DNA from: Planctomycetota bacterium
Lineage (GTDB): Bacteria > Planctomycetota > Phycisphaerae > Phycisphaerales > Phycisphaeraceae
NCBI GenBank assembly: GCA_016350165.1
Contig: CP066225.1
Span: forward strand, 1,860,001 to 1,924,000
Reading direction: 5' to 3'
Length of the DNA: 64,000 bases
Part shown: positions 1 to 64,000 of the stretch, piece after piece
Numbering within the stretch: the first letter of the stretch is position 1
How the letters are laid out: every line of letters begins with the position of its first letter
Notes under the pieces: model-generated
What the model saw: the letters and a program-made list of their open reading frames with translations, nothing else
Told to the model about the DNA's origin: nothing
The model's database searches: none
Translations under genes and position numbers: made by a program

Positions 1-990
1 TTTACGTCTTTTCTCATACAACATCAGCGCCCTCTCCACACACACCTCATCTACACGCAACAGTTCATCCGCAAGTACAGCAGCACTCTCCATCGCCATC
101 GAAGCTCCTGCCCCAGCCGTCGGCAAAACCGCACTCCCCGAATCTCCCACCAGCACCACCCGCTTCGTGTGCCATTTCCTACTCCAACAATCCTTCAATC
201 GCCAATACACCACCTCATCTTCATCTTCCGGAAACGCATCCATCACTCCCTCATACGCTGCCCCCAACCCACCCAAATACCGCTTCACTTTTTCCTTTCT
301 TCCATCACCATGAATCTCTATCTCTTGATTAGGGCCAAACACCGCGATACACATCCGTCTATCTGTCGGATAGAATCCTAAAAATCGGCCTCTTCCCCAA
401 TTCTCAACAATATCCCCATGTTTCCCCTTTTCATTCAGGTCCATCCACCACACCCAGCCACCCCACTCCGGATCAAACGATTCACCCTTCTTAAAACATA
501 TCTGCCTCACCTTCGAATGCAGCCCATCCGCACCGACCACCAAATCAAACACCTCTTCAACCCCATCATCAAATTTAACGCCAACCATGTTCTCCTTCTC
601 ATCAATCGTCTCAACCGTACGCCCCATTCTGACATCCACCCCATCACCAACCCCACCGTGTAGCACATTCACCAACTCACTTCGCGCAATCAATCGCGTT
701 TGGCCATACTGTTCTCCCACCTTCTCCCAATCAAACCGCCGCACCAATTTCCCCGCATCATCATGCACCTCATACCCCTTCATCTCCCGACTTCGCTTCA
801 CAAACTCATCAAACACACCTAGCCCATGCATCACCCGACTTCCCATCGGATACAACCCAATCGCAAACCCGCCCAATTCTTCAAACCGCTCCGCCCGCTC
901 AACCAACACGATCTCCATCCCTGGCCGCCTCTGCAGCAACCCCGCCAACGTCAAACCCGCTATGCCACCACCAACAATCAACACCTTCAT
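1..990 (-). CDS. FAD-dependent monooxygenase (3' end cut by window edge)
   Basis: Flavoprotein of the class A hydroxylase / zeaxanthin-epoxidase-like group, which uses FAD and NAD(P)H to put oxygen on an organic substrate or to reduce prenyl chains. The reading frame starts at ATG 990 and stays open for 330 codons to the window edge, so the C-terminus is missing. Visible motifs are the dinucleotide-binding GGGIAGL at residues 7-13 (GxGxxG), the DG motif in LVVGADGLHSKVRQ near residue 165, and the FAD-ribityl GD motif in VGDSGSAVLPTAGAGASMA around residue 280. This order is diagnostic for the superfamily; the substrate cannot be read from sequence. It is transcribed away from the OB-repeat gene at 1192. 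The two genes have mirrored codon use (G-ending here, C-ending there), so the + strand is C-rich across both. Confidence 0.85.
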   Translation of the reverse strand, partial: MKVLIVGGGIAGLTLAGLLQRRPGMEIVLVERAERFEELGGFAIGLYPMGSRVMHGLGVFDEFVKRSREMKGYEVHDDAGKLVRRFDWEKVGEQYGQTRLIARSELVNVLHGGVGDGVDVRMGRTVETIDEKENMVGVKFDDGVEEVFDLVVGADGLHSKVRQICFKKGESFDPEWGGWVWWMDLNEKGKHGDIVENWGRGRFLGFYPTDRRMCIAVFGPNQEIEIHGDGRKEKVKRYLGGLGAAYEGVMDAFPEDEDEVVYWRLKDCWSRKWHTKRVVLVGDSGSAVLPTAGAGASMAMESAAVLADELLRVDEVCVERALMLYEKRRK

Positions 991-1191
991 ATTCGTACCC
1001 TTCAACCAGCAGTTATCACCCCATAACCAAACGCATAACCCTCTACCCTTACCTGAATTACATCGACCAAAAACACCCATACATGCGACTATCTCGCACA
1101 GAAAAGATCACAAATAAACCTCCTCTTCGATGTAAAAATTTGGTATCATTGCCCCTCGCGACTCATCTCAAATCCAAAGAGGAGTATATGG

Positions 1192-2775
1192 ATGATGCTT
1201 AAACTGCGATCCACAATAAGCACATTAACTAGCCTGTATACAAGCACTTATAGCCTAGCGATTGCCGCCGTCTGCCTCTCAGTTCTTATCACAGCAACCG
1301 CCTCAGCCGCACCATACATCGTCAAGGTCGGCCGCTCACCTCTCGTCCAGCCCGGCGAAGACATCTCTACACCATTCCCTGTACGCAGACTCATGCCACT
1401 CGAGTCCGAACGCGAACCCGCACCATCCGAAGGCGAAGTCGTCCCATGGTACATAGCCCCACTACACCTCGGCCGCACCATCACCATCGAAGGCAACATC
1501 GTTCGCGCTAACGACATCGGCAACCTCACCTTCCTCAACTTCACAGACCAAATGAATGACTTCACCGTCGTCTGCTACCGCAACATGTACAACTCCGCCC
1601 CCTTTGGTAAACCCGAAGAAGCATACAAAAATAAAACCGTCCAAATCACCGGCCGCGTTACCGCATACCGTGGCAAACCCCAAATCGGTGTTCATGAAGG
1701 TGGTCGAATCAAAATCGTTGGCACGCACGCAACGCCAAAACCCGCTGGCTTCGTCACTCCAAACATCGTGCCCCCACCAACAGTCTCCAAAGGCGATCTC
1801 CCAATCGTCAACAACGCAATCCCATGGGATCAAGCAAAACGCCATATCGGTAAAAAAATCACCATACAAGGCAAAGTCGTTGCAGCAAAGAACTTAGGAA
1901 CTATCGCATTCCTCAACTTCGACACCGAATGGAAAGGTAAATTCTCCGTCGTCATCTACGGCTCCGTCTTCTCAGATATCGTCGGAGGCGACCCAGAATC
2001 CGCTTACCTCGGCAAAAACATCCAAGTCACAGGCACCGTCGCAACACACAAAAACGCACCTCAAATCGCCGTTCGCGATGCCGATCAGATCGTCATCCTC
2101 GACGCCACCGGCAAAACCTCTTCATCAAAACGGAAATCCGCTCAACAACAAACCATCAAAGGCACCATCCCTTGGGCCGAAGCCAAAAACCACATCGGCA
2201 AAACGATCACCGTCTCAGGCAAGGTCGTACTCGGCAAAGACATCGGCTCTCGATGCTTCCTCAACTTTGACCGCAACTTCCGTGGCAAGTTCACGCTCAC
2301 CATCCCACAAAACTCATACAACGCATTTCCCACCGGCAAACCTTGGGTCTACTTCAAAGACAAAGTCGTCTCCGTCACTGGCAAAGTCGCTTCTCACCGA
2401 GGCACTCCTCAGATGGAACTCACCTCAGGCTCACAAATCAAAGTTCACGATGCTTCCGACAGCATCACCACTGGCGCCTCCGACGAAGCCGTACTCTGGA
2501 GTAATGCTCAAAACTATGTAAACCAAGAAGTTACGATCAAAGGCACCGTCCTGCTCACCAAAGACATCGGTTCACGCACCTTCATCAACTTCTCACACGA
2601 CTTCCGCAATACTTTCACCGTCGTCGTTCCAAAATCCGCCTACACACAATACCCCAACAACTCACCCGCCGATTACTTCAAAGGCAAACTCGTCCACTTC
2701 TCAGGACGCATCTCAACCTACAAAGGCGTACCTCAAATGACCGTCTCTTCAAAAGATCAGGTCACCGTCAAATAA
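1192..2775 (+). CDS. Secreted protein of four tandem OB-fold-like repeats
   Basis: 527-residue exported protein of unknown role. Residues 1-40 form a signal peptide (hydrophobic ALAIAAV-like core, cleavage near ASA-AP). The mature part consists of four repeats of about 93 residues at roughly 84-177, 210-302, 326-418 and 434-527. Each begins with a W followed by A/N and a V/IGK-x-I/V-T-I-x-G strand, contains LNF or INF, has a F-x-V-V strand, and ends YxGK-x-V-x-V-T-G-x-V-x-T/S-x-x-G-x-P-Q-M. That pattern, with the closing 'K.PQI' strand, resembles the OB fold of nucleic-acid-binding or soluble stress proteins, here placed outside the cytoplasm. No catalytic residues are evident. RBS AAGAGGAG lies just upstream; an ATG at 1188 is out of frame. 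Monocistronic, ending at a strong terminator. OB assignment is inference from repeat pattern. Confidence 0.7.
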   Translation: MMLKLRSTISTLTSLYTSTYSLAIAAVCLSVLITATASAAPYIVKVGRSPLVQPGEDISTPFPVRRLMPLESEREPAPSEGEVVPWYIAPLHLGRTITIEGNIVRANDIGNLTFLNFTDQMNDFTVVCYRNMYNSAPFGKPEEAYKNKTVQITGRVTAYRGKPQIGVHEGGRIKIVGTHATPKPAGFVTPNIVPPPTVSKGDLPIVNNAIPWDQAKRHIGKKITIQGKVVAAKNLGTIAFLNFDTEWKGKFSVVIYGSVFSDIVGGDPESAYLGKNIQVTGTVATHKNAPQIAVRDADQIVILDATGKTSSSKRKSAQQQTIKGTIPWAEAKNHIGKTITVSGKVVLGKDIGSRCFLNFDRNFRGKFTLTIPQNSYNAFPTGKPWVYFKDKVVSVTGKVASHRGTPQMELTSGSQIKVHDASDSITTGASDEAVLWSNAQNYVNQEVTIKGTVLLTKDIGSRTFINFSHDFRNTFTVVVPKSAYTQYPNNSPADYFKGKLVHFSGRISTYKGVPQMTVSSKDQVTVK

Positions 2776-2800
2776 CAAAACAAAAATTCCAAACACTCAC

Positions 2801-2829
2801 AAACCCTGCACCACCTTGCAGGGTTTTTT
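2801..2829 (+). terminator. Rho-independent terminator after the OB-repeat gene
   Basis: Perfect 10-bp stem AAACCCTGCA / TGCAGGGTTT with a 6-nt loop running into a T tract, 26 bases after the stop codon. Confidence 0.9.
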
Positions 2830-3146
2830 CATGACCACTTAAAGCAAGATCCCACAAACCACATCCACAACCATTCACATTTTTGCATCACGCCATTTAT
2901 CCCAACCAACACCAAAAAGCCGATCATTAAAAAAAGACAATCAATCCTTTGTACAAAAACCTCATCCACTCAACTTACCCCAACCCTCGCTGTAACTCAT
3001 CCACGCTTCGCGCAGATAGACTTAATGTGTCAGAAAGTGCTAAACAAAGCATTAAACTAGCTAATTTTCTACGTGACTTTGTCTCACTTTATCCCTGTAT
3101 ACAAGGTTAAATCGCTGTTATTCGCATCAAAACAGGTTTACATTAT
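2830..3146. other. Gene-free stretch upstream of the fpr promoter
   Basis: AT-rich spacer. No reading frame with coding character, no RNA gene and no repeat recognised. The fpr promoter and leader follow. Confidence 0.6.
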
Positions 3147-3159
3147 TTGTGACATGACA
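3147..3159 (+). promoter_or_regulatory. Operator-like repeat, copy 1
   Basis: TTGTGACATGACA. An exact inverted copy of these 13 bases lies at 3255-3267. The last six bases (ATGACA) double as the -35 box of the predicted fpr promoter. Confidence 0.5.
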
Positions 3160-3183
3160 ATTTTGCAGAATCACTCTTATACT
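3154..3183 (+). promoter_or_regulatory. Predicted sigma-70 promoter of fpr
   Basis: ATGACA (5 of 6 to TTGACA), an 18-base spacer, then TATACT. Transcription would start near 3190, giving a leader of about 230 bases before the ATG at 3422. The leader is locally G-rich in an otherwise C-rich strand and holds short self-complementary segments, for example GTTGTTG near 3293 with CAACAAC near 3357. Confidence 0.5.
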
Positions 3184-3254
3184 TGATTGGAGTGGGCGGA
3201 TTGATGTACGATGGGCGGGATCGAACAAAGGAGTTTTTTGTCGGCTATCGTCTG

Positions 3255-3267
3255 TGTCATGTCACAA
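3255..3267 (-). promoter_or_regulatory. Operator-like repeat, copy 2 (inverted)
   Basis: TGTCATGTCACAA, the exact reverse complement of 3147-3159, lying about 65 bases inside the predicted transcript. A pair of sites flanking the start point could serve repression by looping; this is inference. Confidence 0.45.
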
Positions 3268-3421
3268 TTGCCGCACTGCTGCAACTGCGTTGGTTGTTGC
3301 GGTCTAACGGTAAATTCGGGTTGAGCTAACTTGTGCATAGACGTTACGACTAGCCACAACAACAGTTGTCGACGGGCTGCCTGTGACCCTCCAAACAACT
3401 GATATCCAGGAAAGACTGACT

Positions 3422-4288
3422 ATGTCAGAAGCAACACAAAAAGTAGCGATGTCTGATATCGAAATAGAAAATCCATATAACGCCGTTGTCACCGAACGCA
3501 TCGACCTCAACCCTGAGCTCGCGCTATTCCGTGTTACATTCAAAGATGGTCGCGTACCAGAATTTGAACCAGGACAATTCGCAACACTCGGCCTTCTTCC
3601 TACCAAAGAAGAAATTCTCGCCGACAAAGCTAAAGTCGAAGAAGCTGGCCGTAAATGGCGCGGACCAAAACTCATCCGTCGCGCTTACTCTATCGCTTCC
3701 GGTTCAAACGAACGCAACTTCCTCGAGTTCTACATTGTTCTCGTTAAGGAAGGCCAACTAACACCTAAACTTTGGCAACTCAAAACCGGCGACGAACTCT
3801 TCATGGGTGAAAAAATCGCTGGCCACTTCACACTCGGCGACGAAGTCGATGGCAAAAACCTTGTCATGATCGGTACAGGCACAGGACTCGCGCCTTTCCG
3901 CTCCATGTACAACACATACAAAGACTCAGGCAAGTGGAACAAGTTCGTTCTCATCGAATGCTGCCGCTACTCTGAAGACCTCGGCTACTACGAAGACCTC
4001 AAAAAATGCGACGAAGCCGATCCTAAATTCCAGTACCTTCCGACCGTCACACGTGACCCCGAAGATTCAGAATGGACTGGCAACCGTGGCCGCGTTCAAA
4101 CAATCCTCCCTGAAGACAAGTTCAAAGGCTTCACTGGTTTCGACCTCGACCCCGAAAACACAATGGTCTTCATCTGTGGCAACCCACAAATGATCGACAT
4201 GGTTGAAGAAGACCTCGAAAAGCGTGGCTTCTCAACAAAGAACCGACAAAACCCAGACGGCAATATCATCTTCGAACGCTACTGGTAA
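3422..4288 (+). CDS. fpr: Ferredoxin/flavodoxin-NADP+ reductase
   Basis: 288-residue cytoplasmic flavoenzyme that moves electrons between NADP(H) and ferredoxin or flavodoxin through FAD. FAD-binding RRAYSIAS (RxYS) lies near residues 86-93, the pyrophosphate-binding GTGTGLAPF near 151-159, FICGNP near 250, and the protein ends in FERYW, the C-terminal aromatic stacking residue typical of bacterial Fpr enzymes. Length fits the family, with a short charged insertion (residues about 60-80) between the first strands of the FAD domain. I start at ATG 3422, preceded by AGGAAAG, rather than the upstream in-frame ATG at 3383, because the added residues have no family counterpart. A plausible partner ferredoxin is encoded at 45597, far away. 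A promoter with paired inverted repeats precedes the gene, suggesting specific regulation. Confidence 0.93.
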   Translation: MSEATQKVAMSDIEIENPYNAVVTERIDLNPELALFRVTFKDGRVPEFEPGQFATLGLLPTKEEILADKAKVEEAGRKWRGPKLIRRAYSIASGSNERNFLEFYIVLVKEGQLTPKLWQLKTGDELFMGEKIAGHFTLGDEVDGKNLVMIGTGTGLAPFRSMYNTYKDSGKWNKFVLIECCRYSEDLGYYEDLKKCDEADPKFQYLPTVTRDPEDSEWTGNRGRVQTILPEDKFKGFTGFDLDPENTMVFICGNPQMIDMVEEDLEKRGFSTKNRQNPDGNIIFERYW

Positions 4289-4318
4289 ATCCCACAGCAC
4301 AAAACAACCTAAATTCTC

Positions 4319-4347
4319 AAACCGTCGCTTCTCGCGGCGGTTTTTCT
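4319..4347 (+). terminator. Terminator after fpr
   Basis: AAACCGTCGC / GCGGCGGTTT stem (one wobble) followed by TTTTTCTTT. Confidence 0.9.
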
Positions 4348-4480
4348 TTACCTATCTCCATTTCACGCAGCACTAACACTTCCGTGACGTTTCTCACACA
4401 CACATGTGTCATGCTTTGCCTCATCAACATCGCGACCCTTCAACACAACGGGTCATACACAAAACAATCGGAGCAAAAAG

Positions 4481-5308
4481 ATGATCGCAAAACTTGCAAC
4501 ACTCGCATCAGCAGCAGCCATCGCATCAACCTCATACGCAGCATACTCAGGCCCTTCAGTCATCCTCAACGAATACAACGCCGTCGGCTCAACCAAACAC
4601 CTCAAAGAAACCAACTTCGCTGACTCAGACAAAGCAGACACACAATTCGGCCGCATCCTCGGTAACGGCGGCAACTGGTTTGAACTCGTCGTACTCGGCG
4701 ACGGCACCACAGGCTCAACCGTTAACCTTCAAGGCGCAACCCTCTCATGGGTCGAAGAAGAAACCAACGGCACACTCACACTCTCAAACGACGCCTTCTG
4801 GGCAAACCTCACCGCAGGCACAATCCTCACCTTCGCTGAAAACGACGTCATCACAAGCCAAGCAGGCACCGACATCGTCAACGGTTCAGACACGTCACTC
4901 AACTTCGCATCGGGTGATAACTGGGCACACATTTATGCAGGCGACACATCACTCATCTCATCATTCACAACCAATGACGACGGTATCTTCTCTGTCGGCA
5001 ACGATAGCTGGAACCTCACACTCACTGACGCATCAGCAGCCACAATCTTCGGCCCAATCGGTGAAGACACCGGCGGCGCAACCGGCGGCGTCAACAGCAA
5101 AGAAGTCTTCAAATACGAAGGCCAACTCACCGTCCCATTCGACGTCGTAAACTACAACGACGGCAGTTCATCATCCTTCGGCCAAGCAAACGTCTGGTCC
5201 TCCGGCGAATTTTCACAAGACTTCAGTTCATTCATCGCCGTCCCAGAACCAGCCTCATTCCTCCTCCTAACCCTCGGCTCCTTCGCCCTACTTCGCCGCA
5301 AAGCATAA
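4481..5308 (+). CDS. PEP-CTERM surface protein with lamin-tail-like domain
   Basis: 275-residue exported protein. A signal peptide (MIAKLATLASAAAIASTSYA) is followed by SVILNEYNAVGS, then GNGGNWFELVVLGD and VNLQGATLSW, the order of conserved segments of the bacterial lamin-tail (LTD) domain: 'INE-N', 'dWFEL', 'LsGwtLs'. The C-terminus is VPEPASFLLLTLGS plus basic RRKA, a PEP-CTERM signal cut by exosortase so that the protein is retained at the surface or in the matrix. Start chosen at 4481 because GGAGC precedes it and the signal peptide begins there; an upstream ATG at 4406 adds residues without export features. Monocistronic with its own terminator. No exosortase gene is visible in this window. 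LTD assignment is from motif memory. Confidence 0.85.
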   Translation: MIAKLATLASAAAIASTSYAAYSGPSVILNEYNAVGSTKHLKETNFADSDKADTQFGRILGNGGNWFELVVLGDGTTGSTVNLQGATLSWVEEETNGTLTLSNDAFWANLTAGTILTFAENDVITSQAGTDIVNGSDTSLNFASGDNWAHIYAGDTSLISSFTTNDDGIFSVGNDSWNLTLTDASAATIFGPIGEDTGGATGGVNSKEVFKYEGQLTVPFDVVNYNDGSSSSFGQANVWSSGEFSQDFSSFIAVPEPASFLLLTLGSFALLRRKA

Positions 5309-5333
5309 TCAGCCACCAACAACACAAACAACA

Positions 5334-5363
5334 AAACCGTCGCACCCCGCGACGGTTTTTTAT
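5334..5363 (+). terminator. Terminator after the LTD/PEP-CTERM gene
   Basis: Perfect stem AAACCGTCGC / GCGACGGTTT with a 5-nt loop and a T tract. Confidence 0.92.
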
Positions 5364-5410
5364 TACTCAACAAGCATTAATCACCACAACAAAAACATCA
5401 CCCAACCCAA

Positions 5411-5464
5411 CGATACGCTTTAGTGAAACAACTCAACAATAGCCGGCGAGCCACGCTCGCCGTG
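5411..5464 (+). repeat. Dispersed intergenic repeat, copy A
   Basis: AACGATACGCTTTAGTGAAA and onward. Near-identical over about 50 bases to 36491-36544 (differences only at a few positions), 31 kb away. Both copies lie between a + strand terminator and a minus-strand gene. A weaker related segment is at 36608. Confidence 0.75.
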
Positions 5465-5549
5465 CCCATCCCCCACGCCTCCTCACCTCACATTACATTA
5501 CAATTTACCAACCAACGATATGCTCAGTTAAACTTAAACTATCCAACAG

Positions 5550-6335
5550 TTAGACTGCTGCTCTCTTTTTAATTAATCTCGCAAGATTCAATCTAAATAA
5601 GTTCAATAAAAACAACATGTACAACGGAAGAACACAAAAACCAAATGCTCCTACGCCAAGTAGAAATTCATTCTTTTGATATATTGCTATAACTATGAAC
5701 ACGACGGATAAAACCAAAAAACCTATCGCAATATGCGCATTGATTGCAATAACATTCGATATTCGCCCTAAATCGAATTTTGATAAAAACAACAATACAA
5801 AATATACCATCACAACTAAAGGTAGAACCGCGATCGGCGACAAATACACAACGGTAGTCAATAATAACGCAGTACCAAAATAAACTAGAAACCAACACTT
5901 GATCGCCGACAACACAAATCGAACACTCGGACGAAAAACGCTTTTTTTGATTAATTCATGTTTCGCATACGTTAAATACAGGAATGCGCTCAAACATATA
6001 ACACCCAAGAACCCTGTCATTGCAGGGTCCAACGCGATCCCCAAAGCTCTCCCCCTAAAACATAATAATAAAACATCCCGAACTAAATGCGCGGCAGCTA
6101 AAACCACAAACGAAATCATGATGCGCATCACATTCGCTTCAATTTTCTTGAGATACGTCAAGTCCGCAGCCACCAACTTCCCATGCTGAAGTGTTTTTAC
6201 AATCGAATACCCACACTCAGGACACATCTTCGATGGATGCTGATACCGCAAGTTATAACGGCATGATGCGCACAAAATATCATCATTGATATACGCTTTA
6301 GGCGACAGATCTTTAACAAAAACTTTGCCCTGCAA
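5550..6335 (-). CDS. Zinc-ribbon integral membrane protein
   Basis: 261-residue protein of unknown function. N-terminal zinc ribbon: CASC at residues 22-25 and CPECG about 14 residues later, in the arrangement C-x2-C-x-Y-x-L ... CPECG that recurs in several proteins of this window. After a charged linker come about six hydrophobic helices. The first codon is TTG at 6335, preceded by GGAGG at good distance, so a TTG start is well supported. The + strand here is strongly C-rich. Downstream lies the intergenic repeat at 5411. No conserved operon partner is present; the combination of ribbon plus helices is common among uncharacterised planctomycete membrane proteins. Confidence 0.72.
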   Translation of the reverse strand: MQGKVFVKDLSPKAYINDDILCASCRYNLRYQHPSKMCPECGYSIVKTLQHGKLVAADLTYLKKIEANVMRIMISFVVLAAAHLVRDVLLLCFRGRALGIALDPAMTGFLGVICLSAFLYLTYAKHELIKKSVFRPSVRFVLSAIKCWFLVYFGTALLLTTVVYLSPIAVLPLVVMVYFVLLFLSKFDLGRISNVIAINAHIAIGFLVLSVVFIVIAIYQKNEFLLGVGAFGFCVLPLYMLFLLNLFRLNLARLIKKRAAV

Positions 6336-6588
6336 ACCACGCCTCCGGATCGAACTACTTCACAAAACTTTACGCTTCAACATTCAGTCTATAAGCAAAA
6401 CACGTGCCACGATATGCAACTCATCAAATAAATTTTCACGCGCGCATAAACACGCAAAACTTCCGGAAATCGCATTTCAAACCTTCACAAAACTCAACGA
6501 AACTCGCTCAAAACTCGTCGAAACTGCTTCGTTTCAGCCCAAAACCCGACAGTCGCGATAAGGGAAAATCACGAAAAACCTATAAAAC
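6336..6588. other. Gene-free spacer containing a strand-composition switch
   Basis: No coding frame believable. The + strand is C-rich up to about 6540 and G-rich from about 6660. The palindrome at 6589 sits in between. Confidence 0.6.
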
Positions 6589-6616
6589 AAGCGGGTTTGT
6601 GCGCACAAACCCGCTT
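6589..6616 (-). terminator. Perfect 28-bp palindrome, likely terminator of the AICAR transformylase gene
   Basis: AAGCGGGTTTGTGC followed by its exact reverse complement, with no unpaired centre. Read on the minus strand it lies 60 bases after the stop at 6676 and is followed by TTGTTTTATAGGTTTTT, so termination is the simplest role. It also marks the G/C-skew switch. Confidence 0.7.
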
Positions 6617-6675
6617 CACGGTTGAAATCAATTCTCAATATGTTCACTAAATCAGGGGGATAATGGGGGGATGAT

Positions 6676-7848
6676 TTAGTGAAGGAAGAGGCGAATACCT
6701 GTGAGTGACATCGCCATCTTGTGTTCATTCGCAGCATCGATCACATCCTGATCGCGTGCGGAACCGCCCGCCTGAACAACCAGTTTCACACCCGATGCAG
6801 CAGCACGGTCGAGGTTGTCACGGAAAGGAATAAATGCGTCTGATGAAAGAACAACGTTGCCCGTCTTGGATGCGAGGAACTCTGCTCGTTCTTCTGCAGT
6901 GATCGGATCAACATCACAATCAAGCGCGTTCTTGACTGCTGCCTTCTCGTCATTGTTCAACTCGTTCCAGCGAACAAAGCCTTCTAACGCATTGACCTTT
7001 TCAGACTTAGGAATGTCTTTGAATGTCAGCGCGAGTGCTTTTGGATGCTGCTTGAGCAACCAACGGTCAGCCTTGTCACATGCGATGCGAGTACATGCGA
7101 TACGTGACTGCTGCCCTGCCCCAACGCCGATCGCCTGACCGTCAACGCCGACGGAGATCGAGTTGGATTGTGTGTGCTTCAATGTGATCGTCGCAACGAC
7201 TGCGGTTTCGATCGCATTCGCATCAAGTTCTTTGTTGTCAGTCACGACGTTGCCGGTGATGGTGTCGTTCGTGATCGCGATATCGTTATGGGTTTGCTCA
7301 AGTGTGAGCCCAAACTCTTTGCGGGACTCAACTTCTGGCGGTGAGTAGCTTTCATCCATCTGTAACATCACATAATTCCCACGCTTTTTGGCTTTGAGAA
7401 TTTCGAGTGCTTCAGGTTCATAACCCGGCGCGATGATGCCGTCGGAAACCTCTGGCTTAATTAGGTTTGCAAGCGAAACGTCGACTATTTCGGAGACAGC
7501 GATGAAGTCGCCGAAAGATGCGACGCGGTCGGATGAGCGCGCTTTTGCGTACGCTGTTGCGACCGGCGAAAGCTCCGCGTCAGAGTAAAAATGCGCCTTG
7601 CGGAATTCTGGGGTTAGCTGTCCTGCGACCGCGGCACCTGCTGGTGAAACGTGCTTATAAGATGCTGCAGCAGCTTTGTTTGTGGCCGCTTTCAAATCGC
7701 GAACCAATTGCCAGCTACGCAGGCCGTCAAGCAGGTTGATGTAGGAAGGTGAACCATTGACGACGGAGAGCGGGCATGTGTCGCCGTCAAAAAGAACGCG
7801 AGCGGTGGGCTGATTTGGATTACAGCCGTACTTGAGCTTGATTTCCAT
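6676..7848 (-). CDS. AICAR transformylase, stand-alone (no IMP cyclohydrolase domain)
   Basis: 390-residue cytoplasmic enzyme of de novo purine synthesis: transfers a formyl group from 10-formyl-tetrahydrofolate to AICAR, giving FAICAR. Motifs: KYGCNPNQ at residues 6-13, the catalytic K-H pair in KHVSPAG at 65-71, then QSNSI and GAGQQSR in the middle third. Usual bacterial PurH is about 520 residues with an N-terminal IMP cyclohydrolase domain. Here the protein starts directly at the transformylase domain and the upstream DNA encodes no cyclohydrolase, so IMP ring closure must come from another gene. Stand-alone forms of this length are known as a PurH-like subfamily. RBS AGGAAA precedes ATG 7848. 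Monocistronic; the neighbours are unrelated to purines. Confidence 0.88.
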   Translation of the reverse strand: MEIKLKYGCNPNQPTARVLFDGDTCPLSVVNGSPSYINLLDGLRSWQLVRDLKAATNKAAAASYKHVSPAGAAVAGQLTPEFRKAHFYSDAELSPVATAYAKARSSDRVASFGDFIAVSEIVDVSLANLIKPEVSDGIIAPGYEPEALEILKAKKRGNYVMLQMDESYSPPEVESRKEFGLTLEQTHNDIAITNDTITGNVVTDNKELDANAIETAVVATITLKHTQSNSISVGVDGQAIGVGAGQQSRIACTRIACDKADRWLLKQHPKALALTFKDIPKSEKVNALEGFVRWNELNNDEKAAVKNALDCDVDPITAEERAEFLASKTGNVVLSSDAFIPFRDNLDRAAASGVKLVVQAGGSARDQDVIDAANEHKMAMSLTGIRLFLH

Positions 7849-8501
7849 CGAGCTTTTTCCTGTGTTAACGATTGCTATTACTGATGTTGCGAAACACCGG
7901 GGGTCAATTTACGAAACATTGGAGTACGATTCTGTTGCTTGCAGATTGTTTTGTTTAACAAGAGATGCGTTAAGTTGCTGCTCACACATCACTTAAATCT
8001 ACAAATCGACTCGTAACGATTCGCTTTCCCCCAGCACAGATATGAAATCGGGGCGGGGCTGTGATTCTAGCACGAAAATGGACCGGGTGCAGACCGTCCA
8101 CTTGCTTTGGAAGTTTCCCCCCGTTCATCCCCAAATAGCAGCACATATTCGGGCGCGCACATGCTGCTACACCAGATATTGCATATCACAAAACCTTTTA
8201 CAGTACCAAATCAACCCCATTTTAAGCCCCTTTCAGAGCTGAAAAACAGCGATTCAAAGTTGTAATTGGATGTAAAGATGGGCAAGATACCGGCAGGTGA
8301 TTTGGATCAAATCACAGGACAATAGTGCGATGCAGATGCTGAATTTAAACACAATTCACAAGGATTCGCAGACGGTTTGCGATGATGGAGTTAGATTGGG
8401 GGATTTTGGGGTTATCGGCTGGATGTGGCCGATAATTGGTATTCGGAGCGCGGTACGTGCGTACTGCCTGAATTAGATGTAAATGATTGATTTGCAAGAA
8501 G
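7849..8501. other. Gene-free region upstream of ftsK
   Basis: 650 bases between divergent genes. It holds a 19-bp inverted repeat at 8297 and two hairpins close to ftsK: TTATCGGC / GCCGATAA at 8412-8435 and a GTACG / CGTAC stem near 8450-8467. A 66-codon frame at 8042 has no coding character. No RNA gene recognised. Confidence 0.55.
8297..8315. promoter_or_regulatory. 19-bp perfect inverted repeat, operator-like
   Basis: GTGATTTG-GAT-CAAATCAC: two 8-base arms around a 3-base centre, about 190 bases upstream of ftsK. The shape is that of a dimeric helix-turn-helix regulator site and is loosely CRP/FNR-like. The regulator is unknown. Confidence 0.5.
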
Positions 8502-11480
8502 ATGGCAAAAAAGAAAGCAACAAAGCGTAAAACGAAAAAGCAGTTAGAGCAGGAACGGCAGGATAAGCTGACCGCGTATCGGTTTATCGGCTGGGTAGCG
8601 CTTGGTGCGGTGTGGATCCTGGTATTGGCGTCGATGTTATCGTACAGCCCGGCAGACCCGCCGAACCCTGGATACGGCACGCCCAACGCGACACCTCACA
8701 ACTGGATCGGAAGTTTCGGTGCTGCACTGAGTAACAAGATTTTCTGGTATGCGGGCCCGGGTAGCTGGGTCGTTATGATCGGCGTTGGCTTGTGGCTTGG
8801 AATTATGGCTGTGGGCAAATCCGTGAATCAGATTCTTCTTCGCGGACTTGGTTTGATGCTGATGGCATTTGCACTGAGCTGCACAGCGACTGCGGTTGGC
8901 GCGAAGATTTGGGACCCAGCGATGGAACCTGAATCAAGTTTTGGTGGCTCCATCGCACGCGTTGTGTTTGAGAAATGGCTGGAGGGACCGTTTGCGACGC
9001 CGGGCACGTTGGTAATTATGCTGACGCTGTTCATGGTGGGTGCGGTTTTGACTGCGGATCAGTTGGTGCTTGCTGTGCCGATTTGGTTGGGCAGCAAATT
9101 GCGCAACGTTGTGTTCCCGAAAGTCGAGATTCCAACAGAGGTCTTGGGTGAGAAGGTTCGCGAGTTGAAGCCACGCTTTAGTCTGAGCAGTTTGTTCAAG
9201 AAGAAAGGCAAGGCTGGTCCGGGCGAAGTTGGCGGCGGCTTGAGACGTAAGAAGAAACGCGTTGATCTTGATGAGATTGATGAAGACGCAGGTGGGTATG
9301 CTGGCGTTGAATCGTTTGATGCGGATGTAAATCGTCTGCGTCCGAAGAAACACCACGATGAGGAAGATGAGTACGAATATGAGTATGAGGATGAAGAATA
9401 TGAGGAGGGTGATGATGAGTATGAGTACGAATATGAAGATGAAGAAGAAGATGGTGCTGATGCACCGGGCGCTTATGTAGAAAACAAGAAGAAGCCTAAG
9501 AAGTTTGATCCTGAGTCGATCCGTGAGAAGATCAAGAACATGCCGATCAATCAGGCGGTGAAACCGCGTGAGGGAACGGCGGAGCCACCACGTAGTCAGG
9601 AGATGGATCTGACGGGTTATAAATTCCCGGGTCTTGATTTGCTACAGGATGCGACGGGTAGCTTTACTGATGAGCAGGAACAGATTGTTCGCGAGCAAGC
9701 GATTCATCTCGAATCAGCGCTTAGAGAATATAAAATCAAGGGCGAGGTTGTTGGTATTGATACTGGCCCTGTGATTACGATGTTTGAAGTGAGACTTGCG
9801 CCGGGTACGAAGGTCGCACGCATTAATGCGGTGCAAAGTGACTTGGCTCGCGCGATGAAGGCGCAGAACATGCGTATCGTTTCAAATATGGCAGGTAAAG
9901 ATACGGTTGGGTTTGAGGTGCCGAACATTAAGAAGGAAGTTGTTCGGATTAAAGAGTTGATGACGCAGCCTGATGAAGGTGTGAAGAAGATGAAGTTGCC
10001 GATGTTCCTGGGTAAGGACGCATCGGGTGCGCCATTGATTGCAGACTTAAATGCGATGCCTCACATGCTGATTGCTGGTACGACTGGTTCTGGTAAGTCG
10101 GTGTGTATGAACTCGATCATTACTTCGTTTATTTATACGAAGCGGCCTGACGAATTGAAACTCGTTTTGGTTGACCCGAAGATGGTTGAGATGAGTATGT
10201 TCCGTGATATACCGCACTTGATGTGCCCGGTGGTTACGGAGATGAGTAAGGCTGCTGCGATTCTTGAGTGGGCAGTTACGAAGATGGATGAACGTTACGA
10301 ACTGCTTGCGGAGTGCGGTGTTCGTGATATTGCGTCTTACAATAAATTGGAGTGGGATGAGATTAAGGAACGGATGGAACCGGCGACGCCTGAGGCGGAA
10401 GCGCGGATTCCGAAGAAGTTGCCTTACCTTGTGATTGTTGTTGACGAGTTAGCTGACTTGATGATGACGAACAAGGAAGTGGAAGGCGCGATTGTTCGTA
10501 TTGCACAAAAGGCGCGTGCGGTTGGTATTCACTTGATATTGGCGACGCAGAGGCCACAGGCGAATGTTGTGACTGGTTTGATTAAGTCGAACATGCCTTG
10601 CCGCGTTGCGTTTAAGGTTGCGTCGGGTATGGACTCACGTATCGTGCTTGACCAGAAGGGCGGCGAGTTGCTGCTTGGTCATGGTGACATGCTGTTCTTG
10701 AGTCCGAGGACGAGTAAGATCACGCGTGCTCAGGGTTGCTTTGTTGATGACTTTGAAATTCGCAAGGCGGTTAAGTTCCTGAAGACGATCAGTCAACAAT
10801 CGTTTGAGCCTGCACTGGTTCAGATTCGTTCAGATGGTACGGTGCCTGACCCACGTGAGATGGAAGAGCGTCCGATCAATAAGCCTGGTTATAAAGAGTC
10901 GATGCTTGAGCATCATGATGATTTGTTTGATGATGCGGTGCGTGTTGTGCTTGAAAGTAAGCGTGGCAGTGTATCGCTGGTGCAACGGCGATTGGGTATT
11001 GGTTATGGCCGTGCGGCTCGCTTGATTGAGATGATGGAAGAGACTGGCATTCTTGGTAAATTTAAGGAAGGCAAGCCTCGTGAAGTATTCATGACGATTG
11101 AAGAGTGGCAGGCGATTAAAGCAGCAATGAAGAAGGAACAGGAAGAGGCCGAAGCGCTGAATAGACCTGTGACGAATCAGGAAGCTGCGGAACTTGAGAA
11201 AGATGCGAACCAAGAAGATAGTGTTTATGAAGAAGGCGAGGAGCCTTTTGAAGTTGAAGATGAGGAAGAGGAAGAAGTAGAAGACGAGGGGGAAGAAGAA
11301 GAGGGAGACGAGGAAGAGTACGAAGAAGAAGAAGAAGAAGAAGAAGAAGGGGATGATGAAGAGGAGTATGAATACGAGGAAGAAGAAGAGGGAGAAGATG
11401 ATGATGAGGAGGAGGAAGAAAACGATGAAGAGTATGAGTATGAAGAGGAAGAAGAAGAGGAAGAAGAGAACGCAGCATAA
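8502..11480 (+). CDS. ftsK: FtsK/SpoIIIE-type DNA translocase with acidic tail
   Basis: 992-residue membrane-anchored hexameric motor that pumps chromosomal DNA through the division septum and guides dimer resolution. Basic N-terminus, then four membrane helices at about 27-47, 90-110, 117-140 and 170-198. An acidic linker with E/D/Y repeats spans about 284-318. The motor carries Walker A GTTGSGKS at 526-533, LVLVDPKMVEMSMF, Walker B VVDELADLMM and ATQRPQANVVTGLIKSN. The winged-helix gamma domain for KOPS reading (SVSLVQRRLGIGYGRAARLI) is at about 806-870. From about residue 905 to the end the chain is almost wholly E, D and Y, which is unusual because gamma normally ends the protein. Start set at ATG 8502; an in-frame TTG at 8487 adds five residues. 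Confidence 0.95.
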   Translation: MAKKKATKRKTKKQLEQERQDKLTAYRFIGWVALGAVWILVLASMLSYSPADPPNPGYGTPNATPHNWIGSFGAALSNKIFWYAGPGSWVVMIGVGLWLGIMAVGKSVNQILLRGLGLMLMAFALSCTATAVGAKIWDPAMEPESSFGGSIARVVFEKWLEGPFATPGTLVIMLTLFMVGAVLTADQLVLAVPIWLGSKLRNVVFPKVEIPTEVLGEKVRELKPRFSLSSLFKKKGKAGPGEVGGGLRRKKKRVDLDEIDEDAGGYAGVESFDADVNRLRPKKHHDEEDEYEYEYEDEEYEEGDDEYEYEYEDEEEDGADAPGAYVENKKKPKKFDPESIREKIKNMPINQAVKPREGTAEPPRSQEMDLTGYKFPGLDLLQDATGSFTDEQEQIVREQAIHLESALREYKIKGEVVGIDTGPVITMFEVRLAPGTKVARINAVQSDLARAMKAQNMRIVSNMAGKDTVGFEVPNIKKEVVRIKELMTQPDEGVKKMKLPMFLGKDASGAPLIADLNAMPHMLIAGTTGSGKSVCMNSIITSFIYTKRPDELKLVLVDPKMVEMSMFRDIPHLMCPVVTEMSKAAAILEWAVTKMDERYELLAECGVRDIASYNKLEWDEIKERMEPATPEAEARIPKKLPYLVIVVDELADLMMTNKEVEGAIVRIAQKARAVGIHLILATQRPQANVVTGLIKSNMPCRVAFKVASGMDSRIVLDQKGGELLLGHGDMLFLSPRTSKITRAQGCFVDDFEIRKAVKFLKTISQQSFEPALVQIRSDGTVPDPREMEERPINKPGYKESMLEHHDDLFDDAVRVVLESKRGSVSLVQRRLGIGYGRAARLIEMMEETGILGKFKEGKPREVFMTIEEWQAIKAAMKKEQEEAEALNRPVTNQEAAELEKDANQEDSVYEEGEEPFEVEDEEEEEVEDEGEEEEGDEEEYEEEEEEEEEGDDEEEYEYEEEEEGEDDDEEEEENDEEYEYEEEEEEEEENAA

Positions 11481-11506
11481 TTTCTCGTAACATTTAATCA
11501 AAAAAT

Positions 11507-11541
11507 AAAGCCTCACAGTTGATCGCTGTGAGGCTTTTCTC
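11507..11541. terminator. Bidirectional terminator between ftsK and a PEP-CTERM gene
   Basis: 12-bp stem AAAGCCTCACAG / CTGTGAGGCTTT with a 7-nt loop. T-rich on the + side, and placed to serve both converging genes. Confidence 0.88.
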
Positions 11542-11580
11542 TTTTGGAGAAATGTAGTTAGTATGCTTTTTGTTTATTGA

Positions 11581-12324
11581 TTATTTACGGCGACGAAGCA
11601 GAGCGAGACCACCGAGGCCGAGAAGAGCGAGTGACGCTGGTTCAGGAACGGACATGCCGTTGATGGTGAGGTTATCGTAGTGGTAAACGCCTGCATAATT
11701 TGAAGCAGTGTCACCCCAGATGATGTTGACGCCTGTACCGTTTTTAGGTGCACCTGTACCGATTGGAGGTGATGGGTATACACCTGGGTCAGCGATTGTA
11801 GCGAGGATATCAGCACCGGTTACGTTTACCCAGTTAACGCCGTCAAATTTTTGCAGGTATTGTGAACCGCTTTTTTGTGCATCCTGACCTACGGTTGGAT
11901 CGCCAAGAATCCAGTCGAGATCGGTTTCATCAGTTTCAAAAACTTTGAACTGATCGTAGGTCGCCCAGTTCTGTCCACGATAGTCGTTTTCAGTTGAGAT
12001 GATCGCGTACTTGCCGGAGCCGTTTGTAATCCAGACATTAACGTAAGGCACGATATTGGTTGGACCTGATACTCGATCAAAGTCAACGGTTTGGATTGAG
12101 TCGAAGGACATGCCATCAAAGTAACTCGTACCGTAACCGACTTTTTGCCCACCCAGTGGTGTTGCACAGAGCGCACCGTCTTGAGCTAAATTTTCAGTGA
12201 TGCTTGGAGCGTCGCCTGTACCGTTCGCGTTACGAATAACGAATGGATCGAAGTCGATTGCGCTTGCGGTTGTTGGGATTGCGGCTGCACAGAGAACGAT
12301 AGATGAAAGGATAGCGCGTCTCAT
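11581..12324 (-). CDS. PEP-CTERM exported protein
   Basis: 247-residue exported protein of unknown function. The signal peptide is residues 1-22 (MRRAILSSIVLCAAAIPTTASA). The middle is hydrophilic, rich in N, G, D and T, with no domain I can name. The C-terminus is VPEPASLALLGLGGLALLRR plus K: motif, single membrane helix and basic tail of exosortase substrates. RBS TAGGAGG precedes ATG 12324. Codon use matches neighbours. It shares the ftsK terminator but is a separate transcript. The upstream leader contains ATCAG / CTGAT complementary segments. Function likely structural at the cell surface or matrix; that is inference from the sorting signal. Confidence 0.82.
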   Translation of the reverse strand: MRRAILSSIVLCAAAIPTTASAIDFDPFVIRNANGTGDAPSITENLAQDGALCATPLGGQKVGYGTSYFDGMSFDSIQTVDFDRVSGPTNIVPYVNVWITNGSGKYAIISTENDYRGQNWATYDQFKVFETDETDLDWILGDPTVGQDAQKSGSQYLQKFDGVNWVNVTGADILATIADPGVYPSPPIGTGAPKNGTGVNIIWGDTASNYAGVYHYDNLTINGMSVPEPASLALLGLGGLALLRRRK

Positions 12325-12669
12325 GGTTTCCTCCTACAGAATAAAGACGTTTAATTATGAATCGTTGTTTGGTATCAGCAGCTAGACTGATAGCGATTGC
12401 ATTTACTGTTCGATGTTGACGTAATAACATCACACGGCAAAAGCAGTGTGTTTTCAATTTTAGTTATAAGAACAAAACTACTTTTAGACGGGGTCTTTCT
12501 TCTCCTAGCAACCCAGCCATTATGGAGAGTAGTGTAATCGGGCAATTCCGAGATTCAAGTGCTTTGTCTGTATTTTTAACAATAATCTTCATATTATTGC
12601 GTAACAATACGAGCGAATTTATCTATTTTTACAGTTAAATAATAAAAGATTATTAAATATTAGTTTGTA
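12325..12669. other. Spacer between a PEP-CTERM gene and the DUF3891 gene
   Basis: 345 bases, very AT-rich from 12560 to 12660. It must hold the promoter of the PEP-CTERM gene on the minus strand. I see no clean promoter hexamers, terminator or RNA. Confidence 0.5.
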
Positions 12670-13488
12670 TTAATAGGGCATAATGCGATGCACAATGCGA
12701 TAGGTTGGCGCGTTGCCGAGCTGATCAAAAAGCTCTTCTGAAGTTTCGAAATGATCATGATCGAGGTTACGCGCATTGATGTTGATTGAGAAGAATGGTG
12801 GTTTGTATGGCCAGGGATCGAGACGAACGCCCCACTCATCATGCTTGTAGCGCATGACGACTTCGTTGATTGAATAGTTAACAGGTTCATCGAAACGCGC
12901 CCATGGCAATGCGCCGATGAGCATTAAGCTAACACGATCATTGAAGGAGAGAATGCGTTGAGCTAAGCGCAAGATAGGGCGTGTTAAGGCTTGATGATTT
13001 TCAGGTGGTTCTTCATCGCGCAGCCTTTCAATGGATCGATCTATCATACTGTCGGACCACGAGAGATATTCATCAACAAGTTTTTGATCGGAGATATTGC
13101 TTTTAGGTGACTTTGAAAAAATCCAACGAAAATGAAGTGTAATTAGAAGTGCTTGATAAAGATCTTTCTTCATTATTGAGTCGGTGCAATAGTGAAGATA
13201 TTTGAGATGCGTTTCGATGGGTAAGTTTAAAAAAGAATAGGGTTCGCCTTGTTCATTGATGAGGGGCTGGTATTTATGCATATGCCAACCGTCATCATGA
13301 TGTTCGGTTGCAGCAATGAGACGCTCCCAAAGATTATCAGGAATTTGATTTGGCTTGACCCAGTTTCTTACAAGCAAAGCAGTATGTCGCGCATGATCTG
13401 GCTGAAAGACGATGCGAAGTTTATTATCGGGTTGTGGAAGAATGATCATATGATTGCTTTGTAAATCTGCTTTGTGATTCTTATTCAT
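12670..13488 (-). CDS. DUF3891 family protein
   Basis: 272-residue soluble protein matching my memory of DUF3891: an N-terminal DHARHTALL segment (residues 31-39), then EHHDDGW at 62-68 and a histidine/aromatic-rich continuation with LHYCTDS and HFRWIF. The H..HHDDGW pattern suggests a helical, metal-binding, HD-like site, but no activity is established and I assign none. No signal peptide or membrane segment. The start at 13488 has no clear RBS; Met14 (MIILPQPDNK) is an alternative. The gene lies about 140 bases after the M3 peptidase gene on the same strand, with the peptidase terminator between, so it is probably a separate transcript. Confidence 0.7.
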   Translation of the reverse strand: MNKNHKADLQSNHMIILPQPDNKLRIVFQPDHARHTALLVRNWVKPNQIPDNLWERLIAATEHHDDGWHMHKYQPLINEQGEPYSFLNLPIETHLKYLHYCTDSIMKKDLYQALLITLHFRWIFSKSPKSNISDQKLVDEYLSWSDSMIDRSIERLRDEEPPENHQALTRPILRLAQRILSFNDRVSLMLIGALPWARFDEPVNYSINEVVMRYKHDEWGVRLDPWPYKPPFFSININARNLDHDHFETSEELFDQLGNAPTYRIVHRIMPY

Positions 13489-13585
13489 TATCGAACGATG
13501 TAGGAAATCACGTGCAAGGATTCATGAGGATGACGCTTGTATTGTGTCATGATATGCGTGTGGGTTTGAAGTGTGCAATAAAAAA

Positions 13586-13614
13586 CGCCCCTTAAATTAA
13601 GGAGCGTTGTGTTT
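13586..13614 (-). terminator. Terminator after the M3 oligopeptidase gene
   Basis: AACGCCCCTTAA / TTAAGGAGCGTT stem with one mismatch. On the minus strand it runs into TTTTTTATTG. Confidence 0.85.
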
Positions 13615-13629
13615 GTTTGTTGAATGTAA

Positions 13630-15351
13630 TTATTCAGGGAGTTTATCGAGTTCGGCTTCGACAAGGTCGATGAGCGGCTTGATTGTTTCAAGTGAGAAGT
13701 CGAAACGTATGCCTGCTGAGGCGAAGAGTTCGGGGAGAGGGCGTGTGCCGCCGAGAGAGAGCGCAGTGCGATAAAGTTGGAGCGCACGTGCGGGATCTTG
13801 CAGGTAAATGTTGTAGAGTTGGAGTGCACCAAGTTGGGCGATGCCGTATTCGATGTAGTAGAACGGTACATGGAAGAGGTGAAGTTGTGCGTGCCAACGC
13901 GCTTCTTTTGCAGCCTCATTGCCGGTGTAATCGACCATGCCGGTGGAGAAGCGATCGAGTATTTTTAGCCAGGCATCGAGACGCTGCTCGCGTGTGTGGT
14001 TTGGGTTGGTGTAGAGCCAATGCTGGAACTGATCGATGGTCGCGATCCACGGCAGAACTGAAAGAACACCCTCAAGATGCACACGTCGCGCGCGATCGGC
14101 ATCGACTTTATCTGGGTAGAATTCTTCGAGATACTCTTCAGCGAAAAGCTCCATGGACATGGATGCAACTTCACAGAATTCGAGTGGTGCGTGTTGCAGG
14201 AATACGAGTGGTTCGTTTTGTGATGCCCAGATGTAATGAAAAGCGTGGCCTGCTTCGTGGAGCATGGTTTCAACATCACGTTGAAGGCCTGCAGCGTTCA
14301 TGAAGATGAAAGGTTGCTTGGATTCACTGAGGGAAGCTTGGAAGCCGCCGGCTCGTTTGCCTTTGCGTGAATCCAGGTCGAGGTTACGACCCATCTTGAG
14401 CATTGAGTAATCATCGGCGAGAGATGGTGAGATTTGGTGGAAGATTGTTTTGCAGCCATCAACGAGACGTTGAACGTCAGATCTGTCGAAAGGCTGAAGT
14501 GGTTCACGGCCTAATGGATCAACTGATACATCCCATGGTTTAAGAGTATCTAAGCCGAGCTGCTTGGCGCGTTGTTCGTGCAGCTTCTTCATTAATGGAA
14601 CAACGGCGTTCTCAACTGCATCGGCAAAGTCGTGGCAGTGCTGAGGTGTGTAATCAAAACGACACCACGATTTCCAAAGATATTCACGGTAGTTTTCGCA
14701 ATCAGCATTAGATGCAATCTTCATGCGGTTTTCGAGCATATTCTCAAAGATCGTTTCGATTTTGTCACGATCCTCTACGCGCCTATTAGAGGTGAGTTCC
14801 CATGTATCCTGACGTACCTGACGATCAGTATCTTGGAGGAAACGCCCCATCTGTTGAAGGGTATATGTTTCACCTTGATATTCAACGGTCATTGCGCCGA
14901 TGGTCTGATCGTACTCTTTGTTGAGCTTTGCATCTTCGACTTGCAGGGGAATGTTATCTACACGATAGAGATCAACATCCATTTTCCAATCACGTGTGAG
15001 CAGGTCAAACTTTGGATCGGTTAGCTGCTCACGGAATGGGGATTCGAGATATTTGCGATGGAATTGATCCTGAAGTGGTTTAAGTTTTGGTGCGATATTT
15101 TCAACGAAGTGCATATATGCTTCTTCGATTTTTTTATCATCGGTGTGACATGCAAAGTCAATATTTTTACGTGACGCGTACTCGCCGAGCACGGCTTGAA
15201 GCTCGGAATTATCAGTTAGCCATTGCTCGAATTCTTCGAGCGTTGTGATTTCACGATCCAAAAGTTGCTGAATAACAGGTTCGATCTGCTGCCAATCTGA
15301 GCAGTCAAGATCTTGTGGTACATAATGACGAGTTGGGATTGTATCGGTCAT
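13630..15351 (-). CDS. M3 family oligoendopeptidase (PepF/thimet type)
   Basis: 573-residue cytoplasmic zinc metallopeptidase that cleaves short peptides. The zinc site is HEAGH at residues 365-369 in TMLHEAGHAFHYIW, with a glutamate about 25 residues further (E394 in EFCEVASMSME) as third ligand: the gluzincin layout of family M3. The helical N-terminal half and the length (560-600) match oligoendopeptidase F-like enzymes. The C-terminal region YYIEYGIAQLGALQLY is the substrate-covering segment conserved in the family. RBS GGAAGGAA precedes ATG 15351. No signal peptide, so intracellular peptide turnover is expected. Monocistronic with a terminator of its own. Confidence 0.93.
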   Translation of the reverse strand: MTDTIPTRHYVPQDLDCSDWQQIEPVIQQLLDREITTLEEFEQWLTDNSELQAVLGEYASRKNIDFACHTDDKKIEEAYMHFVENIAPKLKPLQDQFHRKYLESPFREQLTDPKFDLLTRDWKMDVDLYRVDNIPLQVEDAKLNKEYDQTIGAMTVEYQGETYTLQQMGRFLQDTDRQVRQDTWELTSNRRVEDRDKIETIFENMLENRMKIASNADCENYREYLWKSWCRFDYTPQHCHDFADAVENAVVPLMKKLHEQRAKQLGLDTLKPWDVSVDPLGREPLQPFDRSDVQRLVDGCKTIFHQISPSLADDYSMLKMGRNLDLDSRKGKRAGGFQASLSESKQPFIFMNAAGLQRDVETMLHEAGHAFHYIWASQNEPLVFLQHAPLEFCEVASMSMELFAEEYLEEFYPDKVDADRARRVHLEGVLSVLPWIATIDQFQHWLYTNPNHTREQRLDAWLKILDRFSTGMVDYTGNEAAKEARWHAQLHLFHVPFYYIEYGIAQLGALQLYNIYLQDPARALQLYRTALSLGGTRPLPELFASAGIRFDFSLETIKPLIDLVEAELDKLPE

Positions 15352-15522
15352 GCGGATTCCTTCCAGATCGCAGAATTTGCTGTTGTATTATCGGCTTGCG
15401 GCGTGTTGTGTATTGAAATACAGGCACTGCAAGACGAGCGTATTTTATGTGATATTACACCACAGCAATAAAAATAACTGGGAGCGAGAAGAAATCAAGC
15501 GTAGAAAGTTGGGATGTAGTGG

Positions 15523-16785
15523 TTAAGGATTGGCAGAGATGCGTACAAATGAGATAGTACCGGGGCCGTATTTACCTTCGTCGCCGGTGATGGCTATTAA
15601 TGAATGGTCATTGATACGGTGAAGCGTTAAGCCTTCGGGACGATCGCCTACTTCAGCTTTTGCAATGAATACAGGAGCTAAAGGGTTTGTGATGTCATAA
15701 ACGACCAGACAATCGCCACGTTCAGCAGCGACGACGGCGATCATGCGTGAACCGAGGCGAGCGAGTTTAACTGCTTCGGGTTCGCGTCTCTTGGTTGGCT
15801 TTTTTGCTGAGATATCAGGGCGAATATCAATGCGTTTGAGAAATACAGGATCGTGATTGAGATTATTGGGATCAACCCAGATGAGTTGGCATGATTGCCC
15901 GCCGAGGTTACCGAGCTTATCAAAGTTGCCTTCTTCTGCGATTGCAATCAGGCAACCAATCCGATTGGGGTTATTGGGATGAAGCACGTTGTCGATAATG
16001 TCGAGACCATCAGGGCCGCTGTTGATGGAGAGGGCTGAGGCAATTGCTATTTGTGGTTTGCCTTGAAGATTGACTAATACAACAGCGTCGTTCTCCTGAC
16101 ATGTCACTGCAGCAAAGCGAGATTGGGGATCGATCGCGACAAATTCAGGCTCGATGATCCCGAGTGGACGACCAAGGTGTTTGTCTAAATCTGCTAGTGT
16201 TAACAGTGGCAAATCTGGATCTGCTGCGGTTCGATTTAAATCGAAGCTTGTCAGGTCTATTAACTGGATAGAAGCTTCTGTTTCGGGATGGCCCTCCGCT
16301 TCACAGGCGATGATTGCGTATTTGCCGTCTGGTGAAATTGCGATTGAGTCAGGATGTTGGCCGACGGTTTGATTGAGAAGCCATTTACCTCTGGATGAAG
16401 CGCGGAGATCGAACGCGATGACTCTACCAGGCTCGCCGATTTGCCTGCTTAATACTGCAACAAATGCGACGGGTAATTGTGGATGAATTGCAACACTGGT
16501 TGGTTCATAGACGGTGAATGGACCTTGGTTGCCGGGCAATTCATCGTCATAATCAAATTCAATGAGCTTTGGATTGGCAGGGTCATCGAGTTGATAAAGA
16601 TCGAGAGTTTTCCAATGAGGATTAGTAACCGCGAGAAGGTTTTCTGATTTGCAGTACTGAACAATCTCAGCTGTGAATGCGGAGACATTGATAGTCTTGA
16701 TCGATTCAACAGTTATCGCTGATTGAGCAGCAAGTGTTGATGCGATAAAAATCAGAGGCGCGATGAATGGTAATACTTTTTTCAT
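15523..16785 (-). CDS. Secreted beta-propeller protein (choice-of-anchor-I-like)
   Basis: 420-residue exported protein. Signal peptide residues 1-22 (MKKVLPFIAPLIFIASTLAA). The mature chain repeats propeller blades: VAIHPQLPVAFVAV, SIAISPDGKYAIIACE, FVAIDPQSRFAAVTCQ, with VLVNLQGK and VVYDITNPLAPVFI between them. Such 'SPDGKY' blades occur in seven-bladed propellers of the LVIVD / choice-of-anchor I group. Ligand and activity are not readable from sequence; phytase-like or scaffold roles are both possible. No PEP-CTERM tail, so it is periplasmic or released. It is followed on the same strand by the pseudopilin-like gene 40 bases upstream, so the two may share a transcript. Confidence 0.68.
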   Translation of the reverse strand: MKKVLPFIAPLIFIASTLAAQSAITVESIKTINVSAFTAEIVQYCKSENLLAVTNPHWKTLDLYQLDDPANPKLIEFDYDDELPGNQGPFTVYEPTSVAIHPQLPVAFVAVLSRQIGEPGRVIAFDLRASSRGKWLLNQTVGQHPDSIAISPDGKYAIIACEAEGHPETEASIQLIDLTSFDLNRTAADPDLPLLTLADLDKHLGRPLGIIEPEFVAIDPQSRFAAVTCQENDAVVLVNLQGKPQIAIASALSINSGPDGLDIIDNVLHPNNPNRIGCLIAIAEEGNFDKLGNLGGQSCQLIWVDPNNLNHDPVFLKRIDIRPDISAKKPTKRREPEAVKLARLGSRMIAVVAAERGDCLVVYDITNPLAPVFIAKAEVGDRPEGLTLHRINDHSLIAITGDEGKYGPGTISFVRISANP

Positions 16786-16824
16786 AGCGAATTTATCTTC
16801 GTATTTGTATTGCCTAACCGAGAG

Positions 16825-17664
16825 TTAGTCTGTTGCTGCTGAGTATGGTTCCCAGATTACATCACGTTTATTCCAGTCGTTAAGATTTTCATCTTCACGT
16901 GTGATGACGTAATTTTGTGTAAAGTGAGCGGCGTGACCGTCGGCAAAGACGAGGTGCCCGCCGTTGTTATGACGACCCGCGAAACGTTTCCAGTCAGCAC
17001 GCCCTCGGCCTAATTCGCTTTCATCAATATCATCGAAGTATGGATTATCTGCATCAACCTCTTCCTTTGTGGTGCGTAATTCGAGCATTAAAACAGTGCT
17101 TGAAGCATTAAGGAGGTTGTCGACCATGACACGACACTCTGGGTTATGCTTGAAGGATGAGGATTGGTTACGACGATTTGGAATTGAATTATTCAGTTCT
17201 GAGTTCGCAACGTATGTAAAGTAGTAGAAGCCAGAGCCTGCATTGTATGGTGCGTTGGCTGGTGGTGTTGCTGAAGGATCGATAAAGATTGAATCATCCT
17301 CGGTCAGAATAAGATCTGAATTTGTGCCTGCTTTTGCAGAAATTTCACGGTACTTTGGCTGACCAACATAGGTTGGCACAAGGTTACCCCACCATTTATC
17401 GTGAGTAAGCCCGTTATAACCTTTTTTGACTGCACCGGGTTCCTTTTCACCTTCCCACGGAACGAGACCGCGCTCATCTTGCGTGGCCATGGTGATGCCG
17501 AGCCCCCACTGCCGCAAGTTGGACATTGATTTGAGTGCCTGTGCGGTATTACGAGCAGAACCAAGGGCTGGAAGAAGAATACCGATTAGCAATGCTATGA
17601 TTGAAATAACTACAAGCAATTCAATAAGTGTGAAGGCACGTGCGCGGGTTTGATGTGAAGACAT
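16825..17664 (-). CDS. Pseudopilin-like protein (type II N-terminal methylation domain)
   Basis: 279-residue protein. The short basic leader MSSHQTRARA is followed by [18 protein letters not shown], the prepilin-peptidase cleavage and N-methylation signal (cut before F, E at +5). The C-terminal half ends with HNNGGHLVFADGHAAHF, the 'DGH' motif of the large planctomycete DUF1559-like pseudopilin family. Such proteins are thought to be type II secretion or pilus minor pilins; the individual role is unknown. I start at ATG 17664 with GGAG upstream, because an earlier in-frame Met at 17778 would put 38 residues in front of the leader. It lies just upstream of the beta-propeller gene on the same strand. 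Confidence 0.85.
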   Translation of the reverse strand: MSSHQTRARAFTLIELLVVISIIALLIGILLPALGSARNTAQALKSMSNLRQWGLGITMATQDERGLVPWEGEKEPGAVKKGYNGLTHDKWWGNLVPTYVGQPKYREISAKAGTNSDLILTEDDSIFIDPSATPPANAPYNAGSGFYYFTYVANSELNNSIPNRRNQSSSFKHNPECRVMVDNLLNASSTVLMLELRTTKEEVDADNPYFDDIDESELGRGRADWKRFAGRHNNGGHLVFADGHAAHFTQNYVITREDENLNDWNKRDVIWEPYSAATD

Positions 17665-17844
17665 TGGTAGGCTCCATAGACAATAAAAATAAACGATCTG
17701 TAATTCAGGTGGAAACATGATGGCATTTAGATGTTTGTGCAGCGTCATGTGTAAGTTAGATTCACATGAGCGTGTCATGATTTTGATAGTGACGTGTAAG
17801 TAAGTACCCTGCGAAACTTCAGGGAGATGGATCTGTGGGCAAAT

Positions 17845-17874
17845 AAAAAAGCTGACACGTAATGTGACAGCTTT
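17845..17874 (-). terminator. Terminator after a PEP-CTERM gene
   Basis: AAAAAAGCTGACAC / GTGACAGCTTT, one mismatch, 5-nt loop. On the minus strand it reads into TTTTTTATTT. Member of a set of look-alike terminators (also 18914, 20226, 21205). Confidence 0.85.
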
Positions 17875-17897
17875 GAAGTTCGCTTTATGTGACGTTA

Positions 17898-18629
17898 TTA
17901 TTTACGACGACGTAGCAATGAGAGGCCGCCCAAGCCGAGCAGCGCGAGTGATGCTGGTTCTGGAATTGCAGTTGGGAAATTGATGACTGCGTTGTCATTG
18001 CTGACTGTGACAGAAAGATTGTCGAAGAAGAAATCGACATGATCTTCAGTATTTGATGCTGGACTATAAATCCTGATTTTAATACCAATACCTACGGTCT
18101 CTTCATTTGATAGGTCGGAGGCTAGAACGGTAACGCTATTACTGAAACTGACCCATCCATTATCAATATCATCACTACCTTCGGAGTAGATCAATCCATT
18201 TTCAATTGCTCCGGAAGCAACTGAGTCTACATATTTACCTTCAGCATCAACTTCACAAAACCAAAAGCGGAATCGATAATCATCGGTGGAAGAAAAATCA
18301 ATACCATCAACAGAAACAGAGATATTATCGTTTGCATTGAGGTTTGTTACATAAGCAACGGTAGCATTTGGCGTGCCGCCGATAGGTGACTCCTGAAGAT
18401 GCAAATATGATTCGCCTTCAGAAGCTTGAGTCACTGTAAGTGGATTAGTCCCATCGGTGCCTGTAAATTCACCTGTCTTCGCGCCAACCACCTTAATTTT
18501 ACCATAGGTATCAAAGTAGCCTGGGGCATTATTTTCCCAGCCATAAGTAGCGGTTATTGCAGCTGAAGAAGTTGCAGCAACACTCAATGTTGCAGCAACA
18601 CCTAAGAACGTTGTATTAACAAAATTCAT
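17898..18629 (-). CDS. PEP-CTERM exported protein
   Basis: 243-residue exported protein. Signal peptide MNFVNTTFLGVAATLSVAAT, then a beta-rich chain without a domain I recognise; segments such as DDYRFRFWFCEVDAEGKYV and VDFFFDNLSVTVS are typical of jelly-roll, carbohydrate-binding-like folds. Ends IPEPASLALLGLGGLSLLRR plus K. Start at ATG 18629, with AGGAGG eight bases upstream; a GTG at 18638 directly abuts the RBS and is less likely. Head of a run of three PEP-CTERM genes on the same strand (17898, 18970, 20282), each with its own leader and terminator, so they are probably independently expressed duplicates that have diverged. Confidence 0.82.
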   Translation of the reverse strand: MNFVNTTFLGVAATLSVAATSSAAITATYGWENNAPGYFDTYGKIKVVGAKTGEFTGTDGTNPLTVTQASEGESYLHLQESPIGGTPNATVAYVTNLNANDNISVSVDGIDFSSTDDYRFRFWFCEVDAEGKYVDSVASGAIENGLIYSEGSDDIDNGWVSFSNSVTVLASDLSNEETVGIGIKIRIYSPASNTEDHVDFFFDNLSVTVSNDNAVINFPTAIPEPASLALLGLGGLSLLRRRK

Positions 18630-18638
18630 TCTACTCAC

Positions 18639-18913
18639 CTCCTAGTACAGAGCTAACCAATCAGCCATTATCTGTCAGATAATAGAACACTGAACTATGA
18701 ACCAGTGTCGTAATCTATGGCATTAAACAAATCTAACGTTGCATTTCCTAAACTACATTTACGGAAACTGATTGATCACATCACCAACGTGACAATTTTC
18801 CGACAAGTAGTTTAGCCTGTTTTGCCATCGTGTCCACATTTCTATAAACGATTTGTATACAAATATTTATTTGCATTCACTATAGGTAAAATAGTTAAAG
18901 TACAGCATGCATA
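18639..18913. promoter_or_regulatory. Leader and promoter region of the 17898 PEP-CTERM gene
   Basis: Close to the gene, minus-strand complementary segments ATTATCTG-A-CAGATAAT (18670-18686) and ACACTG ... CAGTGT (18691-18712) could form two hairpins upstream of the RBS. The rest holds no gene. Role unknown. Confidence 0.4.
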
Positions 18914-18947
18914 CAAAAAAAGCTGCCACCGAAGTGACAGCTTTTAT
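18914..18947 (-). terminator. Terminator with UUCG loop after a PEP-CTERM gene
   Basis: In the minus transcript GCUGUCAC-UUCG-GUGGCAGC (one G-U pair) is followed by a U tract. C(UUCG)G is an exceptionally stable tetraloop. Confidence 0.9.
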
Positions 18948-18969
18948 AGTTCATATGTATATCGCGTAT

Positions 18970-19734
18970 TTATTTACGACGACGGAGCATTGCGAGGCCA
19001 CCTAGGCCGAGCAGTGCGAGTGAAGCTGGTTCTGGGATGGCTGCAACACGGATATTGTCGAATGCATATGCTTCTTCACCACCATTAAGTTTAGCAGTGA
19101 GAGTCAGTTTCAGCGAAGTCGCTCCTGGCGCAACCGTGACGCTCTTTGTGAAATCCTGTACTACATTCGTAAGCATAGTGTCGCCGATAAACGCCGGATC
19201 GTTCCAATCATAAGTGATTGCTTCCATTGCATATGTATGTGTAGCTTCTTCGTCGATGGTGATTGCGAAGAGCTCTTGCGCAGCACCATCATCAACACTG
19301 TAAGTCCAGTTTAGGAGGTCACTGCTAGCTTCAAAATCACCCATAGCACCCATCTCAATGGTGACATCCAAATCAGCTCCAGCCATTGCTGACACATCGA
19401 AATCAAACGTTACACTGACTTCATCTGAAATATCGTTATTGACTGTATCAACAACACCAAAAAAAGCATCAGCTTTGCTACTATCGTAGATACCAACCTT
19501 ATCACTTGCATTGTCTGCGGATTCATCCAACAAACTCCAAGGAGTGCTGGAGGTATCGTTAACATAAACACCCCAGCCATCGCCAGGACTGCTGAAAGTA
19601 TTCAAAGGGAATGATGCAGTGATAGTTGCATCATCAGAACCACCATCGAAATCCACAACTAGTTCAGCAGTGGAAACACTGGCCATGCCAAAAGCACAAG
19701 CAGCACCTAATAGCGTCGTCTTTGCGAAGTTCAT
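18970..19734 (-). CDS. PEP-CTERM exported protein
   Basis: 254-residue exported protein. Signal peptide MNFAKTTLLGAACAFGMASV, shared in style with the downstream paralogue at 17898. Mature part opens LVVDFDGGSDDATITASFPL and closes LTLTAKLNGGEEAYAFDNIRV, a jelly-roll-like ending in which the last strand before the anchor is 'FDNIRV' (compare FFDNLSV and HYDNLTI in the neighbours), so the fold family is probably common to these genes. C-terminus IPEPASLALLGLGGLAMLRR plus K. ATG 19734 has AGGAGG at ideal distance, directly behind a GCCCG / CGGGC hairpin. A strongly structured leader lies further upstream. Confidence 0.82.
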   Translation of the reverse strand: MNFAKTTLLGAACAFGMASVSTAELVVDFDGGSDDATITASFPLNTFSSPGDGWGVYVNDTSSTPWSLLDESADNASDKVGIYDSSKADAFFGVVDTVNNDISDEVSVTFDFDVSAMAGADLDVTIEMGAMGDFEASSDLLNWTYSVDDGAAQELFAITIDEEATHTYAMEAITYDWNDPAFIGDTMLTNVVQDFTKSVTVAPGATSLKLTLTAKLNGGEEAYAFDNIRVAAIPEPASLALLGLGGLAMLRRRK

Positions 19735-19750
19735 TCTGATCGCCTCCTAG

Positions 19751-19830
19751 CCCGAACGGGCTTTCGTGATTGATGTATCCGACAGGCGAGAACACATGTT
19801 CTCATGTAGGAGCCCTGTGTATGGATACAT
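19751..19830 (-). promoter_or_regulatory. Structured 5' leader upstream of a PEP-CTERM gene
   Basis: Nested complementary segments: ATGTATCC (19773-19780) with GGATACAT (19823-19830), ACAGG (19782-19786) with CCTGT (19814-19818), and GAGAAC (19788-19793) with GTTCTC (19798-19803). Three stacked stems of 8, 5 and 6 bp form one arm. A separate AGCCCG / CGGGCT hairpin (19749-19762) sits against the RBS. This could be a cis-regulatory RNA; no known riboswitch class is recognised. Confidence 0.45.
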
Positions 19831-20225
19831 GGCGTGAAGAAAGATATAGTCAAAAATAGAACTGCTCTTCATCATGTAAACGTCTGGAAAGAATCTCTCT
19901 TTTCTCTCCAAAAGATCATGTAGAAGTTACGAATGAGTCAAAACGTCTAAGTTCTAACCGAAAAAACGACGTGTCGGAAGACAGGGTTTTGCCTCACGAT
20001 GGCAAAAAATCATCATTTTCTAGTTTAAACAGAATAATACGAAGGTTCAATAAGATCCATGCAATCAGTACTGATAAAGCCACATTTTTATTTCCTCACT
20101 CATATGAGAATATATAACATACGCTTTCTACGCACGATACGCAGCCTTTTCGTAGATTATCAGGAGACATGGCTACGACTTGAAAGTGATTGAAATAACA
20201 AGAACGATGAATATGAATTTGAAGA
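19831..20225. other. Gene-free spacer
   Basis: About 395 bases with no gene. Contains TTTTGCC / GGCAAAA (19987-20007), a short hairpin with T/A flanks, possibly a transcription end or attenuator. Promoter for the 18970 gene should lie here; no clear hexamers. Confidence 0.45.
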
Positions 20226-20265
20226 ATAAAAAAAGCTGCCGCGTGAAGCGACAGCTTTTTATTTT
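20226..20265 (-). terminator. Terminator after a PEP-CTERM gene
   Basis: AAAAAAAGCTGCCGC / GCGACAGCTTTTT with a 5-nt loop. The single C-A mismatch on + becomes a G-U pair in the minus transcript. Confidence 0.9.
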
Positions 20266-20281
20266 TTTATGCGTCCTCACA

Positions 20282-20995
20282 TTATTTGCGACGACGGAGC
20301 ATTGCGAGGCCGCCGAGACCGAGCAGCGCGATGGATGCTGGCTCTGGAACAGCTGCGAGATCGTAGTCGAAGCCGATTGCCGGTGCATCGTAGTACTTGC
20401 TAGTTGCACCTGAACCTGCGATTGCGACGCCGACACCGTTCAGTGGATCTGCGATGCCATGGAAAGCGAGCTTGAGCTTGCCATCTGCTGCGGATGCTGC
20501 AAACTGTGCTGCTTCGTCTGCATTCATCTCAACGTTAAAGACCATGTCTTCACGAAGTTCTGGTGCGACAAAGGCGAACTGGCCCAGCTTCACTGAAGTT
20601 TCTTTTGCTTCGAGGGTTTCCCAGTCGAAATTGGTGTTGTGTGCGGTGAGGTCGAATTCATCGGAAACGAGATAGACTTCGACGTCGCCACTTTTTTGCC
20701 AAGGTGCGCTGTAGTCACCAGTTAAGCCAGCGACGTTGAGGCGGAAGTTGAAGCTGTCAACGACAATTGCTTTGCCAGAATCAGCACCAAAATCGAGATC
20801 CCACTCAGCTGCTGCCCATGAATCGTGTGCACCACCTTCAGCTTGGATGTTGAGGTAGTAATCTTTGTCTGATGGGCCACTGACTTTGTAGCTTTCATCT
20901 TTGACAACGTTTGTCATGTCCATTGTTGCTGCCATCGCAGGACCGGCGATCATGACAGCTGCACCGGTAGCGATTAGAAAAGCGTTGCGTCTCAC
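20282..20995 (-). CDS. PEP-CTERM exported protein
   Basis: 237-residue exported protein. The best start is GTG 20995, with AAGGAGCG just upstream and a compact signal peptide VRRNAFLIATGAAVMIAGPA. The ATG at 21070 would add 25 residues lacking export character. Mature part is beta-rich (AEWDLDFG, VDSFNFRLNVAGLTG, GDVEVYLVSDEFD) and resembles DNRLRE- or jelly-roll-type domains found in other PEP-CTERM proteins; this is only an impression. C-terminus VPEPASIALLGLGGLAMLRR plus K. Third of three same-strand PEP-CTERM genes. GATTGC / GCAATC segments in its leader (21049-21073) could form a hairpin. Confidence 0.82.
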   Translation of the reverse strand: MRRNAFLIATGAAVMIAGPAMAATMDMTNVVKDESYKVSGPSDKDYYLNIQAEGGAHDSWAAAEWDLDFGADSGKAIVVDSFNFRLNVAGLTGDYSAPWQKSGDVEVYLVSDEFDLTAHNTNFDWETLEAKETSVKLGQFAFVAPELREDMVFNVEMNADEAAQFAASAADGKLKLAFHGIADPLNGVGVAIAGSGATSKYYDAPAIGFDYDLAAVPEPASIALLGLGGLAMLRRRK

Positions 20996-21204
20996 TTTTC
21001 GCTCCTTAAAAAATAAATTGGAGTGTATGTGAAAATAGATTAATAAAGATTGCCTTACTGTTGCTAGCAATCCTTATCACCTCGGTATTATGGGGTATCA
21101 TACTATGTTATATAAGTATTGTCCTGTAGGTAGCCCAATATCATGTAGACAATTCCCCGAATACGCAAGATGTAGATGGCAAAGTGTTACAGCTCCCCTA
21201 AATT

Positions 21205-21237
21205 AAAAAAGCTGCCGCAAATAGCGGCAGCTTTGTT
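21205..21237 (-). terminator. Terminator after argG
   Basis: AAAAAAGCTGCCGC / GCGGCAGCTTT, perfect 8-bp core with a 5-nt loop. Nearly the same sequence as the terminators at 20226 and 18914. Confidence 0.9.
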
Positions 21238-21275
21238 TGTTTTAAATTGCTCGGCTTCAACAATTCTTCAAGGTC

Positions 21276-22511
21276 TTATACCTGAGGTTTATGCTTGAGG
21301 CCACGTACCTGCATTGGCAGACCGAAGAGGTCGATGAAGCCACGAGCTGCGGTGATGTCGTAGTTATCCATCGCGAAAGATGCGAGCTGCTCGTCATAAA
21401 GTGAGAGATCTGAGTTGGCCTTAGTTGCCAGTGCGCGACCCTTATATAGTTTGACTGAAACTGTGCCGGTGACGGTTTCGCTGGCTTTGTCCATGAAGGA
21501 TTGGATTGCTTCACGGAGTGGGTGGAACCATTGGCCGTAGTAAGTCAGTTCAGCGTAACGATTCGCGAGATTGAGTTTTTCGTGATAAAGATCACGCTCG
21601 ATGCAAAGCTGTTCGAGCGCTTTGTGTGCTTCGTAAAGGATTGTGCCACCTGGAGTTTCGTACACGCCACGTGACTTCATGCCGACGAGACGGTTTTCGA
21701 CGAGGACGGTTGTGCCGACTGCATGCTTGCCGCCGATTTCGTTGAGAAGTGCGATGAGATCGTGACCAGCCATCTTTTGACCGTTGACTGCGACTGGGTT
21801 GCCCTTGTCGAATTCGATTTCAACGTACTCAGCTTGGTCAGGAGCTTCTTCAACAGGAACACTCATGACGAGACAGTGCTTCCAATCTGGTTCTTGGTCA
21901 GGATGCTCGATTTCAGCACCTTCATGCGAAATGTGCCAAAGGTTGCGGTCACGTGAGTAGATTTTCTTCTTGGTCTGATCGATTGGGATGTTGTGCTTTT
22001 TAGCGTAATCGATCGCGGTTTCACGGTCAGTCAAGCCATCATTAATAAAGACAGGGTCTTTCCATGGGCTGATGATCTGAAGTTTTGGAGCCAGAGCACG
22101 AGCGGTCAGTTCGAAGCGAACCTGGTCGTTACCCTTACCAGTTGCACCGTGACCAACTGCGTCAGCACCGGTCTGCTCAGCAACCATAACCTGATACTTA
22201 GCGATCAGTGGGCGAGCAATGGATGTGCCGAGCATGTAGTCGGATTCATAGATCGCGTGTGAGCGGATCATTGGGAAGCAGTATTCTTCTGCAAACTCTT
22301 TGCGGAGATCTTTAACAACCACTTCATCAGCACCTGAAGCGTATGCTTTTTCTTCGATGCCTTTGAGTTCATCACCTTGACCAAGCTCAGCAGCGAAGCA
22401 AACCAGCTTCACGCCTGGGTAGCGTTCTTTGAGCCATGGAAGAATGATCGAAGTATCCAACCCGCCTGAGTAAGCGAGGACGATTTTCTTTGGATCGGAC
22501 TGATTTGCCAT
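21276..22511 (-). CDS. argG: Argininosuccinate synthase
   Basis: 411-residue cytoplasmic enzyme that joins citrulline and aspartate with ATP to give argininosuccinate, the penultimate step of arginine synthesis. The N-terminal ATP pyrophosphatase loop AYSGGLDTS is at residues 13-21; the nucleotide- and citrulline-contacting segment GHGATGKGNDQVRFE is near 120-134; the region SRGVYETPGG and the ELTYYGQWF segment follow. Length and motif order match the family exactly. AGGAATA precedes ATG 22511. Other arg genes are not in the window, so the pathway is dispersed. Followed by a strong terminator. Confidence 0.97.
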   Translation of the reverse strand: MANQSDPKKIVLAYSGGLDTSIILPWLKERYPGVKLVCFAAELGQGDELKGIEEKAYASGADEVVVKDLRKEFAEEYCFPMIRSHAIYESDYMLGTSIARPLIAKYQVMVAEQTGADAVGHGATGKGNDQVRFELTARALAPKLQIISPWKDPVFINDGLTDRETAIDYAKKHNIPIDQTKKKIYSRDRNLWHISHEGAEIEHPDQEPDWKHCLVMSVPVEEAPDQAEYVEIEFDKGNPVAVNGQKMAGHDLIALLNEIGGKHAVGTTVLVENRLVGMKSRGVYETPGGTILYEAHKALEQLCIERDLYHEKLNLANRYAELTYYGQWFHPLREAIQSFMDKASETVTGTVSVKLYKGRALATKANSDLSLYDEQLASFAMDNYDITAARGFIDLFGLPMQVRGLKHKPQV

Positions 22512-22711
22512 GATCTATTATTCCTGTACTGTGCCGACGTTAGGGTTGTCGACAGCTGTTTCTTTAGCTAAATATGTCCCTGATCACCCCTAAGCGCCAG
22601 TGAAGGCAGATGTGAAATCATAGCACAACCTGCGATTTGGGTGAACCTGACTCATACGGGGAGCCAAATTCTCCGCTGATCCCACCCCTAAAATCCACAC
22701 AATCAGAAAAG

Positions 22712-22744
22712 AAAAAGCTCGAGGGGGCTAAAGCCTCGAGCTTA
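22712..22744 (-). terminator. Terminator after the dockerin/PEP-CTERM propeller gene
   Basis: AAAAAGCTCGAGG / CCTCGAGCTT, 9-nt loop. It lies close to the second G/C-skew switch. Confidence 0.88.
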
Positions 22745-22784
22745 TATCAATACATATGATACGGATTATGTCACGTTAATTACA

Positions 22785-24674
22785 TCAAGCCGAACGACGG
22801 CTAAGCAATGCCAAACCGCTCAAACCAAGTAGGGCGAGTGATGTCGGCTCAGGGATTGATGTAAATGCAGCCTCAAGAGCAGCAAAATCTTTAGCTGAAA
22901 GAACAGCTGCGAAGCCATAATTACTTGAGAGCACATCAAGGTCGAGAAGGTTTACAGTGCCATCACCATTGAAGTCTCCGCCCTCCCAAGTTGCTGCAGA
23001 GCTATAGTTGCTAGAAAGTGCATCAAGATCCAGCAGATCAACGCTACCATTAAGGTCAGCATCACCAAAGACCGTACCCTTCAAAGCTTGAATCCAATGA
23101 GCGACATCATCAGCATCAACATCGTTGTCGCCATCAACGTCATACATCGCATCAGTTGAGTTACTGTTAACTGCACCAAAGAGTAGATCAATATCTGCAG
23201 CTTCGAGCATGCCGTTGTTATTAAAATCACCGAGCAAAGCTGCTGCGAGTTGGAAGAATTCGACCTGATCGCCCGTACCGTATAAACCAGTTGAAGCATC
23301 CGCATCAAGAGCGACAAGATCAAGTTGACCTGTTGTGAGATTCAGAGCATACCAGTCATGGTTATATGCCACGCCATCATTTGGACCATCTTTGTCGTAG
23401 AAATAAACAGTATTGGTATATGGATCGTAAGCTGAGTAGCGACCATCGGTCACAGAACTATCGTCATCAAGTGCACCAGATGTATCCAATGTCACAGGCG
23501 TTTGCCATGCACCAAAATCAATCAGGTTTTCATCGTCGTTATAACTATCGATTTCACGAACAATAACCTTTGGCTCGTGCTGCGGATCATTAAAGAAACC
23601 CGATTCCACAATCACGAGATTACCCGTCATTGGATCAACAAACACTTTGTCTGCAGTACCATCATTAGCAGTTGGATCTACCGTCGGATCATCATCCAGT
23701 GCAAATTGTGTTGGGTAGTCCGGACCACCGCCAACATTAAAGCCCTTGTACTTGTTCAATGAATTGTCAGCACCAGTCAGGTCGCCAATTTCAAAGAACG
23801 CAACATCATCGCCTTCTCCATCATCTTCAACAATCCAAAGGCCCTGCACACCATCTTTATTCACATAAGCAGCACCAACAATATCGCTGCTACCAGCAAC
23901 TTCACCAAGATCTGTGTTATATTCAAGATTCACAAGGCCGAGTTGCTTTGATTGCCACGACTCAGAAGTACCGCGGTTGTAACCACCCTCTTGGCCAGAT
24001 ACATTTGACTGTCCTGCTGTCGCGCTAACACGGTTCAATACACGGATCTGGTGATCCCCCGCAGCCGTCGTGTTATCATTTCTACCATCAATCAAGAGCA
24101 AGTTATTCTCATCAACGAACTCAAGATGCATATCTGTATAGTCACCATTTTCATCAGCAACTGCATTTGTACGTGCCACTTCGCCAATCTTGTTCACAAC
24201 ACCTGGCAAAGCTTGCGGATTAGTATGCTTGCTATCAAACAATGTGCTGCCAATACCATCAAACGCATCACTACCGTAGGTTGTGTAGTTCATGCCCCCA
24301 GCAACCCATTGGTTATATGCACTACTGAAATCAATTTTAAATAAGTCGATGTCGCCGGTAGTATCCTGATCGCCATCAATCTCAACTTCAACACCACCAG
24401 CTGTTCCAGAATCAAACGCAGCAATGTAAACATTACCTGTCGCCTTGTCGATCGTCATCGCATCTGGATCTTCCAAACCGCCGTTTTCAAAACCCAAAGT
24501 CACAGCAAACATAGGTGCTGTCATGTTTGTGGTGTCGTAGAAAACAACTGAGCTTGGAGCATCTGTGTGGTTCTTATTCACATCCAACACAGCCATAAAG
24601 CCGCCTGTAGGATTCGCCATCACTGGCGTTGCCATCACTGCCGTCAGCAACGTGCCTGCTGTAAGCTTTCTCAT
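22785..24674 (-). CDS. Dockerin-like, PEP-CTERM beta-propeller protein
   Basis: 629-residue exported protein. Start at Met 24674 rather than 24680, because AAGGA then sits six bases upstream. Signal peptide MRKLTAGTLLTAVMATPVMA. Residues about 25-490 are propeller-like: DPDAMTIDKATGNVYIAAFD, LWIVEDDGEGDD, KVFVDPMTGNLVIVES, YDPYTNTVYFYDKDG. Then come EF-hand/dockerin-type calcium loops: GDFNNNGMLEAADIDLL, DVDGDNDVDADDVAHW, GDADLNGSVDLLDLDAL and GDFNGDGTVNLLDLDVL. C-terminus IPEPTSLALLGLSGLALLSR. The last loops and anchor are shared almost word for word with the PstS-like protein at 26481, implying module exchange within the locus. Activity unknown; phosphatase-like or binding roles are open. 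Confidence 0.8.
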   Translation of the reverse strand: MRKLTAGTLLTAVMATPVMANPTGGFMAVLDVNKNHTDAPSSVVFYDTTNMTAPMFAVTLGFENGGLEDPDAMTIDKATGNVYIAAFDSGTAGGVEVEIDGDQDTTGDIDLFKIDFSSAYNQWVAGGMNYTTYGSDAFDGIGSTLFDSKHTNPQALPGVVNKIGEVARTNAVADENGDYTDMHLEFVDENNLLLIDGRNDNTTAAGDHQIRVLNRVSATAGQSNVSGQEGGYNRGTSESWQSKQLGLVNLEYNTDLGEVAGSSDIVGAAYVNKDGVQGLWIVEDDGEGDDVAFFEIGDLTGADNSLNKYKGFNVGGGPDYPTQFALDDDPTVDPTANDGTADKVFVDPMTGNLVIVESGFFNDPQHEPKVIVREIDSYNDDENLIDFGAWQTPVTLDTSGALDDDSSVTDGRYSAYDPYTNTVYFYDKDGPNDGVAYNHDWYALNLTTGQLDLVALDADASTGLYGTGDQVEFFQLAAALLGDFNNNGMLEAADIDLLFGAVNSNSTDAMYDVDGDNDVDADDVAHWIQALKGTVFGDADLNGSVDLLDLDALSSNYSSAATWEGGDFNGDGTVNLLDLDVLSSNYGFAAVLSAKDFAALEAAFTSIPEPTSLALLGLSGLALLSRRSA

Positions 24675-24719
24675 TTCCATTCCTTTTCAATATGTTTGTT
24701 CTAATCTTCGATTAGTTGA

Positions 24720-25700
24720 TTAATCAATTGTTGTATTCGAAGGAAAGTCTTTATCGTTGGTAAAGACTGCGTTTTTAACAATACTGTTCGTTGGAAAGTA
24801 TTTATTCAGATCAATGGCAACCTCTGCCGTCATCGACTCTGCATGCCCATCGTAAAATGAAGCATTCATCGTATTGCCGCCATGACGGAATGCGTGCTTA
24901 ATCGCGACATCCGTCAGAGAACCATCCGCATTAAACTGGAACGGATCGCCGCTTGAAGTAATCGCAGGCCCATAGATCATGAAATTGCCACCCTCGCGCT
25001 GCTTAATGAAGTAGTTGAATGTTCTCGCATCCATACCATTCACATAGCGAACACCATCCATCGCATAGACCTTCGATGAGTTTGAACCAACAAGGCTTAC
25101 ACGAGGCCCATAATTTCGAGGCAGTTCAATCGCATTCCTGACCAACTGTGTACCACTCATACCTATGTTCACGTTCTGAATTTCATCCTGAACAAAGTGA
25201 AATGCAGATGCAGCTGCATAACTGCCATAGCGAACATCTTCGATCAACATCCCACTAGGTAAACTGCCACCACCAAACACGCCGGTGTAGCTCTGATCAT
25301 TCTCAGGACAGGTCACATCTTGATTAAAAATTTGCCACATACGCTCATCGCGATCATCCGGCAAACCAAGCTCCATTCCCATCGTGGGTGAAACCCAGTC
25401 GAGATTTTGTACAGGCTCAGTCGCACGATCTTGAAAAGTATGTGCATTGTCATTCAATTCCCAACCTGATGTATTAGGCCCCGCTAGCCATTCATCATTA
25501 TTAGTCGTATAAATCGCCATACCTTGAGCATAACTTCTCAAATTCGCCAAACACATCGCACCTCTAGCCGTTCTTCTTGCCGCGCCAAGGGCTGGCAGTA
25601 AAATTCCGATTAGCAATGCAATGATCGATATGACTACTAGCAATTCAATTAATGTAAACCCTTTTAACCCATACCACCGCTGATCATGTTGTTTATTCAT
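24720..25700 (-). CDS. Pseudopilin-like protein
   Basis: 326-residue protein with leader MNKQHDQRWYGLKG, then [18 protein letters not shown], cut by prepilin peptidase before F with Glu at +5. Next helix ends [20 protein letters not shown], the family hallmark. C-terminal AFRHGGNTMNASFYDGHAES carries the H-x-GG ... DGH motif of the DUF1559-like group. RBS GGTGAG precedes ATG 25700. It stands between the propeller gene (stop 45 bases from this gene's end) and a small PEP-CTERM gene, same strand. The specific role is unknown; location suggests part of the same surface or secretion locus. Confidence 0.87.
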   Translation of the reverse strand: MNKQHDQRWYGLKGFTLIELLVVISIIALLIGILLPALGAARRTARGAMCLANLRSYAQGMAIYTTNNDEWLAGPNTSGWELNDNAHTFQDRATEPVQNLDWVSPTMGMELGLPDDRDERMWQIFNQDVTCPENDQSYTGVFGGGSLPSGMLIEDVRYGSYAAASAFHFVQDEIQNVNIGMSGTQLVRNAIELPRNYGPRVSLVGSNSSKVYAMDGVRYVNGMDARTFNYFIKQREGGNFMIYGPAITSSGDPFQFNADGSLTDVAIKHAFRHGGNTMNASFYDGHAESMTAEVAIDLNKYFPTNSIVKNAVFTNDKDFPSNTTID

Positions 25701-25745
25701 CTCACCAGTTCTCCATCATGATTAACATGCGCCCCACAACGAGGC

Positions 25746-25775
25746 GAACCTTTTTTATTTTTCAATAAAAGGTTG
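25746..25775 (-). terminator. Weak AT-rich hairpin between pseudopilin and PEP-CTERM genes
   Basis: AACCTTTT / AAAAGGTT with a 12-nt loop. It could end the 25814 transcript, though stability is low. Confidence 0.4.
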
Positions 25776-25813
25776 TATTCGCTTTCACAAATACAACCCA
25801 AGTAGTCAAATTT

Positions 25814-26407
25814 TTAAGCCTTACGACGACGAGCAATCAGAGCAATACCACCAAGACCGAGCAAAGCGACACTTGCTGGCTCTGGTATGACGATATTGAC
25901 CAATTCACCATTCACTGCAGCCTGGCCACTATTGAACATTGGAGCTTCTGCACCAGCAGCAACACTCAAAACAGCAATCACTTCAGTCATGCCGTTATCG
26001 ACCCATGCGTTACCGTTACCGAGAACAGTACCTGAACCTGAAAGTTCAGAGAATGAATCAACTGAGGTAGCAAAAGTTGCAGCTTCACCATCATTTGTGA
26101 AGAAGGTATCTGCAAATGTGAATGTCGCCAGCTTTGGAAACTCAATACCAGATTGGCTTACTAGCGATGTCGTACTGTTATTGATAAAAGCACCTGAGAA
26201 CGAAGCTTCGATTGAGCTGATATCAAAACCAGTATCATTGGTCAGACTAAAGTGATACACATCAACTGACACTGCCTGCAATGAACCATCAAAAGTTCCC
26301 AATCCTTCTGATACCAAACTGAATGAACCTGTAAGTGCTGCGTTTGCTGTTGTACCAGCTGTCGCTACGACTGCAGCAGCTGCCAAACATTTAAAAATTG
26401 ATTTCAT
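25814..26407 (-). CDS. Small PEP-CTERM exported protein
   Basis: 197-residue exported protein. Signal peptide MKSIFKCLAAAAVVATAGTT-ANA, then a short beta-rich domain (SFSLVSEGLGTFDGSLQ, VYHFSLTNDTGFDISSIEA) and IPEPASVALLGLGGIALIAR plus RRKA. RBS GGAGAG precedes ATG 26407. The mature domain is only about 150 residues, with no named family; VYHFSLTNDTG resembles the first strands of choice-of-anchor-type domains that close against the membrane anchor. It follows the PstS-like gene by 73 bases on the same strand, so the two may be co-transcribed. Confidence 0.8.
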   Translation of the reverse strand: MKSIFKCLAAAAVVATAGTTANAALTGSFSLVSEGLGTFDGSLQAVSVDVYHFSLTNDTGFDISSIEASFSGAFINNSTTSLVSQSGIEFPKLATFTFADTFFTNDGEAATFATSVDSFSELSGSGTVLGNGNAWVDNGMTEVIAVLSVAAGAEAPMFNSGQAAVNGELVNIVIPEPASVALLGLGGIALIARRRKA

Positions 26408-26480
26408 CGGTCTCTCCGTTTCTAAGAGTTGTGTCTAATTAAATATCTCTCCCCTACCAGCGGGGCTTGTAGTCATATCT

Positions 26481-29096
26481 TTAGTTCTTACGTTTACGCC
26501 CCAGCAGCATCATGCCGCCCATACCAAGTAGTACCAATGATGCAGGCTCAGGAACTGCTGCCACAAATGAGTGCAAAGCCATCACATCTTCGTCAGTCAG
26601 TACACCATTAAAGCCATAGCTATTCGACAGAATGTCAAGGTCAAGCAAGTTAACATCGCCATCACCATTAAAGTCACCTGATGCCCATGTACCTGTAGCA
26701 CCATATCCAGTTGAAAGTGCATCAAGGTCAAGCAGATTCACCGAACCATCAAGATTCGCATCACCGTAAACTGTGCCGAGAATATCAAACACAAGCTCAT
26801 CAACATCTGCTTTGTTAACATTCATATCACCGTTAATGTCAGCTGAAAGATCTGAGAACACAGCTTCGTTGAGGTTTGACCACTCAACACCACCTGTACT
26901 GTCTTCATCCAAGCCGACAAACTGTGAGAACACATAGTCGATATCTAATGCATCAATAACACCGTCTGCACCATTCGCTGCTGCGCCCTTCGTAACTGCA
27001 CTACCAGCAACATCACCACGAGAGTCGCCATTCATATAGGTCACGCCAGTTGCAATTGTGGTACCGAACAGGTTGCCACCAAAAGCATTATCACCGTCAA
27101 TAAAATTTTGTTTACGATCAAGCATGTTGCCCGCACGACCTGCTGCAAACAAACCATCCAATCCGTATCGCACATCATCAGCATCAAAGTTACCATCGCC
27201 GGTAAAATCACCAAGCAATTCCAAAACAGCGTTAGCATCTGTACCAGCAAGAGCTGCACGGTTGTTAACGTTCTGATATACATTGATCATCGCAGCAATA
27301 TCTGCAGTATTTCGTGCACCATCACCATCAAAATCACCTGCAATTGCATTACGTTCATGAATCGCATTGCCGGTAACCATCTTCTCGTTATACGCAATTG
27401 CCGTGCCATCGTTAGTTATGTAGTTCGTACCACCAGCAACACCGTCAGAGTAAGCAACACCACTCAAACGTTCAGAAACCCAACCAAAACCAACGTCACC
27501 ATATTGATCTGGCAAAGTTGATTCCGTTGGCAGGAACGATGCATTGCGAAGATTGGCATTCACATCTGCAGGATTCTGCAACTCGAAATTGCCCGGATCA
27601 GTAACCGTTGGCAAAGCTTCCATCGCAGCAAGCAATGCATATTGCGTCGCAAGATACTGACCAGGTGTACCCTCATTCGCTGCATCACCAGGAGCAGCTG
27701 AAAACGCTGCAATTGATTCAAGAATATTTCGCAGATAAGCCGCTGCTTGCACATTCGCCATCGCTGGATCGCCGCTCATTGAAGGATTCGCAGCATTAAT
27801 ATTGTTCGCATATGGGTTGCCGATCGTCGCAAACGTCTCAGCACCACCAATCTGCCAACCAGTATCTGCATCACCATTCCAAATCACGTTATTAAACGCA
27901 GCACCCTGACCATTATTCGACATGATTGGTCGCACATACTGCGTACCACCATCAGTGTCGTTCATGATGTTCAGAATTTCATACTGGTTATCAGCTGATT
28001 CACGAGCAGCCTTTGAGTTACCAGCCAAACCTGTATAACCAACAGCCAAACGATGGTTTCTCACCGTCTGCTCCATACGACTTGACGAATTTTTATTCGT
28101 TGCAACAAACTCTGCGCCTATCTTGTCATTAGACTTATTCGCATGCTTCTTGCCAACGTTATCACCCACTCCCCATGAAGGATCAACACCCAATGAGTTC
28201 ATCGCACCATTACGTGTACCAGAACCTGAGTCACGTGAAACCGCAACAAGATTCTCACCATTCTTCATGCGGCCAGTCACATACAAGTGCTGCAATTGCG
28301 TTTTCTTCACATTACCATCAGCTGAACCATCAAAGTCAGCATCAATACCAGTACCGTGATTCGCAATAAACGCGATCGGCACCCAAGCAATCGAGTTATC
28401 AAAAACAGTGTTACTATCCGGTGCATCCGTATTTGTGTTCAAACCCCCAAGCGACTTCAATAAATTCGCCTGACCACCTTCTTGATTACCTGCACCACTT
28501 CCAACAGCATTTGAAATGGCTTGATTCAAACCATAACCAGCTGTTGTCGGTGCAGCATTCCATCGAGCTTGCGATGCATTACCTTGAGTCACAAACCACT
28601 TCGTTGGCACGTCCATCACAGCAATATCAATCTGCACACCGCCACCAGCACTCAAATATGGCATCGCACCAGGATTTGCGGCGTTCCCTACACCAACAAC
28701 ACCACCGTTATAAAATTCTGAACGATTAATGCGGCCTGGGTCTGGATAAGCCAACTGACCATTACCCGCTACATTTGCAGGCACCTGACCGTAGTTAACC
28801 AAATCCTTCAAACCATTACCCGAACCAACTGCACGATACTGGACAGCCCAGAATGAGTTCGCTGCATTGTCCTTAGCAATCTGCTCAAACTGAACCTGTG
28901 TAAAGTCTGTCACGACACCATTGCCATCAACATCGATAAAATCTGATGTGCTCGCAGGTGCTAAAAAGAAAGGCTCAAACAATGTCGCACCACTAATATT
29001 GATCACATGATCCGGTGCCGCCATCGCTGGCCCTGCCAACACTGCACTCAGCAATGCCGCAGTTGAAAAACTCATGATCTTCACTTTGCTATCCAT
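26481..29096 (-). CDS. PstS-like phosphate-binding protein with dockerin repeats and PEP-CTERM
   Basis: 871-residue exported protein. Signal peptide MDSKVKIMSFSTAALLSAVL-AGPAMAA. Residues about 30-480 resemble PstS, the periplasmic phosphate binder: NISGATLFEPFF (33-44; compare the TGAGATFPAP loop), YRAVGSGNGLKDL (87-99; compare the GIGSSGG loop) and VSRDSGSGTR (286-295), the SGSGT phosphate loop, with IDIAVMDVPTKWF between. These are the three phosphate-contacting loops in the right order. Several EF-hand/dockerin-type loops follow from about residue 590 (GDFDGDGARNTADI, GDFTGDGNFDADDV, DINGDMNVNKADV, GDANLDGSVNLLDLD, GDFNGDGDVNLLDLD). C-terminus VPEPASLVLLGMGGMMLLGR. No Pst ABC genes are adjacent. 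Substrate is inferred from the loops. Confidence 0.78.
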   Translation of the reverse strand: MDSKVKIMSFSTAALLSAVLAGPAMAAPDHVINISGATLFEPFFLAPASTSDFIDVDGNGVVTDFTQVQFEQIAKDNAANSFWAVQYRAVGSGNGLKDLVNYGQVPANVAGNGQLAYPDPGRINRSEFYNGGVVGVGNAANPGAMPYLSAGGGVQIDIAVMDVPTKWFVTQGNASQARWNAAPTTAGYGLNQAISNAVGSGAGNQEGGQANLLKSLGGLNTNTDAPDSNTVFDNSIAWVPIAFIANHGTGIDADFDGSADGNVKKTQLQHLYVTGRMKNGENLVAVSRDSGSGTRNGAMNSLGVDPSWGVGDNVGKKHANKSNDKIGAEFVATNKNSSSRMEQTVRNHRLAVGYTGLAGNSKAARESADNQYEILNIMNDTDGGTQYVRPIMSNNGQGAAFNNVIWNGDADTGWQIGGAETFATIGNPYANNINAANPSMSGDPAMANVQAAAYLRNILESIAAFSAAPGDAANEGTPGQYLATQYALLAAMEALPTVTDPGNFELQNPADVNANLRNASFLPTESTLPDQYGDVGFGWVSERLSGVAYSDGVAGGTNYITNDGTAIAYNEKMVTGNAIHERNAIAGDFDGDGARNTADIAAMINVYQNVNNRAALAGTDANAVLELLGDFTGDGNFDADDVRYGLDGLFAAGRAGNMLDRKQNFIDGDNAFGGNLFGTTIATGVTYMNGDSRGDVAGSAVTKGAAANGADGVIDALDIDYVFSQFVGLDEDSTGGVEWSNLNEAVFSDLSADINGDMNVNKADVDELVFDILGTVYGDANLDGSVNLLDLDALSTGYGATGTWASGDFNGDGDVNLLDLDILSNSYGFNGVLTDEDVMALHSFVAAVPEPASLVLLGMGGMMLLGRKRKN

Positions 29097-29202
29097 CTCT
29101 ATCTCCGAGTTAGAATGTGTCTGGAATCCCTAGTCACACTCACCAGTGAGACGTAACGCACAGCGATACACCTCATACTTATTTACTTCTGATTTATATT
29201 GA

Positions 29203-29228
29203 ACCGGGCTCACACAACTCAGCCCGGT
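29203..29228 (-). terminator. Hairpin after the pseudopilin-like gene
   Basis: Perfect 8-bp ACCGGGCT / AGCCCGGT, 10-nt loop, followed on the minus strand by an AT-rich run. Lies 58 bases past the stop at 29286. Confidence 0.65.
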
Positions 29229-29285
29229 ATTGCTGTCACACGACGTGCCATATCCTTGCGACACAACACGCCGCTGGTGAGTCAA

Positions 29286-30305
29286 TCATTCAAAGTCATA
29301 ACCATCCATGATGATCTTGTTTTCGCCGCTCAATGAGTAGAAGTATGCACCCCACTCTTTTTGCTCAGCTGTTTCCATCACATGCTTGGTTTCAACATGG
29401 CCGTCTGCATAACTAAAGTTCGCAACACCACCGTATGACCCATTGCCACCTTGATGATGACGGCCAATCGCATTCAAACCTGTTGAAGTCGATGTCAACA
29501 AGCCCGGGGCATCACGGTGCACTTCATCAGTTACAAACTCATCTTTAACAGGGTGACGCCAGAACTTTGATGTTGGCGTGTACTGAACTGCATTCCAGTG
29601 ATTACCTGTTGGATTAAAAAACGGATTAATCGGACGGTGTGATTTAGACAAACCGCCACCACCGCCACCACCACTCGTCGCAACCGCTGTATAGCTATCT
29701 GCATATTCACTCAAAACAATTGTGTTTGATTCGTTAATCACTTCAGATGCACGCACCAAACGATTATGGCGTGGCGTACCACCCACAAACTTATTTCGTG
29801 GAATCAATGCTTCATTCGCAGCATATGCCATCCATCTCGCTTGACGGTCAATTGCTCCCGAACCTTTACCATTACCCATGACTTGACCTTCTACTGTCGC
29901 ATCGTCATGTGGATTTGTCGCAGGATGTCCACCATTGTCCATCGTTGCACACTCAAACGCTGTTTCATTAACCGCACCACCATTAAACAGTGTGTACGAC
30001 CAGTGGACGTAACCATTTGATGGGTTCGTACCAAACTGTTCGTTCCATCGCCATGAGCCCGTCTCTTTATCACTGCCGTATACATATGATGCAGGATAAA
30101 ACCCATTATTTTCTGCGGTATACGTCACCATTGCGATTGCAACCTGACGCATATTTGATGCACATTGAATTTTTCTTGCTGCTGATCGTGCACTACCGAG
30201 TGCTGGTAAAAGAATGCCAATCAACAAAGCGATAATTGATATCACCACAAGCAACTCAATCAGGGTAAAACCCCAAATCCCAATTTGTCCATGCCTTTTA
30301 TGCAT
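29286..30305 (-). CDS. Pseudopilin-like protein with polyglycine loop
   Basis: 339-residue protein. Leader [12 protein letters not shown], then [18 protein letters not shown] with Glu at +5: prepilin peptidase substrate. [20 protein letters not shown] continues the helix. A run of seven glycines lies near residue 217, and the C-terminus has [20 protein letters not shown] followed by HVET, the family's DGH-type ending. GGAG precedes ATG 30305. It sits between the PstS-like gene and the regulator gene, all on the minus strand. As with its relatives, a minor-pilin or secretion-related role is expected but unproven. Confidence 0.86.
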
Positions 30306-30431
30306 TGCTTAAAGCTCCATTAGTAAGACCGGTTTCTGAACTGGCCATAGTCTGACCAGCGTCGGTCTGCTTTTGGTCACGATGAGACAAGTTTTCAATG
30401 CAGCTTATGTCAGAATCCCATAACACCAACA

Positions 30432-31295
30432 CTACACCACTGCATCCTGAGTAACTCCCACTTCCCGAATCCGATACCCAACTCCCCTCACAGTCTCAAC
30501 TTGCTTCGCTGCACATGCTCCCAATTTGCGACGAAGCATATAAACATGATTCTTCACAACTGAATCCCTCGCTTCCCCCGACTCCAAATTAAGCGTCTGC
30601 CTGATCACTTCAGGCGTCAATATCCAGCCCGGGCGTTTCATCAATAGCTCCAACAACCTAAACTGCGTCAGCGTCAATACAACTCGCTTCCCACCAACCT
30701 GTACCTCAAACTTCTCAGGCCACATCGCAATCTCACCCACACGCATTGATTTACAAACTTCTTCACTCCGCCCCATATCTTTTCCACGTTTCTCCCCCGT
30801 CATTTCCCATTGCACACGCACCCCTCGAGACCGAAGTCTTGCCTGAACACGCGCCAAAAACAAACCCCGATTCGTCACACTCTCTCCATCAAAAATATCG
30901 TCCACCACATCTAACCATTGAATAGCATCACTAGGCATCATCGCTCGACAAACCACAACAACACTACAAACCCATTTATGTTCTTCACGTAACACACTCA
31001 ATCGCTTTGCTATCGCAAGCCTTTCCCCATCATTCGCATCCACAACCAGCACCACTACTGTAGGCCCAATTTGTTCACAACTCCCCAATACATCTTCCCA
31101 TCCACAATACCTAGCTCGCACTCCCAACCCGTCCAGATGATGCATTGTTAATTGCTGCAAATAACCCTCGCCCGCAATCAATACACTCATGCGAACCGAA
31201 CCAGCTTGTTCCATAATCTGCCCCTTCACCGGCAACCCATACTTATATAGATCTGCATCTATCAAATTACCGCTTTTTACGCGATTATTTCCCAT
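30432..31295 (-). CDS. PhoB/OmpR-type winged-helix regulator with degenerate receiver
   Basis: 287-residue DNA-binding protein. The C-terminal ~100 residues are an OmpR/PhoB winged helix: LTLTQFRLLELLMKRPGWIL, then SVVKNHVYMLRRKLG (recognition helix) and VETVRGVGYRI (wing hairpin). The N-terminal half looks like a receiver fold (VRMSVLIAGEGYLQQL ... VVVLVVDANDGERL), but the acidic pair that binds Mg2+ in 'LVVDDE' is replaced by IAGEG. Phosphorylation is therefore doubtful, although D in VVDAND could occupy the acceptor position. I use ATG 31295; a TTG at 31310 and later Mets are alternatives. No histidine kinase is adjacent. It lies at the upstream end of the PstS-like/pseudopilin locus in the same orientation, so it is a candidate regulator of that locus. 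Confidence 0.82.
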   Translation of the reverse strand: MGNNRVKSGNLIDADLYKYGLPVKGQIMEQAGSVRMSVLIAGEGYLQQLTMHHLDGLGVRARYCGWEDVLGSCEQIGPTVVVLVVDANDGERLAIAKRLSVLREEHKWVCSVVVVCRAMMPSDAIQWLDVVDDIFDGESVTNRGLFLARVQARLRSRGVRVQWEMTGEKRGKDMGRSEEVCKSMRVGEIAMWPEKFEVQVGGKRVVLTLTQFRLLELLMKRPGWILTPEVIRQTLNLESGEARDSVVKNHVYMLRRKLGACAAKQVETVRGVGYRIREVGVTQDAVV

Positions 31296-31310
31296 ACAGT
31301 CGAACCCCAA

Positions 31311-31666
31311 AAATCGTCATCATGCTGACCTTGGCCTAAACTTTTCACACACCAGTTAATCAACAAGGACAGGATTTCGTGAAGCAAATAAAATACACCC
31401 ACAAACCCATACAAATTTCATCATCCAAACAACGAACGCCCTCTCTTCAAAGCGTTGACAATTTATAACCAAACCACGTCTTCTTTCCGTAAAATTTATG
31501 TGAATCAACCAATAACATTCGCTTCAATGCACGCGTAAGGTAAACATTCTGTCATTTATTAGAACATCGTTAAGACCAAACAATCACTTGCCCTAATCTG
31601 CTTACGGAATACTCACATGTCGCAAACATATTTTCGACAACCCAACGACCACAACCGCACGCCAAT
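31311..31666. other. Gene-free region upstream of the regulator
   Basis: About 355 AT-rich bases. CTGTCAT at 31549-31555 resembles one half of a PHO box, but no second half at the correct spacing was found. No RNA gene seen. Confidence 0.45.
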
Positions 31667-31698
31667 AAAAAAGCTGCACGTTAATGCAGCTTTTTCAT
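31667..31698 (-). terminator. Terminator after the zinc-ribbon gene
   Basis: AAAAAAGCTGCA-CGTTAA-TGCAGCTTTTT; perfect 6-bp core with A and T runs on either side. Confidence 0.88.
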
Positions 31699-31718
31699 GT
31701 TCTCTTTTTTATTCAATC

Positions 31719-32939
31719 CTATAAACGAATCGCACTACCACCCTGCATACCCAACACCACAAGTGCAATAACTGCAGCAAGTGTTAATCCCGCTAATACA
31801 GCACATAAAATCTTAACCCAACTCCAAGGCCTCTCACCCTGCACTTCACCCGTCCGAGCATTCACAACAATCCGATAAACCTTGTCCTTATACCGATACG
31901 AGTTCGTCCACACCGGCAATAAAACATGCTTAAACGTAATATCATCGTACCGCGAGTTCGTCGTACTAATACGCTGCACATCACCACCAATATCATTTTT
32001 AATCGTCGATCTAATCCTCGGCTGCATCATCTCCTTCGCGACACCAAACCCTTCTTCAACATCAACCTGATAACGCTCAGCCATAAAACCCGACAAATAC
32101 TCATCCTGATAAGGCACCAGACTTCGTAAATCCCAAGGCTCAAGCGCCTTCACATACTTCGCCGGCAATGATCGACTTCCCACAACCAACACATCATCAA
32201 AATCAACATACACTGTCCCACTCGCAAAATACCAACGCGTCTTCCTCACCTGCCTCGACTTACGTACCGATTTACCATTCGAATCCGTCGTCGTGTAATA
32301 CTCCGTTACCCAATAATGCTCGCCCCGTTGCCCGGTATAGCTCGTCGTCGTATCCGTATCATATGTCCAATGCGGCAAGTACACCCCTTTAAACGCATGA
32401 TCCGCTCGTGCATATTCTTTCACTTGATTAGGCGCAAACCACAACCCCTTCACCCATTTTCCAAACGCCGCCCTCGCCTCATCATTATCAATCCCAAACG
32501 GCAGCAAACTCTTCGGCTTTATCACACGCTGCGACTCACCTGTCTTAACAATATGCTGCCCGCAAAACGCACAATCAAACGCATCCAATCCTTCAGGCTT
32601 TTCAACCTCAGCACCACACCCCTCACACTTCACCATCAACAATTCAACAGTCTCTTCACCTGATTCAATCTCTGCCAGAATTGCATGAAAATCCTGTTCC
32701 TCCACCACCTCATCCGACTGCTCAATCACATTTTCATGCTCACAGTACGGACACACCAACATCGTCGTCCCCGGCTCAAACGCCAGATCCGCCCCACATG
32801 ATCCACATTCAAACTGCTTATCCTGCCCCTCTAAACTCCCATTCCCTTCATGCACCTCACCCCTCACCCCACCTGATTCACCCTGATCGTTCCCTTTACC
32901 ATCCATACCCGGCATTGGCGGCGGCACCTGCTCACTCAT
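31719..32939 (-). CDS. Double zinc-ribbon protein with C-terminal membrane anchor
   Basis: 406-residue protein of a family usually labelled 'TFIIB-type zinc ribbon-containing'. Proline-rich N-terminus; ribbon 1 FECGSCGADL ... LVCPYCEHE (residues about 43-70), ribbon 2 VKCEGCGAEV ... FDCAFCGQH (about 103-130). Then comes a conserved globular part: SLLPFGIDNDEARAAFGKWV, YLPHWTYDTDTTTSYTGQRG, VLLPVWTNSYRYKDKVYR. A hydrophobic helix (ILCAVLAGLTLAAVIALVVL) near the end anchors it, ribbons probably in the cytoplasm. Next on the same strand is the SPFH protein at 33051; both contain proline-rich PPPMP/PPPLP tracts, and this gene pair recurs in bacteria. Function is unknown; a membrane-remodelling or chaperone complex with the SPFH scaffold is a hypothesis. 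Confidence 0.75.
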   Translation of the reverse strand: MSEQVPPPMPGMDGKGNDQGESGGVRGEVHEGNGSLEGQDKQFECGSCGADLAFEPGTTMLVCPYCEHENVIEQSDEVVEEQDFHAILAEIESGEETVELLMVKCEGCGAEVEKPEGLDAFDCAFCGQHIVKTGESQRVIKPKSLLPFGIDNDEARAAFGKWVKGLWFAPNQVKEYARADHAFKGVYLPHWTYDTDTTTSYTGQRGEHYWVTEYYTTTDSNGKSVRKSRQVRKTRWYFASGTVYVDFDDVLVVGSRSLPAKYVKALEPWDLRSLVPYQDEYLSGFMAERYQVDVEEGFGVAKEMMQPRIRSTIKNDIGGDVQRISTTNSRYDDITFKHVLLPVWTNSYRYKDKVYRIVVNARTGEVQGERPWSWVKILCAVLAGLTLAAVIALVVLGMQGGSAIRL

Positions 32940-33050
32940 TCCTAATCACCTATCTCTCGATTAGATATTAACTCAACATTCACTCAACAACATTTAGACA
33001 TCAGCATCTATCCACTGATTAGCTAAATTCCATCCCCCTCAATCACCACC

Positions 33051-34205
33051 TCACCCCATCGGCGGCAATGGCGGCGGCGCCTGGCCAAACAATTTTGCAA
33101 CCTCACCCACTTCACTTGCTTTCTTCCACCCACTCATCCCCGTCATCCAAACCAGCGTATCAGGCGTCAGCGTCCCCTGCCCGATCATCCCTTTCAACGC
33201 GCCCTCATCAAACGGCCCCGCCTGCTGTCCATTCACACCAACATACACAGCCAGCACACTCGCACCCGGCAGCGGCGGGGGACCACCAGCCTGATTCCCC
33301 TGCACATTCTGTCCACTATTCGAAGCCTGCTGCATCGAACCCATCATCTGCTGCGCCATTCCAAATCCCATACCTAATCCCATACCTTCCGCAGCTCCAC
33401 CACCATTCGGATTCTCAGCCGCCTTCTCCATCGCCTCCGCTGCCTGGAACTTCGTATAAGCATCCAAATTCCCAATCACACCCATACTCGTCCGCTTATC
33501 CAGAACCTCTTCCACCGCGCTAGGCAACGAAATATTCTCAACCAACAACTTCGTTAGCTCTAACCCATAGGTATCAAACTCACTCTGAATTCGCTCAGTT
33601 AAAAACTTCCCAAATTCATCATAATTCGCAGCCATATCCAGCGCAGGAATCTTCGCTTCACCCACAACATCCGCAAACCGCGAAGCAACAATACTTCTCA
33701 GCTGACCATCAATCTCATCCTTCGTAAACTCACCATCCGTCCCCACAATCTCCTTGATAAACACATCCGGCTTATCAACCTTCATCACATACGTACCATA
33801 AGCACGAATCCGAATTGGCCCAAACTCCGCATCACGCATCATGATCGGATTCTTCGTCCCCCACTTCAGATCTGTAAACCGACGCGAGCTGACAAAATAA
33901 ACCTCAGCCTTAAACGGCGACTCAAATCCATACTTCCAACCCATCAACGTCGAAAGCAACGGCAAGTTCTTCGTCTCAAGCTTATACTGCCCCGGCGTAA
34001 ACACATCTGCAATCTTCCCCTGATTCACAAATACCGCATACTGCCCCTCCCTCACAACCAACTGCGCACCATACTTGATCTCATTACCATATCGCTCAAA
34101 CCGATACACCATCGTATCGTTCGTATCATCCAACCATTCAATGATATCGATCAACTCGCCGCGCAATTTCTTCCAGATCATCCGACTGCTCCCAAAGATA
34201 TTCAT
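33051..34205 (-). CDS. SPFH-domain protein with C-terminal GYF_2-like domain
   Basis: 384-residue protein. N-terminal segment FGSSRMIWKKLRGELIDIIE is the hallmark of the COG4260 branch of SPFH (stomatin/prohibitin-like) proteins; the SPFH core follows (LVVREGQYAVFVNQGKIADV, PIMMRDAEFGPIRIRAYGTY) with a helical QLRSIVASRFADVV region to about residue 245. Glycine/methionine-rich linker (GMGLGMGFGMAQQMMGS), then a GYF_2-like domain: VYVGVNGQQAGPFDEG, LKGMIGQGTLTPDTLVWM, GMSGWKKA. It ends APPPLPPMG. GYF domains bind proline-rich peptides; such tracts occur here and in the neighbouring protein at 31719 (PPPMPGM), so the two may bind each other. No strong RBS; possibly an operon with 31719. Confidence 0.85.
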   Translation of the reverse strand: MNIFGSSRMIWKKLRGELIDIIEWLDDTNDTMVYRFERYGNEIKYGAQLVVREGQYAVFVNQGKIADVFTPGQYKLETKNLPLLSTLMGWKYGFESPFKAEVYFVSSRRFTDLKWGTKNPIMMRDAEFGPIRIRAYGTYVMKVDKPDVFIKEIVGTDGEFTKDEIDGQLRSIVASRFADVVGEAKIPALDMAANYDEFGKFLTERIQSEFDTYGLELTKLLVENISLPSAVEEVLDKRTSMGVIGNLDAYTKFQAAEAMEKAAENPNGGGAAEGMGLGMGFGMAQQMMGSMQQASNSGQNVQGNQAGGPPPLPGASVLAVYVGVNGQQAGPFDEGALKGMIGQGTLTPDTLVWMTGMSGWKKASEVGEVAKLFGQAPPPLPPMG

Positions 34206-34398
34206 TAACCAAAACTCACAAACTAATAAGAGTCAATCCTTTGTAACCATTTAATAAACGAACCACCACCCTTTCTCCCCATAATTTACCACAAATGCAC
34301 TCTTCGCAACCTCAATCCCCATTCACGCCATGACCCAACCCCCATCTCGCGACATTCATACTTCTTACATCCCCAACGCACCTTCAGCCGCGCGCATA
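34206..34398. other. Spacer upstream of the SPFH gene
   Basis: AT-rich, strongly C over G on +. Nothing beyond presumed promoter elements seen. Confidence 0.4.
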
Positions 34399-34434
34399 AA
34401 AAAAGGCGACTAAGCTCATGCTAAGTCGCCCGGA
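34399..34434 (-). terminator. Terminator after the HDOD gene
   Basis: AAAAAAAGGCGACTAAGC / GCTAAGTCGCC with one mismatch and a 4-nt loop. Minus strand reads into TTTTTTTATG. Confidence 0.88.
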
Positions 34435-34535
34435 GGGAAAAGAGAGACGCCAAATTTATGTCACCCTTCTTTACTCACTCGCCATTCCGAGGAGAACTCA
34501 AAGGGAAGTTGCTGTTTCCGTCGCAACTCACGTTC

Positions 34536-35432
34536 TTAAATACCCAAGCTGAAGATCGTTGATGCTTCTTCCATTGCTTCAGGTACTTTCGTACTTACTT
34601 CTTCGACCTGTTCCATCGAGAGCTTCAACTCTTCTAATAAACTAGGCGAAATTTCTGCATGCTCCGTTCCACGTGTAAAGCCAATGCCGAGCTTAGCGAC
34701 AATGATGTCTGCAACGTGTACAAGGCTTGCAAGGGTGCGATGCTTCTCAGGCAGATCCCATGGGTGGTGATGGAACCCCGTCACATAAGCAAAACTCTGT
34801 GGGAACTTCCACGTCTTACACAACGCAGCACCAAACTGCTCATGGTTCGCACCAATAATCTGCTCTTCATAGTCACGCAGCTTCCCAGACTCATCTTCAT
34901 CCAGCTTCTGCATAACCTCTACAAACTTAGGCCTTTTCGCCTGTATCTCCACCATCATCCCAATATCATGAATCAGACCCGCCAAAAACGCTTCGTCCGG
35001 CAAACCCAATCCAATCTTCTCACCTAACAACTTCGTCGCCGTCGCACTTGCAATCGCCTGATTCCAAAGGTCATGAGCGTCAAAATTGTTACAGATCTTC
35101 CCACCCCTAAATAACTTCGCCAACGACGCCGCAATCGCAATGTTCTTAACAGCATTCAAGCCCAGCAAAACAATCGCGCGATTGATCGAACCAATCTGTC
35201 CCGGCAATCCATAAAAAGCTGAGTTCACCACCTTCAAAATCCGCGCACCCAACGCCGGATCGTTCGAGATCACCTTGTTCAGATCCTGTGCAGTCGAATC
35301 AGGGTCTTCAACCAACTGGATAATCTTCATCGTTACCTCTGGTAACGTGGCGATGTGGCTGATCTCCGCGATCGCTGATTGAATCACTTCATTCGCTTCA
35401 GCATTATCGGTCGCTAAACCCGTCTCTGACAT
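34536..35432 (-). CDS. HDOD-domain signalling protein
   Basis: 298-residue soluble protein made of one HDOD domain, a catalytically altered HD relative used in bacterial signalling. Segments: ISHIATLPEVTMKIIQLVED, LNKVISNDPALGARILKVVN, AFYGLPGQIGSINRAIVLLG, then FLAGLIHDIGMMVEIQ (HD pair retained as IHD) and IIGANHEQFGAALCKTWKFP, typical of the family. No receiver or GGDEF domain is attached. Start at ATG 35432, with AGGAG about a dozen bases upstream; a Met at 35483 adds 17 residues of low similarity. HDOD proteins often regulate motility or stress pathways; no partner is adjacent. Confidence 0.9.
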   Translation of the reverse strand: MSETGLATDNAEANEVIQSAIAEISHIATLPEVTMKIIQLVEDPDSTAQDLNKVISNDPALGARILKVVNSAFYGLPGQIGSINRAIVLLGLNAVKNIAIAASLAKLFRGGKICNNFDAHDLWNQAIASATATKLLGEKIGLGLPDEAFLAGLIHDIGMMVEIQAKRPKFVEVMQKLDEDESGKLRDYEEQIIGANHEQFGAALCKTWKFPQSFAYVTGFHHHPWDLPEKHRTLASLVHVADIIVAKLGIGFTRGTEHAEISPSLLEELKLSMEQVEEVSTKVPEAMEEASTIFSLGI

Positions 35433-35483
35433 GATCTGTACCTCGCTCCTTACATTGTTATTACTCCTCATATCGACCAGCAT

Positions 35484-35918
35484 CCCCCCCTACTTAACCA
35501 GACCTTACTTTTGCCACAAATAAAGACCCATAATCACAATATTTCACGACACTTACCCACTTTCCCCGCAACCCCCAATCCTCACACACCGACCCCTCCC
35601 CACACCCACCTCATTCCTGCAAATCCGCCTTCCTAATTCCCCCAACCTGCGACAAAACACCAAAACGCGTTTGTCCTGCCCACATTTACCCGCTAGCATC
35701 AATGAACGACCTCACTATTTAGGTCGTACTACTACTAAATCGCATCACCCCACCCCCACAAAAGCCCAGACAATAAGATGCAAAAATAGCGAGATTGCCC
35801 GACCTAAACACTAGCAACAGGTTGAACTAACAAGTACACATCAACGCAACGACCGACTGGTCAACGAGATCGCAATTTCGCTAAACGCATTTTAAAAATC
35901 AAGAAAGATTAAACCACC
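35484..35918. other. Gene-free region between divergent genes
   Basis: 435 bases, very C-rich on +. Contains ACGACCT / AGGTCGT (35706-35727), a 7-bp hairpin. No coding frame or RNA gene. Confidence 0.45.
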
Positions 35919-36317
35919 ATGGTTTGGAAAGCATACGTAAAATCACACCCCAAATTTGGCCGCTACTATTCCTCCATCGAACGTCAACCTTCATGGGTCA
36001 CCAAAGCAGCCGCATTCGCATTCATATTCGCAGTCGTGATCCCCATCGCGATCCTGGTTATCGCAGCTATCCTCGTTGCAACTGTCGTCTTCACAATCCT
36101 CGCACTCCTCGCCCGAGCCTTCGCAACTCTCGTTGCCCTCTTCACAGGCCAGCCCTCTTCCATCCCTCAACAACAAAATCAGCAACAATCCACCTATTCA
36201 ACAGATAGTGCTCCCCATCAAACCAACCAATCTCCCCCACATTCCTCATCATCGCACACTCCACCACGCAGTGATTCCGATGGCCGCCGCAACGTCCGAG
36301 TCATCCGCCGCGACTAA
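35919..36317 (+). CDS. Small membrane protein, unknown
   Basis: 132 residues. A basic N-terminus (VWKAYVKSHPKFGRYYSSIE) is followed by one long or two closely spaced hydrophobic helices (about 30-77: VTKAAAFAFIFAVVIPIAIL, then VATVVFTILALLARAFATLV) and a low-complexity Q/S/P-rich tail ending RRNVRVIRRD. No family recognised. C-ending codon use agrees with local strand composition and a terminator follows closely, which supports a real gene. No good RBS is visible, only GATTAAACC before ATG. Confidence 0.62.
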   Translation: MVWKAYVKSHPKFGRYYSSIERQPSWVTKAAAFAFIFAVVIPIAILVIAAILVATVVFTILALLARAFATLVALFTGQPSSIPQQQNQQQSTYSTDSAPHQTNQSPPHSSSSHTPPRSDSDGRRNVRVIRRD

Positions 36318-36364
36318 TCAACCATAAGAGCAAAACAAGTAAACACTCTCCATCCAAATATAAA

Positions 36365-36402
36365 CAGCGAAGCTTCCATCCATAAGCTTCGCTGTTTTTA
36401 TT
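36365..36402 (+). terminator. Terminator after the small membrane protein gene
   Basis: CAGCGAAGCTT / AAGCTTCGCTG, perfect 11-bp stem followed by TTTTTATTT. Confidence 0.9.
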
Positions 36403-36490
36403 TCACTGTCACGCCCCTAAACACCAACACCACCAATCCACGACACACTCAAGTACAACAACTCCCCTCAGCACGATCGCACTTTAAATC

Positions 36491-36544
36491 AACGATACGC
36501 TACAGTGAAACAACTCAACAATAGTCGGCAAGCCACGCTCACGC
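36491..36544 (+). repeat. Dispersed intergenic repeat, copy B
   Basis: AACGATACGCTACAGTGAAA and onward; close match over about 50 bases to 5411-5464. Sits in the same context: after a + strand terminator, before a minus-strand gene. Confidence 0.75.
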
Positions 36545-36607
36545 CCCATCTCACAATTGATACCCCCTAAACACTACCTTTCGCATCCCCAACCCTCCAC
36601 ACAACCA

Positions 36608-36652
36608 TGATTCGTTTCAGTGAAACACCTCACACCCGCGGCAGATCCTAAC
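36608..36652 (+). repeat. Degenerate third copy of the dispersed repeat
   Basis: TGATTCGTTTCAGTGAAACA followed by CCTCACACCCGCGGCAG. It shares the CAGTGAAACA core and the spacing to a C/G-rich end with copies A and B. Confidence 0.4.
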
Positions 36653-36749
36653 TCATCATCATAAATAACACTATCTAACAGTCCATTAGACACAACTATC
36701 AAAATAACTTCCACATTTTAAGTAGCCAATACTACTGAATTGCCAAAAC

Positions 36750-36792
36750 AAAAAAACAACGAACAGGCATAACCTATCCGTTGCATTATTTT
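36750..36792 (-). terminator. Terminator after the secreted protein gene at 36809
   Basis: AACGAACAGG / CCTATCCGTT. Two apparent mismatches on + become G-U pairs in the minus transcript, which then enters a run of seven U. Confidence 0.8.
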
Positions 36793-36808
36793 TTTCTATT
36801 TATTCAGA

Positions 36809-37453
36809 TCACTCATAATCATAAGTAACAACAATCTTGCCTGTCACTCTTGTATTGTTATATCCTTGGAGGAAGTGATTGCCTTCAGCCCAAATCCCCA
36901 ATGATGCGCCGATATCCAGCTTCACTTCAACTTCAGCATTCAACGTACCATCTGCATCAAAACTAAAGCTAGACACATTATCATGTGAACCAAGTGTTCC
37001 CTTCAGCAGAGAATACTTGTATTCGTGCTGCTTCATCGTGCTACCTTCTTCTTCAAAATATAAACCGGTTTTCATACCTTTCGAATAATTACCAAACCTG
37101 ATTGTTAAATGCGACCATGATTCATTCGGCACCTGAACCGGTGACATACCAATCAAACCCCAATTCCATAATGCATAAGCATCAATCTTTGCATCTTTAT
37201 ACTCAACCGTCACGTTTTTCAGCGTTTTATTAGGATCATTAAACGTCCCAATAGGCACTTTCAAAGTATAAGTATCAACGTCGTAACAAGAATTCCACGG
37301 AAATGCGTCAAGATTAAAAAGACTCTCACTACACGCAATTGCATACGTCTGATCAAACTCTTTGGTAACCGTCATGTCGCCCGCGAAAAGTGACGAAGCA
37401 CAAAAACCTGAAACAACTAAAAGACCTGAAAACTTACGAAGTGAACTAAACAT
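36809..37453 (-). CDS. Secreted beta-rich protein, unknown
   Basis: 214-residue exported protein. Signal peptide MFSSLRKFSGLLVVSGFCAS-SLFAG. Mature part runs as alternating strands (DTYTLKVPIGTFNDPNKTLK, NVTVEYKDAKIDAYALW) and ends TRVTGKIVVTYDYE. The final 'G-x-V-x-VTY-Y' strand is reminiscent of choice-of-anchor E domains, which normally carry a PEP-CTERM tail; here the protein stops without an anchor, so it may be released. Two cysteines (C40 and C56, approximate) could form a disulfide. RBS GGTG precedes ATG 37453. No neighbour explains it. Confidence 0.68.
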   Translation of the reverse strand: MFSSLRKFSGLLVVSGFCASSLFAGDMTVTKEFDQTYAIACSESLFNLDAFPWNSCYDVDTYTLKVPIGTFNDPNKTLKNVTVEYKDAKIDAYALWNWGLIGMSPVQVPNESWSHLTIRFGNYSKGMKTGLYFEEEGSTMKQHEYKYSLLKGTLGSHDNVSSFSFDADGTLNAEVEVKLDIGASLGIWAEGNHFLQGYNNTRVTGKIVVTYDYE

Positions 37454-38089
37454 ATGTTTACACCTTACAAAAAATAGATAACGACAAACTTCTATCCATT
37501 AGAAGTTCTTAAACATCATGCTCAAGATTTGAATTATGCACCCTGGATCACTAGTGGCATAAAAATCATATTTAGAATTTAAGACCTAAGAAATACCATT
37601 ACCCATACGTGTAGGCAAGAGATATTTTTTCAATTACCATTACCCACAAAACAGGTTAACCTTCCTAATACCCATCAAATCTAACCATAAGTTAGACTAT
37701 AAACACCGCTTTTATGCGCACAATAAAAAACTGAAGCGCACATACGTACGCAAATTTAGTTGTGGACAACCACTGTATAACTCGATTTACTACCTTAAAC
37801 GCGCTCATTTCATCCCATTACTGACCGTTTCCAACGATTTTCGCTTCATTTCTAACCATTTACATTTTTTCTTTTTACTCACGCGTCCATAACCACTTAT
37901 CTCAATCTCAACAAACAATCGTCACTTTTGTGCGCGCTCAAACTACTTTCAATTTTTGTTCGTAATCAATTCGAATCGTGCGCTATCTAACTCATGATTA
38001 GATGTATTTATGCGCACAAAAAAACTCACACGATCAGCACACAGCTAATCGCTCAAACCATCACATCTATCGATCACTAGACAACGATT
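37454..38089. other. Long gene-free region
   Basis: 636 AT-rich bases without a coding frame. Short repeats: TTTATGCGCACAATAAAAAA (37711-37730) and TTTATGCGCACAAAAAAACT (38007-38026) are near-identical; TACCATTACCCA occurs near 37588 and again near 37633. No RNA gene identified. Confidence 0.5.
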
Positions 38090-38965
38090 TTATTTACGAC
38101 CTGCAAGCCAACCGCGCATCGTTGAAAAGAACTCCGTCCTCGCATATCGCTCCGCCCACGGACTGTGACCACATCGCTCCAGCTCGTGGTAATCCAGCTG
38201 CGGCATCGACTGCTTCAACAACTCATAGGTCTCAATCCCCGGATGTGGATCATGTGCGCCGTGAATCATCAACACCGGCGACTTAATTACTTCAAACGCC
38301 TTGGGATACGCGCCCTCCGCCTGCATTCTCATCATGTCATGCCAAGTCTGCTCATGTGCGCGCAGATCAAATTCCACATCCACCTTACCGACCACATCTT
38401 CACCCAATTTTGCATAGCAATATAGCCGCTCCGTCAGGCGGTGTTTTTCGTTTGCACGCTTCTGCGGGTTCTCAACCTCGACATCCAGCCTCGCCAAACG
38501 ACCAGCCAACCCATGCTCCGTATCAATCCGTTCCTGAATCCGCTCTTTGAGAATATTACGAGTCTGCTCGCTATAGGTACCACACCCTACAAGTACAATC
38601 GGGCCAACGACTTCCGGATACTGCGCCGCATACGCCAACGCCAACATCGCCCCCCACGAGTGCCCAACCAGAATCGGTTTCCGAGCACTTTTCCCCTTAT
38701 TTCCACCACTTAGCACGCTGCCATAATCACAACGATTTCGGATCACTTCATGCAGATCATCTACATGCGACTGTACGCTAAGTGTCTGCCCCTCCGCCAA
38801 TCTGCTCGTATCCCGCTGCATCGGCTCATAAACTCTAAACCCATCTTGCATAAGCTTTTGCGCAAGAGGCGTTGCACTCCCTGCAGCCGCGGGGCCGCCG
38901 TGAAGTACTAACACTTCTTTCGCCTTCCCACCAATACCTACACCGTACTTACGAACCTCAATCAT
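38090..38965 (-). CDS. Alpha/beta hydrolase, proline iminopeptidase-like
   Basis: 291-residue cytoplasmic hydrolase. Oxyanion-hole motif LHGGPAAAG at about 21-29, nucleophile elbow GHSWGAM (Ser in the middle) near 99-105, acid in MIHGAHDPHPG, and histidine in ERCGHSPWAER. The HGGP and GHSWG signatures are those of proline iminopeptidases (family S33), though other small-molecule esterases share them. Charged cap segment RNILKERIQERIDTEHGL. Start at ATG 38965 with GAGG upstream. Monocistronic. Specific substrate cannot be stated. Confidence 0.82.
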   Translation of the reverse strand: MIEVRKYGVGIGGKAKEVLVLHGGPAAAGSATPLAQKLMQDGFRVYEPMQRDTSRLAEGQTLSVQSHVDDLHEVIRNRCDYGSVLSGGNKGKSARKPILVGHSWGAMLALAYAAQYPEVVGPIVLVGCGTYSEQTRNILKERIQERIDTEHGLAGRLARLDVEVENPQKRANEKHRLTERLYCYAKLGEDVVGKVDVEFDLRAHEQTWHDMMRMQAEGAYPKAFEVIKSPVLMIHGAHDPHPGIETYELLKQSMPQLDYHELERCGHSPWAERYARTEFFSTMRGWLAGRK

Positions 38966-39302
38966 GGCCTCTTCGCCTCTTCACACATGCTGATCCTTCA
39001 CTGAATCTCTTAACCAGCATGCGATATAACATCACTTAATCGTTTGATATGCCTATACATATATCAATCAGCATATCGCCCGCACCACGCAATAAAGCAC
39101 AACAGCCCGCTACTTTCCCAAGCAGCAAGCGATGCAGTACATGACTAATTTACTTCAGGTTCGTCTTCTCCTATAGATGCCCATTCATTGTACCGCTAAC
39201 CCCATTCACTACCAGTCTCAAAGTAAGATATGGATAAGATTTACGGCATTAGGCGGGTTGGGTACTTCATCAATTTCCTCTGATTCGGTACAGTGTCCCA
39301 TT
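38966..39302. other. Spacer between the hydrolase and mscS genes
   Basis: About 335 bases between divergent genes. An in-frame upstream ATG at 39177 exists but lies before the recognisable signal peptide of mscS. No other feature found. Confidence 0.45.
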
Positions 39303-41387
39303 ATGAATACGCTATCCGTAACATCCATCGTCAGGCTGATACAGCAATCCCGCCCTCTCAGTGCTATCTGCATGCTGCTATTGAGTTTATTACTCTGCAG
39401 TTCAATGCTGTTTGCACAGAACAGCAATTCCAACTCCGGCTCATCCTCAAGCAGTAAATCCGCGACACCTTCAACTAAGCAGGTGACGCAGGTTTTGACT
39501 GATGCGGAAAAGAAAATCGAGGAAGCGGGTGAGAAGCCGACAGCGAAATTGGACACGCCTGCAGATACGATCACGACGTTTATTAAATCGATGTATGACA
39601 GTACGGGCATCCTTGAAACGGCTGCATTAACTTCTGAAGATTTAGAGAATCTTGAAGACAATGCGATTGCGTGTTTATGGCTCGCGGGTACGAAATATGA
39701 AGATGATCGCAAGGCGGCTCTTCGGGTTGCGACAGCGCTATATCGTACGATGAATCGTATTGAACTGATCGATTTTGATCAGTTACAAGAGACTCGAAAC
39801 TTTAGCAATAAAGATTACCGGGACGAAGGTCGTGGGAAATATGAGATTGTCTGGTTCCCGCGAGATGATCAGGCAACGGAGTTTAAGAAGAAGCTGCAAA
39901 GTGTGGGGATTGATACAGATAATGTGGGTCGGATCGCGCTTGAGCGCAATGACATGATGCAATGGAAGTTTGATCAGCAGACTGTTGAAAATGCGATTGC
40001 GATGTACGAAAAGTATGAAGATCTGGAGCCGGTGGCGGGGCATGCAATTGAGTCGGTGAGTGAGTTGATTGAATCGGCGTTACCAAGGTCATTGGTTGAG
40101 GGGAATTTTATTGGGGTGAAGTATTGGCAGTGGTTGCTGATCTTGATTTTGATCTTCCTGGGTTTGGTGATTGACCTGTTTTTCAGAACGTTTGTGCGTG
40201 CGACGTCGCAGAAGGTGATGCAGAAGGGTCGTATTACTGAGGATATGCGTGAGACGGTGAAGTATTCGGCGAGGCCGTTTGGACTTCTGGCTGCAGCGAT
40301 CTTCTGGATTGTGACGCTGAAGTTAACGCTGAAGATTACGCCTGATGAGAACTTTACAGCTTATGTGCTTTATTCAGCACTAAGAATTTATATCGCGGTC
40401 ATCGGTACGGTTACAGCGTGGCGGTTTGTTGACTTATGTGCGATTTACTTTGAGACGAAGGCGAAACAAACGTCAACGAAGTTTGATGATGTTTTGATTC
40501 CGCTGCTTCGCAAAACATTTAAGGTGTTCGTGGTTGCAATTGGTTTGGTTTATGCGGCAAATGCGCTCAATATCCCGATTGCTCCGCTGCTGGCTTCGCT
40601 GGGTATTGCATCTGTTGGTATTTCATTTGCGATGAAAGATACGGTAGAGAACTTCTTTGGTTCGGTGGCGGTGCTGCTGGATCGGCCGTTTGATGTGGGA
40701 GACTGGGTGGTGATTGATGCGGCGGAAGGTATTGTTGAACAGGTTGGTTTTAGATCGACGCGTATCCGAACTTTCTATAACTCACAGATTACGATTCCAA
40801 ATGCGAATCTGGTGAGAGCAAAGGTTGATAATTATGGTCGTAGAAAATACCGCAGATGGAAAACTGATTTGTGTGTTCAGTATGATACGACGCCTGAACA
40901 GTTGATTGCGTTTACTGAGGGTGTGCGTGAATTGATTCGTACACATCCATATACGCGGAAAGATTATTACGAGGTTTACTGTAATGATTTTGGCGATTCA
41001 TCATTGAATATTTTACTTTATGTGTTCTTTGAAGTGCCTGACTGGAATACGGAACTTCGTGAGCGAGAGCGTTTGTTTATAGATATCGTGAGGCTGGCGG
41101 ATGCTTTGGGTGTGAGTTTTGCGTTCCCGACGAGAACGCTGCATCTTTATAATGAAGATAAGGATGAGATGCATCATCCATCGCAAACACCGCTAAGTTC
41201 GACAGAACGTCGTGCGAATATTTTGGGTGTTCATGCGGCACAGAAACTGACGAAGAATCAGCCTTGGCGTAAGCATAAACCGGGGGCAGTGGTGATTACT
41301 GGCGCTCCGACGAACATCAAGCTAGACGATGCGGGGAACCCGATTATTGAAGATGATGATAATGGGGGTAAAGAAAAGAAGGATTAA
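39303..41387 (+). CDS. Mechanosensitive channel, MscS family
   Basis: 694-residue inner-membrane channel that opens under membrane tension to release solutes on osmotic downshock. Signal-like N-terminus (PLSAICMLLLSLLLCSSMLF), then a Ser/Asn-rich stretch and a ~200-residue periplasmic part. Membrane helices begin near residue 275 (WLLILILIFLGLVIDLFF). The pore-lining MscS core reads LLASLGIASVGISFAMKD, followed by TVENFFGSVAVLLDRPFDVG and DWVVIDAAEGIVEQVGFRST, with the beta-domain NSQITIPNANLVRAKVDNYG. C-terminus ends in an acidic/lysine tail. I start at ATG 39303; 39177 is in frame but adds residues without export character. + strand composition flips from C-rich to G-rich at about 39480, inside this gene. 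Confidence 0.9.
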   Translation: MNTLSVTSIVRLIQQSRPLSAICMLLLSLLLCSSMLFAQNSNSNSGSSSSSKSATPSTKQVTQVLTDAEKKIEEAGEKPTAKLDTPADTITTFIKSMYDSTGILETAALTSEDLENLEDNAIACLWLAGTKYEDDRKAALRVATALYRTMNRIELIDFDQLQETRNFSNKDYRDEGRGKYEIVWFPRDDQATEFKKKLQSVGIDTDNVGRIALERNDMMQWKFDQQTVENAIAMYEKYEDLEPVAGHAIESVSELIESALPRSLVEGNFIGVKYWQWLLILILIFLGLVIDLFFRTFVRATSQKVMQKGRITEDMRETVKYSARPFGLLAAAIFWIVTLKLTLKITPDENFTAYVLYSALRIYIAVIGTVTAWRFVDLCAIYFETKAKQTSTKFDDVLIPLLRKTFKVFVVAIGLVYAANALNIPIAPLLASLGIASVGISFAMKDTVENFFGSVAVLLDRPFDVGDWVVIDAAEGIVEQVGFRSTRIRTFYNSQITIPNANLVRAKVDNYGRRKYRRWKTDLCVQYDTTPEQLIAFTEGVRELIRTHPYTRKDYYEVYCNDFGDSSLNILLYVFFEVPDWNTELRERERLFIDIVRLADALGVSFAFPTRTLHLYNEDKDEMHHPSQTPLSSTERRANILGVHAAQKLTKNQPWRKHKPGAVVITGAPTNIKLDDAGNPIIEDDDNGGKEKKD

Positions 41388-41454
41388 GGTATGAGGGGTG
41401 AGGCTTCAGAGGCCCGTAGATCTGCGGCTAGAGGCAGTTGCAAAAATTAGAATT

Positions 41455-41488
41455 AAAAAAGCTCGGACGATTGTTCGAGCTTTTTTAT
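41455..41488 (+). terminator. Terminator after mscS
   Basis: AAAAAAGCTCGGAC-GATT-GTTCGAGCTTTTTT, with one G-U pair. Confidence 0.92.
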
Positions 41489-41535
41489 TTGTGGGATTAT
41501 AAAGCGGCTGATTCTTTCGTTTGCGATTTTGATTG

Positions 41536-41925
41536 ATGTATGATGAAGCGATGAGCGAGGAAACGTATGAACTAGCGGGGCCACTGGCTGATTACTTTTG
41601 GAAGAAGTGGTTAATTGGTGTCGCGTTTTCGGTGATCATGACGTTGTGGGGAGTGTGGGTGATCGTGACGCAGCATTTGATTGCGTACGGTTATGGCCGT
41701 GCATTTGGGTGGTTTAAGATTGAGGTTTATGGTTTTAAGGCGATGTGGATTGGTGTGTTGTTTTTAATGCTGGCAGCGGTTGTGCATTTTCGCTATTTCT
41801 GGAAGCACACGAAGCGACTGGATAAATATTGGCAACCGATGTGGTATGTGTCGGCGGTGGTATTGATGGTGAGTTTCTTATTGACGATAGCGATTGGATT
41901 GGCGATGCACTTGCAGTTCATTTAG
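41536..41925 (+). CDS. Small three-helix membrane protein, unknown
   Basis: 129 residues with three hydrophobic helices: WLIGVAFSVIMTLWGVWVIV, MWIGVLFLMLAAVVHFRYFW, MWYVSAVVLMVSFLLTIAIG. Basic loop HTKRLDKYWQ between helices 2 and 3. No family recognised. ATG 41536 and ATG 41551 (MSEETYELAG) are both possible starts; neither has a clear RBS. Convergent with the zinc-ribbon gene whose stop is 12 bases away. G-rich coding strand fits the local strand composition. Confidence 0.6.
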   Translation: MYDEAMSEETYELAGPLADYFWKKWLIGVAFSVIMTLWGVWVIVTQHLIAYGYGRAFGWFKIEVYGFKAMWIGVLFLMLAAVVHFRYFWKHTKRLDKYWQPMWYVSAVVLMVSFLLTIAIGLAMHLQFI

Positions 41926-41936
41926 AAATACAAATT

Positions 41937-43424
41937 CTAATCATTCGATAGTGCTTCGTATTCATCAAGTTCATTCTGATCGATTGGGTGATCTTCATTA
42001 TCGGTGAATTCATCTGTGATGTGATGTTCTGTATCTTCTGGATGATCGTGAATTGCTTCGAGTGATACTTGAAATTCAATGTAGCCTGTGAAGATGGTGT
42101 GCATATCCTGATCTTGTTCGGCGTCATCGAACAATGGCGTGAGATAAAGACTGATGCTATCGGGGTGAGGTAAGTCGTAGTTGGGGATGCCGATGGTCAG
42201 TTCCCATGGGCCAGTGCCTTTGATAAAGGCGATGTCTTGTGGTGAGTTTTTGTCGATTTGCGCAACAAGCTTGTGATACATGGGGATTTCAAGTTGCTCA
42301 CAGTTGAATGAAGTGTAGATCATGTCTTCGCCGAATTTAATGGCGAGCGGTGAGGTGTAGTCACGGAAGGGTGAAGTTAGAGCGCGACGGACAGTGAGAT
42401 ATTGGCCACGATCGAAATCCTGTTTGACGCGGCGTGATTTGAGATAAAACTTTTTGCTGATGTTTTGTTTCCAATTGTAAAGACGGCGGCCGGTGGCGGT
42501 ATCGAAAACTTCTGCATCGATGATGATATTAAAGGTATGGTCCTGATCGGGTTTGAGGTCGTATCGCCACATGTTTCGAGCGGCGATGTGAAGACTTTCA
42601 TTGAGATCGAACGTGTTTTTTGCGATGCGTTTTTTTCTGTAGCGAACAAATGTGTCGTGATCGTCGAATGCGTATTTGATGGTGTATTGAAGCTGGAGTG
42701 GAGATTGAGGATCGTTGAGTCCGAGGAGCTTACCTTGCGCGACAAGATTGATAGGGAGGTTACTGCCTTCATAAATGGTCGATGCCACGTCTAACTGAAG
42801 GTTAGGGAGCATGAGGTATGAGAGTTTTTCGTAGTGATTCGTTGAGAGGATTTGCTGATTATGAGCTTCGAAGAAAGCTGCGGAGAAAATAGGTTCGCGA
42901 GCAGCGAGTTCGTGGCGTGGTAGTTGGAGAAGTTCATCGATGAGACTGAGATGGTTGCTGATAGAAAGTTCGGATTTGGCTGCACGTTTGGTGAGTTCAT
43001 CGAGGACGATGAGATGCGTTTCATGATCGTGATCGGTGCGTGTAAGCTTGTAATGAAGCATTTTTGAAGGGGTGATTGCGTTGAAGCGTTCACCGGTGAG
43101 GTGAGAGTAGAGATCAAGAGCCATGAATGTTGAAGCGGGGAGAAGAAGGATGAGTCCGATGGAAAAGAGGAGAGGTGACTTTGCACGATTGCCTACTTTG
43201 GTGGCACGTTTTTTGTTGAGATATGTACCACATTCAGGGCAACGCGTGAAAGGGCGTTCGGAACCTTGCAGATCGTATTTGCATTTACTGCAGACGGGGT
43301 GATTGTCGAGACGCATGCCACGGTATGAGAGGAGGATGAGAACGATGCCGGTGAGGATACAGACAAAGACGGCCATGTATGCGATGGCTTGCAATAGTTC
43401 GAGGATGGTGTGATTAAGAAACAT
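41937..43424 (-). CDS. Zinc-ribbon membrane protein with large extracytoplasmic domain
   Basis: 495-residue protein. N-terminal membrane helix (LLQAIAYMAVFVCILTGIVL), then zinc ribbon CSKCKYDLQGSERPFTRCPE-CG at about 45-66, a second helix (PLLFSIGLILLLPASTFMAL), and a ~390-residue domain predicted outside the cytoplasm, ending in an acidic tail (DEFTDNEDHPIDQNELDEYE). The ribbon type is the same as at 5550 and in the four paralogues at 48633-51655. The large domain has no family I can name. Start ATG 43424. Codons are mostly A/C-ending on the coding strand, as expected for the G-rich + strand here. Confidence 0.68.
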   Translation of the reverse strand: MFLNHTILELLQAIAYMAVFVCILTGIVLILLSYRGMRLDNHPVCSKCKYDLQGSERPFTRCPECGTYLNKKRATKVGNRAKSPLLFSIGLILLLPASTFMALDLYSHLTGERFNAITPSKMLHYKLTRTDHDHETHLIVLDELTKRAAKSELSISNHLSLIDELLQLPRHELAAREPIFSAAFFEAHNQQILSTNHYEKLSYLMLPNLQLDVASTIYEGSNLPINLVAQGKLLGLNDPQSPLQLQYTIKYAFDDHDTFVRYRKKRIAKNTFDLNESLHIAARNMWRYDLKPDQDHTFNIIIDAEVFDTATGRRLYNWKQNISKKFYLKSRRVKQDFDRGQYLTVRRALTSPFRDYTSPLAIKFGEDMIYTSFNCEQLEIPMYHKLVAQIDKNSPQDIAFIKGTGPWELTIGIPNYDLPHPDSISLYLTPLFDDAEQDQDMHTIFTGYIEFQVSLEAIHDHPEDTEHHITDEFTDNEDHPIDQNELDEYEALSND

Positions 43425-43553
43425 CCCAAGTTCCCGGACAACGTGAGTGGAAGCGGAGTATAGCGGAGGTTATATGATAACAGAGAGAGGGAGTGGTATG
43501 AAAGAATTGGTCACAAAATCACTATAAAAACAGGTCAAACCGAGAGGTTTGTA

Positions 43554-44201
43554 TCAATCCCACCAGAAAAACCATTGGTTATTGTTGAGTAGGCCTGCGG
43601 CGAGTACTTCGACTGATTCGCAGCCTTGCTCGACGATGTCAGTACAGTACATGTATTGTTGTGCGGCTAGTTCGTTGGCTTGCTCGGGTGTTTTGGGTGG
43701 TGATTGGATGTATGCTTCGACGGTATCGACGCCGATGGCGATGACTTTTGCGCCGTATTTTTCTTCCCACATTTTCCAGATGGCACAATGGATTTCTGGA
43801 TTTGGGCAATCATTCCAACCGCCGAAGTTTAAGTGTGCAAATGCTTGATAGGAATGTGTTGTTGTGATTTGGACGCCGACGAGATTTGCGAGCAACTTGC
43901 CTGTGAGTGTTTCTTTGTGGATGGAGAAATCAAGTTGCGTTGGATCGTTTGGAAATTCTAAGTAATCGGGCCACTCATCAACAATGCCATCTTCATAACC
44001 CTGCTGCTCGAACCATTGCTGCGGATCGATGTTTGATGCTTCCTGCAGGATTGCATTGACATCTTTTGATGGGTCGTTGATCACACCTTGAAAATCTTCC
44101 ATGTTTTGGGGATTGCCAAGGATGATGAGCTTCTGTTCGGTGTTTGCAGATTGGATCGCCTGATCGATAACGGTAGATGAATCGAGTTCGATGATTTTCA
44201 T
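43554..44201 (-). CDS. DUF4253 protein
   Basis: 215-residue soluble protein. The C-terminal ~110 residues match DUF4253 closely: AFAHLNFGGWNDCPNPEIHC, AIWKMWEEKYGAKVIAIGVD, EQANELAAQQYMYCTDIVEQ and the closing NNNQWFFWWD. Its function is unknown; in other bacteria it is often found as a lone cytoplasmic protein and sometimes among toxin-immunity genes. No toxin is recognisable nearby. Start at Met 44201 (MKIIELDSS) with AGGG upstream; a Met ten residues earlier (44231) is less likely. It lies 100 bases downstream of the DNA methyltransferase gene on the same strand, so co-expression is possible. Confidence 0.85.
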   Translation of the reverse strand: MKIIELDSSTVIDQAIQSANTEQKLIILGNPQNMEDFQGVINDPSKDVNAILQEASNIDPQQWFEQQGYEDGIVDEWPDYLEFPNDPTQLDFSIHKETLTGKLLANLVGVQITTTHSYQAFAHLNFGGWNDCPNPEIHCAIWKMWEEKYGAKVIAIGVDTVEAYIQSPPKTPEQANELAAQQYMYCTDIVEQGCESVEVLAAGLLNNNQWFFWWD

Positions 44202-44303
44202 TTTGCCCTGCCAAATCTTTAATAGCTGCACGAGTCGTGATTGATACGAGAAGAACTAAACAGGGATATGGTATTAGCCCGGGCAAATTGTGTTAAGGAA
44301 AAT

Positions 44304-45287
44304 TTAAACGGCGACTGTTGCGAGATTGCGGGCGACTTTGTCAGTGGCCGTCGCGGTGGTTTGCATGGCATCCTGGTCGACGGTAGTTTTTTTGATGCGT
44401 TTACGTGCGTTGACTGCGTAGTCTTTGGAGAGTTCTGTGCCGAGGTAGTCGCGGCCGAGTTGTTTTGCTGCGACAAGTGTTGTGCCTGAGCCGGTAAATG
44501 GGTCGAAGACGATGTCGCCGGGGTTTGAGGAGACTTTAATGATGCGGTGCAGGAGTGCTTCGGGAAGCTGGCAAGGATGCCAGGTTGTTCGTTCGTTGAA
44601 TGTGCCACAGAGTCGGGACTGGTTCCATGTGTCGGAGTCTGGTGCAAAATATTCTTCGGTGTTTTCGGATGCGTCTTGTGGGCGAGTGTGCCAAAGCGCG
44701 GCATCGGGGAAGTGACGGAGGTACCAGGTGTCGTCGGGGAGTTTGCCTGCCGGGTTGGCCCGTTTGTCGGCGTAGGTGGTCATGCGTGCTGAGGGGAGTG
44801 CGATGGCGTCGCGGTTGAATGCGAAGGGTGGGTTTTTGGTGATGGATTTTGCGGTGAGTGCAGCGGAGCCGACACAGTAGAAGAGGTGAGCGTGTGAGCG
44901 ATTGAATTTTACTTTGCAGCGCTGGCCGAAGGTGTAGTGCCAAATGATCCAGTTGCGGAACATGAGTTTACCTTCGTTTTGGAGTTTGCGAAGGTGGAGG
45001 CGTGTTTCGGCTGCATATTCGTCGCCGATGAGGATATACATGGAGCCTGTGGGTTTGAGAAGACGGGTGCATTGATCGATCCAAGACTCGGTCCATGCGA
45101 CGTAGTCTTCGTGTTCACGGTTGTCGTCGTAGTGATCGTAGTTGTAGCCGATGTTGTAGGGTGGGTCTGAGAAAATGAGATCGAGGGAATTGTCGTCCCA
45201 TCGCGACATGATTTTGAGGCAATCGCCTTGGAAGAGACGATTGCGTGGAGATTTGCCTACGGATGTTTGTTGATCGGCCTTGGACAT
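44304..45287 (-). CDS. DNA methyltransferase (N4-cytosine/N6-adenine, beta class), solitary
   Basis: 327-residue enzyme that transfers a methyl group from S-adenosylmethionine to an exocyclic amino group in a DNA site. Catalytic motif IV DPPYNIGYN at residues 41-49 precedes the SAM-binding motif I DPFTGSGTT at 262-270, the order that defines the beta class. Between them are WIIWHYTFGQRC and HLFYCVG. Motif IV beginning with D suggests an N6-adenine enzyme (SPPY would suggest N4-cytosine), but this is not decisive. No restriction endonuclease or specificity subunit is adjacent, so it appears to be an orphan that may mark DNA for regulation or replication timing. Start ATG 45287 lacks a good RBS. 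Confidence 0.88.
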   Translation of the reverse strand: MSKADQQTSVGKSPRNRLFQGDCLKIMSRWDDNSLDLIFSDPPYNIGYNYDHYDDNREHEDYVAWTESWIDQCTRLLKPTGSMYILIGDEYAAETRLHLRKLQNEGKLMFRNWIIWHYTFGQRCKVKFNRSHAHLFYCVGSAALTAKSITKNPPFAFNRDAIALPSARMTTYADKRANPAGKLPDDTWYLRHFPDAALWHTRPQDASENTEEYFAPDSDTWNQSRLCGTFNERTTWHPCQLPEALLHRIIKVSSNPGDIVFDPFTGSGTTLVAAKQLGRDYLGTELSKDYAVNARKRIKKTTVDQDAMQTTATATDKVARNLATVAV

Positions 45288-45491
45288 GGGGAGATTATAA
45301 TATGGTTAGCCCGTTTGCGCTAGCTGAAAGAGACGGTGTGGAGTTTCTCCAGAAGGGTTGGCTGTAAGTAAAATAGAGATGAGGTTATCCCCGAATGTCA
45401 AGAATGGGCAGAGGATAAAAAGTGGGATATTAGCGAATGGCGGGGGGTTGGCAATGTAGTTGAGAATCAGTTTCAGCAGGGTGAGTAAAGG
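45288..45491. other. Spacer between methyltransferase and ferredoxin genes
   Basis: Part of a 309-base divergent intergenic region, strongly G-rich on +. Apart from the ferredoxin promoter at 45492 I see nothing. Confidence 0.45.
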
Positions 45492-45520
45492 TTGGCGGAG
45501 AGTCGATCTGGTTCTATACT
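45492..45520 (+). promoter_or_regulatory. Sigma-70 promoter of the ferredoxin gene
   Basis: TTGGCG, 17-base spacer, TATACT: near-consensus hexamers at ideal spacing. Predicted start near 45527, leader about 70 bases. Confidence 0.65.
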
Positions 45521-45596
45521 AATTCACATTCGCCCGCTCTGTGGGGTCACAGAACTGTTTATGCGGGCGTGATTAAAGTCATGAAGGAGCGAAGTC

Positions 45597-45854
45597 ATGC
45601 CACACGTGATTGCTGAACCGTGCGTCGGCACCAAAGACACCGCTTGTGTTGCAGTTTGCCCGGTGGACTGTATTCACCCAACGGCGGATGAACCAGAGTT
45701 TGAATCAGCAGATATGCTGTACATTGACCCAGACACATGCATTGACTGTGGTCTGTGTGTTGATGAATGCCCAGTGAAGGCGATTTTCCCAGAGGAAGAT
45801 TTGCCGGAAGAGTGGGAATCATTTGTCGAGAAGAACGCAGAGTTCTACGGCTAA
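45597..45854 (+). CDS. Ferredoxin (7Fe-8S / 2[4Fe-4S] type)
   Basis: 85-residue electron carrier. N-terminal cluster motif: C9 in AEPCVGTKD, then C17 and C21 followed by P, and C25 (ACVAVCPVDC). Second motif CIDCGLCVDECP gives C-x2-C-x2-C-x3-CP. The wide spacing of the first cysteines is that of Azotobacter FdI-like 7Fe and related ferredoxins, in which one cluster may be [3Fe-4S]. Acidic C-terminus (PEEDLPEEWESFVEKNAEFY) is characteristic of this group. Strong RBS GAAGGAGCG precedes ATG 45597. Likely partner of the Fpr reductase at 3422. Monocistronic, with a strong promoter and a very strong terminator. Confidence 0.95.
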   Translation: MPHVIAEPCVGTKDTACVAVCPVDCIHPTADEPEFESADMLYIDPDTCIDCGLCVDECPVKAIFPEEDLPEEWESFVEKNAEFYG

Positions 45855-45873
45855 ACAGCGCACTCAATCGCAA

Positions 45874-45925
45874 ACTAAATAAAAAGCAGCTCGATGCACA
45901 AGCATCGAGCTGCTTTTTATTTAGT
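45874..45925. terminator. Very strong terminator, perfect 24-bp stem
   Basis: ACTAAATAAAAAGCAGCTCG followed by ATGC, a 4-nt loop (ACAA) and the exact reverse complement. The GC-rich core is flanked by A and T tracts, so it can act in both directions. Confidence 0.93.
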
Positions 45926-46090
45926 CGGTGTGAGCGTATCGGCTATGTAGAAAATCATACATGCGTGGCTTTACTATGCTCCGGCAATTCGTTAGATTCG
46001 GGGTACGAGTCAAGCAAACATATTGGAATCACTGTCTAGCGTGCTTAGTCCACGATGTTTATTCAATCTTTTTTCGAAGGATATGTTTCG

Positions 46091-47563
46091 ATGATTCGAC
46101 CATTTTTAATCTGTGCCGCACTCCTGGGCACCGTGCTTTACGGGCAAGAGTATTCGGCAGCACAGGATCCACAAGAAGTCGTCAATGTTATAGGCGAAAC
46201 CAAGGAACAATTCCAAAAACGTATGAAATGGTGGAACGATGCACGTTTCGGTGTTTTCATTCATTGGGGCTTGTATTCGATACCTGCAGGTGAGTGGAAA
46301 GGTGAGACGGTACCACGTTATGGCGAATGGATCATCAGGCATGGCAAGATCGCGATTGATGATTACGCCCCGCTGATTGACCAGTTCAACCCTACGAAGT
46401 TCGATGCCAATGAGTGGATGTCGGTGATCAAGAATTCGGGCGCCAAGTATTTTGTGATCACAACGAAGCATCACGAGGGCTTTTCGCTGTTCCGGACGAA
46501 GCGTGGCGAATTTAATATCACGAACACGCCGTTTGGCCTGAATAACGACCGTGACATCATGAAAGAGCTTTCATTTGCAGCCCGAAAGCAGGGCGTGAAA
46601 GTCGGTTGGTATTACTCGATCCTCGACTGGCATAATCCTAATTACGCGCCACAAAAAGGTTTCCTGAAGCATAAGAACCAGAATCCTGATTTTGAGAAAT
46701 ATGTTGAGTTCATGACCAACCAAACCACAGAGCTACTCACTAACTATGGTGAAATCGACATCCTGTGGTATGACGGCGAATGGGATAAGACATGGACGGA
46801 TGAACGCGGCAACAATTTGTACAAATACATCCGCGAGCTTGCCCCGAATATCATCGTGAACAACCGTGTGGGTAAGGAGCGCACAAAGGAAAAAATCAAG
46901 TCAAAGAACAAAAGAAAGAACAAGGAGACGATCGTTACGACTGAGTTAATTGCGATGCCTTCTTCCGGTGACTTTGGAACCCCTGAACAGAAACTGCCAC
47001 CGAATGGTTTTGAGCCTGGTGTTTACTGGGAAACATGCATGACCATGAACAAGACATGGGGTTACCGCAAGGATGACCACGATTGGAAATCCACCGAGAC
47101 GCTCATCAGACAGCTGATTGACGCGTCGAGCAAAGGCGGAAACTACTTACTGAACGTCGGACCGAAAGCGGATGGCACAATCCCGCAAGAGTCCATTGAC
47201 CGGTTGAATGAAATCGGCAAATGGCTTGAAGTAAATGGCGAGGCGATTTACGGCACGCAGGCAGGCGTTCTCGGCAAAAAAGCATGGGGGCGTTCGACGA
47301 CCAAAACGTTAGATAATGGGAATACAGCGTTATATTTACACCTGTTCGATCTGCCGAAAGATAACAAGATTGCCCTTCAGGGTTATGCGGAGCAATTTGT
47401 TTCTCTGGCTGCAATCTCTGCAAAGAGCCGGGATGTAGCTGTCACTTACACCGTAAACAATAATGATCTGATTATTGAGATGCCAGAATCACTCTGGAAT
47501 GAATACGCCAGCGTTATCAAAGTGGAGTTGAAGCAGATACCGAAAAATGAGAATGCCAAATAA
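46091..47563 (+). CDS. Alpha-L-fucosidase, GH29
   Basis: 490-residue exported glycoside hydrolase that releases alpha-L-fucose from glycans, with retention of configuration. Signal peptide MIRPFLICAALLGTVLYG-QEYSA. Family segments: ARFGVFIHWGLYSIPAGEW near residue 57, YFVITTKHHEGFSLF, WYYSILDWHNPNY, and nucleophile D228 in DILWYDGEWD. The catalytic barrel ends with GGNYLLNVGPKADGTIP and a small beta domain follows. Start at 46091 (GAAGGA upstream); a Met at 46055 would push the signal peptide inward. No sulfatase, transporter or TonB partner is adjacent, so it is a lone scavenging enzyme, perhaps for algal fucans. Flanked by two terminators. Confidence 0.94.
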   Translation: MIRPFLICAALLGTVLYGQEYSAAQDPQEVVNVIGETKEQFQKRMKWWNDARFGVFIHWGLYSIPAGEWKGETVPRYGEWIIRHGKIAIDDYAPLIDQFNPTKFDANEWMSVIKNSGAKYFVITTKHHEGFSLFRTKRGEFNITNTPFGLNNDRDIMKELSFAARKQGVKVGWYYSILDWHNPNYAPQKGFLKHKNQNPDFEKYVEFMTNQTTELLTNYGEIDILWYDGEWDKTWTDERGNNLYKYIRELAPNIIVNNRVGKERTKEKIKSKNKRKNKETIVTTELIAMPSSGDFGTPEQKLPPNGFEPGVYWETCMTMNKTWGYRKDDHDWKSTETLIRQLIDASSKGGNYLLNVGPKADGTIPQESIDRLNEIGKWLEVNGEAIYGTQAGVLGKKAWGRSTTKTLDNGNTALYLHLFDLPKDNKIALQGYAEQFVSLAAISAKSRDVAVTYTVNNNDLIIEMPESLWNEYASVIKVELKQIPKNENAK

Positions 47564-47590
47564 CAGGTTTCAACTGACCTGAAACATACA

Positions 47591-47622
47591 AACGCCAAGA
47601 TATCACATCTTAGCGTTTTTTT
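47591..47622 (+). terminator. Terminator after the fucosidase gene
   Basis: AACGC-AAGAT / ATCTT-GCGTT stem with one internal mismatch, followed by seven T. Confidence 0.88.
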
Positions 47623-47693
47623 ATGGCTGCCGACTCGTATCAAGGGTTGGCAATGACTAGACCTACAGCATCTGGTGGGATAATCTATTTGAC

Positions 47694-48668
47694 ATGACCA
47701 ATTCAAAATCAGCAACAAGTGCACCGAATATCATTATTACAGAGACGTTGTCGGATGAGCCTGCGGAGTGGTTGGCTGAGCGGGGGAATGTGATTTGGTG
47801 CCCGCATACAGAGAAAGAAGAATTGGATGAGTTATTGCCAACGGCGGATGCGTTGGTGGTGCGAACATATACACAGGTGAATGAAGAACTGCTTGCGAAG
47901 GCACCGAATGTGAAAGTGATTGGGCGTGCTGGGGTTGGTTTGGATAATTTTGATTTGAAGGCATGTGAGAAGGCTGGGGTGAAGGTTGTGTATACGCCTG
48001 ATGCAAATTCGCAGGCTGTGGTGGAGTATGTGATTGCGTTGATGTTGGATGAGCTGCGGCCACGAACAGATATGCCTGTGGGGTGTGATGCGGATACGTT
48101 TCATGGGTTAAGGAAAACAGAGATTGGCTTGCAACTGGATCAATTGACGCTTGGGATTGTTGGGTTTGGGCGAGTTGGTAAGAGGCTGGGAAGAGTCGCA
48201 CATGCGATTGGGATGAAGTTGATGGTGGCGGAGATTTTGCCTGAATCGAAATTGCGTGGTGCGGTTGAGTATCCGTTTGAGTATGTAACGCATGATGAAT
48301 TGTATGCGAAGGCGGATATTGTGAGCGTGCATGTTGATGGGCGGGAGGAAAATCGGGAGATGTTGAATAAGGAAGTGTTTGGACAATTGAAACTGGGCGT
48401 TTTGCTTATCAATGCAGCGAGGGGATTTCTGCAGAATAATGAAGAAATGAAGGCGTATGCGGAGGCGCATCCTGAATCGCGAATTGTTTTGGATGTGCAT
48501 GATCCGGAGCCGCCGTCTGTTGATTATGCGCTGGGTGGATTGCCGAATGTGAGACTGCTGCCGCATATTGCTTCGCGGACTAACCAGGCATTAGAGAATA
48601 TGTCATGGGTGGTGCGTGATGTGGATGCGGCGTTACGAGGTGAAGAGCCCAACTTTGCAGCAGTTTAG
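47694..48668 (+). CDS. D-2-hydroxyacid dehydrogenase (SerA-like)
   Basis: 324-residue NAD-dependent dehydrogenase of the phosphoglycerate dehydrogenase family. Substrate-domain signature VKVIGRAGVGLDNFDLKACE; NAD-binding LGIVGFGRVGKRLGRVA (GxGxxG) near residue 155-170. Catalytic triad by motif: Arg in LLINAARGFL, Glu in VLDVHDPEPPS, His in RLLPHIASRT. It lacks the ACT regulatory domains of long SerA forms, so it may be a short-type phosphoglycerate dehydrogenase or another hydroxyacid dehydrogenase; substrate is not settled by sequence. No RBS at ATG 47694. Its last 36 bases overlap the end of the converging zinc-ribbon gene at 48633. Confidence 0.88.
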   Translation: MTNSKSATSAPNIIITETLSDEPAEWLAERGNVIWCPHTEKEELDELLPTADALVVRTYTQVNEELLAKAPNVKVIGRAGVGLDNFDLKACEKAGVKVVYTPDANSQAVVEYVIALMLDELRPRTDMPVGCDADTFHGLRKTEIGLQLDQLTLGIVGFGRVGKRLGRVAHAIGMKLMVAEILPESKLRGAVEYPFEYVTHDELYAKADIVSVHVDGREENREMLNKEVFGQLKLGVLLINAARGFLQNNEEMKAYAEAHPESRIVLDVHDPEPPSVDYALGGLPNVRLLPHIASRTNQALENMSWVVRDVDAALRGEEPNFAAV

Positions 48669-49331
48669 GTCGAAAGAGTTGCAGTCGCCGACGAATTCGA
48701 TTTTTGTCATGAGTTTTTCGTAATGAATGATTTGTGAATGCAATTTGCTACCACACTCAGGACATTGCTGCGTTGTGCTGCCGTAGAGTCTGTATTCACA
48801 GTCGGTGCAACGTGCGAAATTTTTGTAGATGATGAGTTTTAAATCGAGCCAATCCTGTTCGTTTTTTAAAAAACGCTTAGGGAAAAGGCAGATACTATGG
48901 TCTTGCGTGCTGAGGAAGAACATGTCTTTACGATAGAACACCCATTTCAAATGCTCCCATTTATAGTTTGTGGTTTTCAATGGCGTATTGATTGAAATAC
49001 CATCCTGGTCGGTGGTAATGTTGAATTCTTGTTGTAAATAGGGTGTGCATTCAAAACGATGCTTGTAGTTTGGGAATGACATGAGCTTATAAGATAAAGC
49101 TAATACGAATATTTCAATAGGGATGGCAATGATTGCGACTATTGGGCTCGCCTTACCAATGGACATGATGATGAGTAGCAACGTAAAGGTCAACGAGAAT
49201 ACAGCGATGATCAAGCCGATGACGATACGCATGTTTGTTTCACTGTCGGATGTGAGCAAGCTTGCGACACGTTCATACTCTTCGGGATTGTACCTGCCTG
49301 TTGCTTGTATTGTGGTAATGTCGTGGATCAT
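48633..49331 (-). CDS. YcxB-like membrane protein with C-terminal zinc ribbon (paralogue 1)
   Basis: 232-residue membrane protein, fourth and last in a run of four paralogues read right to left. N-terminal 'ATGRYNPEEYERV' module, two membrane helices (IVIGLIIAVFSLTFTLLLII, IVAIIAIPIEIFVLALSYKL), then a YcxB-like domain: DQDGISINTPLKTTNYKWEH, LKWVFYRKDMFFLSTQDHSI, CLFPKRFL. C-terminal ribbon CTDCEYRLYGSTTQQCPECG. Start taken at ATG 49331; TTG 49352 is an alternative, neither with an RBS. The last residues (SFDLNCCKVGLFTS) are encoded over the end of the SerA-like gene on the other strand. Function unknown. Confidence 0.72.
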   Translation of the reverse strand: MIHDITTIQATGRYNPEEYERVASLLTSDSETNMRIVIGLIIAVFSLTFTLLLIIMSIGKASPIVAIIAIPIEIFVLALSYKLMSFPNYKHRFECTPYLQQEFNITTDQDGISINTPLKTTNYKWEHLKWVFYRKDMFFLSTQDHSICLFPKRFLKNEQDWLDLKLIIYKNFARCTDCEYRLYGSTTQQCPECGSKLHSQIIHYEKLMTKIEFVGDCNSFDLNCCKVGLFTS

Positions 49332-49482
49332 TTTTTTACTTTGGGTTTGCAATTAATGATGACAGGTCATTGATACTGGCAAGTATTCGATGTGTTTATT
49401 TGGCGTTTTTAACTTTGATGTTTTGTTGCAATATATCACAATAGAAAGTGTTTTGACATTGTTTGCGCATCCGGAAAGTTAG

Positions 49483-50229
49483 TTACTTGATTTCGCCTGC
49501 AAATTTTTGAATTTGTTTATGAAGGTCGTCACCGCATTCGGGGCAGGTTGTTGATTCGCTGGCAAAGAGATCGTACTCACACTTTTGGCAATAGTGCGCA
49601 CGGCGATATAGTTTGAGGCGGAACTGATCCCATGTGTTTTGCGAATCAAAAAAGTGCTTAGGCAAAACGATGTAATCGCTTGATGTTTGGAAATAGATGG
49701 TATTTTTTTTGTAGTGTACTTCTAACAGTGATTCCCAGAAGACGGTAACTGACATACGATCATCTTCCCAAGTAATGCCTTCGTCATTGATTGTAATTGT
49801 GCTGGGAATGGTAACAAGACGCGAGTTAATGACTCGTGATTTTTGCTTGGCCCAAGTTTTGGAAATTACTTTAGTCCACAGAAGTGTAACAAGAAAGATG
49901 GGTATAAAGACAACACCGACGGAGGCCATGATTTCGCCGAAGTCTGTTTTGTTTTCATACAGGTATTTGATGCCATAGCCCATGGGAGCGATTGTTAAGA
50001 AAATTAAAAAAAGGGCTGAAATAATGTTCCAAAAAATACTGCCTTCGGAGTCATGAATAATAGGATGAAGCAGTTTGTAGTCATCAACGTTGTATTGGCC
50101 TGTAACGATAACTTCGCCTTCATCCCAGTCCCAGGGGTGCTTAGATGCAAAAGGAGGGATGAAGGGTGTTGATGAATCTTCGTCTAGTTCGTATTCAGCG
50201 TCTTGTGATATTTCGTTTTGGTCTTGCAT
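49483..50229 (-). CDS. YcxB-like membrane protein with C-terminal zinc ribbon (paralogue 2)
   Basis: 248 residues: acidic N-terminal extension, 'VTGQYNVDDYKLL' module, two membrane helices (FWNIISALFLIFLTIAPMGY, IMASVGVVFIPIFLVTLLWT), YcxB-like stretch (NDEGITWEDDRMSVTVFWES, YFQTSSDYIVLPKHFFDSQN) and ribbon CQKCEYDLFASESTTCPECG. The stop of the upstream paralogue is only six bases before ATG 50229, so the two are transcribed together and probably translationally coupled. The acidic extension (DAEYELDEDSS) is absent in the other three. Confidence 0.74.
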   Translation of the reverse strand: MQDQNEISQDAEYELDEDSSTPFIPPFASKHPWDWDEGEVIVTGQYNVDDYKLLHPIIHDSEGSIFWNIISALFLIFLTIAPMGYGIKYLYENKTDFGEIMASVGVVFIPIFLVTLLWTKVISKTWAKQKSRVINSRLVTIPSTITINDEGITWEDDRMSVTVFWESLLEVHYKKNTIYFQTSSDYIVLPKHFFDSQNTWDQFRLKLYRRAHYCQKCEYDLFASESTTCPECGDDLHKQIQKFAGEIK

Positions 50230-50235
50230 AATGGG

Positions 50236-50910
50236 TTAGTGCGTTAATTTGTTGATTTGCTCATGGAGGTTGTCGCCACATTCGGGACAAGTTGGAGATG
50301 TAGAGCCGGTGAGGTTGTATTTACAATTTGAGCAGTGATTGAAATTACGGTAGATAGAGGCAGCACAATTGTACCAATCATCGGGGGTATCGAAATGCTC
50401 TTTGAGTATAAGGATTATTGTGTTTTCATTGGCTGCTAGACAGACGCCGTCGTAGACCCATTTGATTTTGCGGACTGATTGCCATGGCAGATGTGTGTAT
50501 GTGAATTGATTGAACTCACGTAGATCAACACCTTGCGATTCGATCTTGACGGTGTACCTGATTTTGTTTTTATATCGCTTTTTAGCGATCCGATTATCGA
50601 CGAAGCTGCTATTTACGTAACAGCCTCGCAACAATTCAAAGGTAAAAATGGAAAGGAAACCCATAAGAACAAGTGTGATTTGGTAGTGTTCGTGATCCCT
50701 AACGGATTCTGTGAATAGGGCATGGAACATAAAGCCAAGAAGGATGAGTGGCAGGATTGGGAAACTCGATTTGTAGCTGCTGCGAAGTCTGAAGAAGCTG
50801 GGTTTGTCTTCAAACATGTATTTTTTCGTACGAAGCAAACGCCTCCAGTGAGACAGGTCGTATTCACCTTGCGCCTGGTAGCTGAATTCTGTGATCGTGG
50901 GTTGAGTCAT
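50236..50910 (-). CDS. YcxB-like membrane protein with C-terminal zinc ribbon (paralogue 3)
   Basis: 224 residues. N-terminus MTQPTITEFSYQAQGEYDLS aligns with paralogue 4 (MTDQTTPKIEYHLQGKYSHE), which supports ATG 50910 over TTG 50946. Two membrane helices (FPILPLILLGFMFHALF, YQITLVLMGFLSIFTFELL), YcxB-like segment (SQGVDLREFNQFTYTHLPWQ, CLAANENTIILILKEHFDTP) and ribbon CSNCKYNLTGSTSPTCPECG. Close to its neighbours on both sides; part of a four-gene operon-like array. Role unknown. Confidence 0.74.
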   Translation of the reverse strand: MTQPTITEFSYQAQGEYDLSHWRRLLRTKKYMFEDKPSFFRLRSSYKSSFPILPLILLGFMFHALFTESVRDHEHYQITLVLMGFLSIFTFELLRGCYVNSSFVDNRIAKKRYKNKIRYTVKIESQGVDLREFNQFTYTHLPWQSVRKIKWVYDGVCLAANENTIILILKEHFDTPDDWYNCAASIYRNFNHCSNCKYNLTGSTSPTCPECGDNLHEQINKLTH

Positions 50911-50953
50911 GTGAGATATGATCGTGGAGAATGGGGACGATCGCAATATTATT

Positions 50954-51649
50954 TCAGCGGATTAATTGTTCTATTTGTTTTAGTAGATCGTCGCCGCATT
51001 CGGGGCAGGTTTGGGAAGTGGAGCCGGTAAGGTCATATTGGCATTGTGAACAGTTGGAAAATTTACGATAGATCATCATGGCACATGATTCCCATTGGGA
51101 TTGATCATTGAAATGATCTTTAATAACCAGACACTGAAAGGTTTGGCCGTAGATGATGAGGCTACCTTTAGACCAACAGACATGATCTATAAGGTCCCAC
51201 GCAGCAATCGTTTTTAGTTGACATTGCTCAAAGCTGATGCCGTGATCATTGATGGATATTTTAAAGTGCTCATCAATGTAGCCAGCTTGGCGATATTGCT
51301 TATGCTCATTCCATGGCAGTTTGTTGTAGACATTTATTAGACATAAAACTGCTAAGTATCCAAAGAGAAAAAGCAGGGCAAGAATGAAGAAGCGTTCCAA
51401 GATGGTATCACTTTTAATGATCGTAAAGCCCCACACGAGCAAAAAACATGCGTAGAAAAATGACTTCAACCAATCGGGCATTTTTATTAGCAAGTTCCAA
51501 CGAGCTGGAAGCAGACTGAAATAGCCTTTTTGCTTGACCTGTTCTTCATGCTCTTTGACTTTGATCGCTTTGACTATCCTTTTCCAATGCTCATGAGAAT
51601 ACTTACCTTGGAGGTGATATTCGATTTTCGGGGTCGTTTGATCGGTCAT
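50954..51649 (-). CDS. YcxB-like membrane protein with C-terminal zinc ribbon (paralogue 4)
   Basis: 231 residues, first gene of the array. 'HLQGKYSHEHWKRIVKAIKV' module, membrane helices (WLKSFFYACFLLVWGFTIIK, FFILALLFLFGYLAVLCLIN), YcxB-like segment (NDHGISFEQCQLKTIAAWDL, LIIYGQTFQCLVIKDHFNDQ) and ribbon CSQCQYDLTGSTSQTCPECG. Start ATG 51649; a GTG at 51655 is also in frame. The ribbon is nearly identical to that of paralogue 3, so this pair is the youngest duplication. Divergent from dnaE, with about 235 bases between. Confidence 0.74.
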   Translation of the reverse strand: MTDQTTPKIEYHLQGKYSHEHWKRIVKAIKVKEHEEQVKQKGYFSLLPARWNLLIKMPDWLKSFFYACFLLVWGFTIIKSDTILERFFILALLFLFGYLAVLCLINVYNKLPWNEHKQYRQAGYIDEHFKISINDHGISFEQCQLKTIAAWDLIDHVCWSKGSLIIYGQTFQCLVIKDHFNDQSQWESCAMMIYRKFSNCSQCQYDLTGSTSQTCPECGDDLLKQIEQLIR

Positions 51650-51884
51650 AGACACATCATCGCAATTGAGGATCGGGCCGCAATATTGTGCATTCTCTTT
51701 TTACTAAACATATATTTTGATTTATCCACGAGGGAGATGTGGGTTTGCAGTAACTTATAACGATGGCTGTAAAATCCACACAAGGGAGGCCTTGGAGATT
51801 AAAATGGGGTAACGATTTTGTATTGCCTTGATGGTGAGGAAATCGCGGTTTTCGGATAGCTGCTGACCAAAGATTGCTGAGAAT

Positions 51885-54800
51885 ATGACAGATACTGCGA
51901 AAAAAACGATGCCTTTTGTTCACCTGCACCTGCATACGATGTATTCATTGCTGGATGGGGGAAATAAGCCTGCGAAACTGATGGAGAAGGTGAAAGAACT
52001 GGGGATGGATGCTGTAGCGATCACAGACCATGGCAATATGTTTGGTGCGGCAGATTGTTATAAGAAAGCGAAGGCAGCGGGGATCAAGCCGATTCTGGGG
52101 ATCGAAGCTTATGTTGCGCCGGATGTGACGGGGAAGTCTGACAGGACAAAACGTGAGTTTACAGGTGTGTCGGACGGTGGGTTCCACTTGGTGTTGCTGG
52201 CTGAAAATCAGAAAGGGTGGAGCAATCTTCTGAAGCTGAGTTCGGATGCGTACATCAATGGTTTTTACTTTAAGCCACGTATGGACAAGGGGACGCTGAC
52301 GGAACACCGCGAGGGGTTGATTGCGATCAATGGTCACTTGGGTTCGTCGATTGCGTTTTACATGGTCAAGTATGAGCAGACCAAAGACGAGTCGATGTAT
52401 GAACGTGCGAAGCAGGAAGCGATTTGGCACAAGGAAACGTTTGGGGTTAATGAGAATGGGGAACCTTGCTTTTATATTGAGCTGCAGTCACATGAAGAGA
52501 AGTTGCAGGATCAGATCAATCCGCACTTAGTGAAGTTGGCACGCGAGTTAGATATTCCGATTGTATGTGACAACGATGCTCACTTTTTGACGGCTGACGA
52601 TTGGGATGCGCACGATTCGCTTTGCTGCATCTCGATGGGCAAGATCAAGCATGATGAAAATCGTCTACATTATCCGAAGGATTTGTATGTTAAGTCGCCG
52701 CAGGAGATGCATAAGCGGTTTGTTGATGAACTGAAGTTACCTGATGCGATTGAAAATACAACGAAGATTGCGGATCGTTGTAACGTTGAGTTGGATTTTG
52801 ATGCGAATCACGCGCCGGTTGTGAAGGTCAAATCGCCGTATGAAGAGTTGCCGACGGATGCTGAGGGGGCACTTAAACTGATTGATGCATTTAAGTGTGA
52901 TCATGAAGTTGGGACATCGGAGTGGTATAAGGATTTTTGTGCTCAGTTTGCGGTTGAGCCTTATAACACTGAGAAGGATACTGAATCTGAAGATGAATTG
53001 AAGCTGCAGTGTGACGGTGCACTACGTATGCTTTCGGAGGCGGGTGCGATTTGGCGATATGGGCGTGACGGTGTTGATGAAGAAAAACGCGCAAGAATGG
53101 AACGCGAGCTACAGGTACTTGCGGATAAGCTGATCAGTGCGTACTTCATTATTGTTTGGGACTTTGTGAATGAAGCGAGATCACGTGGCATGCCTTCGAA
53201 TGCTCGTGGTTCTGGTGTGGGTACGATGGTTGGCTATGCACTGGGTATTGCGAATGCATGTCCTGTTAAATACGGCTTGCTGTTTGAGCGATTCACAGAC
53301 CCTGACCGAACAGAGTATCCCGATATCGATATCGATATTTGTCAGAATGGTCGGCAAGAGATCATTCAGTATGTGCGTGATAAATATGGTTACGTTGCGC
53401 AGATCATCACGTACGGAACACTGAAGGCGCGTGCGGTGATTCGTGACGTTGGCCGTGTGCATGATATGCCGCTGCCGGACGTTGACAATCTATGTAAGTT
53501 GATTGGTGATGGTCTTAAGACCACACTTGATTCGGCACTCGAACAAGAGCCTGATCTTAAAGCACTATATGATTCGAATCAGCTGGTTCGTGAAGTGTAT
53601 GACACAGGTCGTCGCTTGGAAGGCATGGCGAGACACGTGGGGGTTCACGCTGCGGGCGTGATTGTTGCAACGCAACCGCTGGATAATATTGTTCCGCTGT
53701 ATAAGCCATCAGGAACAGAACAGATTGTTACACAGTGGGATGGCCCGACGTGTGAAGCGATCGGTTTGCTGAAGATGGACTTCTTGGGTCTTCGCACGCT
53801 AACGATTATTGAACGTGCGAGACAGTTGGTGTTGAAGTCCCTGCCGCCGAATACGATTCGTCGTAATATTGATCCGGAATCTGAAAGGCCGAAGGCTTGG
53901 GACCCGATGGACCTCGAGCGTTTGCATTTCGATGATTCAAAAGTACTCGATTTGTTCAGACGTGGCGAGACGGCTGGCGTGTTCCAGTTTGAATCAGGTG
54001 GTATGCGTGGTCTATTGATGGCAATGCAGCCGAACCGTCTTGAAGACTTGATTGCAGCGAACGCGCTGTATCGTCCGGGGCCAATGGAACTGATTCCGAA
54101 CTATAACAACCGTAAACATGGTCGCGAAGAAGTTCCGAAGGTACACGAAATTGTTGACCGGCTGACAGCTGAAACCTACGGCATTATGATCTATCAGGAA
54201 CAGGTCATGCAGGTCGTCAATCAGCTTGGCTCGATTCCGTTGCGTCAGGCATATACGCTGATTAAAGCGATTTCGAAGAAGAAGATGAAGGTCATTAACG
54301 CTAACCGCGAGCAGTTTATTGAAGGTGCTGGCGATAAGGGCGTAACGGCGAAGCAAGCGGGCGACTTGTTTGATCTGATTCTGAAGTTCGCTGGTTATGG
54401 TTTTAACAAATCGCACTCGACAGGTTATGCGATTGTTGCGTATCAGACTGCGTATCTGAAGACATACTTCCCAATTCATTACATGGCTGCACTGCTCACG
54501 TTTGAATGTGTGAGTACTGAGAAGGTCGTTGAATATATTGACGAGTGTAAGCGAGTGTTGTTGCCGAGTGGTAAGCGCGGCGTTGATGTGAAGCCACCGG
54601 ATATTAATTTGTCCGACATTGCTTTCGCAGTTGTTTACGACCCTGAGGAAGAACGTACGCCAAGTGTTGGTCACATTCGCTTTGGATTGTCTGCTGTTAA
54701 AGGTGTGGGCGAAAAAGCGATCAATGTGATACTTGAGGAACGTGACAAATCTGGGCCTTACACATCACTTGCTGATTTCTGCGAGCGTGTACCTTCCTCT

Positions 54801-55850
54801 GCTGCAAACAAATCCACGACTGAAGCACTTATTAAGTGCGGCGCCTTTGATTCGGTGCACACAATTGATGATCGCGCTGCGATGGTTTCGGGACTTGAAG
54901 CCGCCATGCGTGCTGGCTCACAAGCATCTAATTTACGTGCTTCAGACGATTTTCTTTTTGGTGAAGTTGACCAAAAAGAGAGAGAAACAGGCAATAAAGA
55001 GGATAATTTCAAACTCCCTGATGTTACGCCTTGGGAAAAGCGTGAGATGCTGGAGTTTGAAAAAGAAGCTTTGGGTCTTTACGCATCAAGTCATCCATTA
55101 GACGAACTGACAGATACGATTGACCGGTATTCTAATATTGCGATTGAGAACATCAACGAACTTGCAGCGGAGACCAAGGTCATCATTGGCGGCATGCTAA
55201 CACGAGTGCGTCCTTGCTTCACGAAGAAGAAGGGCGAAAAGATGGCAATGATCACGATCGAATCCAAATCGAACAAGGTTGATGGTGTCGCATTTCCACG
55301 TACGTTTGAAACATGTTCAGCGTTCCTTGTGAAAGATGAAATTGTATTTATCGAAGGCAAGGTTGATCGTCGACGTGAAGAACCAAACATTATTGTCGAA
55401 CGTGTGATTCCTGCTGAGGAAGCGCAAGCTGAACTGACACGTGGTGTGAAAATTATCATCTCGGATTCTACAGCACCGACAGATGGAACAACTTACAATG
55501 GTGAACTTGCACAGCTAAAAGAAATTCTTCGTCAAGCTGCCAATCGTGGCAGCAAACAATCCGCTGATGTGAGTTTTGAATTGCATCAGGGCGGTAAAGT
55601 TGTGACTGTACAGAATCGTTCAATGCGCGTTTGTGTAGATGAGCATTTAACGCATGGCATAACGGGCATTCTTTCACGTGCTGACAATGCAAATGCGAGG
55701 TGTGAACTACTTGGGCCTACAAAATTGCATGTAAATGAAGAAAATGCGTATGACGAATCACAACGTGATGATGATAATATGATTACGATGTCGTCTTCTC
55801 AGCAAGGCGACGGCGCGTCATGCGGCTCAATTGATCGGTATAACAACTAA
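51885..55850 (+). CDS. dnaE: DNA polymerase III alpha subunit
   Basis: 1321-residue replicative polymerase. PHP domain at the N-terminus: HLHLHTMYS at 13-21 and TDHGNMFGA, with metal-binding histidines retained. Polymerase palm: catalytic aspartates in PDIDIDIC (D480, D482 and D484 in the run) and D632 in LLKMDFLGLRT. Thumb and fingers include RPGPMELIPNYNNRKHG, YQEQVMQVVNQLGS and FNKSHSTGYAIVAYQTAYLK. Then (HhH)2 (VKGVGEKAINVIL), OB fold (ETKVIIGGMLTRVRP) and a C-terminal region. About 150 residues longer than E. coli DnaE, through an insertion near residue 340-400 and an acidic tail. It is the DnaE, not PolC, type: no internal exonuclease. Start ATG 51885 with a weak RBS. A possible lipoprotein gene follows by 29 bases. 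Confidence 0.97.
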   Translation: MTDTAKKTMPFVHLHLHTMYSLLDGGNKPAKLMEKVKELGMDAVAITDHGNMFGAADCYKKAKAAGIKPILGIEAYVAPDVTGKSDRTKREFTGVSDGGFHLVLLAENQKGWSNLLKLSSDAYINGFYFKPRMDKGTLTEHREGLIAINGHLGSSIAFYMVKYEQTKDESMYERAKQEAIWHKETFGVNENGEPCFYIELQSHEEKLQDQINPHLVKLARELDIPIVCDNDAHFLTADDWDAHDSLCCISMGKIKHDENRLHYPKDLYVKSPQEMHKRFVDELKLPDAIENTTKIADRCNVELDFDANHAPVVKVKSPYEELPTDAEGALKLIDAFKCDHEVGTSEWYKDFCAQFAVEPYNTEKDTESEDELKLQCDGALRMLSEAGAIWRYGRDGVDEEKRARMERELQVLADKLISAYFIIVWDFVNEARSRGMPSNARGSGVGTMVGYALGIANACPVKYGLLFERFTDPDRTEYPDIDIDICQNGRQEIIQYVRDKYGYVAQIITYGTLKARAVIRDVGRVHDMPLPDVDNLCKLIGDGLKTTLDSALEQEPDLKALYDSNQLVREVYDTGRRLEGMARHVGVHAAGVIVATQPLDNIVPLYKPSGTEQIVTQWDGPTCEAIGLLKMDFLGLRTLTIIERARQLVLKSLPPNTIRRNIDPESERPKAWDPMDLERLHFDDSKVLDLFRRGETAGVFQFESGGMRGLLMAMQPNRLEDLIAANALYRPGPMELIPNYNNRKHGREEVPKVHEIVDRLTAETYGIMIYQEQVMQVVNQLGSIPLRQAYTLIKAISKKKMKVINANREQFIEGAGDKGVTAKQAGDLFDLILKFAGYGFNKSHSTGYAIVAYQTAYLKTYFPIHYMAALLTFECVSTEKVVEYIDECKRVLLPSGKRGVDVKPPDINLSDIAFAVVYDPEEERTPSVGHIRFGLSAVKGVGEKAINVILEERDKSGPYTSLADFCERVPSSAANKSTTEALIKCGAFDSVHTIDDRAAMVSGLEAAMRAGSQASNLRASDDFLFGEVDQKERETGNKEDNFKLPDVTPWEKREMLEFEKEALGLYASSHPLDELTDTIDRYSNIAIENINELAAETKVIIGGMLTRVRPCFTKKKGEKMAMITIESKSNKVDGVAFPRTFETCSAFLVKDEIVFIEGKVDRRREEPNIIVERVIPAEEAQAELTRGVKIIISDSTAPTDGTTYNGELAQLKEILRQAANRGSKQSADVSFELHQGGKVVTVQNRSMRVCVDEHLTHGITGILSRADNANARCELLGPTKLHVNEENAYDESQRDDDNMITMSSSQQGDGASCGSIDRYNN

Positions 55851-55879
55851 CGCCAGCGATTCCATTTCCGGAGGATGTT

Positions 55880-56569
55880 ATGCGACTTATATATTCCTTA
55901 CTTTTAACCATGGCAACCACACTTTGTTCTGGCTGTGGTGTTTACTGGATGGGTTTTCATCCGGGCAAAATGATTAATCATAGTACTTGGGACCATAAAC
56001 GTGTGATCATGGATGTTGCGGATGGTAGCACGCCATGGCTTAGACGAGATCTTGAACTGACATATGATTTAGAAATTGAATTCTGGTACGATGTGCCACG
56101 ATCAATGCCGCCGGGCTATTATTTGAAACTTAGTACGTTTTATCAAGATGAGAAACTGGATCCACCTAAAACATTTCTCGGTCCTCCAAGCAATATACGC
56201 AATGATATCGACTTAACTCATGTCGAGTTTATCCTTGATGATACTAGCTTTGAGTTAAGGGAAATACATCCATCAGTATCTGGCTTGCCTGAATTTGATT
56301 ATGTTACATGCAAATGGTACTTCTATCAGTTGGCACCCTATCAACTCAAAAAGATATCAGAATCTAAGACCGTTAGGCTAAGAGCATACAATGCTAACTA
56401 TGAGATTTTTGAGGCACAGTGGGATCATGAGCATCGAAATCCTGCTGAGAAGTTTTATAAACTATTTGTATCACATGATTGGGCTTGGGAAGAATTAAGT
56501 CGCGAAGAGAGAACAAAAGTTTGCCATGACAAATGGCCACGCGAGAGCGAATACCCACCTGCCCCGTAA
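55880..56569 (+). CDS. Possible lipoprotein, unknown
   Basis: 229 residues with N-terminus MRLIYSLLLTMATTLCSGCG. The C19 context (CSGC) is an imperfect lipobox, since -3 is Cys rather than Leu, so lipidation is plausible but not certain. The rest is soluble, rich in aromatic residues (DLELTYDLEIEFWYDVPRSM, VTCKWYFYQLAPYQ), with no family recognised. Good RBS GGAGG before ATG 55880. It begins 29 bases after dnaE stops, so it may be read through from dnaE, but there is no evident functional tie. Confidence 0.65.
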   Translation: MRLIYSLLLTMATTLCSGCGVYWMGFHPGKMINHSTWDHKRVIMDVADGSTPWLRRDLELTYDLEIEFWYDVPRSMPPGYYLKLSTFYQDEKLDPPKTFLGPPSNIRNDIDLTHVEFILDDTSFELREIHPSVSGLPEFDYVTCKWYFYQLAPYQLKKISESKTVRLRAYNANYEIFEAQWDHEHRNPAEKFYKLFVSHDWAWEELSREERTKVCHDKWPRESEYPPAP

Positions 56570-56740
56570 GCATATTGCCAATCTCTATAAATCAACGATT
56601 AAACTTTTTATCTTTGAGCGTTTTTTAGCCGTCTAACAAAATAGTGGCTCAAACTTATCCCCGAAAAATCAAACGATATTCATATCGCTTAATCCTTAGC
56701 GTGTTGTGCTATATATTTCTCTAAGCACAGGAGATTCATT

Positions 56741-57289
56741 ATGCCAAAAGTGATTATTATCGGGGATGGCCCTGCGGGTCTAAGCGCTGCATTGTTCCTT
56801 GCAAAAGCAGGTAGTGAAGCTGTTGTTTATGGACAAGATAAAACGCCGATGCATTATGCGATGGTATACAACTATCTCGGCATCAAAGAGATTACTGGCC
56901 CTGAATTCCAAAAACTTGCACGTGAACAAGTAACAGACATGGGGGCTAAACTGGTTGACCACGAAGTTGCTTCAATCGACAGAAACGACACTGGCTTCAC
57001 CGTCACTACGATAGACGGGCAAACTAATTCAGCACCGTTTCTGATTATTGCAGCGGGCAAAAAGCCTGAATTTGCAGAAGCTATCGGTTTAACAATCAAT
57101 GAACAGCAAACGATTGACGCTGATCGTAACGGGTGTAGCGAAATCGAGAACTGTTATGTTATAGGCTGGTCAACGCGACCAGATAAAATACAAGCCATCA
57201 TTTCTGCTGGCGATGGCGCTGCAGCAGCGTTGGATATTCTCTCCAAAGAAGCAGGCAAAGATATCCATGATTTTGACAATCTGGATTAA
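56741..57289 (+). CDS. Single-domain FAD oxidoreductase, thioredoxin-reductase-like
   Basis: 182 residues, little more than the FAD-binding half of a thioredoxin reductase. VIIIGDGPAGLSAALFLAKA at residues 4-23 (GxGxxG), YNYLGIKEITGPEFQ in place of the FPG.. segment, a second FAD-contact PFLIIAAGKKPEF, and the closing ENCYVIGWSTRPDKIQAIIS followed by GDGAAAAL, which corresponds to the 'GD.....qa..A.g.G..aA' end of the family. The NADPH domain and redox CxxC of true thioredoxin reductases are missing. The reading frame is intact, with RBS AGGAG, so this looks like a genuine short form, not a fragment. Electron donor unknown. Confidence 0.78.
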   Translation: MPKVIIIGDGPAGLSAALFLAKAGSEAVVYGQDKTPMHYAMVYNYLGIKEITGPEFQKLAREQVTDMGAKLVDHEVASIDRNDTGFTVTTIDGQTNSAPFLIIAAGKKPEFAEAIGLTINEQQTIDADRNGCSEIENCYVIGWSTRPDKIQAIISAGDGAAAALDILSKEAGKDIHDFDNLD

Positions 57290-57371
57290 TTACAAATTGA
57301 TCTTACGCCACGCCATGGACTCGCTCGTCCATGGCCTTTGACTTTGGCCTTGACCTGTGTTGGTCATTGCT

Positions 57372-57405
57372 AGAAGACCGTGTAGAAATACACGGTCTTC
57401 TTTTA
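57372..57405. terminator. Bidirectional terminator between the FAD gene and symporter 1
   Basis: AGAAGACCGTGT / ACACGGTCTTCT, perfect 12-bp stem, 6-nt loop, then TTTTAT. A second small hairpin CCATGGAC / GTCCATGG lies at 57312-57333. Confidence 0.88.
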
Positions 57406-57431
57406 TATGTATTATTCAATAAATTTTTTCA

Positions 57432-58940
57432 TTAATTTTCTTCGAACGATTCGTGACCATATAGAAGTTCTTTTCTCAGCAAACCTTTTTCACCTTCCGT
57501 TTTTGCAATCACCGTCGCACCCACCGCATCACTGTAAATATTGACTGCAGTCCTGCACATATCAAGTGGACGTTCTAAGATAAAGAGCATTGGGACTCCA
57601 GCCACGAGTGGTAAATCGATTCCCTTTGCTGCCAACTGTGATTCGATTGATGTCAAAATCACTATGATTGCGACAAGTGAAGCACTTGGTACGCCTGCAA
57701 CACCAATACTTGTCAGCAATGCGACGACGACAATAAAGAACTGCTGCGCCAGTGTTAATTCCCACCCAAAAGCCTGCACGACAAAGATCGCAGCAACACA
57801 TTCATAAAGTGCCGACCCATTCATATTGACTGTAGCACCCAACGGCAAAACAAATGAAGACACTTTACGACTCACACCTGTTCTTTGTTCTGTACATTCC
57901 ATTGTGACTGGAAGTGTTGCAGAACTACTTGCTGTCGAAAATGCTGTAAGTAACGCCGGCGCCAAAGCACGAATGTGGCGATATGGATTTACTCTTGTAA
58001 ATGCCCATACAAACAATGGCAACACAATCAAAAAGTGAATCAATAATCCACCTAAAACTGTCGCAGCATACAACACCAGTGAATTCAGAAAATCCAGCAA
58101 GCGTGATTCCTGTGATAATCTTGCATAGTTATCCGCTACGGTTGCTGCAATAAGGAACATGATACCTAGTGGTGCAAATTTCAAGATAATGTTCGTTAGC
58201 CGGATACTTACACGGTACAAACCATCGAAGAACAACGTGAGTATTTCACCCGGCTCACGCTTGATTCTGGCAATCAAATATCCCACGAATAGTGATATGA
58301 CGATAAGGCCTAACAGATTATTAGAAACGGCTGCGGTCACGATATTATCTGGTACGAGTTTTCTAAATACATCTAAAAAATCCGCACCACTTGAGCCACC
58401 TACTTTTTGCTGAATCGTACCTGCAACATCACTGAACTGCTGAACATTATCACCAGTTAGCAACACACCGCCCTGCACAATGCCGGGCTTAACAAGATTC
58501 ACAAGCGTCAAACCAATTAGAATCGAAACGAGTGAAGTGACTGCATAGTAAGACAATGTTTTCGCACCAATGCGCCCAAACCCAGATTGTTTGCCGATGC
58601 CGATGACAGAGATAATGATCGAACTCGTCACAAGCGGAATCACAATTAATTTTAATGCGTTTAGAAAAATATCACCAAACAGATCCATCACCATATAGAA
58701 GAAAGCTGATTCAACAACAGTTTCGACACCGGGAATGCCTGCTTCCTGTGGCGTTTGATTAGCTTTCATTGATTCTGCGATTGCCTCAGCGTGTATATTC
58801 TCCCACACACCGATGTAATGCTCAGCAGTCAGGTATCCGATAAGACCGCCAAAAATAAGGCCCAATAAAATTTGCCAATGCAACGCCCATCGCCAAACCA
58901 TCCACCACTTACTCTGCTTTTTATATTGATTACCAACCAT
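57432..58940 (-). CDS. Dicarboxylate/amino acid:cation symporter (DAACS) 1
   Basis: 502-residue inner-membrane transporter of the glutamate transporter (SLC1/GltP) family, which imports acidic amino acids or C4-dicarboxylates with Na+ or H+. Hairpin 1 serine motif SSSATLPVTMECTEQRTG; TM7 VNMNGSALYE (NMDGT-like); hairpin 2 SIGVAGVPSASLVAI; TM8 DRPLDMCRTAVNIYSD, in which D, D, R, T, N and D occupy the GltPh D390/D394/R397/T398/N401/D405 positions. The Arg supports an acidic substrate. An extended periplasmic loop follows TM1. Start at ATG 58940; 58967 is an alternative. Tandem duplicate of 59124. Confidence 0.93.
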   Translation of the reverse strand: MVGNQYKKQSKWWMVWRWALHWQILLGLIFGGLIGYLTAEHYIGVWENIHAEAIAESMKANQTPQEAGIPGVETVVESAFFYMVMDLFGDIFLNALKLIVIPLVTSSIIISVIGIGKQSGFGRIGAKTLSYYAVTSLVSILIGLTLVNLVKPGIVQGGVLLTGDNVQQFSDVAGTIQQKVGGSSGADFLDVFRKLVPDNIVTAAVSNNLLGLIVISLFVGYLIARIKREPGEILTLFFDGLYRVSIRLTNIILKFAPLGIMFLIAATVADNYARLSQESRLLDFLNSLVLYAATVLGGLLIHFLIVLPLFVWAFTRVNPYRHIRALAPALLTAFSTASSSATLPVTMECTEQRTGVSRKVSSFVLPLGATVNMNGSALYECVAAIFVVQAFGWELTLAQQFFIVVVALLTSIGVAGVPSASLVAIIVILTSIESQLAAKGIDLPLVAGVPMLFILERPLDMCRTAVNIYSDAVGATVIAKTEGEKGLLRKELLYGHESFEEN

Positions 58941-59066
58941 GACAACCCCATCAGCACAGCCATACAAACTAAAACATAACCTTCTTAATCAATCGAACCT
59001 GCTCAGACATTCTCTTCCCAATTTTGGTATTGAATAATTTTAATAACAGTCACGTTAGAATCGGCC

Positions 59067-59100
59067 AATAAAAAAGGCTGTGACATATCGCCACAGCCTG
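59067..59100 (-). terminator. Terminator after symporter 2
   Basis: AAAAAAGGCTGTG / CACAGCCTG, 9-nt loop; U tract on the minus strand. Confidence 0.88.
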
Positions 59101-59123
59101 CCGTTTATTTGATGTTGTTACAA

Positions 59124-60656
59124 TCAATCTTCCTCGAAGGTTTCGTGCCCCTGTAATAATTCTGGCCGGAGCAGGCCTTCCTCCCCTTCCGTTTTGGCAA
59201 TGATTGTCGCACCCACCGAATCGCTGAAGATGTTGACTGCTGTGCGGCACATATCCAATGGGCGGTCAAAGATCAAAAGAATTGGGAAGCCAGCAACTAG
59301 CGGCAAATCAATACCTTGTGCAGCTAACTGCGTTTCAATTGCTTGCAGAATCACGATGATTGCAACGAGCGAAGCACTTGGTACGCCGGCAACACCGATG
59401 CTGGTTAGAAGTGCAACGACAACGATGAAGAATTGCTGCGCTATCGTAAGCTCCCAACCGAATGCTTGGATGACAAAGATAGCAGCCACACATTCATAGA
59501 GTGCAGATCCATCCATATTCACCGTTGCACCAAGCGGCAAAACAAACGATGCCGTCTTTCGGCTCACGCCGGCACGCTGCTCAACACATTCCATCGTCAC
59601 AGGCAATGTTGCTGAACTACTTGCAGTTGAAAATGCTGTAAGTAACGCTGGCGCCATCGCACGATGGTGGCGATATGGATTGACTCGTGTAAAGATCCAC
59701 AAGAACAGTGGCAACACAATGAATATATGAATTGCTAAAGCCGCAACAACCGTTATTGCAAATAAAATCAATGATCCAAGAAATTCAGCAAGACGCGCTT
59801 CTTGTGAAAGTTTCGCATAGTTCTGAGTCACAGTTGTAGCGATCAGGAACATAATACCAATCGGGGCAAATCGTAAAATGATATTCGTAAGTCGAATACT
59901 CACCCGATACATGCCATCGAAAAATAAAGTAAGTACTTCTCCAGGCTCCGGCTTGATTCTAACCACCAGATAGCCCACAAAGAGTGACACCACAATCAAG
60001 CCAAGCAAATTGTTTGTTGTTGCTGCTGTAATCAGATTGTCCGGCACAAGTTTTCTGAATACATCCAAAAAATCTGCCGCACCAGATGAACCGACTTTAG
60101 ACTGAAGTGCAGCCTGTTCCTCACTGAACATTTGTATGTTCTCAGTGTTCAGCAATGGCGCCTTTTGCACCATCTGCCCCTGTGCATTCATTTCACTCGC
60201 TGAAACACCTGGCTTCAACATATTGACCAGAGACAAACCAATCAGAATCGAAACCGTCGACGTAATCGCATAATACGTCAGCGTCTTCAAACCAATACGC
60301 CTGAAACCTGCGCTTTTACCAATGCCAATAATCGAAACAATAATCGAACTAGTGACCAAGGGAATAACAACTAACTTCAAACCGTTCAGAAAAATATCAC
60401 CAAACAGTTGAAAAATCATGTACATCAATGAGTTGTTGAAGATTGACTCCAAGCTTGGCAAACTTGCTGCTTCACCCGCTGCTTGTGCGCGAGTCGTCTC
60501 AGCATCCTTCGCCATCTCCCAAACCTGAATGTAATACTTAGCTGATATGTACCCAATCAATCCGCCCAGAATCAGCCCAACCAAAATTTGCCAGTGGAGT
60601 GCCCATTTCCAAATCGCCCAAATCGGCGCACTATTATTCTGATTCTGTTCCGACAT
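59124..60656 (-). CDS. Dicarboxylate/amino acid:cation symporter (DAACS) 2
   Basis: 510 residues, close paralogue of 57432 over the whole length. Same functional motifs: SSSATLPVTMECVEQRAG, VNMDGSALYECVAAIF, SIGVAGVPSASLVAI, and DRPLDMCRTAVNIFSD with the Arg that favours dicarboxylate substrates. It differs chiefly in the loop after TM5, which carries an extra EMNAQGQMVQKAPLL segment, and in its N-terminus. Start at ATG 60656 with AGGAG upstream; the in-frame Met at 60740 adds 28 residues. A terminator separates it from copy 1, so the two can be expressed differently. Confidence 0.94.
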   Translation of the reverse strand: MSEQNQNNSAPIWAIWKWALHWQILVGLILGGLIGYISAKYYIQVWEMAKDAETTRAQAAGEAASLPSLESIFNNSLMYMIFQLFGDIFLNGLKLVVIPLVTSSIIVSIIGIGKSAGFRRIGLKTLTYYAITSTVSILIGLSLVNMLKPGVSASEMNAQGQMVQKAPLLNTENIQMFSEEQAALQSKVGSSGAADFLDVFRKLVPDNLITAATTNNLLGLIVVSLFVGYLVVRIKPEPGEVLTLFFDGMYRVSIRLTNIILRFAPIGIMFLIATTVTQNYAKLSQEARLAEFLGSLILFAITVVAALAIHIFIVLPLFLWIFTRVNPYRHHRAMAPALLTAFSTASSSATLPVTMECVEQRAGVSRKTASFVLPLGATVNMDGSALYECVAAIFVIQAFGWELTIAQQFFIVVVALLTSIGVAGVPSASLVAIIVILQAIETQLAAQGIDLPLVAGFPILLIFDRPLDMCRTAVNIFSDSVGATIIAKTEGEEGLLRPELLQGHETFEED

Positions 60657-60813
60657 GTCATCTCCTGATGTGTCGGCATACAACACAGCCGACTCTCTTT
60701 TATGCTTCTTATTTAGCCTACAGCCTGACGCAAACGCCATTAAAAATCAAGCTAGTACAAACATGATCTCCGCGATCTTAGGCAAACACTGTGTCTTTCA
60801 TCTACTTCGGGAT

Positions 60814-61974
60814 TTACGTCATCCTTGGGCCGTATTTTCCCACAAGTTGTTCAAATCCCTGACGTTTAAGTCCAAAATCTACATCTAGTTGCACCAACCC
60901 CTTATCACTCGCCACATTATCCTCACCAGCCATCACCACCTGATCCGATCCGAACGGCAACCCCGTAATTCCAACACCCTCAGCCACCTGCGCCACTCCC
61001 TTCGCCAACCAACTCGGCACACCAATCGCCTTTCGCGACTTCGCACCAGACATATGTCGCTCACAAATCCCATACAACTCAGGCCACGTCAACCGATCTG
61101 GCCCTGCCACCTCATAAATCTCACCGATTGTCTTTTCATTCTCAATCGCATCGACAAATACCTTCGCCACATCCTCCACCCACACAGGCTGCACTTTACC
61201 ACCATATGACCGTCCAAACACTCCGCCTTTCGCAAAGAACGGCACAAACGGCAATCCACCCTTTATCACATCGCGACTCACCATATCCTTCACCATCCGC
61301 ATAAATTCACCATCAGACCCATGAATCAAGCTCGGCCGGAAGATCGTCCAATCCAACCCACTCTCAATCACCGCTCGCTCTGCTTCATACTTCGTTCGAT
61401 GATACGCCGATTTTGCATTCGCTCTTGTCCCTAAAGCTGACATCTGTATCCAACGTCTCACCCCTGCCTTCTTCGCTGCAACCAACAATCGCTTCGTTCC
61501 TTCCACATGAATCCGCCCAAACGTCTGCCCTCGACGTGGATATTCCCTGATAATCCCTACAAGATGCACAACCACATCTGCACCTTCTACAAGTTTTTCA
61601 AGGCTACCATTGTTGAAAAGATCACCCTCGATTTCTTTGGTATCATGATCGTCGGCATTGAAAGGGTTGGGATTACCTTGCTCAGTGTCTGGGATAGAAC
61701 CGATGGGCTTTTCTTCCTGATCTGCCCCAACTGGACACTCTGCATCACCTTCATGACTGCGATCTTCTACGATCGTCTTCTCCGGTGTGGCAGCTTCGTG
61801 CGAGGTGGTTGATAGGGGATTCGAATCGGAGGAGATTTGGGTCATTATTGTGGGACGCGTTGTTCTCACAAGGGTACGTACGGTGTAATTTCTCTCAAAC
61901 AAATTTCGCAGGATGTGTGATCCTACAAACCCCGTTGAGCCTGTTAAGGCGATCTGTGTGGATGAATCACCCAT
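60814..61974 (-). CDS. NAD(P)-binding epimerase, NDUFA9-like, with acidic insert
   Basis: 386-residue short-chain dehydrogenase/reductase of the atypical complex-I NDUFA9-like group. Rossmann glycine motif LTGSTGFVGSHIL at about 9-21; YHRTKYEAERAV (YxxxK) later; WTIFRPSLIHG, QPVWVEDVAKVF and YEVAGPDRLTWPEL are typical. Between the second strand and the next core element (EGDLFNNGSLEKLVEGADVV) there is an unusual insertion of about 75 residues (roughly 38-113), acidic and proline/serine-rich, containing PEKTIVEDRSHEGDAECPVG. Start ATG 61974, AGGCAGGTAG upstream; 61992 is an alternative. Divergent from hemC, 90 bases apart. Probably a quinone-lipid or nucleotide-sugar related reductase; the substrate is unknown. 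Confidence 0.82.
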   Translation of the reverse strand: MGDSSTQIALTGSTGFVGSHILRNLFERNYTVRTLVRTTRPTIMTQISSDSNPLSTTSHEAATPEKTIVEDRSHEGDAECPVGADQEEKPIGSIPDTEQGNPNPFNADDHDTKEIEGDLFNNGSLEKLVEGADVVVHLVGIIREYPRRGQTFGRIHVEGTKRLLVAAKKAGVRRWIQMSALGTRANAKSAYHRTKYEAERAVIESGLDWTIFRPSLIHGSDGEFMRMVKDMVSRDVIKGGLPFVPFFAKGGVFGRSYGGKVQPVWVEDVAKVFVDAIENEKTIGEIYEVAGPDRLTWPELYGICERHMSGAKSRKAIGVPSWLAKGVAQVAEGVGITGLPFGSDQVVMAGEDNVASDKGLVQLDVDFGLKRQGFEQLVGKYGPRMT

Positions 61975-62063
61975 TTTTTCTACCTGCCTCATTTACACCC
62001 CCTTGTATAACACAAACGCGCATAAATAGTTATATTATTGCTTCTACCACGGAGCTTAGAATA

Positions 62064-63053
62064 TTGCGTCGAAGTCGTAAACCAATCGTTATTGCATCTC
62101 GCCGATCTCTGCTTGCTAGAACTCAAGCCGAAATGGTCGGCCGTGCTCTCGGCAAACTTCATCCTAACGTTGAAGTCCAATATCGCTGGATTGAATCCGA
62201 GGGCGATATCCATCAAAACCAATCTCTTGCAGATATCGGCGGAAAAGGCCTCTTCACCAGAACTATTGAGTCCGTTCTACTCAAAGGTGAAGCTGATATC
62301 GCCGTTCACTCACTAAAAGACCTTCCCGCTCGTGATACCCCAGGTCTCATGATCGCAGCAGTCCCTAAACGCACCGTCGTCAACGACTGCCTCATCACTC
62401 GCGATAAACTCACCTCTCTCGATCAACTACCTCAAGGCGCAATCCTTGGCACCTCATCACCTCGGCGCGCATCACAAGTACTCCGAGCTCGCCCTGACCT
62501 CAAAATCGATCTCATCAGAGGTAACGTCGAAACGCGCATCAATAAAGTACTCGTACCACAACCAAACATGCCGCAATACGACGCCACACTCCTCGCAGCC
62601 GCAGGCCTTCGTCGTCTCAAAAAACTCGAACTCGCAGAACTCACCATCCCAACCGACACTATCCTCCCAGCAGCATGCCAAGCCGCACTCGCAATCCAGT
62701 GCCGCTCCGATGACCACGTCACACTCACGCGTTGCCTCCCGCTCAACAACCCCGCTTCATCCACAGCCGTTCACGCTGAACGCGAAATCCTCGCTGCCCT
62801 CGAAGCGGACTGCCACTCAGCCATCGCTGTTCTCGCAGAACCTGTCGAGCAAGGCGAAGAACTCACCAAACGCGTCGGCGACCAAACCTATCGCCTTCGC
62901 ATCCGCATCATGTCGCCCGAAGGCAATAAATGCCTCGAAATCGACGAAACCTCAAAAACCAAAGAACTGCGTCGCCTTATCAAGGCAACCGTCAAAAACC
63001 TCAAAGAGCAAGGCGCCTCCGACCTGCTCCATGCTCAAACAATCAACGCATAA
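62064..63053 (+). CDS. hemC: Hydroxymethylbilane synthase (porphobilinogen deaminase)
   Basis: 329-residue cytoplasmic enzyme that joins four porphobilinogens into hydroxymethylbilane for heme synthesis. VIASRRSLLARTQAEMV at the N-terminus, HSLKDLPA with catalytic Asp 86 (E. coli D84), the Arg-rich TSSPRRASQVLRARPDLKID, RGNVETRINK, and Cys250 in LEADCHSAIAV, which anchors the dipyrromethane cofactor (E. coli C242). The start is best taken at TTG 62064, with GGAGC eight bases upstream; any ATG start would be far upstream (61785) and adds residues unlike the family. C-ending codons dominate. Shares a short divergent promoter region with the NDUFA9-like gene. No other hem gene is present here. 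Confidence 0.95.
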   Translation: MRRSRKPIVIASRRSLLARTQAEMVGRALGKLHPNVEVQYRWIESEGDIHQNQSLADIGGKGLFTRTIESVLLKGEADIAVHSLKDLPARDTPGLMIAAVPKRTVVNDCLITRDKLTSLDQLPQGAILGTSSPRRASQVLRARPDLKIDLIRGNVETRINKVLVPQPNMPQYDATLLAAAGLRRLKKLELAELTIPTDTILPAACQAALAIQCRSDDHVTLTRCLPLNNPASSTAVHAEREILAALEADCHSAIAVLAEPVEQGEELTKRVGDQTYRLRIRIMSPEGNKCLEIDETSKTKELRRLIKATVKNLKEQGASDLLHAQTINA

Positions 63054-63072
63054 AATTCAAACCAAAAAATTC

Positions 63073-63109
63073 AAAAAGCACCAGAGTTCACATCTGGTGC
63101 TTTTTTTAT
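63073..63109 (+). terminator. Terminator after hemC
   Basis: AAAAAGCACCAGA / TCTGGTGCTTTTT, perfect 13-bp stem, 7-nt loop. Confidence 0.93.
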
Positions 63110-63743
63110 GCCCATTCAATTCCCCAATAACAACCATTCCACACAACATAGCCAGCTCATTAAACCCATTAGCATCTACTCACTTAAGCCCAAAAAACTC
63201 ACCACGAACACCACCACACTCACCCTTAAACCAAGGTCCTATAAATTTGTTTTAATATTTATCAACACTTTACTAACATAATAAATCAGCATAAAAACAT
63301 ATCCACACTTCAAAAGCATGACACACTCACAAACATCTATTCAATAATTAGATACACACCACACAGCACAAACCTAACCACCATAACTTTCGATTTTACA
63401 TGATGATAAAAGCACTTACCTTTTCGCCGCACACCATCAGTACAATTTCAATCCTACAATCAATCACCTCACATAAACACACGCTGCAACCACCGTTTTA
63501 CTCATGTATTCCACAACCTACTTTCACATTTCATTTTCAATATCGCTTTACGATATCTGATTTTTCTACTGGTTTTGTATTGCATTACTAAAACGATTCC
63601 CCTAAGCTATTCCTGATGTGTTTGACGAGAGTTTGCGGACTGTTGTACTCTCAATTACGCAACACAACGGTTTTGACAATCTAATTTTTCAGTATTGCGT
63701 TTATCTATTCTGATTACGTCTTTTCATTTTACAGGAGTCATCC
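63110..63743. other. Gene-free region before the last pseudopilin-like gene
   Basis: About 630 AT-rich bases, C over G on +. No convincing coding frame (63-codon frame at 63400 is low-complexity), no RNA gene. The RBS AGGAG of the next gene is at 63733-63737. Confidence 0.5.
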
Positions 63744-64000
63744 ATGTTGACCCGTATTTTTTTAGATAGCTCTTCGGAGCGCTCCGAAGAGGGGTTTACG
63801 TTAATTGAGCTTTTAGTCGTGATTTCTATTATCGCATTACTTATCGGTATCTTGCTCCCCGCCCTCGGCGCTGCTCGCGACTCAGCCAGACAAATGGCAT
63901 GCCTCAGCAACCTCAAGCAGGTTTCCATCGCGACATACACTTACACAACCACCAACGACGGTTACTTCCCGCCATACAGCGAAACGCTCTACAACAACGC
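63744..64000 (+). CDS. Pseudopilin-like protein (3' end cut by window edge)
   Basis: First 85 codons of a pseudopilin-like gene. Leader [17 protein letters not shown], then [18 protein letters not shown] with Glu at +5, then [20 protein letters not shown]: identical in plan to the proteins at 16825, 24720 and 29286. RBS AGGAG seven bases before ATG 63744. Codons 9-16 of the leader contain a perfect 22-bp palindrome (63770-63791), unusual so near a start codon. Confidence 0.87.
63770..63791 (+). promoter_or_regulatory. Perfect palindrome within the start of the pseudopilin-like gene
   Basis: CTCTTCGGAGC followed by its exact reverse complement, 24 bases after the ATG. In mRNA it would form an 11-bp stem with only a minimal loop. 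Confidence 0.55.

Follow-up and report, generated by a model that had tools for sequence, protein, structure and literature searches.

A PstS-superfamily protein with surface-anchor signals and a constant pseudopilin gene partner in one planctomycete order

Introduction

Can a protein that carries the phosphate-contacting loops of PstS within a much longer polypeptide, ending in an exosortase sorting signal, be a true relative of PstS, and does it work like a phosphate-binding protein? The question is raised by an ORF on the reverse strand of a 64,000-nucleotide stretch of a Planctomycetota genome (GCA_016350165.1, contig CP066225.1, positions 1,860,001 to 1,924,000; hereafter the window), which a preliminary description, made from the sequence alone, had interpreted as a PEP-CTERM protein with three PstS-type loops. 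Points of reference for such a protein are PstS itself and the DING proteins, which are described as extracellular and have a proposed role in phosphate scavenging (PMC7922408, PMC5082522). Both groups grip phosphate through eight residues, which are listed for one DING protein (T8, L9, S32, D62, R141, S145, G146 and T147), and the contact aspartate of DING proteins and PstS is credited with specificity for protonated phosphate (PMC7922408).

Results

Architecture of the protein

The ORF is intact, begins with ATG and encodes 871 amino acids (ORF list and translation); its orthologue in a genome of the same genus is 83-85% identical. The protein comprises the following parts.

26481-29096, reverse strand: predicted surface-anchored protein of the PstS superfamily, 871 aa (ORF, translation, same-genus orthologue)
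29019-29096, reverse strand: probable Sec signal peptide, residues 1-26, ending in LLSAVLAGPAMA (sequence inspection)
27357-29015, reverse strand: PstS-like (type II periplasmic-binding) region, residues ~28-580, with large insertions (hhalign against 63 PstS-family sequences)
28977-28991, reverse strand: phosphate loop 1, GATLF, residues 36-40, contacts T38 and L39 (identical in 40/40 homologues)
28812-28829, reverse strand: phosphate loop 2, VGSGNG, residues 90-95, contact S92 (40/40; aligned to PstS IGSGGG)
28605-28628, reverse strand: phosphate loop 3, DIAVMDVP, residues 157-164, contact D162, the equivalent of DING D62 (40/40)
28215-28235, reverse strand: phosphate loop 4, RDSGSGT, residues 288-294, contacts R288, S292, G293 and T294 (40/40; aligned to PstS R-x2-GSGT)
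28029-28040, reverse strand: GYTG, residues 353-356 (counterpart of the IGYVE strand of PstS in the alignment)
26787-27338, reverse strand: family-conserved block with four dockerin/EF-like calcium loops, residues ~587-770 (invariant D/G columns in the family alignment; loop list)
26622-26768, reverse strand: dockerin type I-like pair, residues 777-825 (PF00404, 21.3 bits)
26487-26558, reverse strand: PEP-CTERM exosortase sorting signal, residues 847-870 (PF07589, 22.2 bits; TIGR02595, 23.7 bits)

The N-terminal region reads VINISGATLF, and the protein contains six dockerin-type loops in total and no cysteines. Searched on its own, it matches only PEP-CTERM and, weakly, Dockerin_1; the match to the exosortase signal (E 1.5e-4) exceeds the Pfam cut-off, as expected from the preliminary description. 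The length is ~2.5 times that of PstS, which agrees with the earlier estimate of more than twice. Asn/Gly-rich insertions are present but less distinctive than had been claimed, with a moderate enrichment to ~28-31% N+G in two of the inserts.

A conserved phosphate-contact site

The three PstS-like strings occur in the order originally given (GATL at residue 36, GSGNG at 91 and RDSGSGT at 288), and a fourth loop that had been overlooked, D157-x4-D162-V-P, sits between GSGNG and RDSGSGT, with GYTG following all of them at 353. We take D157-I-A-V-M-D162-V-P to be the counterpart of the DFGASDAP loop of E. coli PstS, and this D-x4-DVP loop is predicted to supply the phosphate-discriminating aspartate, D162. 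In composition-preserving shuffles, the four motifs arose at frequencies of 8.5%, 4.2%, 3.9% and 0.19%; the joint chance is ~2.6e-7 as a product and ~1e-8 once their order is included.

The eight contacts of the DING protein map to T38, L39, S92, D162, R288, S292, G293 and T294. The residue types are identical throughout, and in both proteins SGT follows R at a spacing of four residues. Conservation of the loop residues, which had been proposed as a check on the PstS-type interpretation, proved complete at these positions: all eight contacts (T, L, S, D, R, S, G, T) are identical in 40/40 full-length homologues. Invariant columns make up 40 of the 546 columns of the PstS-like region (39 members), and the chance that eight named columns would all fall among them is 4e-10. 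Gly, Pro, Asp and Asn account for most of the remaining invariant columns. Distances between the loops are ~1.6 to 4 times the PstS values.

Homology to the PstS superfamily

Single-sequence searches of the protein against Pfam, NCBIfam, PHROGs and PDB did not find PstS. Sequence searches of PDB returned essentially dockerins only, and a HMMER profile search of PDB returned dockerins and one chance match. No member of a set of 20 matched PF12849, three of 20 homologues weakly matched the PstS model TIGR02136 (best E 0.02), and no curated PstS model scored above its cut-off on the family members searched. Two AlphaFold2 runs, on shallow alignments of 2 and 3 sequences, gave a pLDDT of ~28.

The profile search suggested in the preliminary description was carried out with hhalign, which matched a 40-member alignment of the family to 63 PstS-family sequences, including planctomycete PstS, with a probability of 96% (E 5.3e-9, score 75). 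The strong match is restricted to the second lobe, where ~140 columns are aligned in the correct register, with R-x2-GSGT on R-x2-GSGT and GYTG on IGYVE. Of the loops in the first lobe, the GSGNG piece is the only one to align; here YRAVGSGNGLKDL is paired with YQAIGSGGGIKAI in a short stretch, separate from the main match and non-significant alone. Results varied with the PstS sample: 19 regex-picked sequences gave no signal and 6 sequences an E value of 8.5e-4, while the 63 iteratively collected PstS-family sequences gave 6e-8 to 5e-9. After removal of sparse columns the real pair scored 44.5, compared with at most 23.9 for 150 dense-column shuffles, at most 18.2 for twelve unrelated families and 13.2 for the reversed profile. 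A gapped-column shuffle control (scores up to 138) was discarded as invalid, since gap columns scattered through the alignment allow gaps at almost no cost. Its place was taken by the controls with dense columns, with the reversed profile and with real families. At the level of sequence profiles, these comparisons demonstrate that the PstS-like region is homologous to the PstS superfamily (PBP_like_2). The PstS-type interpretation is supported in this sense, as a statement about superfamily, but does not extend to a subunit of the Pst transporter.

Distribution and variation of the family

Protein searches of 101 relatives and of 392 genomes from the whole phylum detected the family in 19 and 9 of them, respectively; all of these belong to two families of one order. 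A profile search of that order recovered it from 112 of 400 sampled genomes and 59 of 163 genera, with one gene per genome, a few rows of this search representing a single gene split in two. Two further copies are located on small Pirellulales/Planctomycetales MAG contigs, where binning error is possible, and no relatives of the protein were found in viral contigs. Identity between homologues within the PstS-like region is 38-86%.

For the dockerin-like loops, another element of the preliminary description, Dockerin_1 falls short of its cut-off in this protein (21.3 versus 22.9 bits), but 15 of 20 homologues match (E up to 1) and some exceed the cut-off. PEP-CTERM was detected in eight of the 20, a GC-type dockerin anchor in 8/20 and an extra N-terminal lamin-tail domain in five. 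The C-terminal anchor is interchangeable within the family, being either PEP-CTERM or a GC-type dockerin; these alternative anchors of the relatives, like the pseudopilin partner described below, had escaped the earlier description. The lamin-tail domain (~180 aa) precedes the PstS-like region in members from the second family (L046, L047, L048, L049 and L059). One MAG copy (L004:5714-7432) is without the whole second lobe, in frame, with LNTNT joined to the calcium-loop block, whether through a genuine deletion or through collapse of the assembly.

A constant pseudopilin gene and the wider neighbourhood

Directly upstream of the PstS-like gene in the window lies the following gene.

29286-30305, reverse strand: dedicated pseudopilin of the DUF1559 / H-X9-DG type, 339 aa (PF07596, E 6.6e-8)

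A same-strand prepilin-type gene occupies this position in 41/41 loci and is the only neighbour common to loci of different genera, the next most frequent families being found in three loci. The gap between the two genes is 1 to 322 nt (21 of the 41 loci); in locus L197 an over-long ORF places the called start inside the pilin gene. The pseudopilin is conserved over its full length (~310 aa), with 39-65% identity between genomes. Approximately 60 paralogues in the source genome match it mainly over the N-terminal 60-120 residues, which indicates a specific partner, as opposed to a pilin drawn at random from its family. The constancy of the pairing within one order is partly due to common descent, and the pilin gene is probably co-transcribed with the PstS-like gene.

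Other neighbours in the window encode PEP-CTERM, pilin, Band 7, HDOD and other proteins. No phosphate genes were found near the PstS-like gene and pstCAB is absent beside it; the source genome has its own pstS, with an adjoining pstC-like gene, ~1.95 Mb away. A search for an E. coli-type Pho box upstream of the gene found no consistent one across the loci, only L042 and L044 exceeding shuffles. With no consistent Pho box and no nearby phosphate genes, nothing independent ties the gene to phosphate. Three exosortase genes and several secretins are present in the source genome.

Upstream of the pilin gene, an OmpR/PhoB-type winged-helix regulator (30432-31310, reverse strand) has an N-terminal half without a recognised receiver domain; this gene is common only to the same-genus genome and was left out of the module. 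The downstream region (15523-21070, reverse strand) encodes three PEP-CTERM proteins, a choice-of-anchor protein and another prepilin (16825-17778).

Discussion

We have characterized a protein that shares with PstS (PF12849, TIGR00975, TIGR02136) all of the phosphate-contact residues, in order, and a second-lobe profile homology that includes R-x2-GSGT and the GY strand. It differs from PstS in being 2.5 times longer, in having large insertions, in scoring below every curated cut-off, in the addition of a surface anchor and calcium loops, and in a gene location away from pstCAB in a genome that keeps its own pstS. The eight contacts are likewise identical to those of the DING proteins (PfluDING/Psp, HPBP), including the T-L of the GGATL-type first loop. 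However, the DINGGG mature N-terminus and the four conserved cysteines (two disulphides) of DING proteins are lacking, and whereas DING proteins are freely secreted, this protein would be retained by its anchor signals and has a pseudopilin partner. By these defining features the protein belongs neither with the PstS subunits of Pst operons nor with the DING proteins, and it constitutes a new variant of the PstS superfamily.

The C-terminal PEP motif, transmembrane helix and basic tail, above cut-off, and the exosortases of the genome are those of PEP-CTERM/exosortase cargo (PMC1569441), but in relatives of the protein a GC-type dockerin anchor takes the place of this signal. The papers searched yielded no PstS-like cargo of this kind. 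Fusion of a phosphate-binding domain to a surface-retention module has a parallel in Pseudomonas Psp3, a PstS-family protein with an OmpA domain in place of the dockerin/PEP-CTERM anchor, for which no pilin partner is mentioned in the passage of PMC5082522 that describes it. A published description of such a family was not found in the open literature, which omits most subscription journals.

We consider it probable that the protein is a surface-anchored phosphate binder of the PstS superfamily, with a calcium-loop stalk, a PEP-CTERM anchor and a pseudopilin partner, which hands phosphate over to PstS. Following Sec export, the protein would cross the outer membrane, a step in which its own pseudopilin may take part. 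The most likely role of the pseudopilin is to help a type II-secretion/type IV-pilus-like machine export or display the protein; gene order is the evidence for this role. The heavily inserted N-terminal 'Venus flytrap' would bind one phosphate between its two lobes, as the eight conserved contacts suggest, and would be carried on the calcium-loop (dockerin-like) stalk, while exosortase processing of the PEP-CTERM tail would keep the protein at the surface of the cell or within the surrounding matrix. Captured phosphate may then be concentrated near the cell and diffuse to the ordinary periplasmic PstS, a hand-over that we infer as the most economical reading. Overall, we hold with moderate confidence that the protein functions as a phosphate binder. 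Together, the retained contact residues, the anchor signals and the constant pilin partner suggest an unrecognised route of surface phosphate capture in these bacteria.

Other explanations were considered. The large lobe insertions, the dockerin-like stalk, the variable anchors, the lamin-tail domain in five homologues and the lack of a consistent Pho box would all suit an adhesive or matrix role, for which there is a precedent in the contribution to adherence of PstS on appendages of P. aeruginosa (as cited by PMC7922408). The protein would then be a PstS-superfamily surface protein with no part in phosphate supply, whose ligand is a different oxyanion or something phosphorylated, be it a polymer, a surface or a metabolite (e.g. 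polyphosphate, phosphorylated glycans or phosphate mineral). We regard this as possible but unlikely, as the eight contacts for a buried single phosphate are invariant, among them the aspartate responsible for accepting protonated phosphate. In a distinctly speculative extension of surface phosphate capture, pilin and binding protein would be a working pair, with a pilus-like fibre that displays the phosphate-capturing flytrap and extends or retracts it; if true, such a nutrient-harvesting pilus module would be one not previously described.

An enzymatic function, phosphatase-like or otherwise, is brought to mind by the low-molecular-weight alkaline phosphatases of Pseudomonas, which have been placed in the same superfamily as DING proteins and PstS (PMC7922408), but it seems very improbable given that no added metal or catalytic motif is evident, that the invariant columns outside the contacts are mostly Gly, Pro, Asp and Asn, and that PfluDING has no detectable phosphatase activity (PMC7922408). 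Finally, the empty single-sequence searches and the failure of AlphaFold2 to produce a fold from 2- and 3-sequence alignments could reflect convergence, with glycine-rich loops having arisen in an unrelated surface fold. We give this explanation scarcely any weight because the profile-profile score far exceeds those of dense shuffles, the reversed profile and unrelated families, ~140 columns are in register, and eight of eight contacts are invariant.

The family represents a conserved, single-copy and probably surface-located protein of a single planctomycete order. Because the PstS-like region is recognised by no curated family model, annotations presumably describe the protein by its PEP-CTERM or dockerin part and nothing more. 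If phosphate is bound, the family provides a testable mechanism for its capture at the surface. One specific pseudopilin, out of ~60 unexplained paralogues, is also tied to a specific cargo, which offers a route to the function of a large pilin family. A second same-direction pair occurs in the window, where a pseudopilin gene (24720-25700) is followed by a gene for a 631-aa dockerin/PEP-CTERM protein (22785-24680, reverse strand), and is common only to the same-genus genome. In at least 6 of 30 pseudopilin loci of the source genome (L139, L142, L147, L148, L151 and L159), a same-strand PEP-CTERM gene ends ~100-170 nt upstream, and pairing of pilin and PEP-CTERM genes may be a general pattern.
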